Shown here: one piece after another, positions 1 to 33,202 of the stretch
Layout of the letters: each line of letters opens with the position of its first letter
How positions within the stretch are numbered: the stretch's first letter is position 1
DNA from: Defluviitaleaceae bacterium
GTDB lineage: Bacteria; Bacillota; Clostridia; Lachnospirales; WQUN01
Assembly (NCBI GenBank): GCA_009786685.1
Contig: WQRQ01000021.1
Coordinates: forward strand, 1-33,202
Reading direction: 5' to 3'
DNA: 33,202 nucleotides
Translations under genes and position numbers: made by a program
Notes under the pieces: model-generated
Told to the model about the DNA's origin: nothing
Database searches by the model: none
What the model saw: only the letters and a program-made list of their open reading frames with translations

Positions 1-721
1 CAAGCTCCTCGCGGCGTTCTTCCACATGGCGGTAGTGCGACTGCTCCAATGCCATGGCGTGGCGTGTCTCGCGGAGTTCGTTTTCTATTTCTGCTTTTTT
101 TCCGATGTTTACTACATAAACCAGTAACAAAAGGTTGCCGGCTAAGCCAATGCTAACACCAAGGATGTACACTATGTACGGAGAAGGGGTAAAGTGCGTA
201 AAAATGAGCATTAATTGGCTCACGGGCATTATAAGTAGTAGAAGCAAAAATGGTTGAAATTTTTGCATATCAATCATTTTCCATATAGAAACAAACAAAA
301 ATCCAAGAAAAATAAATAGCGTAAGTGAAATCATCGAATGTATAATCCACGACGCTGTAGTAAAAAGCGCGTAGTCGGGATTGTAATACAGTCTATATGT
401 TGCAAACATGCTTATGAGTTCGCTAAAGCCCTGGATAACACCTAAGCCAACAATAACTAAAACACGGTTTAAAAGCCTCCCCTTGAAGGGTAAAATCAAC
501 AATGCAGGTATACAAATAATCATTAAAACGCTTACAGCAACCATAAAGGTATCAAAACCGAAATACTCGGCCAAAAACCTCGCAATAGGAAATAACCCAA
601 TCACGACAGAATATGCGACAATTTTAAAAGCATTTAAGCTGTTGGGCAACAGTATTGACATAAATGTTAAAACAGCAGCACCGGTTATTACAGAAGTTAA
701 ATAGTGTATAAAAATAATCAC
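1..721 (-). CDS. GHKL-type sensor histidine kinase, membrane part (3' end outside window)
   Basis: The minus-strand frame stays open from a GTG at 721 to the window edge, giving about 240 visible residues. About six strongly hydrophobic segments fill residues 1-205, followed by a charged linker ending in YRHVEERREEL, where the dimerisation/phospho-acceptor helix normally begins. The GTG overlaps the TGA of the response regulator gene (GTGA, 4 bases), so the two are translationally coupled. This layout, an integral-membrane sensor after a LytTR regulator, is that of AgrC-like GHKL kinases, which sense peptides or envelope signals and phosphorylate the partner regulator. The catalytic ATPase domain is not in the window, so the kinase call rests on context and membrane topology. 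Ligand unknown. Confidence 0.75.
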   Translation of the reverse strand, partial: MIIFIHYLTSVITGAAVLTFMSILLPNSLNAFKIVAYSVVIGLFPIARFLAEYFGFDTFMVAVSVLMIICIPALLILPFKGRLLNRVLVIVGLGVIQGFSELISMFATYRLYYNPDYALFTTASWIIHSMISLTLFIFLGFLFVSIWKMIDMQKFQPFLLLLLIMPVSQLMLIFTHFTPSPYIVYILGVSIGLAGNLLLLVYVVNIGKKAEIENELRETRHAMALEQSHYRHVEERREEL

Positions 722-1425
722 AAAGGAACACCACCCATAAATTGCAAATAATTATTTCTTGTGGCGGTGTATTTTTTTCGGCTTACGGGTATGGTTTTTC
801 CGTTTTTCATTAAAATATCTGCGGTTTGGAAGCGGCGGATTTGGCTCATGTTTACGACAAAGCTTTTGTGGCACTGAAAAAAGCCTTTGGGCAAGGCGTC
901 GAGTACGGTTTTAAGTGTTTCATAAACGGTTACAGTTTCTTTTTCCGTATGAATTAAAACGGTGTGGTTTTGGCTTTCGATGTAAATGATTTCGTGGGCG
1001 GGTATGGAAAGTGATTTTTTCTTTATAAATAGTGCGGGTTGTGTGCCAAAAGACAAGCCCTGCGCCACTTTTTGCAAATTAGCCTGTAAAATTCCCGTAT
1101 CAACAGGCTTTGCAAGAAGACCGCTCAAATTTGCGTCGTTTAAAAATATCTGCTGCGAAAATGTCTCCACATGCCCCGTGACAAAAATGACTTTTGTATG
1201 GGGGCTTAGTTTATGTAGCTCCGACGCCGCGTCTATACCCAGTGGGTTTTCGCCCCACGAGATATCCATAAAAACGGCGTCGTAGCGTCTTCCTCCATCA
1301 ACAGAAAATAAAAACGTGTCGAGGTTGGAAAACAAATTAATGCTTTCCACCACATCAAACATCTTTAGTTGTGCCTCGAAATTGTTTAAAAACTTTACAT
1401 TGTCATCACATACTGCAATGTGCAT
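718..1425 (-). CDS. LytTR-family response regulator
   Basis: This 235-residue protein has a receiver domain at residues 1-120: acidic pair D7/D8, phospho-acceptor D54 in VFMDISW, T83 region, and K106 in LLAKP. A LytTR DNA-binding domain follows at about 130-230 (KKSLSIPAHEIIYIES, QCHKSFVVNM, GKTIPVSRK). Length and order match AgrA/LytR regulators, which bind direct repeats upstream of target promoters when phosphorylated. Its stop overlaps the GTG of the sensor kinase downstream, so the two form a two-component pair. A 55-residue gene ends 13 bases upstream and probably shares the transcript. Targets cannot be inferred; no agrB/agrD-type peptide genes are visible nearby. Confidence 0.93.
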   Translation of the reverse strand: MHIAVCDDNVKFLNNFEAQLKMFDVVESINLFSNLDTFLFSVDGGRRYDAVFMDISWGENPLGIDAASELHKLSPHTKVIFVTGHVETFSQQIFLNDANLSGLLAKPVDTGILQANLQKVAQGLSFGTQPALFIKKKSLSIPAHEIIYIESQNHTVLIHTEKETVTVYETLKTVLDALPKGFFQCHKSFVVNMSQIRRFQTADILMKNGKTIPVSRKKYTATRNNYLQFMGGVPL

Positions 1426-1438
1426 GTAAACTCACATC

Positions 1439-1606
1439 CTAGTCAAAAAACTCCGACAAAAGCGGCGTGATTTTTTCCTCTATAGCCTTATCCAGCTCAT
1501 CAAAAATGGATAGCGACTGAGAGGAGAAAACCGCGCTTTTTGTTGCTCTCGGACGGTACAGTGCTTGCAGAATTTTGTTGCGGATACGTACGCTTTTTAG
1601 CCACAT
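1439..1606 (-). CDS. Small 55-residue protein of unknown function upstream of the LytTR regulator
   Basis: An ATG at 1604-1606 lies 8 bases after a good AGGAAG ribosome site (1615-1620) and reads 55 codons to TAG. The product starts MWLKSVRIRNKILQALYR and ends with an acidic amphipathic stretch (IFDELDKAIEEKITPLLSEFFD, split here as IFDELDKAIEEK then ITPLLSEFFD). It lies between trmB and the response regulator on the same strand. Size and the ELDKAI helix faintly recall Spo0E-like phosphatases, but the SQxLD signature is not intact (FDELD instead), so I do not assign that family. It has no signal peptide and no cysteine, so it does not look like an AgrD-type cyclic peptide precursor. Confidence 0.7.
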   Translation of the reverse strand: MWLKSVRIRNKILQALYRPRATKSAVFSSQSLSIFDELDKAIEEKITPLLSEFFD

Positions 1607-1620
1607 AATAAACACTTCCT

Positions 1621-2238
1621 TTATGGATTTGCTTTATTATATGCCTCCAATCGGTAAATTGGCCCATGTATCGAAAATTTATCCTCGTACTCTGTGCGGA
1701 TGTTATCTTGCGGCTCGTTGGCGTGTAAATCCAGCGAGATGTTTTTCATTAGCCATCCGCAGCGGCTGAAGCTTTCCAGCGAGGATTCAAAGAGAATGCG
1801 ATTGTCGGTTTTGAAAAATATTTCCGGGATTTGTAGTTTTTCGTACAGCTCCAAGAATGTATCGTAGGTGAGGCGTCGCTTTGCCCACTTTTTTTTACGC
1901 GACCACGGGTCGCAGAAGTTAATGTACAGCCGCGAAACCTCGCCCGGTTTTATGAAGTCTAACCCGTCGTTTACGTCCGCGACCACAAAAACAAGCGACG
2001 TGGCCGCGTCATTCTCCTCTGCTCGGCGTGCCGCTGTCGCTAGTATTGTTTCGTCGCGCTCTACCGCTACGTGTTGGATATCGGGATAGCGGCGGGACGT
2101 TTCTATTATGAAACGTCCCTTGCCGCAGCCTATTTCTAAATGGATGGGTTTGCCTGCTGGTAGGGCGATTTCACCCCGCAGAATGCGTGGGTTATTTTCC
2201 AACTCGCTCGACGCCCATTTTTTCTTTCGCGTACGCAC
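1621..2238 (-). CDS. trmB: tRNA (guanine-N7-)-methyltransferase TrmB
   Basis: The product (205 residues) catalyses SAM-dependent N7 methylation of G46 in the tRNA variable loop, in the cytoplasm. Visible signatures are the SAM-binding motif LEIGCGKG (34-41), the family motif NFCDPW followed by a basic stretch RKKKWAKRRL (about 107-122), and the C-terminal TEYEDKF segment typical of TrmB substrate recognition. Length is normal for bacterial TrmB. The start is GTG at 2236-2238, directly after the gdhA stop (TAG at 2239-2241), so translation is probably coupled to gdhA. There is no strong Shine-Dalgarno motif at the start, consistent with coupling. Confidence 0.95.
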   Translation of the reverse strand: MRTRKKKWASSELENNPRILRGEIALPAGKPIHLEIGCGKGRFIIETSRRYPDIQHVAVERDETILATAARRAEENDAATSLVFVVADVNDGLDFIKPGEVSRLYINFCDPWSRKKKWAKRRLTYDTFLELYEKLQIPEIFFKTDNRILFESSLESFSRCGWLMKNISLDLHANEPQDNIRTEYEDKFSIHGPIYRLEAYNKANP

Positions 2239-3570
2239 CTACACCACGCCTTGCGCAAGCATTGCCTCGGCCACTTTTTTAAAGCCGGCGATGTTTGCGC
2301 CTGCCACAAAGTTGCCGTGCATGTTGTATTCGTCGGCGGCTGCACTCATTTTTTCGTAGATTCCGCCCATTATGCCTTTTAATTTTTCGTCCACTTCTTC
2401 GAATGTCCAGTGTAGGCGCATACTGTTTTGGCTCATTTCCAGGCAGCTTACGGCTACGCCGCCTGCGTTTGCGGCTTTGCCCGGTGCAAAGATTACGCCT
2501 TTTTCGTGCAAGACCTCTACGGCTTCGGCGGTGCATGGCATGTTCGCGCCTTCGCCTACGGCTATGCAGCCGTTTGCGGCCAGGGCTTTTGCGTCGGCCT
2601 CGTGGAGTTCGTTTTGGGTGGCGCAGGGTAGGGCGATGTCGCAGGGTACGTTCCATAGGCCTGTCCCTGCGGTGTATTTTGCGCCGGGACGATGCTTTAG
2701 ATACTCGTTTATGCGACCGCGTTGTACAAATTTAATTTCATTTATTGTGTCCAAGCAAAGTCCCTCCGGGTCGTGTATAAAGCCGCCAGAGTCGCTCATT
2801 GTTATAGGCACGCCGCCAAGCTCGTAGGCTTTTTTTGCGGCATAAAACGCTACGTTTCCGCTGCCGGAAATACTTACTTTTTTGCCGTCAAAGCCGTTGT
2901 TTTTTCCTTTTAATATGTTGTCCATGAGATATAGCAGGCCGTAGCCTGTGGCCTCTGTGCGTCCCAGTGAGCCGCCGTAGGTTATGCCCTTGCCTGTCAG
3001 AATCCCTTCATAGCGACCTACTATGCGTTTATACTGACCGTACATAAAGCCTACTTCGCGTGCGCCTACTCCTATGTCGCCTGCGGGTACGTCTTCGTCA
3101 GGGCCGAGATATTTATAAAGCTCTGTCATCAGGCTTTGGCAAAAGCGCATTACCTCGCCTTCGGATTTGCCCTTGGGGTCGAAATCCGCGCCGCCTTTTC
3201 CGCCGCCGATGGGCAGGCCTGTGAGTGCGTTTTTAAAGGTTTGTTCAAAGCCAAGAAATTTTAAAATACTCAAATTTACCGATGGGTGAAAGCGCATTCC
3301 GCCCTTGTAGGGTCCTATCGCGCTGTTAAATTGCACGCGGTAGGCTGTGTTTACCTGTACGTAGTTTTTGTCGTCGAGCCATGGCACTCGGAAAACAATT
3401 GCGCGTTCGGGAATAGCCATTTTTGGCAGAATGCCCGCTTCCTGATAACGTGGGTTGTTGTCAACCACGGGGGCAAGTGCGTCGAAAACTTCTGCCATTG
3501 CTTGGTGAAACTCCGCCTCGCCGGGCGTTTTTGCGATTACTTCCTGAATCAGATTTTTTGTGTAAGACAT
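2239..3570 (-). CDS. gdhA: NADP-type glutamate dehydrogenase
   Basis: The 443-residue protein reversibly interconverts 2-oxoglutarate plus ammonia and glutamate. The N-terminal half carries GPYKGGMRFHP (86-96) and the catalytic motif GGGKGGADFDP with K125; the C-terminal half has the Rossmann nucleotide-binding motif GSGNVAFYAA. Length and motifs match the hexameric short GDH of Clostridia and enterobacteria (about 445-450 residues); NADP preference is inferred from this subclass. ATG at 3568-3570 is preceded by GGGAGAGG. It is followed without a gap by trmB, an unusual partner that suggests simple co-transcription rather than shared function. Confidence 0.96.
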   Translation of the reverse strand: MSYTKNLIQEVIAKTPGEAEFHQAMAEVFDALAPVVDNNPRYQEAGILPKMAIPERAIVFRVPWLDDKNYVQVNTAYRVQFNSAIGPYKGGMRFHPSVNLSILKFLGFEQTFKNALTGLPIGGGKGGADFDPKGKSEGEVMRFCQSLMTELYKYLGPDEDVPAGDIGVGAREVGFMYGQYKRIVGRYEGILTGKGITYGGSLGRTEATGYGLLYLMDNILKGKNNGFDGKKVSISGSGNVAFYAAKKAYELGGVPITMSDSGGFIHDPEGLCLDTINEIKFVQRGRINEYLKHRPGAKYTAGTGLWNVPCDIALPCATQNELHEADAKALAANGCIAVGEGANMPCTAEAVEVLHEKGVIFAPGKAANAGGVAVSCLEMSQNSMRLHWTFEEVDEKLKGIMGGIYEKMSAAADEYNMHGNFVAGANIAGFKKVAEAMLAQGVV

Positions 3571-3595
3571 AAAGCCTCTCCCTGTATATTAAATT

Positions 3596-4531
3596 TTAAT
3601 CCTCATGTGTACCTGCAAGCTGCCCCGACCCTGCACATGTGCGGCATGTTACCGTGCCGTCTCCGTTGCAGGTTGTACACCACCAAACATCTGCGGTGGC
3701 GGATACCTCGTATGGGATTCCTGCTATAAGCGGTCTGCCGCGTCCTCCGCCGATTCCGTTACAGGAGGCACAGGACATGACACCCGTACCGTTGCAACCG
3801 TGACAGATTACAGGCGGCGGCGGGGTAGGGGTTGGCGTGGGTGTAGGCCGCGGAGTGGGCGCGGGTGGGCGTGGGGTTGGTGCAGGAGTAGGCTCGGGAG
3901 TAGGCTCAGGCGTAGGCTCGGGAATAACAAAAACCGAGACAACATTAGCCATCACATCCCAATGTACGCCATAGCCCAAGCTACGCACAACAGGCCCTAT
4001 CGGGAACATTGCAATTTCTTCATAAAATTGCGCCGGTACATCCAGCTCTACAGCCTCACCGTTTACGATAAATTCTTCTGCGTCCAGCGCAAGGATTATC
4101 GTATTAGTGTTATCGGAAAACATTGCCACATGGGTATCCTCGTCCCAGCTAACCGCAAAGCCCATAGCCTCAAACACACCACGAATAGGCACAAACGGCC
4201 TGTTTTCTATCACAACAGGCGGCTCGTACTCGTCAAACTCTACAAACTCGCCATGTACGTTTACGGTTAGGTCGGCGGGTTCCGGCTCTTCCTCTTCATA
4301 CGAAAGCAGTGCAAAGTCGTATTCCGGTTGAATATTCTTGCCCGTGGCAAGCACAAGCTGCTCGCCCGACGCGCTCACAAACTGCCATATCGACCACCCG
4401 GCAAAGCCAAATGCCCCCACAATCAGTATCCCAAGCACACCAAAAATAGCGTACGCTACAGACATAGGTACGGTATCACTGCCACTACTGACGACCACGG
4501 TATCTTCACTTCTTATATCTTCTTCTTCCAT
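3596..4531 (-). CDS. Membrane-anchored protein with copper-amine-oxidase-N-like domain, Pro-rich stalk and DnaJ-type Cys4x2 module
   Basis: The protein has 311 residues. Residues 1-22 are acidic and probably cytoplasmic; 23-47 form one membrane helix. Residues 90-203 resemble the 'copper amine oxidase N-terminal-like' repeat common on Clostridia surface proteins (VVIENRPFVPIRGVFEAMG, then WDEDTHVAMFSD, a second strand set ending near 200). A Thr-Pro-Glu/Arg stalk follows at 204-240. The C-terminus carries four CxxC units of the DnaJ zinc-centre type (CHGCNGTG, CASCNGIG, CTTCNGDG, CRTCAGSG; Cys at 243/246/254/257/285/288/296/299). By topology the cysteine module would be outside the membrane, which is odd for a DnaJ-like zinc centre. 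It ends 25 bases before gdhA. Function unknown; peptide or partner binding is a guess. Confidence 0.85.
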   Translation of the reverse strand: MEEEDIRSEDTVVVSSGSDTVPMSVAYAIFGVLGILIVGAFGFAGWSIWQFVSASGEQLVLATGKNIQPEYDFALLSYEEEEPEPADLTVNVHGEFVEFDEYEPPVVIENRPFVPIRGVFEAMGFAVSWDEDTHVAMFSDNTNTIILALDAEEFIVNGEAVELDVPAQFYEEIAMFPIGPVVRSLGYGVHWDVMANVVSVFVIPEPTPEPTPEPTPAPTPRPPAPTPRPTPTPTPTPPPPVICHGCNGTGVMSCASCNGIGGGRGRPLIAGIPYEVSATADVWWCTTCNGDGTVTCRTCAGSGQLAGTHED

Positions 4532-4730
4532 TTTTTTTCAGCCCCCTGTTTGGCCTTAGGCCATCTATTATATTGCCATTCTTGACTATCCATTCTACAT
4601 TTTAACTTGTAACGCGGTTTTGGTCAAATGGAACGCTTAAAAAAAAGCCGCTCTGTCGGTTTTACCATTTTTTTACTTGTTTTTTTGGCTAAAAGCTTTC
4701 CACCCCGCATAAACACTGTAAAGTCGCCGA

Positions 4731-4751
4731 GAGAACTGTCCCCGTGACAAC
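4731..4751 (+). repeat. Dispersed short repeat, copy 1
   Basis: The sequence GAGAACTGTCCCC followed by one variable base and TGACAAC occurs here and at 14723-14743 in the same orientation, with a single mismatch over 21 bases. Such a match is very unlikely by chance in 33 kb. No transposase gene is present in the window. Confidence 0.75.
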
Positions 4752-4767
4752 ATCCAAATCGTAAAAA

Positions 4768-4796
4768 TTTACGTGGTTGTTTTATTTTGGTATACT
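4768..4796 (+). promoter_or_regulatory. Candidate sigma-A-type promoter for the HipA/CtkA-like kinase-tdh operon
   Basis: TTTACG (4768-4773), a 17-base spacer and an extended -10 TGG-TATACT (4788-4796) are seen. Transcription would start near 4803, which supports translation from ATG 4827 rather than the upstream in-frame GTG at 4773. Confidence 0.5.
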
Positions 4797-4826
4797 TCCA
4801 ATAAAATGGAAGGGAGACACCCCCTA

Positions 4827-5756
4827 ATGATAGCAGATTTCAACGACCTACCCACAGCAAAGGGCATGTTCTACGGCGGAAACGCAGGAGCAAAAGACGC
4901 CGTTATTTACGACGGCCACTATTGGATGATAAAATACCCAAAAACCACACGCGACCTAACAGACCCACAAATATCCTACACAACAAGCCCGCTAAGCGAG
5001 TATCTCGGCTCAAAAATCTACGAAATCCTCGCTATCCCCGTCCACAAAACCATCCTCGGCACGCGCAAAAACAAAATCGTCGTAGCCTGCAAGGATTTCC
5101 TAACCGGCCCGCAGCAAAAAACACCAACCCACCGCCTAATCCCATTCCACGACTTAAAAAACAGTTTCATGTCCAGCGACCTGGAATCCTACTCCGGCAC
5201 AGGCTCAGAAACCCTTCTCGACGAAGTCCTCGCCACCATAAACAATCAAGAAGACTTAAAATCCAACCCCGACGTAAAAAGCCGCTTCTGGGATATGTTT
5301 GTAACAGACGCCTTTATAGGCAACAACGACCGCAACAACGGTAACTGGGGCATTCTATGGGACACGGACGGGAAAGCAACCCTCGCCCCAGTCTATGACA
5401 ACGGCAATGCATTCTTCAACAAGCGCAGCATAAAGCAAATGGAAAGCCGCCTAACCGACGACAACGCGATGCACGAGGACGCCTACAAAACACTAACATG
5501 CGCCTACAAGCACACAGGCCTCGACAACGAAGGCCATCACATAAATCCTTTCAAGTTCATAGAAGAAGGAAGCAACGAGGACTGCACCGCTGCCGTTTCA
5601 CGATTTCTAAAAAACGCAGACATGAAAAAAATCAAAGCCCTAATCCAAAAAATCCCGGAATCCACAGGCACACTCGCCGTAATGCCCGACATTCAAAAAA
5701 GATTTTACATTAAACTACTCGAAATAAGATACAACCATCTAAGGAGGTACACATGA
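4827..5756 (+). CDS. HipA/CtkA-like Ser/Thr protein kinase
   Basis: The start is ATG 4827, behind GGAAGGGAG at 4808-4815, giving 309 residues. The C-terminal half has the HipA-fold catalytic loop GNNDRNNGNW (about 166-175, with D168 and N173) and a metal-binding segment APVYDNGNAF (about 188-197, D191). SPLSEYLGSKIYEIL earlier is the helix that usually precedes the ATP-site strand in this family. Length is that of stand-alone CtkA/HipA-like kinases, shorter than full HipA (about 440), and there is no HipB-like antitoxin beside it. Its stop overlaps the tdh start (ATGA), so it is translationally coupled to threonine dehydrogenase. Substrate unknown; Tdh, Kbl or a translation factor are possibilities. 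Confidence 0.8.
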   Translation: MIADFNDLPTAKGMFYGGNAGAKDAVIYDGHYWMIKYPKTTRDLTDPQISYTTSPLSEYLGSKIYEILAIPVHKTILGTRKNKIVVACKDFLTGPQQKTPTHRLIPFHDLKNSFMSSDLESYSGTGSETLLDEVLATINNQEDLKSNPDVKSRFWDMFVTDAFIGNNDRNNGNWGILWDTDGKATLAPVYDNGNAFFNKRSIKQMESRLTDDNAMHEDAYKTLTCAYKHTGLDNEGHHINPFKFIEEGSNEDCTAAVSRFLKNADMKKIKALIQKIPESTGTLAVMPDIQKRFYIKLLEIRYNHLRRYT

Positions 5757-6790
5757 AAACAATAGTAAAAAAATCCCCAACCCCCGGCGGCCTCGCTCTC
5801 GAAGACCGCCCAATGCCCACCCCGGCGGACAACCACGTCCTCATCAAAACAAAAAAAACCGCAATTTGCGGCACAGACATCCACATTTACAGTTGGAATA
5901 GCTGGGCACAAAAAACGATAAAAACGCCGCAAATAATAGGCCACGAGTTTGTAGGCGAAGTCGTAGAAGTAGGCCGAAACGTAACAAACGCAAAGCCGGG
6001 TGACTTGGTAAGCGGCGAAGGCCACCTCTTCTGCGGAAACTGTCGCCACTGTCTCACAGGCCGCGCTCAGCTATGCCGTCACACAAAAGGCATAGGCGTA
6101 AACACCGACGGCGCGTTTGCAGAATATTTCACCTTCCCCGCAAGCAACATATGGCAATGCGACAAATCCATTCCCCTAAACATCCTTAGCGTTCTCGACC
6201 CACTCGGCAACGCAATGCACACAGTCCGCGCCTTCGACGTCCTTAGCGAAGACGTAATCGTAACAGGTGCAGGTCCCATAGGTCTAATGTCCGTACCCAT
6301 CCTAAAACGCGCAGGCGCACGAAACATAGTAGTCACCGACATAAACCCAAAACGCCTTGCCCTCGCCCGCGAGCTTGGCGCGACGGCCACCGTAAACATA
6401 GGCCACCAAACCATCCCCGACATAATCGCCACCATCCCCTCCATGGTAGAGGGCTTCGACGTAGGTCTCGAGATGTCAGGCTCGGCCTCCGCCTTCAACG
6501 ACATGATTGACGTAATGGCCAACGGCGGCAAAATAGCCATCCTTGGCTTCTTACCCCCCGAAGCCAAAATAGAATGGGACAAAATGATTTTCAAATCCCT
6601 AACCCTAAAAGGAATCTACGGCCGTCACGTATTCGACACCTGGTATCAAATGACAGCCCTCCTCCAATCAGGCCTTGCCGAAGAAATAGCAAAAATAATA
6701 ACCCACGAATTCCACTACACCGACTACGAAGAAGCCTTCCAACTAATGAAATCAGGAGAATCAGGAAAAATAATCCTCGACTGGGAATAA
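5753..6790 (+). CDS. tdh: L-threonine 3-dehydrogenase (zinc-dependent MDR family)
   Basis: The protein (345 residues) oxidises L-threonine to 2-amino-3-ketobutyrate with NAD, the first step of threonine breakdown to glycine. Catalytic zinc ligands are visible as C39 (AICGTDIHIY) and H64 with E65 (GHEFVGE). The structural zinc lobe has C94, C97, C100 and C108. The Rossmann motif GAGPIGLMSV lies near residue 175. Assignment as Tdh rather than another polyol dehydrogenase rests on the GTDIHIY..W pattern and on kbl immediately downstream. AAGGAGG at 5741-5747 precedes the ATG, which overlaps the kinase stop by 4 bases. Confidence 0.93.
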   Translation: MKTIVKKSPTPGGLALEDRPMPTPADNHVLIKTKKTAICGTDIHIYSWNSWAQKTIKTPQIIGHEFVGEVVEVGRNVTNAKPGDLVSGEGHLFCGNCRHCLTGRAQLCRHTKGIGVNTDGAFAEYFTFPASNIWQCDKSIPLNILSVLDPLGNAMHTVRAFDVLSEDVIVTGAGPIGLMSVPILKRAGARNIVVTDINPKRLALARELGATATVNIGHQTIPDIIATIPSMVEGFDVGLEMSGSASAFNDMIDVMANGGKIAILGFLPPEAKIEWDKMIFKSLTLKGIYGRHVFDTWYQMTALLQSGLAEEIAKIITHEFHYTDYEEAFQLMKSGESGKIILDWE

Positions 6791-6810
6791 AGTCAAAATC
6801 AAAACCAAAA

Positions 6811-6890
6811 CCTTGGGGCTTTGCAATAGCGCAACAAGCGAAGCGCGTGTGCGACCCCCAAACCCCACAAGCCTTTAAAAAGGCTTGACC
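6811..6890 (+). repeat. Modular hairpin repeat, copy 1 (module order a-c-b)
   Basis: Between tdh and kbl lie three short modules: a, CCTTGGGGCTTTGC (6821-6834); c, AGCGCAACAAGCGAAGCGCG (6829-6855 region); b, ACCCCACAAGCC through GGCTTGACC, which contains a perfect 9-base-pair stem CAAGCCTTT/AAAGGCTTG with a 2-base loop (6868-6887). The same modules occur at 27905-27990 on the other strand in the order a-b-c. Module b may act as an attenuator or terminator between tdh and kbl, although no T-run follows. Confidence 0.75.
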
Positions 6891-6915
6891 CAAACTTTAA
6901 AATTTGGAGGCTAAC

Positions 6916-8088
6916 ATGAGAAGCGCGTACAATTTTTTCTACCAAAGCGCAAATGAGATAAAGGAATCGGGATTATGGAAAAGCGAGAGGGTAATCACGA
7001 CGCCACAAGCCCCCATCATAAGCACTTCCGAAAAGCCCGAGCTTATTAACATGTGTTCAAACAACTACTTAGGCCTTGCCGATAATGACGCGGTGAAAGA
7101 GGCTGCAAAACGTGGGATTGACCGCTGGGGGTACGGGCTATCATCCGTGCGATTCATATGCGGCACGCAAGAAGTCCACAAGCAACTCGAAGCTGAGCTA
7201 TCTGCATTCTTAGGGACGGAGGACACTATTCTGTATTCATCCTGTTACGACGCAAATGGTGGGCTATTCGAGACAATCCTTGCCGACGCGGATGCGATTA
7301 TCAGCGACGAGCTAAACCATGCCAGCATAATTGATGGCGTTAGATTATGTAAAGCGGCGCGTTATCGTTACAAAAACAACGACATGGCCGACCTCGAAGA
7401 CCGACTAAAGCAGGCTGCTACCGCACGTATACGCGCCATTGTATGTGATGGTGTATTTTCCATGGATGGCACGGTTGCAAACCTAAAAGCTATCTGCGAC
7501 CTCGCGGACAAATACGACGCGCTTGTCGTCGTAGACGACAGCCACGCCGTTGGCGTCATCGGAGAAAACCTAAAAGGCTCGCATGAGCATTGCGGCGTAA
7601 TGGGGCGCGTGGATATCATCACGGGGACGCTGGGTAAGGCACTTGGTGGTTCGTCGGGCGGGTATACATCGGGCAAAAAAGCCATCGTAGACCTACTGCG
7701 CCAAAAATCGCGCACATATCTATTCTCAAACACTCTGTCACCCATCATAGCCTCGGCCAGCCTAGAGGTGTTAAAAATAATCCAAACTAATCCCGAAATA
7801 AAAAAACGCCTTCGAGATAACACCGCCTACTTCCGCGAAAAAATGACAGAAGCGGGCTTTGATATTCCGGTGGGCGTTCATCCGATAACGCCTGTTATGC
7901 TGTACGACGAGCTAAAGGCGCAAAAAATGGCGGCACAACTACTCGAGAAGGGAATATACGCCATAGGCTTTTTCTTCCCTGTTGTGCCTAAAGGAAAAGC
8001 ACGTGTGCGTTGCCAGGTTTCCGCCGCGCATACCCGTGAGCAGCTTGACAAGGCTGTCGCGGCCTTCAAAGAGTGCGCGGAAGGCTAA
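6916..8088 (+). CDS. kbl: Glycine C-acetyltransferase (2-amino-3-ketobutyrate CoA ligase)
   Basis: The product cleaves 2-amino-3-ketobutyrate with CoA to glycine and acetyl-CoA, completing the pathway begun by Tdh. It has 390 residues from ATG 6916, with GGAGG at 6906-6910; an in-frame TTG at 6904 lies upstream of that ribosome site and is rejected. It belongs to the alpha-oxoamine synthase family of PLP enzymes: NHASIIDG for substrate binding, [10 protein letters not shown] for the PLP-ring aspartate and histidine, and the Schiff-base lysine in TLGKALGG (about K241). The family includes KAS-type enzymes such as BioF and serine palmitoyltransferase, but the tdh neighbour makes Kbl the best call. 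Its stop lies 2 bases from the convergent gene at 8091. Confidence 0.94.
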
Positions 8089-8090
8089 AT

Positions 8091-9143
8091 CTACCCAAAT
8101 GTAATTTCCAGCTCAAATTTTAGTTTTCTGTAGTAATCAAGCTCCACCAAATCTGTGGGGCTTATTTTTTTGTCGCCCTTTTCGAAGTAAGCCAGCCCTG
8201 CGCCTTCCAGCATGTTGTACACAAACTGCGTGCAGTATAAGATATTTGGCTTATGCTGGCGTTTGTGTATAAAAAGGCCCAGGATATTGTACGCGCTGCC
8301 TTCTTTGTTTATCTTGGCGATTTTGTCCAGCATTTGTTTTTTTTGCTCGGCGGTTGCGGGCAGGCTGTATACCATTATTTTAGAATCGGGCGATTTTCGA
8401 AAAAACTCCAGTAGCTCCATGTTTAGGCCGGGGGGGTATACCTTTTCGCCGCCGTTGTAGCTTATGGTGGTTTGCAGTTTTTTGTCAAAGGACAGCGACG
8501 CGTGGTTGTATTGTTTTTGTGTGAACACGGAGATAAATTCCGACGCGGGGCTGCCCGTTTTGGATATTACGATGTAGATATTTGGGTCGTCAAAGCTTTC
8601 GCGGGCTTTTGTAAAATAATCGTCGGTGAGGCTTCGGCTGTTTATATAATGGAAGGAATCGTGGCGTGTCATGTCATGCGCAAGTGATTTTAGGTTATCA
8701 ATGGAAAGCTTTTTTTTGGATTCGTTAATCAGGCCTGCGGTGCTTATCAGCTCCGAGATTCCTACGGCGGCGATTTCTCCCGCTGTTGGCAGATAGTAGT
8801 GCGTGTATTTTACCGACGCCAAAAAGCGGCTCACTATCACAGGCACAAGCAGCGACAAAATCCCCAGCACGCGACGGAAAATAAAATCCGGTACATTGTC
8901 CACATAGGTCTCGCTGTAAAGCACACTGTCCACCATTGCAAGCTGCACAATAAGAATCGCCGTGTACGCAAGCACACGATATCGCCGCGTAGTGCGCCTG
9001 CCCGGCGTCATAAGCGTACGCACCACAACGATAATAAAAATTACTATGTAAGACATAACAAAAATTTCTGTCATGCCGACAAAAAGCACCGCGATTATAA
9101 GAACGGTTAGTAAGCCGTGTAAAAATGCGTAATATCTTTCCAA
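8091..9143 (-). CDS. Membrane protein with permuted NlpC/P60 (YiiX-like) papain-fold domain
   Basis: This 350-residue protein has two to four hydrophobic helices at 8-45, 58-76 and 92-108, then a soluble domain. The domain has H214 in YNHASLSFD and C304 in LYCTQFVYN, in the histidine-before-cysteine order of permuted papain-like enzymes (YiiX/YebB/LRAT type), which act as amidases, peptidases or acyltransferases on peptidoglycan or lipid. The likely start is TTG at 9141-9143 behind AAGGCGG; the next in-frame ATG would remove the first helix. It directly follows flhB (2-base gap) and so is probably in the flagellar operon, where flhA would normally be found. A role in local wall remodelling for the flagellum is inference only. 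Confidence 0.75.
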   Translation of the reverse strand: MERYYAFLHGLLTVLIIAVLFVGMTEIFVMSYIVIFIIVVVRTLMTPGRRTTRRYRVLAYTAILIVQLAMVDSVLYSETYVDNVPDFIFRRVLGILSLLVPVIVSRFLASVKYTHYYLPTAGEIAAVGISELISTAGLINESKKKLSIDNLKSLAHDMTRHDSFHYINSRSLTDDYFTKARESFDDPNIYIVISKTGSPASEFISVFTQKQYNHASLSFDKKLQTTISYNGGEKVYPPGLNMELLEFFRKSPDSKIMVYSLPATAEQKKQMLDKIAKINKEGSAYNILGLFIHKRQHKPNILYCTQFVYNMLEGAGLAYFEKGDKKISPTDLVELDYYRKLKFELEITFG

Positions 9144-9145
9144 AA

Positions 9146-10264
9146 TTATGCCGCCTTGTTTTTTAGCCTAAATACATATGCCATGATTTCCGCTACGGCT
9201 ACGTATAGCTCTTCGGGGATTTCTTGGTCTACTTCTACTTGTGCGTATATTGCGCGAGCCAAGGGTGGGTTTTCTACTATGGGGATGTCGTTTTCCAGTG
9301 CCGTTTCACGAATGCGCTTTGCCATAAAGTCTACGCCCTTGCCAACCATTTTTGGCGCGCCGCCCAGTCCCATCATGTCGTATTTTAGCGCGACGGCGTA
9401 GTGGGTGGGGTTTGTTATTACAACGTCTGCATTTGGTACGTTTGACATCATGCGGCGCATGGATACCTCGCGCATTTTTTGCTTTATTTTCGATTTGATT
9501 TGTGGATTACCTTCTTGTTGCTTCCATTCTTCTTTTACCTCGTGCTTTGTCATTTTAAGGTCTTTTTCGTGTTTCCAGTGTGTGTAGGCGTAGTCGAAAA
9601 GCGCGATGAAAATAAAAAGCACGCCCATCGCAAGCCCCAGCGACACCACCAGACTGGTAATGTAACTAATAGCCTCGATAAACGACATATTAAGCATTAC
9701 GGGAATCATCTCAATTTCGCTGCCAAACATAACAAAAACAACGGCCATAACCGCGCCGAGCTTTAGCATACTTTTTACAAAGTTAACAAGGCTTTGTATG
9801 GAAAATATACGCTTAAAGCCCTTTATCGGGTTAAGCTTAGAAAACTTGGGCTTCATGGGTTTTGCGGTAGGATTCCATCCGACTTGCAAGATGTTAATGG
9901 CAACACCTACGATAATCGTGACAATAAACATAGGCATTGTAATAAGTATAATCTGTAAGAGCAACCACGCTACATGACGTGCCATATCATGCGCACTAAA
10001 ATTATCAATTATCCTGTCATTAAAAAATGTTTCTCGATTATGTACAAACATGTCCATAATATTGCCCAAAATCGCGGTAGCAAAAAGAGAAAGCGCGAAA
10101 AAACCCACTATAAGCATAGCAGCGGTAGAGGCCTCTTGAGATTTTGCAACCTGGCCTTCGTCCCGTGCTTTTTGACGTTTTTTTGGTGTAGCTGTTTCTG
10201 TCTTTTCGCCGCCGCTACTGTCTTCGGCAAAAAAGCGCAGATTAAGGCGCAACAATGTCTTCAT
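9146..10264 (-). CDS. flhB: Flagellar biosynthesis protein FlhB
   Basis: FlhB is the export-gate protein that switches substrate specificity of the flagellar type III secretion apparatus. Four membrane helices lie between about residues 45 and 225, followed by a cytoplasmic domain with the self-cleavage motif NPTH (about 285-288). The N-terminal basic stretch KTETATPKKRQKARDEGQV is characteristic. The start is taken as ATG 10264 (372 residues), with GAAGGG about 10 bases upstream; a TTG at 10282 is also in frame but lies in front of that site. The gene overlaps the end of fliR by 23 bases. Length is usual for the family. Confidence 0.97.
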   Translation of the reverse strand: MKTLLRLNLRFFAEDSSGGEKTETATPKKRQKARDEGQVAKSQEASTAAMLIVGFFALSLFATAILGNIMDMFVHNRETFFNDRIIDNFSAHDMARHVAWLLLQIILITMPMFIVTIIVGVAINILQVGWNPTAKPMKPKFSKLNPIKGFKRIFSIQSLVNFVKSMLKLGAVMAVVFVMFGSEIEMIPVMLNMSFIEAISYITSLVVSLGLAMGVLFIFIALFDYAYTHWKHEKDLKMTKHEVKEEWKQQEGNPQIKSKIKQKMREVSMRRMMSNVPNADVVITNPTHYAVALKYDMMGLGGAPKMVGKGVDFMAKRIRETALENDIPIVENPPLARAIYAQVEVDQEIPEELYVAVAEIMAYVFRLKNKAA

Positions 10265-11063
10265 AAGGAGCAATCCCTTCAATTACACTTGCCATACCTT
10301 CGAGCGCGACATTAAAAACAGTGTCGTATATCGTGCCCGTATTTGGAATTATCACGGAGTAAACAAGAAACAATCCAATCATTACTTTAATCGGCATACC
10401 GATAACAAAAACATTCATCTGTGGTACGGATTTTACCATGATACCAAGGCAAACGTCTATGAGCAATACCGTACCCATCAGCGGCAGTGCGATTTGCAGC
10501 GCGAGGATAACAAAGCCGACAAAAGTCCAAACCATAAATTCTACAAGGGGTGCGTTACCGATAATAAAAGCCGCACCCATGGGGATAAGCCTAAAGCTGT
10601 CAAAAAACACGCTCATAAGAATATGCAACCCGCCCATCACCACAAGCAGCGCGCTTATCGTCATAAACAAAAGATTACCAAAAAGAGGCACTTGTATTTG
10701 TTGTAGAGGGTCCATAACATTAACCATCGCAAAGCCCGTTGCAAAGTCCATATAATGCCCCGCAAAAATAATAAGGTTAAAAACAAAGAACAAAATATAG
10801 CCCATAACGGCTCCGGTAATAAATTCCATAACGATAAGCATAACAAACCCGGAGACGGTATCGTTAAAAACGGCCGCCGTAACATTGCCGGAGGTAAAGA
10901 TTGCCACAGAAATCACAAAAGCAAAAAAAAGCCGAAACTGCATAGGTATGGCCATACCCGAAAGCACCGGCATAAAAATAAGAAATGCCGAAACCCTCAC
11001 AAGAATAAGCATCAGCACATCGATATTATTAAAGAAGTTAATCAGAAGCGGAAGTAATTCCAT
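10242..11063 (-). CDS. fliR: Flagellar biosynthesis protein FliR
   Basis: FliR (273 residues) forms, with FliP and FliQ, the export gate core of the flagellar secretion system in the inner membrane. The sequence is almost wholly hydrophobic helices, beginning LINFFNNIDVLMLILVRVSA, a typical FliR start, with conserved LPLMGTVLLIDVCLG and the C-terminal FVIGMPIKVMIGLFL. The ATG at 11061-11063 lies 3 bases after the fliQ stop, with only a weak ribosome site (GGGA), so coupling to fliQ is likely. Order fliQ-fliR-flhB is canonical. Confidence 0.97.
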   Translation of the reverse strand: MELLPLLINFFNNIDVLMLILVRVSAFLIFMPVLSGMAIPMQFRLFFAFVISVAIFTSGNVTAAVFNDTVSGFVMLIVMEFITGAVMGYILFFVFNLIIFAGHYMDFATGFAMVNVMDPLQQIQVPLFGNLLFMTISALLVVMGGLHILMSVFFDSFRLIPMGAAFIIGNAPLVEFMVWTFVGFVILALQIALPLMGTVLLIDVCLGIMVKSVPQMNVFVIGMPIKVMIGLFLVYSVIIPNTGTIYDTVFNVALEGMASVIEGIAPYEDIVAP

Positions 11064-11066
11064 GGT

Positions 11067-11345
11067 TTAAAATCCCGGGTTCATAAATTGTGTAAAGTTA
11101 CCGGTGAGGCTCTCGAAAAACTGCACAAGGGTAGCAAGCATAAAAGGCCCAAAGGCAATAAGCGCGAGCAACACAGCCAATATCTTAGGAATAAACGCCA
11201 GCGTAGGCTCCTGTATACTGGTAACGGTTTGGAAGATAGCCATAACAAGACCTGCAATAAGCCCCAGTAAAAGCGGTGGCATCGAAACCATAATTACCGC
11301 CATTAGTCCACTGCGTACAATATCCAGTACAACCTGTTGTGTCAC
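11067..11345 (-). CDS. fliQ: Flagellar biosynthesis protein FliQ
   Basis: The 92-residue protein has two membrane hairpin helices (about 15-38 and 50-76). The core GLIAGLVMAIFQTVTSIQEPTLAF, given here as GLIAGLVMAIFQ then TVTSIQEPTLAF, is diagnostic of FliQ. It is the small subunit of the FliPQR export gate. FliP, usually next to it upstream, is absent; the upstream gene is a FliD-like protein instead. A 25-base gap separates the two. Confidence 0.97.
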   Translation of the reverse strand: MTQQVVLDIVRSGLMAVIMVSMPPLLLGLIAGLVMAIFQTVTSIQEPTLAFIPKILAVLLALIAFGPFMLATLVQFFESLTGNFTQFMNPGF

Positions 11346-11370
11346 TGTTTATCCCCTCTTTACACGCTGT

Positions 11371-12081
11371 TTATACCAGCCTGTCTATCAGCATACCTGC
11401 TTCTATAAGGCTGTATCCGTCTGTTTCCATAGTACCCATGCGGTAGTTGTAGTGGTAGCTTAGCCCTCTAAAGCGCATATGCTCCACAAGTGGCTCGGTC
11501 ATTAGCTGCTGTGTATATGAACGAAGACCGTCAAAAAGCTCAATATTTTCGCCTATGGCTACGTTCATGGACTCGTGATTTAATCCCATCACATAGTCGC
11601 GGTCAAATGCCATGCTGCCTTCTTCCGAAATCGTTAGCCCAAGCATTTCCAAGCGGTTGCTGTTATGGTGTACATTTTCGATAACCTCGTCGGAGTACGA
11701 ACGCAAACCCGTACTATGCGATTGCGCCTGCATAAAACCCGCAGAACGATTATAGTTATCCGCAAATCTCCCAAGATTTTCTGCAATTTCGCCAAGGGCT
11801 TCGTCATAACCCTGTCTATGCACTTCGCCGTTGAAATTTTCCATCCCAATAGAAGTACGTTTTGTAGCGTCCTGCAATCCGGTAACACCATACGTAACAG
11901 ACTGCGCATAGTTAACAATCTCGTTGCGCAGTGCCTTGTTAAGCACAAAAACTCTGCCCGCAGACTCATTACCCTGTGCTATACGCGCCCGACGGGGTAC
12001 ATACCCTCCACGGTCGTTGTCACCGGCTTTGCCCACGATATAGGGCTTATACATATTGTAATAAAATACGCTTGTTAACAT
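11371..12081 (-). CDS. Probable flagellar-associated protein with FliD-like C-terminal segment
   Basis: The start is ATG 12081, 8 bases after GGAGG; an in-frame ATG at 12096 overlaps that site and is rejected. The product has 236 residues, soluble, without signal peptide or membrane helices. Residues about 50-165 look helical with many Asn and Gln. A stretch near 150-170 (LEMLGLTISEEGSMAFD) resembles the 'GI..d..G.L..d' segment near the C-terminus of filament-cap protein FliD. It is the first gene after the promoter at 12130 and precedes fliQ, so a part in flagellar assembly is likely. It is far shorter than FliD (about 450 or more), so it is not simply the cap. Family not recognised with confidence. 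Confidence 0.6.
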   Translation of the reverse strand: MLTSVFYYNMYKPYIVGKAGDNDRGGYVPRRARIAQGNESAGRVFVLNKALRNEIVNYAQSVTYGVTGLQDATKRTSIGMENFNGEVHRQGYDEALGEIAENLGRFADNYNRSAGFMQAQSHSTGLRSYSDEVIENVHHNSNRLEMLGLTISEEGSMAFDRDYVMGLNHESMNVAIGENIELFDGLRSYTQQLMTEPLVEHMRFRGLSYHYNYRMGTMETDGYSLIEAGMLIDRLV

Positions 12082-12129
12082 AATAATCGCCTCCATGGCT
12101 CACGAATAACGAGACTTCTCCTTGAAATT

Positions 12130-12158
12130 ATTATCGGCAAAAACCGCAAGTTTGTCAA
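12130..12158 (-). promoter_or_regulatory. Sigma-A-type promoter of the fliQ-fliR-flhB operon
   Basis: Read on the minus strand, a perfect TTGACA (12153-12158), a 17-base spacer and GATAAT (12130-12135, five of six matches to TATAAT) are present. Transcription would start near 12123, about 40 bases before ATG 12081. This is a housekeeping-type promoter rather than a sigma-28 flagellar one (TAAA-N15-GCCGATAA); GCCGATAA does overlap the -10, but no TAAA is placed correctly. Confidence 0.8.
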
Positions 12159-12304
12159 TAAGAAATTTTTTTCGCTATCCGCCGTGCGAAAATTGGTTTA
12201 CAATTCGGAAGTATGATTATAGCGAGAGGGAAAAATAAATTTTTCATTATTTATGGAACTAAATTGTTATAAATGTTGTTATTATTGATAGGAGGTGCTT
12301 AACT

Positions 12305-12940
12305 ATGAAAAAAGCATTTTTAATCGTAACAATTTTTTGCCTACTATTGGTATTTTTTGTGGGGTGCGAATATGAGCATGAGCAAAACGAACCACGCACA
12401 ACAGAAAATACTGACATGGAAATAATTAACATGGTAGATTTAGGGTGTTGCGTGAAAAATATTGTTGTTAGAGAAACAGCGTTAATTGGCGCGAATAGCG
12501 TTACGTATACCGGCAACTATTTTATTATAACGCTCAATTCTGATAAAAAAGTTTACTCCCCAACAGACATAATCTCAATATGGGGAACGCTTGAGTATAT
12601 CGGGGAAAATGATTCGATTGAAATATGGCATGGTTGCCCTTTCATACATTTTTTGGTTGAAGGTGGCATTTTCAACTTTGGGGGTGGGCAAAGGGATATT
12701 TTAGCCTCAAGCGTTTTGCAAAGAAACAGAGTTTATCATTTTGATTTTCATAAAAGCGGCGGTTGGAGTGCGGATGCTCCTGACGCTGAGTTTTGGGAAA
12801 ATTTCTTTAGAGAAGAAAACTTAATTTTACCCGCCGGGGAATATACAATAACTATAAAGGGTGCTTTTGGGCTAACTGAAAGAGTGCCGGATAATCCCAG
12901 TGGCTTAATGGCTAAATTAACCATTATAGTATGTTTTTAA
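12305..12940 (+). CDS. Lipoprotein of unknown function
   Basis: This 211-residue protein has a lipoprotein signal: MKK, a hydrophobic core and lipobox FFVGC with the lipidated cysteine at position 21. GGAGG at 12291-12295 precedes the ATG. The mature part is probably beta-rich, with KKVYSPTDIISIWGTLEYIG and a C-terminal PAGEYTITIKGAFG strand pair, a pattern reminiscent of BsuPI-like or Ig-like secreted domains. Two adjacent cysteines at 49-50 and one at 112 may matter. It lies 24 bases before an ABC exporter on the same strand. A possible extended -10 (TG-T-TATAAA, 12265-12273) lies upstream. No family assigned. Confidence 0.75.
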   Translation: MKKAFLIVTIFCLLLVFFVGCEYEHEQNEPRTTENTDMEIINMVDLGCCVKNIVVRETALIGANSVTYTGNYFIITLNSDKKVYSPTDIISIWGTLEYIGENDSIEIWHGCPFIHFLVEGGIFNFGGGQRDILASSVLQRNRVYHFDFHKSGGWSADAPDAEFWENFFREENLILPAGEYTITIKGAFGLTERVPDNPSGLMAKLTIIVCF

Positions 12941-12964
12941 AATTGTAAAGGGATTTGATTTGTA

Positions 12965-14566
12965 GTGAGCCATTTAAATAAAATAGCAAAAAAACACAAG
13001 ACTCTGATTGCCGTATTTTTTGCGGTGGGGCTGGTTACGTCTTTTTTGGCCGGCTTCGCGCCGAGGTATTTTCAGACGGTTGTGGACAGCTTTACGGACG
13101 GCAGTTTAACAATGACGCAGATTGCTATATATGGCGCGTCTTTGATTTTGATGTACATAATGTACTATGTGTATAATTATCCGTGGAGTAAGCTGGAGCA
13201 TGGTATCAGGATGTCCCTAAAGCTTGTCGCACTCCGAAAGGTGAGCGTGATTGACTACCTTTCCTATACAAAAATAGGCACGGGTACGCTAATCCAGCGC
13301 ATAGAAAACGGCGCGGCGGCGGGCGGAAATATTCTTTTTAATTTTTATTTGCACATCGTAAGTAATCTGCTCCCTGCGATGATTTTCAGCATGATTTTTG
13401 TATTCACAATCAATCGTACGGTTATGATTGCTATTTTGGTGGGCTATGTAGTCGTGTTTATTATCACAAATCTTCTGCTAAGAGCCTTGTACAAAGTTAA
13501 GGAGAATATCCTCGTAAACGAAGAAAAATTTAACCATTTTCTGGTGCGAGGTTTTATGGAAATGGTTGTGTTTCGTGTAAACCGTCGCTTTGGCTTCGAA
13601 ATTAAAAAGGCAGAAAATGCCTCGCAGGAAATAATATCGTCGTCTGTTAAAATGACAATGGTACATGAGGCATTTTTTACGATTTTTGCTGTGCTTATCG
13701 GATTTGTAAAAATCGGAATAATAATCTACGGTTGGACGGCGGACGCGCTGACAATCGGGCAGATAGTGGCGTTAATCGTGCTTGTGGACAACGCATACCA
13801 GCCGATAGCCATTTTTAATGTGCTGTACGTGCAGTTTAAGCTAGACAAAATCGCCTTTTCCCGCTACACGGAGTTTTTGGACGCAAAGGAAGATAATCGC
13901 CTAACCCACGGCAAAAACATATCGGGGTTTGGGGATATTACATTTGAAAACGTCGGATTTTACTATAACGACCGCGAGATTTTTAACGGCTTTAACCTAA
14001 ATATCAAGCAAAACGAAACAACTGCATTTATAGGCGAAAGCGGCTCGGGCAAATCCACCGCAATTAAAATGATAGCTGGCTTGCTACAACCCCACAACGG
14101 AAAAATAACAATAGGTGGCGTTGACATTGGACAAGTAAACCTCAACAGCCACTACGAAAACATCGCCTACCTCCCACAAGAGCCGGCTATTTTTGACGGC
14201 ACACTACGAGAAAACTTGGTCTTTGACGAGACAGTGGACGACACGGCCTTGCTGGCCGCGTTGGAAAAAGCAGGCCTCGGCGGCCTATACTCCAAGCTGG
14301 AAAAAGGCCTGGCCTCCCCCATGGGAGAAAGAGGCGTAAGCCTATCCGGCGGAGAACGTCAACAGCTTGCCCTAGCCCGTCTATGGTTTTCCGACGCCAA
14401 AATAATCATACTCGACGAAGCCACCTCCGCCATGGACAACCAAACAGAAGAATCCGTTATGAAAAACGTAATGCAGCTACTCCAAGGCAAAACGGTAATC
14501 GCGATTGCTCACCGCCTCGCTTCGATAAAATCATTTGACAATAAAATTATGTTTAAAGATTTGTAA
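12965..14566 (+). CDS. ABC exporter, fused membrane and ATPase domains
   Basis: The 533-residue half-transporter has six membrane helices (about 15-290) and an ATPase domain (about 330-533). ATPase motifs are Walker A GESGSGKST, Q-loop PQEPAIF, signature LSGGERQQ, Walker B IIILDEATSAMD and H-loop IAHR, all intact. It probably works as a homodimer. The start is GTG at 12965 with AAAGGG about 12 bases upstream. The membrane part is closest in style to peptide or bacteriocin exporters, but there is no C39 peptidase domain and no peptide precursor nearby. It may be co-transcribed with the lipoprotein. Codon choice shifts to C-rich after about 14000. Substrate unknown. Confidence 0.9.
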   Translation: MSHLNKIAKKHKTLIAVFFAVGLVTSFLAGFAPRYFQTVVDSFTDGSLTMTQIAIYGASLILMYIMYYVYNYPWSKLEHGIRMSLKLVALRKVSVIDYLSYTKIGTGTLIQRIENGAAAGGNILFNFYLHIVSNLLPAMIFSMIFVFTINRTVMIAILVGYVVVFIITNLLLRALYKVKENILVNEEKFNHFLVRGFMEMVVFRVNRRFGFEIKKAENASQEIISSSVKMTMVHEAFFTIFAVLIGFVKIGIIIYGWTADALTIGQIVALIVLVDNAYQPIAIFNVLYVQFKLDKIAFSRYTEFLDAKEDNRLTHGKNISGFGDITFENVGFYYNDREIFNGFNLNIKQNETTAFIGESGSGKSTAIKMIAGLLQPHNGKITIGGVDIGQVNLNSHYENIAYLPQEPAIFDGTLRENLVFDETVDDTALLAALEKAGLGGLYSKLEKGLASPMGERGVSLSGGERQQLALARLWFSDAKIIILDEATSAMDNQTEESVMKNVMQLLQGKTVIAIAHRLASIKSFDNKIMFKDL

Positions 14567-14739
14567 TAAGGCACACCCTAGTAGGCGAAACCGACCCATT
14601 TTACAGCAACAGCAATATACGTGTACTGCGACGGTCTATCGCCGACGCCGAAGCGGGGAAATTAGACGTAGATGTTTTGGATAAAAGCTGTCAATGCCGC
14701 ATAATCGCTGAATTGTTGTCTGGAGAACTGTCCCCTTGA
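14567..14739 (+). pseudogene. Remnant of a type II antitoxin C-terminus
   Basis: After the ABC exporter stop, one frame reads without a start codon: GETDPFYSNSNIRVLRR then SIADAEAGKLDVDVLDK (14584-14685), ending in TGA at 14737 inside the short repeat. 'DPFYS..N...L..SI...E.GK' is the C-terminal segment typical of RelB/DinJ-type antitoxins partnered with YoeB/RelE-like toxins. The N-terminal DNA-binding part and the toxin gene are missing, so this is a decayed fragment. The family is recalled from memory; an unrelated fragment is possible. Confidence 0.5.
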
Positions 14740-14743
14740 CAAC
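14723..14743 (+). repeat. Dispersed short repeat, copy 2
   Basis: GAGAACTGTCCCC, one variable base, then TGACAAC matches 4731-4751 with one mismatch and in the same orientation. It ends exactly one base before the stop codon of the Roc-COR gene and supplies the stop of the antitoxin remnant, so it marks a junction between unrelated sequences. Confidence 0.75.
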
Positions 14744-16927
14744 CTACATGAAATTTTTTCCAATCATTTCTGCAAATCCTTTGGCTGCTCCTTTAGATGC
14801 CGCCTCAACCATCAGGATTATAAACCTTGTGATTTTACCCCCTCTGTTTCGTTCTTCTGCTTGTGAGGTAAAGTTATATTGTATTAATAAGTCATTTATG
14901 AGGGCTTCTAGATTTTTTTGATATTCTACCTTTTTTTCTCCCCAAATGGTAATTTCTATCCGTCTGTTCTCTTTAAGCTCTACCAATGCGCTTGCGTTGC
15001 TTCCGCCCAAAACCATCCCCGTCTGCCACATAGACCACAACTCGCCGTTACGTTTTATGTCGGATTGGTTATTACATATAAATTTGTAAAAGAAGTCGGC
15101 AGGGAACTCCAAGAGGTCGTCTCGCTCTACTCTTGTAATAATATTATCCGGCTCCGGATTAATGTTTATGCCCGGAGGTTTTAGCTGCGAAGCGGCACAT
15201 GGTATTATTAATCCACGAATACCGCCGGGGTTTCTGAAGCCAATATTGTAGTAATCCATCAAATTAAAAATATGCTCGTAAGAATCCGTAGGATATGCAG
15301 AACGCTCATTTGCAAAAACAATATCAAGGTCATTGTAATTAATAAATGTAGTTTTGTTTTTTTGTAAATAATCAATAACCATATAAACCCCACGACTAAT
15401 CCAGCAGGGGTCTAATACATAATCGCCCATAAAGTCATAGCTTAGTGCTACGCCCAGCGTATTGAATAGTTTCGTTACTCGGTCATGGTCACTTTCTTCG
15501 ATGTTACTGTCTAATAAAATATTTTTGATTTTATCCGAATTCACGATTTGCTTATTTTGGTCAAAAAGAGCTTTTATTTCTTTCATCGCACCGCTGTCGT
15601 TTATGCCAAATACTTGGTGGCCTGTAGCCTCGATATAGTTTGCAAGTGCCGATTTGAAATTATTTACACTTTCTATGTCGTTGCCTATATTAAAGCTAAA
15701 AATATCATAAATAAGATTTCCAAACTCTCCGTTTTTAAAAGAGTTGTAATCTTCTTCATTTTGTCTACGGTCATCAGCTTCATTTATCACCATAAATACT
15801 TTTGCTTTATTATCCGAGTATACTCTTATCGTATCCAGCCAGTAGTTAATGCGAGTAATGTCGCGATTTTCTTCTGTCCTGGCGTTTACTACGAGGATGT
15901 ATATGCAGTTTTCAGTTAAAAAACATCTATGCGAAGAATGGTATATCACCTGTCCGCCAAAATCCCAAACACGGGATTTTATCCCATTGAGGTTTAATAC
16001 GCTTTGGGTATCTACACCATGCGTGGAGTCTCCCGGGGCAGGAAAACTATCGTCGTCATTTAGACGTCTTGTTAAAGTTGTCTTACCTGCACCAGCCGAG
16101 CCAAGAACAATTATTCGTGTCTCTCGCATTACACTGGTAGACCCTTGTCTCTCGAGGTTTTGCATATAGCTGGCGACAGCCGTAGCACCTTCATTGCGTA
16201 CTGCGTCAGGGATTTTAAGCCTATCATTAAGAGCCTTTATCGCATTATCATCTTGTTTAAAACTATTAATAAATAAATCATCATAAACATCAGCCCAATA
16301 TCCGCACCCTATGGCATACAAATCATTTTTGAAATTATCAAACAACGTTCCATAAATAGATGTATCGTTATTAAAACTGTTATAATTATCGGTTCTAATC
16401 ATTTCGATGTCATCAGAAATTATATCTATGAACTTCTGAAAAAAATTTTCGGGATAATGCTTTTGGCTGTTATTTTCGTAGGCGGCATAAGCAGCTCTGG
16501 CAGCAGAGTAGGCAGAGGCGTATGCGGCGTAAGCGTATGCGGCGGTAGCGTAAGCATATGTGTTGGCGGCATAAGCGGCGTCGGCGTATGCGTCGTAAGC
16601 ATAAGCGGCGGCGTCGGCGGCATAAGCGGCGGCGGCGTATGCGGCGTCGGCGGCGGCGATGGCGTCGGTTTTGGTGGAAACGTAATTATTATAGGCAATG
16701 AAGGAGGCTTCACTCAAGACATGAGGATTTGAACTATCGCAGACATAAAAGATTGATTGTAAATGTTGCTTGATTTCACTTTTTTTCCAACATTTAAAAT
16801 ATCTCTTTACATTTAAAAAAGGCAATGCCCTAACGGCGCAAAGCCAAGAAAAGAACCATCGCTTTTCCGGTGCTAATTGCTCAGCCTTTATTTTAATATC
16901 ATCGTAAAAACTTATATTGCCATACAT
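14744..16927 (-). CDS. Roc-COR GTPase with N-terminal Ala/Tyr-rich helical domain
   Basis: The start is ATG 16927 behind GGAAGGG (727 residues); a GTG at 16945 overlaps that site. Residues 1-88 contain a Trp-rich helical stretch (KRWFFSWLCAVRALPF). Residues about 89-151 are almost only Ala and Tyr with scattered Asp. Residues 160-260 are acidic and helical. The GTPase domain follows: P-loop GSAGAGKTT (276-284), switch II DFGGQ (322-326), and G4 NEAD (382-385), where NKxD is usual. A COR-like dimerisation domain (YVLDPCWISRGVYMVIDYL region) continues to about 640. There are no leucine-rich repeats and no kinase. Bacterial Roc-COR proteins are dimeric GTPases of mostly unknown role. Similar Ala/Tyr helices occur in predicted immunity proteins (recalled). 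A role in conflict or signalling is inference. Confidence 0.85.
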   Translation of the reverse strand: MYGNISFYDDIKIKAEQLAPEKRWFFSWLCAVRALPFLNVKRYFKCWKKSEIKQHLQSIFYVCDSSNPHVLSEASFIAYNNYVSTKTDAIAAADAAYAAAAYAADAAAYAYDAYADAAYAANTYAYATAAYAYAAYASAYSAARAAYAAYENNSQKHYPENFFQKFIDIISDDIEMIRTDNYNSFNNDTSIYGTLFDNFKNDLYAIGCGYWADVYDDLFINSFKQDDNAIKALNDRLKIPDAVRNEGATAVASYMQNLERQGSTSVMRETRIIVLGSAGAGKTTLTRRLNDDDSFPAPGDSTHGVDTQSVLNLNGIKSRVWDFGGQVIYHSSHRCFLTENCIYILVVNARTEENRDITRINYWLDTIRVYSDNKAKVFMVINEADDRRQNEEDYNSFKNGEFGNLIYDIFSFNIGNDIESVNNFKSALANYIEATGHQVFGINDSGAMKEIKALFDQNKQIVNSDKIKNILLDSNIEESDHDRVTKLFNTLGVALSYDFMGDYVLDPCWISRGVYMVIDYLQKNKTTFINYNDLDIVFANERSAYPTDSYEHIFNLMDYYNIGFRNPGGIRGLIIPCAASQLKPPGININPEPDNIITRVERDDLLEFPADFFYKFICNNQSDIKRNGELWSMWQTGMVLGGSNASALVELKENRRIEITIWGEKKVEYQKNLEALINDLLIQYNFTSQAEERNRGGKITRFIILMVEAASKGAAKGFAEMIGKNFM
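16475..16663 (-). repeat. Degenerate tandem GCN/TAY tract encoding the Ala/Tyr segment
   Basis: About 190 bases consist almost entirely of GCN and TAY codons in irregular units of 6-15 bases. Codons for the same residue vary, so the tract looks selected at protein level rather than freshly expanded. It lies wholly inside the Roc-COR gene. Confidence 0.85.
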
Positions 16928-16971
16928 TTTACCAACCCTTCCCACTCCACTCCTTGATTTACTACCCCTAC

Positions 16972-16999
16972 ATCATACCTAAAAAATACCAACATGCAA
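16972..16999 (-). promoter_or_regulatory. Candidate promoter of the Roc-COR GTPase gene
   Basis: On the minus strand TTGCAT (16994-16999), a 16-base spacer and TATGAT (16972-16977) are seen about 45 bases before ATG 16927. Moderate match to the sigma-A consensus. Confidence 0.45.
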
Positions 17000-17056
17000 C
17001 ACATTGCGACACAAAACCCAATACATAATTAATTTTTTCCTGCGCAAACTAAACCC

Positions 17057-17410
17057 ATGAAAAATCTAAAAATCATCCCCATAGGCCTTATCGTAGGCTT
17101 TGCAAACGGGCTTTTCGGCGCGGGGGGCGGAAGTATCCTTGTGCCGGCCTTGCAAAAATTTATGAGCATGGAGACTAAAAAATCCCATGCCACCACGCTT
17201 GCGGTTATTTTGCCGCTGTCCATTATAAGTGCCGCGATATACATTTGGGGCGTGGACGTGGAGTGGAAGGTCGTGCTTTTTGTGTCCCTTGGCGGCGTCA
17301 CGGGCGGTCTTATCGGAGCGCATATTTTAAATAAGCTTGCGGCTTGGTGGTTAAATATTTTGTTTGGCCTATTCCTCGCTGCGGGCGCAATTAGGATGTT
17401 ATTTGCATGA
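17057..17410 (+). CDS. TauE/SafE-family membrane protein, N-terminal-type half
   Basis: This 117-residue protein has four membrane helices and the family signature GFANGLFGAGGGSILVPAL. Full TauE/SafE (DUF81) anion exporters have two such repeats in about 250 residues; here each repeat is a separate gene. The next gene encodes the second repeat and overlaps by 4 bases (ATGA), so the two halves probably assemble together to move sulfite, sulfoacetate or another organic anion. No Shine-Dalgarno motif precedes the ATG (CTAAACCC is immediately upstream), so initiation may be weak or from a short leader. Confidence 0.88.
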   Translation: MKNLKIIPIGLIVGFANGLFGAGGGSILVPALQKFMSMETKKSHATTLAVILPLSIISAAIYIWGVDVEWKVVLFVSLGGVTGGLIGAHILNKLAAWWLNILFGLFLAAGAIRMLFA

Positions 17411-17793
17411 GTATCTTCTGGTATGTACTTGTGGGGCTGTTGTCGGGGATTGTCAGCGGTATGGGAATCGGCGGCGGTGCGATTCTTATACCCGCGCTTA
17501 CGCTTTTTATGGACATCGGCCAGCAGAAGGCGCAGAATATCAACCTTTTATACTTTATCCCCACGGCGATAATCGCGCTTTTTGTTCACAAAAAAAATAA
17601 TAATATCGAAAAAAAAGGCCTGCTGCCACTAATTCTATGGGCATTGCCCGGTGCGGTGGCGGGCGCAATCATCGCGGTAAATATCGATGCAAACTACCTA
17701 CGCAAAGGCTTTGCGATTTTCCTGCTTTGTATGGCAGTTTACGAACTATGGAAGGGGTTTTCCAAATGGAAATCACAGCGTTCGAACGCTTAA
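17407..17793 (+). CDS. TauE/SafE-family membrane protein, second half
   Basis: The 128-residue protein has four membrane helices and a signature parallel to its partner: GIVSGMGIGGGAILIPAL. It overlaps the preceding half gene by ATGA, giving near-equal synthesis of the two. Together they equal one full TauE/SafE transporter. A charged loop, HKKNNNIEKK, separates helices 2 and 3. Split TauE pairs are common in Clostridia, so the pair is probably functional and not a broken gene. Substrate unknown. Confidence 0.9.
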   Translation: MSIFWYVLVGLLSGIVSGMGIGGGAILIPALTLFMDIGQQKAQNINLLYFIPTAIIALFVHKKNNNIEKKGLLPLILWALPGAVAGAIIAVNIDANYLRKGFAIFLLCMAVYELWKGFSKWKSQRSNA

Positions 17794-17933
17794 AATGCGA
17801 ATTTAAAAAGGCAAGCACGGATAAAAAAATTCAAATCTATGTAGATGCTGAGCTAACCCAGCACCAGTACAAGGAGCTTTTGCGGATGTTTCCGCTTAAT
17901 GATTTGGATAAACTGGAAGCGGCGTTGGCCTAA
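17766..17933 (+). CDS. Small 55-residue protein after the TauE pair
   Basis: The ATG at 17766 lies 7 bases after GGAAGGGG (17751-17758), inside the end of the upstream TauE half gene (28-base overlap, different frame). The product MEITAFERLKCEFKKASTDK continues to a Leu-rich C-terminus (LLRMFPLNDLDKLEAALA). It is charged, helical and soluble, with no recognised family. Its TAA (17931-17933) overlaps the TAG of the convergent ABC exporter (17930-17932). Coupling to the transporter pair suggests an accessory role, but function is unknown. Confidence 0.7.
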   Translation: MEITAFERLKCEFKKASTDKKIQIYVDAELTQHQYKELLRMFPLNDLDKLEAALA

Positions 17934-20137
17934 GCCGTCGCTTTTTCCTCATCACGGCTGCTTTTCCTTTGCGCCATTACCAAGTCGAAGTAGATTCCTT
18001 TTTTCTTCAAAAGCTCGGCATGTGTGCCTGCCTCGGCTACGCCGCCTTCGTCGAGTACCACCAGGCGGTCGGCGTTGCGCAGCGTGGAAAGACGGTGTGC
18101 TATTGCGATTGTCGTGCGGCCTTCGGTAATGCGGCTTAGGCTTTCTTGTATTGTCGCTTCTGTTTCCACGTCCAGCGACGATGTTGCCTCGTCCATGATT
18201 AGCAGGTCGGGGTTTTTTATTATTGCGCGAGCGATGGAAAGCCTTTGGCGTTCGCCGCCGGAAAGGGATTGTCCGCCTTCACCGATTAGCGTGCTGTAGC
18301 CGTCGGGGCTTTGCGTTATGAAATCGTGCGCATTGGCGGTTTGTGCCGCTGCGATTACTTCTTCCAGTGTCGCGCCGTGTTTTCCGTAGGCGATATTTTC
18401 GAAGAAAGTCCCCGCAAACAGAAAGCTATCCTGGAAAACAACACCCGTGTTTTCGTGAAGATGGTCGGGCGACATGTCGCGGATGTTAGTTTCGTTTATC
18501 GCAATCCGCCCGTTATTGGGGTCGTACAGACGCATGGCAAGGTTAATCAGCGTAGATTTTCCAACTCCCGATTTGCCCACAATCCCAATCATTTCGCCCG
18601 ATTGGATTTCCAAATTTATGCCCTTTAAAACAGGCTCATAGGATTTGTAGCCAAAGTGTACGTTTTCGTAAGCGACTTTGCCTGTGATGGGTACGTTTTT
18701 GGGATTTTTTGTTTCTTTAATTTCGCTTTCGTCGTCCAAAAGCTCAAAAACCTTTACCATGCTTGTGGTCGCCTCCGAAAGCCAGCGCGGTACATTAACC
18801 AGCCATCTCAGCGGCTCGTAAATTGCCCACAGATACATATTAAAAAGCACCATAACGCCAATCGTAATATGCCCGTTAATTACCATCCACCCGCCAACAA
18901 AAAGTATCAAAAACTCACCAATCCCAATCAAAAAGCCCATAGAAGGAAACATAGTCCCCCAAAGCACCTCATTGTCTGTGCGAATAGTAGCCAAGTCGCG
19001 GTTTGCTTTTGCATACTTTTCGATTTCCCGCTTCTCGTTACCAAACGATTTTACCGTGCGGATTCCCCTTATAATATCGTGCAAAATAGAACTAACCCGT
19101 GAGCTTCTGCGCCACTGTCGCTCAAACCTTGCATACAAAATCTTTTGAAACGCCCAAAGCACAAACGCCACAATCGGCACAGGCACGATAATCAACAACG
19201 CCAACCGCCACTCCGCAAAAAACAAAATCACAGCGGCAATCGTAAAAATCGTCAACATCTCAAGCACCCAGCGCGAAAGGTCGTTTAAAAACTCGCCTAC
19301 GACATCCGTATCATCCATAATCCGCCTAATCAAATCCCCCGGCGTCCGTTTGGCAAACAGTGTCATCGAGTGGCTTTGCAGCTTCTCATAAGCCGCCGCC
19401 CGCATATCCGCAAACACAGAAATCGTAGTCCTGTTATAAAGCCGCGCCGCAAAAATCGTAATCGCCTCACAAAACACCCGAGAAAACAGCATAACCCCGG
19501 CAAAAACCAAAATCTGCCCCCATGTCCCAAACGGAATCCCACCATAGGGCTGCAAATGCCTATCAATCAACTGCTGCAAAATAATAGGCGGCGCAAGAAA
19601 CGCAATAAGCGAAAACATATCCAGCACCCTCGACGCAACAATCGTTTTAGCATAGGGTCTCAAAAACCCTAACGCCCTTTTAATAACGCTAAACTTACTA
19701 TAGCAAAAAATACAAACGCTAATTTCGTCTATCATAGGCCGTCCGCACTTTTCACAGACAGCCTTCTCTGCCTCATCCGGAAAAGCCGCAACTCCCTCAT
19801 TGATATAAAAATTAACAATTTTGCAGAATTCGCCCGCTTGTTTTAGGCCGGACATGCTAAAGCGTGATAAGACCTTGGGGGCGCAGCCCCCAACTCCCCC
19901 GGAAGGGGACGCGTCCCCTTCACCCCGTTTTTTTGGGGGGTGATTATAGGAGGCGAAGATTAGGCCGCAGCCTACTCCTGCTTGTACTTTGGCTTCGGTG
20001 ATGTCCTTGGCCGGGAAGGAGAATTTGACTTCGCCGTTTTCTTCGGCGCGGATTGTGCCGTCCTCGGAGAAAATTAGTACGCCGGAGACTGGATTCATGT
20101 CTAGGCTTAGGTCGTATTCTAATGTGAATTGTTTCAT
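17930..20137 (-). CDS. ABC exporter with N-terminal domain plus zinc ribbon, carrying an in-frame repeat insertion
   Basis: The 735-residue protein has an N-terminal soluble domain (1-125), a Cys4 zinc ribbon (C128, C131, C142, C145), six membrane helices (about 165-450) and an ATPase domain with Walker A GKSGVGKST, Q-loop FQDSFLF, signature LSGGERQR, Walker B LLIMDEATSSLD and H-loop IAHR. The 753-residue exporter at 27985-30246 has the same architecture, so the two may pair as a heterodimer, perhaps with the DUF1854 protein. Residues about 66-89, rich in Gly, Pro and Lys, are encoded by a GC-rich palindromic repeat and interrupt a beta strand of the N-terminal domain; the partner lacks them. 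Both ATPase sites keep the catalytic glutamate. The region beginning MKQFTLEYDLSLD starts at ATG 20137. Confidence 0.92.
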   Translation of the reverse strand: MKQFTLEYDLSLDMNPVSGVLIFSEDGTIRAEENGEVKFSFPAKDITEAKVQAGVGCGLIFASYNHPPKKRGEGDASPSGGVGGCAPKVLSRFSMSGLKQAGEFCKIVNFYINEGVAAFPDEAEKAVCEKCGRPMIDEISVCIFCYSKFSVIKRALGFLRPYAKTIVASRVLDMFSLIAFLAPPIILQQLIDRHLQPYGGIPFGTWGQILVFAGVMLFSRVFCEAITIFAARLYNRTTISVFADMRAAAYEKLQSHSMTLFAKRTPGDLIRRIMDDTDVVGEFLNDLSRWVLEMLTIFTIAAVILFFAEWRLALLIIVPVPIVAFVLWAFQKILYARFERQWRRSSRVSSILHDIIRGIRTVKSFGNEKREIEKYAKANRDLATIRTDNEVLWGTMFPSMGFLIGIGEFLILFVGGWMVINGHITIGVMVLFNMYLWAIYEPLRWLVNVPRWLSEATTSMVKVFELLDDESEIKETKNPKNVPITGKVAYENVHFGYKSYEPVLKGINLEIQSGEMIGIVGKSGVGKSTLINLAMRLYDPNNGRIAINETNIRDMSPDHLHENTGVVFQDSFLFAGTFFENIAYGKHGATLEEVIAAAQTANAHDFITQSPDGYSTLIGEGGQSLSGGERQRLSIARAIIKNPDLLIMDEATSSLDVETEATIQESLSRITEGRTTIAIAHRLSTLRNADRLVVLDEGGVAEAGTHAELLKKKGIYFDLVMAQRKSSRDEEKATA
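19871..19942 (-). repeat. GC-rich double-palindrome repeat inserted in frame in the ABC exporter gene
   Basis: The stretch has two perfect inverted repeats: TTGGGGGC/GCCCCCAA with a 3-base loop (19875-19893) and GAAGGGGAC-GC-GTCCCCTTC (19902-19921). It begins with AAGACCTTGGGG, the same lead-in as the repeat beside the second exporter at 27990. On the coding strand it adds about 24 codons, with no stop, between FASYN and LSRFSMSG. The reading frame is kept on both sides. Confidence 0.85.
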
Positions 20138-20157
20138 GTGAATGCTCTCTTTCTAGG

Positions 20158-20186
20158 TTGACAATATCCTATATTTTAGTTATCTT
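20158..20186 (+). promoter_or_regulatory. Promoter of the Phd-Doc toxin-antitoxin operon
   Basis: A perfect TTGACA (20158-20163), 17-base spacer and TATCTT (20181-20186) lie about 20 bases upstream of ATG 20204. GAGGTGA at 20192-20198 is the ribosome site. Phd antitoxins usually repress such promoters; no clear palindrome was identified. Confidence 0.65.
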
Positions 20187-20203
20187 GCATATGAGGTGAT
20201 TTT

Positions 20204-20449
20204 ATGATTATTGATACAAGTACCATGGTTCCGATGACAGAAGCTAATCAAAATTTTTCAAAGGTAGCACGTTTGGTAGATGAAAAAGGGTCGGCAATTA
20301 TTATGAAAAATAATAAGCCGAGGTATACCGTCCTTGACTTTGACGAGTATGCGAAAAGGCAAGAAGCAGACAGAAGCGAAATGTTTGAATCTATTGTTGA
20401 CACTCTAATTGATGAAAACATGGAAGCATTTTTGGAGCTTGCAAAATGA
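20204..20449 (+). CDS. phd: Phd/YefM-family antitoxin
   Basis: The 81-residue protein has the Phd/YefM N-terminal DNA-binding fold (MVPMTEANQNFSKVARLVDE, then IIMKNNKPRYTVLDFDEY) and an acidic helical C-terminal tail (residues about 55-81) that would bind and block the toxin. It overlaps the toxin gene by 4 bases (ATGA), the usual antitoxin-first arrangement. It neutralises Doc and represses its own operon together with it. The gene sits between the ABC exporter (divergent) and a convergent acetyltransferase gene. Confidence 0.93.
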   Translation: MIIDTSTMVPMTEANQNFSKVARLVDEKGSAIIMKNNKPRYTVLDFDEYAKRQEADRSEMFESIVDTLIDENMEAFLELAK

Positions 20450-20826
20450 ACAAATTAACAATAGAACGAGTTATAGTAATGCATAAAAAATTGATTGCCA
20501 CATCAGGGGGCGACCCCGGGATTCGTGATTTTGGTTTGCTTGAATCGGCGGTGCTTGGGTGCTATCAGTCATTTAATGGGCAAGAATTGTATCCCACCGT
20601 TATAGAAAAGGCGGCACGTATGGCATATGCCATTAATAAAAACCACGCACTTGTTGATGGCAATAAACGCACGGCTGTTTTGTCTATGCTAACCATTTTG
20701 CGTATGCATAATATTGGCATATCATACACCCAACAAGAACTCATTGAACTGGGTTTTGGCATAGCAGACGGCAGTTTGGGTTACGACGAAATCCTTGCAT
20801 GGATTAACGCGCATTTAACCTCTTAA
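20446..20826 (+). CDS. doc: Doc-type (Fic-fold) toxin
   Basis: This 126-residue protein has the Doc motif HALVDGNKRTA (67-77), matching HxFxDxNKRTA except Leu for Phe at the third position. Doc kinases inactivate elongation factor EF-Tu by phosphorylation, which arrests translation. Other conserved Doc positions are visible, such as GGDPGIRDFGLLESAV near residues 21-36. It is translationally coupled to phd. The catalytic His, Asp, Asn and Lys/Arg are present, so activity is expected. Length is usual. Confidence 0.93.
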   Translation: MNKLTIERVIVMHKKLIATSGGDPGIRDFGLLESAVLGCYQSFNGQELYPTVIEKAARMAYAINKNHALVDGNKRTAVLSMLTILRMHNIGISYTQQELIELGFGIADGSLGYDEILAWINAHLTS

Positions 20827-20867
20827 TATAGCCTGTCTTTTATTGCCTGCTGTATATCAAATTTGCG

Positions 20868-21323
20868 TTACTTTACCGACCACTTTACATATCCTGTTTT
20901 GTCTGTTCTGTTAAACCCGCAGTTTTCGTAAAAGCCCAGTGTGCTTTCCTCTTTTGAGCTTGTTAGCAGCATTATTTTGTAGCAGTCCATCTTCTCTGCG
21001 ATTTTGGTTGCCTGTCTCATCATTGCGGAGGCGTAGCCTTTTCCTCGGTAGTCGGCGTGGGTTACTACATTTTCTATGATGGCGTAGGGGCGGTTGTTTC
21101 TTGTTAGGTTTTCGATTATTACCAGCGTTACCGATGACACTACCCAGCCGTCGAGTTTGCCTACCAGTAGGTAGTACATGGGGTTGTATTCAAACCTTGC
21201 TATCTTGTCGCGCCATATGGCTATGTTTTGCGGCTCTTTTGGCGGGTGGTTGGTTAGGTGGCTGTGGTATAAATGCATTAACGCTTCGGCGTCGTGGTGG
21301 GTTGCCTTGCCGATTTCAAGCAT
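20868..21323 (-). CDS. GNAT-family N-acetyltransferase
   Basis: The 151-residue protein transfers acetyl from acetyl-CoA to an amine of unknown identity. The acetyl-CoA binding loop is YRGKGYASAMM (about 94-104), following the beta-4 strand AIIENVVTHADY; FYENCGF near residue 132 is the usual C-terminal motif. It overlaps the upstream GNAT gene by 8 bases and is the last gene of a coupled set (zinc finger, phosphotransferase, GNAT, GNAT). It converges on doc with a 41-base gap, in which no terminator was seen. Confidence 0.9.
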   Translation of the reverse strand: MLEIGKATHHDAEALMHLYHSHLTNHPPKEPQNIAIWRDKIARFEYNPMYYLLVGKLDGWVVSSVTLVIIENLTRNNRPYAIIENVVTHADYRGKGYASAMMRQATKIAEKMDCYKIMLLTSSKEESTLGFYENCGFNRTDKTGYVKWSVK

Positions 21324-21762
21324 TCGCGCTCACCACCTTGTACATAAAAGTCATATTTTTAGAAGCCTCGTAGCCCTGTTTTTCGTAAAAGTCGTAGGCA
21401 GGGTGATGTACGGCTGTCAAAAGCGTAATGCATGTAAGAGAATTCTCGCGGGCATATTTTTCAATCTCACCCATGAGTGCAAGCCCGTAGCCCTTTCGCT
21501 GATGGTCGGGAGAAATAAACAACTCGTCAATATAAATTTCGTCGCCCTTATAAAATGTCTTTGTATACGCGAATACCGCACCAACAAGCTCGCCGCCCTC
21601 CCATAGCGTGTAGCCAAGAAACCGCTTACGCTCGGACAAATCGCTAAGGCAGCGGAACGCGGCGTCCTGTGTCCAAGTATCATTCCATGGCGGCGCATTG
21701 AATGTCTTGATATACAAATCACAACACGCCTGCAAATCCTTGGGCTGAAATTTTTTTATCAT
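21316..21762 (-). CDS. GNAT-family N-acetyltransferase
   Basis: The protein has 148 residues. Beta-4 ends IYIDELFISPDHQRKGYGLALM, with the acetyl-CoA loop HQRKGYG; FYEKQGYEA marks the end of the fold. The pattern 'FNAPPWND.WT' at the N-terminus is seen in many small-molecule acetyltransferases of Firmicutes, including aminoglycoside 6'-acetyltransferase-like members, but the substrate cannot be read from sequence. The gene overlaps the phosphotransferase upstream by ATGA and the next GNAT downstream by 8 bases. Confidence 0.9.
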   Translation of the reverse strand: MIKKFQPKDLQACCDLYIKTFNAPPWNDTWTQDAAFRCLSDLSERKRFLGYTLWEGGELVGAVFAYTKTFYKGDEIYIDELFISPDHQRKGYGLALMGEIEKYARENSLTCITLLTAVHHPAYDFYEKQGYEASKNMTFMYKVVSANA

Positions 21763-22694
21763 CTCGTCGCACCCTTTTCCTTTTCGACTAATTCTCGTAG
21801 CCGTTTACGCATTATTTCAAATGAAGTAATCTCCGACGCGGGTTTTAGATTTTCCGCCGTTGTGCCATGACCCCACGCGTGGACGGGGAGCCACGTCATA
21901 CATAAGTCCACGATTTCGTCCACGTCGTATTCGCCAAAATAGCCCTCCATATACGGCCGTTCAAAACAAAACAGCGCGCTCACGACATACACCTGCTCAT
22001 ACCCCACAGGCGCGTGCATTGCGTCTGCAAAGTCCACGACATACACATTTAGCCCGTCATCCACAAGCACATTTTCCGCATGAAAATCCCCATGGCAGTA
22101 CACCTTTTCGTTTTCCGCGATATGAAAATCATCAAGATAGGCAAGCCGCTCCGCCAGAAAAGCCTCCGGGAAATTCTCCTCCTCGCGCCAATCTTCACTT
22201 GCCAGCGCGTACTCCTTCACATCAAACGGCGAAAAGTTTTCGCATGGCTGATTAAGCGCGTCGGTGATTTTTCGCATATTCTGCCCGATTTTCACCTTGT
22301 CGTCGTAGCTTAAATTCTTCGCCACGTCACAAAGCATTTTCCCGTGGATATAATCCATCACCATATATCTAAAAAAATATTTATCGTCCACCTCGCCGTC
22401 GGCAATCAGCCGCGGCGCAGGAACGCCAACCTCTTCCGCCAGCCGCATACCAAACATTTCCACTTCAATAGTAGTTCCGTAATCATTACACAATCCCTGC
22501 GGCGAAAATATCTTAACAACATACTCGCCGACCCTAAACACGGCATTAGTACCGGGCGCGAGTTTTTCCAAGGGAGAAATCTCCAACCCATGCCGACTAA
22601 GGATAAACTCCACAAGAGGCGTAAACGCCGAAACGGACTGAAAAACATGAAACCAGTCGTCCCAATTTTTTATGTCTTGTGTAAAAAGGCTCAT
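21759..22694 (-). CDS. Aminoglycoside-phosphotransferase-family kinase (APH/choline kinase fold)
   Basis: This 311-residue protein has the catalytic loop HGDFHAENVLV and metal-binding VVDFADA (about 200-225), with an N-lobe lysine in YVVKIFSP (about 62). The family phosphorylates aminoglycosides, macrolides, choline, homoserine or similar alcohols. Its substrate is not evident; WLPVHAWGHG near the C-terminus is not a feature I recognise. It is coupled by 4-base overlaps to the zinc-finger gene upstream and the GNAT gene downstream, which suggests a module for modifying a small molecule. Confidence 0.88.
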   Translation of the reverse strand: MSLFTQDIKNWDDWFHVFQSVSAFTPLVEFILSRHGLEISPLEKLAPGTNAVFRVGEYVVKIFSPQGLCNDYGTTIEVEMFGMRLAEEVGVPAPRLIADGEVDDKYFFRYMVMDYIHGKMLCDVAKNLSYDDKVKIGQNMRKITDALNQPCENFSPFDVKEYALASEDWREEENFPEAFLAERLAYLDDFHIAENEKVYCHGDFHAENVLVDDGLNVYVVDFADAMHAPVGYEQVYVVSALFCFERPYMEGYFGEYDVDEIVDLCMTWLPVHAWGHGTTAENLKPASEITSFEIMRKRLRELVEKEKGATR

Positions 22695-22996
22695 TTCTTA
22701 GCCCGCTTTCTGTACGCCTTCTGCTTGCAGGAGCTTGAACAATAAATCTTAATTTTGCCGCCGCCCTGCTCTATCGAAGCACCGCATACGGTACATGTTT
22801 GTACGGCGTTACGTTTTTTTGCAATGCGTGCGCGGTGTTGTGCCATATTCGCGTCATTTGCACAGCGTTGCGAACAGTATTTTGCCAAGCGGTTGCCTGT
22901 CTTAAAAGCGTCGCCGCATATGACACAAACCGCCGAAAACCGTCTTGGGTTGCAGCAGTATTGGTCTTCTATTTTTGAATTTTCCTTGGTATACAT
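22691..22996 (-). CDS. Small protein with two tandem Cys4 zinc-finger repeats
   Basis: The start is ATG 22996, with GAGGTGG just upstream, giving 101 residues; an upstream in-frame ATG at 23143 would read back through a hairpin and is rejected. Two similar units are visible: CVICG...YCSQRC...A.HR and CTVCG...YCSSSC...AYRKR, each CxxC plus CxxxC, about 40 residues apart. A basic tail (KQKAYRKRAKK) follows. Such treble-clef or ribbon-like units often bind nucleic acid or mediate contacts. The gene is first in the set coupled to the APH-family gene (4-base overlap). Function unknown. Confidence 0.8.
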   Translation of the reverse strand: MYTKENSKIEDQYCCNPRRFSAVCVICGDAFKTGNRLAKYCSQRCANDANMAQHRARIAKKRNAVQTCTVCGASIEQGGGKIKIYCSSSCKQKAYRKRAKK

Positions 22997-23019
22997 GCTC
23001 CACCTCGGCGTTTGATTTT

Positions 23020-23069
23020 GCGTTACTTTTCTTGTCGTGATGAAAATGCTCAAAGCGGAAAAGTAACGC
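23020..23069. repeat. Perfect 12-base-pair inverted repeat between operon genes
   Basis: GCGTTACTTTTC (23020-23031) pairs with GAAAAGTAACGC (23058-23069) around a 26-base loop. It lies between the GNAT gene stop and the zinc-finger start. It could be an mRNA processing or partial termination element; on the plus strand it is followed by TTTTTAT, on the minus strand by no T-run. GCGTTACTTT recurs at 20861. Confidence 0.65.
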
Positions 23070-23072
23070 TTT

Positions 23073-23666
23073 TTATAGTTCCAAAAACCAGATAAACTGC
23101 GCCTCGTGGCTGTATTCGGGGGCATTATAATCGGCGTAATCATTGTAGCCTGCGTACTCGTTTATTGCGGCCAATTCCGCCCCCTGCTTATGGTAGAATT
23201 TTATCGCGGGTACATTGTTTGCCTGGCACTCGATTTTCAGTTGAACGAGACGCTGCTCCCGCGCCCATTCCACCGCCATATCAAATAATTTTTGTCCTAC
23301 GCCCTGTTTTTGGTGTGATTCGGCCACACGCAAATCCCAAAGCACGGCAAGGTCGTCCCTACCCGCGAGCATATTTGCCTTTTTGCACCGAGAAGCCACC
23401 GTAGCCGCGCCCACCGCAAGCTCCTCATCAAACGCCATAAAAAACGCCCAATTCTCCAGCGTAAAACGCCCCCACCGCGCAACCGAAACATCTTCGCCCG
23501 TACAAAAATCCTTCACATAAGGCGGGGTAGGGGTCTCCACAAGCATAAACCCACCCAACCCACGGTCGATTTTTTCAATCCTATAGTAGCTTTTCACCGT
23601 AAGCCGCATAGGAATGGTGTCATACTGAGGGAAGTACGACGTATCAACTTGTTTGAAGGTCAGCAT
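23073..23666 (-). CDS. GNAT-family N-acetyltransferase, streptothricin-acetyltransferase-like
   Basis: The start is taken as ATG 23666, one base after the stop of the upstream methyltransferase (197 residues). Motifs are LWDLRVAESHQKQGVGQKLF, then AVEWAREQ and ECQANNVPAIKFYHKQGA, the arrangement of SatA/YyaR-like streptothricin acetyltransferases (WD/E..V.....GVG, then ETQ.NN..A..FY.K.G). True streptothricin resistance cannot be claimed without alignment. The C-terminus has an odd Tyr-Asn-Asp-rich loop (EYAGYNDYADYN). Confidence 0.88.
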   Translation of the reverse strand: MLTFKQVDTSYFPQYDTIPMRLTVKSYYRIEKIDRGLGGFMLVETPTPPYVKDFCTGEDVSVARWGRFTLENWAFFMAFDEELAVGAATVASRCKKANMLAGRDDLAVLWDLRVAESHQKQGVGQKLFDMAVEWAREQRLVQLKIECQANNVPAIKFYHKQGAELAAINEYAGYNDYADYNAPEYSHEAQFIWFLEL

Positions 23667-23667
23667 G

Positions 23668-24459
23668 TCATTTAACCGCACGGGTAGCCCAACAAGTGGG
23701 TATACCGACATCTTTTAATGACTTACTGATTAAATCGGGGGCATTGCCGTCATATGGTGTGCTGTCTGTATCCTCATACGCAGCCGTGATTACAAACCCT
23801 GCCTTTAATTGCCCGCCAATTTGGTCGTTAAAGCCATGGCTAAACATCACGCTGTCTTCGCCCTCCGCAATGAGCCTTGCCATTTGTTCAGGGTTTTTTA
23901 GTGGGTTATAAGGTAGTTTTTCAGACACTGTCAGTGGGTTACTGTAGTCGTCAAATGCAAAAATTAAACCGTTATCCAACCCCGACAACAGCACCCCTCC
24001 GGGCTTCAAAACCCGATAGCATTCGCGCCATACGTGATGTACGTCTTCTATATACACATTGGATATCGGGTGAAAAATTATGTCAAAGCTTTCATCCTCA
24101 AACGGAAACCGCTTTGTCATGTCCGCTTTTACAATGTCAATGGAATACCCCTCGCGCTCTGCAACCACGCGCTCACTATCCAGTTGCTTATCGGATAAAT
24201 CCATCACAGTACAGTCCGCACCAAGTATCGAAAAAATAGGCATTTGCTGCCCGCCGCCGCTTGCAAGCCCAAGCAATTTCGCGCCCCCGAGCGGCGGAAA
24301 CCATTCGTGAGGCACGGCTGTGTCCGGGGTTAGCAGCACACGCCACTGGCCGTTTCGTGCCTTCTCGCATTCTTCTTTGGTGGCAGGGACACCCCATGCC
24401 CAGCCTTCTTCTGCCCATTTGCTGATGGCGTTTGCATTTTTTATTGTGTAATCTTCCAT
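23668..24459 (-). CDS. Class I SAM-dependent methyltransferase
   Basis: The start is ATG 24459 behind AAAGGAG (263 residues). The SAM-binding region reads LLGLASGGGQQMPIF, then CTVMDLSDKQL for the ribose-binding acidic strand, IVKADMTKRFPFEDESFDIIF, and VLKPGGVLLSG. These are motifs I to post-III of the family-11-type small-molecule methyltransferases. The N-terminal part (WAWGVPATKEE) is a substrate cap. It is followed by the GNAT gene with a 1-base gap and preceded by the eroded phosphotransferase gene. Substrate unknown. Confidence 0.88.
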   Translation of the reverse strand: MEDYTIKNANAISKWAEEGWAWGVPATKEECEKARNGQWRVLLTPDTAVPHEWFPPLGGAKLLGLASGGGQQMPIFSILGADCTVMDLSDKQLDSERVVAEREGYSIDIVKADMTKRFPFEDESFDIIFHPISNVYIEDVHHVWRECYRVLKPGGVLLSGLDNGLIFAFDDYSNPLTVSEKLPYNPLKNPEQMARLIAEGEDSVMFSHGFNDQIGGQLKAGFVITAAYEDTDSTPYDGNAPDLISKSLKDVGIPTCWATRAVK

Positions 24460-24463
24460 AGTG

Positions 24464-24805
24464 TTAGTCTCCTTTAAAATTATTTGTAATATAGTCCAGT
24501 TGTACGAGGAACTCACGAAAAAAATCTTCGTCCGTTTTGCCCCGCTTAACACACCAACCGATTCTTGTGAAGGCGGTGAAAAAATCATAAAATTCTAACG
24601 ACCTGTCTATATCGGGCAAATCCCGAACGGTTTTATAGCCGTCCAAAAAGCTTTGTTTAGCCGCAGGAAGTGATGTAAAATCCAAATCGGCAGAGCCGCT
24701 ATGCGCCGAAGAAAAATCAATTAACCCAACTATCGCAGAATCCCGAACAAGAATATTAACATGCAGGCCAAAAATGTTTAATAAATTTTCCAATTTTTTA
24801 TCCAT
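24464..24805 (-). pseudogene. Truncated aminoglycoside-phosphotransferase-like C-terminal fragment
   Basis: The 113 residues match only the C-lobe of APH-fold kinases: NILV, then VGLIDFSSAHSGSADLDF in place of the family's 'GLIDFG.A..GDP..DLA'. The N-lobe is missing, and the catalytic loop HGDLHxxNILV is reduced to FGLHVNILV, losing the catalytic aspartate. A good ribosome site (AGGGGACG) still precedes ATG 24805 and it lies 6 bases after a methyltransferase gene, so it may be translated, but kinase activity is not expected. It is either a relic or a reused C-lobe. Confidence 0.7.
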
Positions 24806-24811
24806 CGTCCC

Positions 24812-25624
24812 CTAGTCGCCCTTCACAGCAAGAATAGTAAACTCACCCGGCATTTTTAGCATTTCCGGCTCACTTGAGATGACTTCACGGCCGGTATGCT
24901 TATGGGCATTTCGTTCCTCATAGGATTCATTAACTTTACGCACCGTAAACCCTGCGTCACACACAGCATTTATCAAATCCGATACACGCCAAAAATGTTC
25001 CGCTACAGGCAAATCAACAGACCATCCGCCTGCCTGCCTTTCTGCCATTGGCGTTCCGTCAAATTTATCGTACATTATTGCGGCCGGTACATTGTAATCT
25101 TGCACGATAAATAATCCATTTTCGCGCTCCTCAATACAGTCAACAATCGGATGGGACGTATGCCACAACAACCGCCCGCCCGGTTTTAACACCCTATGCC
25201 ATGTCCTACAAGCTTGCGCAATATCCTGCACCCAAACAGGATATGTCGCAAAAACCACATCATACAAGTTGTCTCCGACAGGCCTAAGCGTTTGCATATC
25301 TGCAACTACAAATTCCATATCAAATTTCATTTTTGCGGCGTTTTGCGAAGCAATTTCAATCGCCTTATCCGATATGTCACAAGCAGTAACAACAGCACCA
25401 AGATTGTGCCAAGAAAATGCCTGTTTTGCATCGCAAGCACAACAAGTGTCCAGTAATTTCAGCCCCTTTACATCACCAAGCATTGCAGGCAGAAACTCAT
25501 CCAAATCCACACCGCCGTTGATATAAAACTCAAAAAAATCAGGCCGCTCCATCAAATGAAATTTCATATAATCAGATTGATAAGCATTCCACGCGTCTTT
25601 GTTTATCGAATTTAGATTTTCCAT
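24812..25624 (-). CDS. Class I SAM-dependent methyltransferase
   Basis: The start is ATG 25624 behind GGAGG, giving 270 residues. Motifs are LKLLDTCCACDAKQAF (motif I, with two adjacent cysteines where glycines are usual), VVTACDISDKAIEIA, MEFVVADMQTL, VVFATYPVW and VLKPGGRLLWHTSHP. It resembles UbiE/family-11 methyltransferases acting on small molecules. It leads the block methyltransferase, APH relic, methyltransferase, GNAT. The loss of the glycine-rich loop (DTCCACDA instead of DxGxGxG) is seen in a known subset of Firmicutes members (recalled), so activity is still likely. Confidence 0.88.
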   Translation of the reverse strand: MENLNSINKDAWNAYQSDYMKFHLMERPDFFEFYINGGVDLDEFLPAMLGDVKGLKLLDTCCACDAKQAFSWHNLGAVVTACDISDKAIEIASQNAAKMKFDMEFVVADMQTLRPVGDNLYDVVFATYPVWVQDIAQACRTWHRVLKPGGRLLWHTSHPIVDCIEERENGLFIVQDYNVPAAIMYDKFDGTPMAERQAGGWSVDLPVAEHFWRVSDLINAVCDAGFTVRKVNESYEERNAHKHTGREVISSEPEMLKMPGEFTILAVKGD

Positions 25625-25646
25625 ATCCAACACCTCCGTATCAAAC

Positions 25647-26159
25647 TTAAAACAAATAAGCGTCCAGTTTACGCAAGCTTTGTCGGCTCAATCGCTTAAC
25701 ATCCTCTACGATATAGCGGTTGCCGTCCACGTCGAAGATTATCACGCTCGTATCGGAGAGCATTCTGATATTTCGGCTCACGTCTTTTATTGCGCAGCTT
25801 TTCTTGTACTCCACGCCCTTTTTATTTTTCAGCCTAAGCTCCATGTATACATAGCCGAGTTTATCCTGAACGGAGACTACATCCAGTACCTCGGGGGAGT
25901 AGTAGCGGTTGTCCAGTTCGTTTTTTACGATTTCCTTCTGGGAAGCGGGAAGGTCGTCTACGTTTTTCAAAATGCCGATTTCCTTGTTGTCATGGTCGGC
26001 TACGGAAATATATTCGAATGGGTGCTGTAGCGGCATAATACGGCGCAGGATTACATGTGCGTGGTCTTCGCCCTTGTATTTTAACCCCGCAAAACCGCCC
26101 GAGCCGTTGTAAAATTCCGCTTCTTTTATCTCTAAAATCCCTAAGTCCATGGTGTTCAT
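25647..26159 (-). CDS. DUF1854 protein, probable ABC exporter partner
   Basis: The protein has 170 residues, soluble. It follows the DUF1854 pattern: RRIMPLQHPFEYISVADHD, then KEIGILKNVDDLPASQ, VKNELDNRYYSPEVLDV and the C-terminal SDTSVIIFDVDGNRYIVED. As I recall it, this uncharacterised domain is found fused to, or encoded beside, ABC exporters and may bind the cargo. In this window two exporters with unusual N-terminal zinc-ribbon domains lie 5.5 kb and 2.4 kb away on the same strand. ATG 26159 is preceded by AAGGAG at 11-base spacing. A three-part system is inferred from this. Confidence 0.82.
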   Translation of the reverse strand: MNTMDLGILEIKEAEFYNGSGGFAGLKYKGEDHAHVILRRIMPLQHPFEYISVADHDNKEIGILKNVDDLPASQKEIVKNELDNRYYSPEVLDVVSVQDKLGYVYMELRLKNKKGVEYKKSCAIKDVSRNIRMLSDTSVIIFDVDGNRYIVEDVKRLSRQSLRKLDAYLF

Positions 26160-26171
26160 TTTTTTTCGCTC

Positions 26172-26200
26172 CTTAGTCGCGTGCGCTTCGCTTTCCGCGC
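26172..26200. repeat. Possible degenerate copy of hairpin module c
   Basis: GTGCGCTTCGCTTTCCGCGC in the 44-base gap between the DUF1854 gene and the next GNAT resembles module c of the hairpin repeat (ACGCGCTTCGTTTGTTGCGC at 27908-27929): shared GCGCTTCG, TT and terminal GCGC. The match is short, so it may be chance. Confidence 0.35.
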
Positions 26201-26203
26201 CAT

Positions 26204-26713
26204 TTATAATTGTTTACTCATATACAAAATCAAATCGTCGTCGTTTAAACAAGGCTCGTATGGCGGCAAATTTTTATCCTTGTACCAAACGCCGCTCCCG
26301 TCGGGGATATATCCACGTTTCACATACATCCGCTGAGCCGTGCCGTAGTTTGTGTACAGCCCCACGCCGAGGCCGATTATATCGGATGTTTGCTTAGCGA
26401 GCTTTTCGACTTCGTCCATCAACGCTGTGCCAACGCCGCGCCGCTGAAATTTAGCCAGCACATTAAAATCACATACGATAGGAATATTTTTACCGGCAAA
26501 CGCGCCTTCCGTGGAGCGAGGCAAAAGCGTGACATAACCCGCGACCTCATCACCCCAAAGCGCGACAAAAACATGCCGCACCCCCTCGTTATGCTCATTA
26601 AAATACTGCGTATACTGCGCGATATTTTTATCCGTCCAGCCCTGCTTTACGCCAAATTCTTCTGCGAGGATGGCGATGTCCTCGGATTTTATGCTTCGTA
26701 CAGAAATATTCAT
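26204..26713 (-). CDS. GNAT-family N-acetyltransferase
   Basis: This 169-residue protein has beta-4 ending IVCDFNVLAKFQRRGVGTALM, with the acetyl-CoA loop QRRGVG, and a C-terminal YVKRGYIPDG motif. The N-terminus (SIKSEDIAILAEEFG, KQGWTDKNI) is typical of small-molecule GNATs. AAAGGACGG precedes the ATG. It is separated by 15 bases from the next GNAT upstream. Substrate unknown. Confidence 0.9.
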   Translation of the reverse strand: MNISVRSIKSEDIAILAEEFGVKQGWTDKNIAQYTQYFNEHNEGVRHVFVALWGDEVAGYVTLLPRSTEGAFAGKNIPIVCDFNVLAKFQRRGVGTALMDEVEKLAKQTSDIIGLGVGLYTNYGTAQRMYVKRGYIPDGSGVWYKDKNLPPYEPCLNDDDLILYMSKQL

Positions 26714-26728
26714 TTGATACCGTCCTTT

Positions 26729-27163
26729 TTACAGCGATTTTGTAAAGCTCAAAGCGCGGTTTTCGTACCCGTTTTTTACGTAGAATTTATGCGCCTCGGT
26801 GCGTTCAAGTCCACTGGTTAACAGGATGGAATCTATTCCGATGGATGTTGCGTAGTCTTCCATGTGATTTAAAAGCTTTGTGCCGATTCCATGACCTTGC
26901 ACACGTTCGTCTACCGCAATCGCCGTGATATGCATAAACCCAACCTCGCGCCCGACCGAATGCGACCATACCGAGGAAATAAACCCGACCGTTTCTCCAC
27001 CCATCACCGCAACAAAGGTTTTGTACCTGTCGTCGTCCTTAATTCGGGAATAATGCGCGGCAGTGTTTTCATCCGTTAATCGGGTGAATTTAAGCGCGTT
27101 GTGCGTTATAGATATTATCGCGGGGTAGTCCTTTTCTTCCAATGCCCTGATTAAAATTTCCAC
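26729..27163 (-). CDS. GNAT-family N-acetyltransferase
   Basis: The 144-residue protein starts at GTG 27161-27163 behind AGGAGG. The acetyl-CoA loop is ERVQGHGIGTKLL after beta-4 MHITAIAVD; FYVKNGYENR ends the fold. Its start overlaps the end of the upstream acetyltransferase gene by 13 bases, which indicates translational coupling. Substrate unknown. Confidence 0.9.
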   Translation of the reverse strand: MEILIRALEEKDYPAIISITHNALKFTRLTDENTAAHYSRIKDDDRYKTFVAVMGGETVGFISSVWSHSVGREVGFMHITAIAVDERVQGHGIGTKLLNHMEDYATSIGIDSILLTSGLERTEAHKFYVKNGYENRALSFTKSL

Positions 27164-27876
27164 GGGTTATCCTCCTTCTTAGAAAAAAATCCGACCCACA
27201 CAGGGGAAAACCCTGCCGCCGCCGCTACCCGCTGGGAAGCGATATTTGCGCCCCACGTATTATAGAATGGTATTATGCCGCGATTTTCGATTTCGCGGGC
27301 TATTTTGTTTACCAAGTACGCCGCGAGTCCTTTTCCTCTGTATTCGGGCAAAGTATCTATACCGATTTGCCAAAAGCCGGGGATGTTGTCATCCGCAGCG
27401 GCAATGGAGCATATTTTACCGTCAACAGAAGCAGTGATTGCGATGACATCATTTTTATAATTAAATGCATGGGCAAATCGTTTGTCACCATACAACTCGT
27501 GTATGCAGTCTTTTTCACAAATTCTGAATGCAAACCCTGTTGGTGGGTCGATACGCACATCCTCATTTAAACGAAGAAATCGTATATGCTCGCCACTTAA
27601 TTTTTGCCCATACTCGCGGAGCTTGCTCTCGATGACAAAAATATTAGGGTCGTCCATAATCCGCTCAGGAGCAGTGTTTGCGAAATTCTCCTCACACCAC
27701 CCCAAAATCTGCCTATCAGCATGAATCACCGCATTACTCCCAAACGATACAATGTCAAAAAATTGTTTATCCGTCTCAAAAAATAAATTCTTGTCCTGCG
27801 AAAACGATTCCACAAGGCAACCACGGTCTTTCGCCATGGTGGCCTTAGCACACTCAATCTTATCCCGTCGTGTCAT
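27151..27876 (-). CDS. GNAT-family acetyltransferase, larger two-domain type
   Basis: The start is ATG 27876 behind AGGGGG at 9-base spacing (241 residues); an upstream in-frame start at 27939 lies inside the hairpin repeat and is rejected. The N-terminal 130 residues form a separate domain. The GNAT core is C-terminal: KICSIAAADDNIPGFWQIGI, then LPEYRGKGLAAYLV and FSPVWVGFF. This layout matches the Firmicutes family often just called 'GNAT acetyltransferase' (PF12746-like, recalled). Substrate unknown. It is first in a three-gene acetyltransferase run and lies after the second ABC exporter, separated by the repeat. Confidence 0.85.
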   Translation of the reverse strand: MTRRDKIECAKATMAKDRGCLVESFSQDKNLFFETDKQFFDIVSFGSNAVIHADRQILGWCEENFANTAPERIMDDPNIFVIESKLREYGQKLSGEHIRFLRLNEDVRIDPPTGFAFRICEKDCIHELYGDKRFAHAFNYKNDVIAITASVDGKICSIAAADDNIPGFWQIGIDTLPEYRGKGLAAYLVNKIAREIENRGIIPFYNTWGANIASQRVAAAAGFSPVWVGFFSKKEDNPWKF

Positions 27877-27904
27877 AAATATAATCCCCCTGTCAAAGTT
27901 TGGT

Positions 27905-27990
27905 AGCGCACGCGCTTCGTTTGTTGCGCTCGTGGTCAAGCCTTTTCAAAGGCTTGTGGGGTATTGGGGCAAAGCCCCAAGGTCTTAATC
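27905..27990 (-). repeat. Modular hairpin repeat, copy 2 (module order a-b-c)
   Basis: Read on the minus strand it starts at the stop codon of the ABC exporter gene (TAAGACCTTGGGG). It has three stems: TTGGGGC/GCCCCAA with a 3-base loop (27964-27980), CAAGCCTTT/AAAGGCTTG with a 2-base loop (27937-27956), and GC-rich module c AGCGCAACAAACGAAGCGCG (27911-27930). Modules match the copy at 6811-6890 but are ordered differently. It may also end transcription of the exporter gene, although no T-run is seen. Confidence 0.8.
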
Positions 27991-30246
27991 CATAGATATT
28001 ACCTTCAACCCCTCAAGCTGAATCATATACAGCTTATGATACGCGCCTTTTTTCTTCATGAGTTCTTCGTGTGTGCCTGTTTCTATTATTTTTCCTTTTC
28101 GGATTACGGCGAGGCTGTCTACGTCTTTTAGGGTGGACATGCGGTGGGCTATGGATATTGTTGTACGGTCGGCTTGCAGTTTGTTTAGGGCGTTTTGGAT
28201 TTTGCCTTCTGTTTCTGTGTCCATGGCTGCTGTGGCTTCGTCAAGGATTAGGATTTTTGGGTTTTGGATTATTGTGCGGGCTATGGATACGCGTTGCTTT
28301 TCGCCGCCGGAGAGGTCTTGGCCTCCTGCGCCCACCCGGGTTTCGTAGGCGTCGGGAAGCTTTGTTATAAAATCATGGGCAGAGGCCATTTTTGCTGCCC
28401 ATATTACTTCTTCTATGGAGGCGTCGGGGCGGGCGTAGCGGATGTTGTCGGCAATGCTTCCTATAAATAGGTAGATGTCTTGAGATACAATTCCTATGTT
28501 AGCCCTTAGCTGTTGGAGTGGCAGTTTTTTTATGTTAATGCCGTCTATGGTTATTTTGCCCTCGTTGGGGTCGTATAGTCGCGCAATCAGATTTGCAAGG
28601 GTGGACTTGCCCGAGCCTGTTTTGCCTACTATACCGAGACTTTTTCCGGCGGCGACGTCCAGTGACAAGCCCTTCAAAATGGGTAGCGCAGGCTCGTACT
28701 GAAACCACACGTCTTTTACGCAGATGTCGCCTTTTAGGCTGTCTATTTTAACGGGATTTTTTGGTTCTTCTACTTCGGCTTTGGCGTCGAGGACCTCGAA
28801 GACGCGCTGTGCGGCGTCTACGCAACGCGCCCACCAGTTGCTTACGGTTGCCATAAATTGCAGCGGGCCGTAAAGCATGGTGAGGTATGCCTTAAATGCA
28901 AGAAAAGTACCCAACGAAATTTCGTCATTAATAACCATCATCGCGCCCACGGCAGTAACTGCAACCTGTCCGAAGAAAAGGAAAAGATAAATCAGCGGGA
29001 AGGCCGTCCAGCCCAAGTTAGCAGAGCCAATCCAGGCTTCGGCATGGCGGGTGTTTGATGACGCAAACCGTGAGGATTCTGCGCCTTCGCGAGCAAATGC
29101 TTTAATAACGCGCTGTCCGTTAACGGAGTCGGACACCATGTTATTCATCTGAGAAGAAACAACCCACATCTTATGATGATACCGCTGAAAAAGGTGCATA
29201 AGAATGTAAAACATAACTCCCGCGAAGGGTATAATTGTGATACAAATAAGTGCAAGCCGCCACTCCAGTCGGAACATCACGATAAAAATACCGATAAACA
29301 AAATGAGATTAAGCACGATAAAGGGCAGGCCGTCTACAAAAAACCAGTAAATATTACGTGCGTCGCGGCTTACTTTATTCATTAAAGAGCCTGTGCGCTT
29401 AGAGGTGTAAAACGAGACGGAGAGCCTTTGCATTGCTTCGAAGATACGTACTTGCAGGTCGTATATAATCCAAGGCATGGTCTTGGCAAGCACAACCTGG
29501 TAAGCCATTTGGAAAAGCGTGGCAAGCACACGTACGCCGATGATGACAAGTACAATCATGCCAATCATCTGATAAAAGCGTCCGTCGTAGGTAAGCACAT
29601 CATCAATAAACATCCGCGTGCCAATATAAGGTCCGAGAATCTGCATTGCGGTAATCAAAAACATAGTAAAAGCACAGGCCGCCACCTTGCCCTTATAGTA
29701 TTTAAAGAAAGCAAGCAATCGGAAAAAGATACTCATTTTATCCGCGCAGCGTGGGCAAAGTGCGCGTTCCGGCTCGGGGAAGCGGTGGCCGCATTTTTCG
29801 CAGAAGAGGGATTCTTCGAGGCGGATTTCGTGCATGGGGTCTTCTTCGCCTGCGGCTATATTTTTTGCGACTTTCACAAGACGGTCTATAAAGCTCTGGT
29901 GGCCGAGTGTGAACAGCAAAATAAGACGCTCCTCGCCGTCGTGGTTACTCACAAGCCGACAGGTGGATAAAAGCGTTTCTGTTTTTAATTCACCAAGCTC
30001 CGCGAGAGTAAATGTAACAACCTCGTGAGTATCGTACTGCGCTACGAGCCGCCTTGCGTCTTCGACTTTAACAACGCGCTCCACGCCGTATAAAATATGC
30101 AATTTCTCGCGGCAAACAGCCACATAAACGTCAGAAAAATCGCCATCCAATGTCATGTCTGTATGGACTGCAAAAATCAAATCCTTAACAGGCACACCAT
30201 TAGCGGCGAAAGCCGAACGCATATATTCAGGTACATAAGTAGTCAT
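27985..30246 (-). CDS. ABC exporter with N-terminal domain plus zinc ribbon
   Basis: This 753-residue protein has an N-terminal soluble domain (1-140), a Cys4 zinc ribbon (C149, C152, C164, C167), six membrane helices (about 180-465) and an ATPase domain: Walker A GKTGSGKST, Q-loop SQDIYLF, signature LSGGEKQR, Walker B ILILDEATAAMD and H-loop IAHR. It has the same architecture as the 735-residue exporter at 17930-20137 but without the inserted 24 residues. The two are therefore good candidates for a heterodimer with two canonical ATP sites. ATG 30246 is preceded by GGAAGGA and a promoter. The N-terminal domain with zinc ribbon is unusual for exporters of this class and probably docks a partner such as the DUF1854 protein. 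Confidence 0.92.
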   Translation of the reverse strand: MTTYVPEYMRSAFAANGVPVKDLIFAVHTDMTLDGDFSDVYVAVCREKLHILYGVERVVKVEDARRLVAQYDTHEVVTFTLAELGELKTETLLSTCRLVSNHDGEERLILLFTLGHQSFIDRLVKVAKNIAAGEEDPMHEIRLEESLFCEKCGHRFPEPERALCPRCADKMSIFFRLLAFFKYYKGKVAACAFTMFLITAMQILGPYIGTRMFIDDVLTYDGRFYQMIGMIVLVIIGVRVLATLFQMAYQVVLAKTMPWIIYDLQVRIFEAMQRLSVSFYTSKRTGSLMNKVSRDARNIYWFFVDGLPFIVLNLILFIGIFIVMFRLEWRLALICITIIPFAGVMFYILMHLFQRYHHKMWVVSSQMNNMVSDSVNGQRVIKAFAREGAESSRFASSNTRHAEAWIGSANLGWTAFPLIYLFLFFGQVAVTAVGAMMVINDEISLGTFLAFKAYLTMLYGPLQFMATVSNWWARCVDAAQRVFEVLDAKAEVEEPKNPVKIDSLKGDICVKDVWFQYEPALPILKGLSLDVAAGKSLGIVGKTGSGKSTLANLIARLYDPNEGKITIDGINIKKLPLQQLRANIGIVSQDIYLFIGSIADNIRYARPDASIEEVIWAAKMASAHDFITKLPDAYETRVGAGGQDLSGGEKQRVSIARTIIQNPKILILDEATAAMDTETEGKIQNALNKLQADRTTISIAHRMSTLKDVDSLAVIRKGKIIETGTHEELMKKKGAYHKLYMIQLEGLKVISMD

Positions 30247-30284
30247 TAAAAAAATCCTTCCAAAGTAGTAATTGCAACCTCGCC

Positions 30285-30313
30285 ATTATACTCTGTAGGG
30301 ATTTTTCAAACAA
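30285..30313 (-). promoter_or_regulatory. Promoter of the 753-residue ABC exporter gene
   Basis: On the minus strand TTGTTT (30308-30313), 17-base spacer and a perfect TATAAT (30285-30290) lie about 40 bases before ATG 30246. The -10 is strong and the -35 is weak, which fits a moderate or activated promoter. Confidence 0.6.
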
Positions 30314-30347
30314 TGGTAAAAAACGTTTTATATTAGAATTTTATCTT

Positions 30348-31499
30348 TTACAGTATTCTGTAAAGTACGCCCCAAAAGCTGCGCAAGTCATAGCTCACAT
30401 AATGGTGCGGAAAAACTATCTCGCCGTTTTTAAGGTCGCCAAGTGTAAACGAAAATCCTCGTGATATTACGGATGTGGCAAATACCGAAGGCCGCCTTAC
30501 CTGCAATACAACTAAACCCAGCCTGTCGTCCGTTTCAAAGCCTTTCGCGGCAGCGTACAAATACAGTCCCTCGCTAATGATAATATTGCCTTGGCAATGT
30601 GTAACAAATTTTTCAAAGCCCTCGATATGGGTTCGGCTAAAATCGTTTTCGCGGACAATCATAGTTTCCATGGGATGATAAACCATCGGTTTTGTAAAGC
30701 CGATTGCACCAGCCAAAAATAAAAATGCTGCAATAATCACAACGGTAATCGTTGTTTTTTTGTTTTTTGAAAACGGACGAGTGAGGGCAATAATCCGTTC
30801 GTATATTCCGGTGGTTGATGAAGAGATTCCTGCTATATCGTAAACAGGTAGGGCTTTGCTTGCTTCGTTTATTAAAAGCTTGCCGTAATCAAGCTTTGGA
30901 TATCGAGAAATCACACGCTCGTCGCACAAAAGCTCACGGTCGTGACGAATATACCGCACAGCCCTATGTATAAGCGGGTTAAACCAAAACACGCATTGTA
31001 AGCCCTGCAAAAACAGAAACAAAAGCGGGTCGCGCTGCTTGATATGTTGTTGCTCATGGGCTAATAACATCGCACGTTCTTCTGCTGTGTAGGTATCATT
31101 AAAATTTGGCGGCGTGTAAATGTGCGAGCGGAATCTATAAAAATATGCCGCGCCGCCTTTTATCGCACCTGCTTTAATCAGACGTATGGTTTTTACTCGC
31201 TCTATAAGCGTTTTTACTACATAAATGAAAAATCCCAAAAGCCAAATGCAAACAAATAAAATCAAATTTAATTCCAAAGCTTGGCCTTGCATGAGAATAA
31301 CAATACTTCGCTCAAACGGTATAAATAATGCGGGGATACAAAATGCCCATAGATATGAGCGAATAGCCGGTTCAAGATTATTTTTCCGCGCAAGCATAAT
31401 AAGCACTATCAATATTGAAAGTACCACGGAAGCAAACAAGACCCTGCTAAACAAAAGTGACAGTAAAATATTGGCCTGTCCTATTCTGCTCCAAATCAC
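30348..31499 (-). CDS. M56-family membrane metalloprotease (BlaR1-like, without penicillin-binding domain)
   Basis: The 383-residue protein has four membrane helices (about 15-36, 50-70, 78-98 and 250-270) and the zinc motif HEQQH (148-152) followed by the conserved 'IKQRDPLLFLFLQ..WFNPL' of M56 proteases. The start is GTG at 31497-31499, overlapping the repressor stop (GTGA). BlaR1/MecR1 use this protease to cleave the partner repressor when a sensor domain binds beta-lactam. Here only about 110 residues follow the last helix, far too few for the usual 250-residue penicillin-binding sensor, so the signal is probably different. A short stem TTTACAG/CTGTAAA spans the stop codon. Confidence 0.9.
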   Translation of the reverse strand: MIWSRIGQANILLSLLFSRVLFASVVLSILIVLIMLARKNNLEPAIRSYLWAFCIPALFIPFERSIVILMQGQALELNLILFVCIWLLGFFIYVVKTLIERVKTIRLIKAGAIKGGAAYFYRFRSHIYTPPNFNDTYTAEERAMLLAHEQQHIKQRDPLLFLFLQGLQCVFWFNPLIHRAVRYIRHDRELLCDERVISRYPKLDYGKLLINEASKALPVYDIAGISSSTTGIYERIIALTRPFSKNKKTTITVVIIAAFLFLAGAIGFTKPMVYHPMETMIVRENDFSRTHIEGFEKFVTHCQGNIIISEGLYLYAAAKGFETDDRLGLVVLQVRRPSVFATSVISRGFSFTLGDLKNGEIVFPHHYVSYDLRSFWGVLYRIL

Positions 31500-31885
31500 G
31501 ACATGCCCTCCTTTTTAGCGTCCAATAACGCAGAAAGCTCTTTTATCTGCTCGCTTGTTAAGTCGCTGTCGCCAATAAATCTGGCTAACATACCACCAAC
31601 ATTTCCTTTGTAGTAAAGCGAAAGAAAATCTTGATTTTCTCGCCCGATACATTCATCCTCGCTGATTTTTGGCGCGTAGTGGTATATGCGGCTGTCGGTA
31701 GTGTCTACTGTAAAAGCTACAAAGCCTTTTGATACAAGCCTTTGCAAAAGCGTCTTTATTGTCCTTGGGCTTCGCTTGCTTTCAGCTTCTGCGTTTTCTA
31801 CGATTTCGGCGGAGGTCATTGGTTTTTTGTGTTCCCAAAGCACCTGCATAATGCGCCATTCTGCGCTTGAAATATTGTGTTTCAT
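31496..31885 (-). CDS. BlaI/MecI/CopY-family transcriptional repressor
   Basis: The start is ATG 31885 behind GGAGG (129 residues); an upstream in-frame ATG at 31930 lies within the promoter and is rejected. The winged helix-turn-helix is at residues 1-80 (ISSAEWRIMQVLWEHKKPMTSAEI, given here as ISSAEWRIMQVLW and KKPMTSAEI; then RTIKTLLQRLVSKGFV), followed by a dimerisation tail. It is coupled to the M56 protease gene by a 4-base overlap, the classical repressor-protease pair. Cleavage site unknown. TACA-NN-TGTA-like operators lie in the upstream region. Confidence 0.95.
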   Translation of the reverse strand: MKHNISSAEWRIMQVLWEHKKPMTSAEIVENAEAESKRSPRTIKTLLQRLVSKGFVAFTVDTTDSRIYHYAPKISEDECIGRENQDFLSLYYKGNVGGMLARFIGDSDLTSEQIKELSALLDAKKEGMS

Positions 31886-31906
31886 ATGTAACCTCCCCCA
31901 TTCGAA

Positions 31907-31916
31907 AACATTTGTA
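31907..31916. promoter_or_regulatory. Candidate BlaI-type operator A
   Basis: AACATTTGTA matches the BlaI/MecI core TACA-NN-TGTA at nine of ten positions and sits at the predicted transcription start of the repressor gene. With flanks it is ACATTTGTAGTC, one base different from ACATCTGTAGTC of site B on the opposite strand. Confidence 0.6.
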
Positions 31917-31920
31917 GTCG

Positions 31921-31949
31921 ATTTTATCATTAATAGCTAAAGTTAGCAA
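31921..31949 (-). promoter_or_regulatory. Promoter of the repressor-protease pair
   Basis: On the minus strand TTGCTA (31944-31949), 17-base spacer and extended -10 TGA-TAAAAT (31921-31926) are seen about 35 bases before ATG 31885. Operator A overlaps the start site, fitting autorepression. Confidence 0.6.
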
Positions 31950-31975
31950 GCAGCCATGACGATATATGTAATGAC

Positions 31976-31985
31976 TACAGATGTA
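31976..31985. promoter_or_regulatory. Candidate BlaI-type operator B
   Basis: TACAGATGTA is a full match to TACA-NN-TGTA and lies 28 bases before the divergent gene at 32013, where it could repress that gene. The arrangement suggests both genes belong to one regulon. Confidence 0.6.
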
Positions 31986-32012
31986 ATCAAATATTAAATT
32001 AGGAGGAAAAAT

Positions 32013-32450
32013 ATGCCGGGAATAAGTCAAGGCTTAATGATGGGCGTGTTAACTGCCCAAAATAACATTGGGTTAGCCAAGCAAAATCAGGCTACGGCAA
32101 ACCAAAGATATCTGGCGGGGAGGGTTCGTGAGCGACAAGGAATAACAGACGGCAACCCGGACGCCATAAAAGAAGGACAAGAAATGCAAGCCGAGGGCAA
32201 GGAAATGGAATTAGGCACTTTTGAACATTTGAGCAATGCAATGTACAGCATAAACTATGTATCAAACGAATCCGAAGATTCATACGACGAAACCGACAAC
32301 GAAACCGGCCAAGAAATATCCAATTCCGAGCAAGCAGGCGGCGAGGCTGATGGCGAGTTTAATGTAGTAATCCGTGGCGATGCCATTAGAGGAAGCGTAA
32401 ACAGAACTGTTACTGCTCCTCGTCAAAACAGCGTTGATATTTCTGTATAG
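32013..32450 (+). CDS. Gln/Asn-rich acidic protein of unknown function
   Basis: The ATG at 32013 follows TAGGAGGA (32000-32007) at good spacing, and the frame runs 145 residues. The first 50 residues look helical and polar (GLMMGVLTAQNNIGLAKQNQ); the middle (residues 85-115) is very acidic with many Glu, Asp, Ser and Asn; the end is basic and Thr-rich. No signal peptide, membrane helix or cysteine is present. I do not recognise a family. Its divergence from the repressor gene, with operator B in front, makes it a likely target of that repressor. It overlaps the end of the convergent permease gene by 41 bases. Confidence 0.7.
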   Translation: MPGISQGLMMGVLTAQNNIGLAKQNQATANQRYLAGRVRERQGITDGNPDAIKEGQEMQAEGKEMELGTFEHLSNAMYSINYVSNESEDSYDETDNETGQEISNSEQAGGEADGEFNVVIRGDAIRGSVNRTVTAPRQNSVDISV

Positions 32451-33202
32451 GTATTATGCCCACAAATGCAACCGCGCCGACAATAAGCGCGTAATTGCTC
32501 ATGCGGCTAAGCTGCGAAATCCGCAAAAGCCCCGATGAAAGATAAGTGTCCGGCGGCAAAATACCCGTGCCGATAATCGTATTAAAAAGCGAGTGGTTAA
32601 GCGCGGAAAGATTTGGCAGCCATAGCAAAATATCATTCGCGCCCCACACAAATGCGGCAAGGCACAGCACCGCGCCCAAAATCGGAAGACGCTTTTGGGT
32701 GCGACGCTGTGCCATTTGCAGAAAATATATCATGGCTGCCAGTAGGATTACATATAAAAAAATACGGCTGCGGATGTTAATGCTTTCTACAAAGCGGCTT
32801 ATGTCTATGATGGCGTAGTTTTCGGGGTTGCGGCCTATGTGCTCCAGCATTGTGTTGGCTGTGGCCTGCGCCAGCGGGTCGGGCGGGTAGGGGTGCAGGT
32901 AGATTGCGGAGATTGGCATGTTATCCTCGCGGGGCAGCCATGCTGTGTAGTCGCCGCCATCGCTGCGTACGGCGGTGACGATGTACTGAACTTCGCCTAT
33001 GTGTACAGTTAGCCCTTCGATGTTTTCCGCTGTGCCAAATAATCGCCACGCCAATGTATCGTTTACCGTTATTGTGTTTTCGAGGTTTTCGTTGGTGTAA
33101 ATTGCGGTGGCGGATGTTTCTTGCATGGATGACGCAAGCCATACCGTGCTTTGGTAAACCGTGGTAAATGTGTAATTTTGGAAGGCGATTTGCAGATTTT
33201 CG
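32410..33202 (-). CDS. MacB-like ABC transporter permease (5' end outside window)
   Basis: The frame is open to the window edge (more than 260 residues visible, C-terminal part). The visible start carries a MacB-type periplasmic-domain pattern (YTNENLENTITVNDTLAWRLFG, shortened here to ENTITVNDTLAWRLFG, followed by GLTVHIGEVQYIVTAV), as found in FtsX/MacB-like permeases. Residues further on hold at least three membrane helices (FLYVILLAAMIYFL, GAVLCLAAFVWG, ALIVGAVAFVGIIPI). The ATPase partner is not in the window. MacB-like permeases remodel envelopes or export peptides; the substrate is unknown. Confidence 0.75.
   Translation of the reverse strand, partial: ENLQIAFQNYTFTTVYQSTVWLASSMQETSATAIYTNENLENTITVNDTLAWRLFGTAENIEGLTVHIGEVQYIVTAVRSDGGDYTAWLPREDNMPISAIYLHPYPPDPLAQATANTMLEHIGRNPENYAIIDISRFVESINIRSRIFLYVILLAAMIYFLQMAQRRTQKRLPILGAVLCLAAFVWGANDILLWLPNLSALNHSLFNTIIGTGILPPDTYLSSGLLRISQLSRMSNYALIVGAVAFVGIIPIQKYQRCFDEEQ

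Follow-up and report, generated by a model that had tools for sequence, protein, structure and literature searches.

What is a Roco-type GTPase doing with an alanine- and tyrosine-rich helical domain in the place of its leucine-rich repeats (LRR)? LRRK2 is the GTPase switch of Parkinson's disease, and prokaryotic Rocos serve as its structural models, though the role of the prokaryotic proteins themselves is still open. Here, we analyse a 33,202-nucleotide stretch of DNA (the window) from a Defluviitaleaceae bacterium, in which an intact open reading frame on the reverse strand (14744..16927, with an ATG start at 16927 and an alternative GTG at 16945) encodes a 727-residue protein made up of an N-terminal domain (NTD), a Roc GTPase domain and a COR domain. 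We tentatively propose, at somewhat less than an even chance, that this protein works on its own as an NLR-like receptor built on the Roco plan, whose purpose would be defence or inter-microbial conflict.

The switch part of the protein is readily classified. Roc (residues 271-385; 15773..16117, reverse strand; Pfam E 1.8e-18), COR-A (residues 456-576; 15200..15562, reverse strand; E 1.2e-11) and COR-B (residues 608-682; 14882..15106, reverse strand; E 3.2e-7) each exceed the Pfam cut-off, and Roc directly precedes COR. The original prediction of a Roc-COR protein without LRR or kinase is borne out, as Pfam finds neither: the NTD occupies the LRR position, and just 42 residues extend beyond the Roc-COR match. 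The motifs are also as predicted, with G1 (GSAGAGKTT, residues 276-284) and G3 (DFGGQ, within WDFGGQ at 321-326) intact, and with G4 reading NEAD (in INEADD), in which NxxD is kept and Lys is replaced by Glu. With this order of domains and these motifs, the protein is a Roco. The G4 Asn is invariant across 19 aligned proteins; the Lys position is variable, being replaced in most relatives, and since the entire sister group has Glu there (NE[AS]D), the change is a feature of the clade and not decay. In the AF2 model of the whole protein, Roc-COR superposes on the Chlorobium tepidum Roco (Z 29.6, 388 residues) and also on LRRK2, and by sequence the closest solved proteins are Methanosarcina barkeri Roco2 (2e-28) and then C. 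tepidum Roco (E about 1e-24). The 42-residue C-terminal tail (14747..14872, reverse strand) is common to the nearest Roc-CORs and is a possible amphipathic helix of low AF2 confidence, its hydrophobic moment against shuffles (P 0.085) being suggestive and not significant. Other relatives end in TM helices or short helical tails, and searching the C-terminal tails against Pfam gave no confident match. The host genome encodes a second Roco (G000:C51; L028, 2120-5908), a classical LRR-Roc-COR protein whose LRR repeats are nearly identical to one another and whose helical C-terminal tail is preceded by a Gly/Asn-rich stretch.

The NTD itself (residues 1-247; 16187..16927, reverse strand) is predicted to be all-helical (AF2 pLDDT 81, pTM 0.81). 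Residues 1-247 are homologous across all NTD relatives, with the consensus order FxWLCAVRALPF, an HLxSIFxxxD helix, an Ala-rich tract and SxYGxxxxNFxxxLxxxxCxYWxxxYxxxFxxxF. Motif 1 (residues 26-37, FSWLCAVRALPF; 16817..16852, reverse strand) carries F26, C30, R33, L35 and P36, invariant in n = 26 sequences, and motif 2 (residues 189-223, the SIYGTLFDNFKNDLYAIGCGYWADVYDDLFINSF region; 16259..16363, reverse strand) the invariant Y192, L203, C208, Y210, W211 and Y215. A Trp-rich segment had been described ahead of the tract; W24, W28 and W47 are indeed present, but three tryptophans are scarcely "rich". Each Pfam family hits at most one of the 26 members, and none credibly, while a search of PDB sequences with the NTD profile returned poly-Ala noise only. 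On these sequence comparisons, we consider the NTD to be a domain without a Pfam family, bearing invariant motifs on either side of the tract, and we know of no prior description of it in Pfam or the open-access literature.

Could the Ala/Tyr tract (residues 86-152; 16472..16672, reverse strand) be a functionless low-complexity run, made by slippage in a plain Roco? The DNA beneath it consists of degenerate 51-bp tandem repeats with a GC content of 62%, against 37% (37.4%) for the remainder of the gene, and the length between two fixed anchors varies from 49 to 118 among relatives, all of which would suit such an origin. Against it, the region between these anchors is Ala-rich (20-43%) in 25 of 26 sequences, with Gly and Pro nearly absent, it lies always between the same motifs, and it is predicted with moderate confidence to form three Ala-rich helices (86-102, 106-123 and 128-152 in the AF2 model), although it is here that confidence in the NTD model is lowest (ten-residue blocks 49-88). 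We regard a functionless run as highly improbable. As the DNA is built of degenerate repeats, the tract probably grew by duplication, yet was kept as helix. Its composition (37 Ala and 14 Tyr among the 70 residues 86-155) agrees with the original prediction, for which absence of the Ala/Tyr region from relatives would have counted as contrary evidence; nearly all relatives are Ala-rich. An antisense Gly/Val-rich open frame (16457-16732, forward strand) is a by-product of the Ala/Tyr codons.

Does the NTD resemble a known fold? A likeness between its Ala-rich tract and predicted immunity proteins had been suggested. Foldseek with the NTD model found nothing significant in the PDB (E > 1). In VIA-align, the DUF416 protein 2q9r ranks clearly first (Z 10.4, 165 aligned residues, 4.0 A, 8% identity; next Z 5.2), on a scale where helical bundles may reach a Z of about 13 by chance. 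Foldseek against viral models returned a phage protein labelled "Imm-5-like domain" (TM 0.39/0.44, probability 0.2, E > 1) and the unnamed protein A0A516MPQ3 at probability 0.93. Profile-profile alignment (hhalign) of the NTD with DUF416 gave P 0.014 and placed the invariant R33/P36 on the invariant R28/P31 of DUF416. The global profile score of the NTD against Imm5_like (PF21805) was 16.2, compared with a maximum of 10.0 in 100 block-shuffles and 7.6 for the reversed profile, and the DUF416 score passed the shuffles locally (1 of 100 as high) and not globally. At curated HMMER cut-offs, Imm5 (PF14423), Imm5_like and DUF416 (PF04222) leave the window gene unmatched, as do Imm5 and DUF416 when run over its own genome and class, and the Imm5 and Imm5_like profiles match nothing in that genome or in the NTD set. 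We accordingly do not assign the NTD to Imm5, Imm5_like or DUF416. The suggested likeness finds support at the level of fold and of shuffled profiles, but not at curated thresholds, and the NTD is probably a distant relative of the Imm5-like kind of bundle lying below the family cut-offs.

A special case of the receptor model follows this resemblance further: the NTD might be a captured immunity-protein fold acting as toxin bait, with the GTPase firing once the fold is engaged by an incoming toxin or phage protein of the sort to which an immunity protein would bind. The Imm5_like and 2q9r scores and the weak Foldseek match to the phage protein favour this, as does the rapid divergence and exchange of the NTD described below. 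It is countered by the unmatched Pfam families, by Foldseek E-values above 1, by the ease with which helical bundles match each other, and by the lack of any recognised polymorphic toxin gene near the window gene or among the homologue neighbours scanned, and we consider it decidedly unlikely. In genome G280, true Imm5 genes do follow HINT-type polymorphic-toxin-like genes.

Where else does the NTD occur? A motif scan of 84,980 prokaryotic genomes (GTDB-220 species) found 26 loci encoding it, a lower bound given the strictness of the motif. At least 18 of the 26 come from termite-gut MAGs with the sample codes Lab288, Emb289 and Co191, which denote the termites Labiotermes labralis, Embiratermes neotenicus and Cornitermes sp. 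(PMC7024585). Among the hosts are Bacillota, Bacteroidota, Fibrobacterota, Planctomycetota, a coriobacterium, Bathycorpusculum and a Nitrososphaerota archaeon. The NTD is carried by 6 of 38 genomes in the family to which the window belongs and by 1 of 391 in the class sample; viral contigs, phage records and plasmids yielded none, plasmid matches covering Roc-COR only. The window's host is likely a gut bacterium of termite-gut origin. At one locus (L038, 542-2755) the Roc-COR frame is broken between Roc and COR by a stop or frameshift, and in the coriobacterium an NTD-only ORF (L054, 4252-10318) lies near a Hen1/Pnkp RNA-repair cassette.

The NTD and the switch have separate histories. A clade with 100/100 support and a long stem unites the window protein with L030, L046, L047 (archaeal) and L051 in the Roc-COR tree. 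The same five are scattered in the NTD tree, where a single clade is rejected (p-AU 0.0009, at a cost of 41 log units) for a group drawn up from the Roc-COR tree and from Roc motifs held in common, the NTD tree being already known at the time of the test. The archaeal protein illustrates this well: its Roc-COR is 58-62% identical to those of the window protein, L030 and L046, while its NTD is 50-53% identical to archaeal-type proteins whose Roc-COR is just 27-30% identical. The terminal branches of the NTD tree exceed those of the Roc-COR tree about threefold in length (median 0.85 vs 0.27). Because the two trees are discordant, we conclude from the sequences that the NTD is exchanged between Roc-COR backbones. 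Mis-binning of MAGs may distort host labels, but not this discordance, since both domains lie in one polypeptide.

A block of about 5 kb (12097..17056), containing a lipoprotein gene, an ABC transporter, an antitoxin-like fragment and the NTD-Roc-COR gene, is absent in three congeners, in which its two flanking genes (one at 11371-12096, where a flagellar-type cluster ends, and TauE at 17057) adjoin directly, with gaps of 113, 122 and 384 bp; hence the block is accessory. Its GC content is 40.8%, compared with 46-47% in the flanks, and it has perhaps arisen from more than one insertion. The predicted accessory location is thereby upheld, and the homologues are patchy and cross phyla. Two smaller details fared less well: the supposed antitoxin remnant is a 56-codon open stretch (14569-14739, forward strand; DPFYSNSNIRVLRRSIADAEAGK...) that is present but has no Pfam match, and no short repeat of a distinct, mobile kind was found where one had been reported. 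The window does carry a complete toxin-antitoxin pair of the Phd/YefM-Doc type, at a distance of 3.3 kb (20204-20826). The TauE/SafE transporter (17057-17793) consists of two adjacent half-genes in reversed domain order, with the same halves in the same order in eight congeners.

Among the other loci, one relative (L051) adjoins a large serine recombinase, and most have housekeeping neighbours or isolated mobile genes, the housekeeping neighbours that are shared being coincidental. Conserved housekeeping neighbourhoods, which would have spoken against a conflict role, did not appear, since the neighbourhoods are not conserved. Nor do the homologues generally lie in defence islands: around the 26 loci there is no conserved gene partner or defence island apart from kwa-like genes, so that recognisable defence genes (Kiwa-like) occur at two loci only, and the PADLOC anti-phage models do not match the window protein. 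Might it then be an ordinary cell-signalling Roco, serving polarity, envelope or stress regulation, with its exchange reflecting general gene transfer in the gut? Mostly housekeeping neighbours and unmatched defence models are what this reading expects. The sparse accessory spread over phyla and two domains of life, the empty sites in congeners, the exchange of an N-terminal module and the fusions to NACHT, nuclease-like and WD40 regions beside kwa-like genes would all be unusual for a housekeeping regulator, however, and we think this reading unlikely.

These fusions bear on a further check that had been suggested, a search for the same N-terminal domain with other effectors: it is a recurrent module and occurs with NACHT, WD40, a PD-(D/E)xK-like nuclease stretch and a second Roc-COR (L032, NTD-Roc-COR-Roc-COR). 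The largest is a 3378-residue frame with two NTDs (L031, 2038-12171), in the order NTD, NACHT-like ATPase, pentapeptide-like stretch, WD40, PEP-synthase-like domain (3.4e-77), NTD, Roc-COR, nuclease-like stretch, NACHT and pentapeptides, where the nuclease-like call rests on a GFD..ECK motif and the first NACHT on Walker motifs read by eye; its WD40 repeats match a WD40 protein (E 1.6e-164) and also Apaf-1. An archaeal bin from another termite sample (L035, 88-7551) encodes WD40-like repeats, PPDK_N, three NTDs, an Mrr-like stretch and NACHT, the nuclease-like (PD-(D/E)xK-like) stretch matching Mrr_cat at E 0.013 only and carrying the GFD..ECK motif. A PDB sequence search with the nuclease-like stretches of both proteins and the first NACHT region of L031 gave no match. 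KwaA and KwaB are the two genes of the Kiwa anti-phage system, and after each giant come two genes recognised by the PADLOC models, one KwaB-like (E about 5e-7) and one KwaA-like (E 1.5e-12 and 3.3e-16); the giants are possibly an extended Kiwa-associated system. Elsewhere, the C-terminal domain of L048 and L049 matches residues 1016-1105 of C. tepidum Roco (E 1.1e-6 for L049), so that here the NTD replaces the LRR on a Chlorobium-type backbone. At L053, a Fic-domain gene with a winged helix (12366-13772) lies directly 3' of the NTD-Roc-COR gene.

The giants also bring in the main rival to the receptor model. In NACHT/WD40 proteins, the N-terminal domain is usually an adaptor or effector and the C-terminal repeats sense, a convention that a sensor NTD fits poorly. 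The NTD could instead be an adaptor or assembly domain (like EADs, the death fold and other N-terminal NLR domains) that self-associates after the NTPase switch has fired, with sensing left to WD40 or the tail. EADs (effector-associated domains) are small domains, helical for the most part, that are found linked to effectors and core NTPase systems (PMC7159879). Consistent with this are the all-helical AF2 model, the tandem copies within one protein (three in L035, two in L031), the position N-terminal to NACHT with C-terminal WD40 in L031, and the NTD-only ORF. Yet no second NTD gene lies within the flanks (up to 10 kb) of any locus, repeat copies occurring only inside one polypeptide, whereas EADs typically come in paired genes; divergence and swapping are faster in the NTD than in the switch; and NTD-Roc-COR proteins are left with no other sensor domain once the NTD is set aside. 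We rate an adaptor NTD as possible, although doubtful.

How might a receptor of the Roco type work? Roc-COR is established as a GTP-regulated dimer switch in C. tepidum Roco. In the proposed receptor, the NTD in place of the LRR would be an exchangeable interaction module engaging a cue, most likely a protein from a phage or a competitor; Roc-COR would act as a GTP-dependent dimerisation switch; and output or membrane placement would fall to the short tail at the C-terminus, which in relatives is helical, TM or CtRoco-like. The proposal draws on features that the sequences themselves show: the order of the domains, the conserved motifs of NTD and switch, the exchange of the NTD, the placement of the gene in an accessory block, and the reappearance of the NTD in NACHT/WD40 proteins beside kwa-like genes. 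Besides the NACHT/WD40 convention, the mostly housekeeping neighbours, the lack of a conserved partner, of a PADLOC model and of viral or phage copies, and an Imm5-like/DUF416 resemblance below thresholds count against it.

An LRR-replacing domain that hops between switches yields a testable hypothesis, that Roco GTPases are NLR-like immune switches in prokaryotes. The NTD is absent from Pfam and, among the genomes scanned, concentrated in termite-gut microbes; the termite gut is a dense community, in which transfer between bacteria and archaea is traceable. In the boldest form of the hypothesis, which we think unlikely, a helical domain resembling immunity proteins would serve as built-in bait and pass between Roco GTPases and NACHT ATPases in the bacteria and archaea of termite guts, making prokaryotic Rocos, the ancestral type of LRRK2, intracellular immune sensors of a new receptor class.

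How does this compare with known systems? A search of the open-access literature turned up no paper that links Roc-COR to anti-phage defence demonstrated by experiment. Roco-type AP-GTPases are rare parts of multicellularity-linked conflict systems, and those of the EAD/VMAP systems share with the window protein a Roc-type GTPase in a modular prokaryotic conflict protein and the logic of an NTPase switch (PMC7159879). Unlike them, the window protein is without a recognised vWA, MoxR or VMAP partner, and its NTD is encoded in a single gene, is not paired and has no Pfam model. The Imm5_like and DUF416/YjaG families, whose bundle of helices, with an early C..R..LP-type helix and inner helices rich in Ala, the NTD appears to share, stand alone, whereas the NTD is far richer in Ala/Tyr and is joined to GTPase or NACHT. 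The ROCOs of brown algae have been put forward as immune receptors, and they likewise join a Roc-COR switch to a diversifying recognition part (PMC11378527), although their diversity comes from LRR exon shuffling and that of NTD-Roc-COR from domain exchange. M. barkeri Roco2 (PDB 4wnr), the closest solved Roc-COR by sequence, was solved as a Roc-COR construct only and has no known NTD. C. tepidum Roco (LRR-Roc-COR; PDB 6hlu, 8r4b) is alike in Roc-COR fold and sequence, and its C-terminal domain is present in some NTD relatives; the window protein differs from it in having the NTD for the LRR, NE[AS]D at G4 and a short tail for the CtRoco C-terminal domain.
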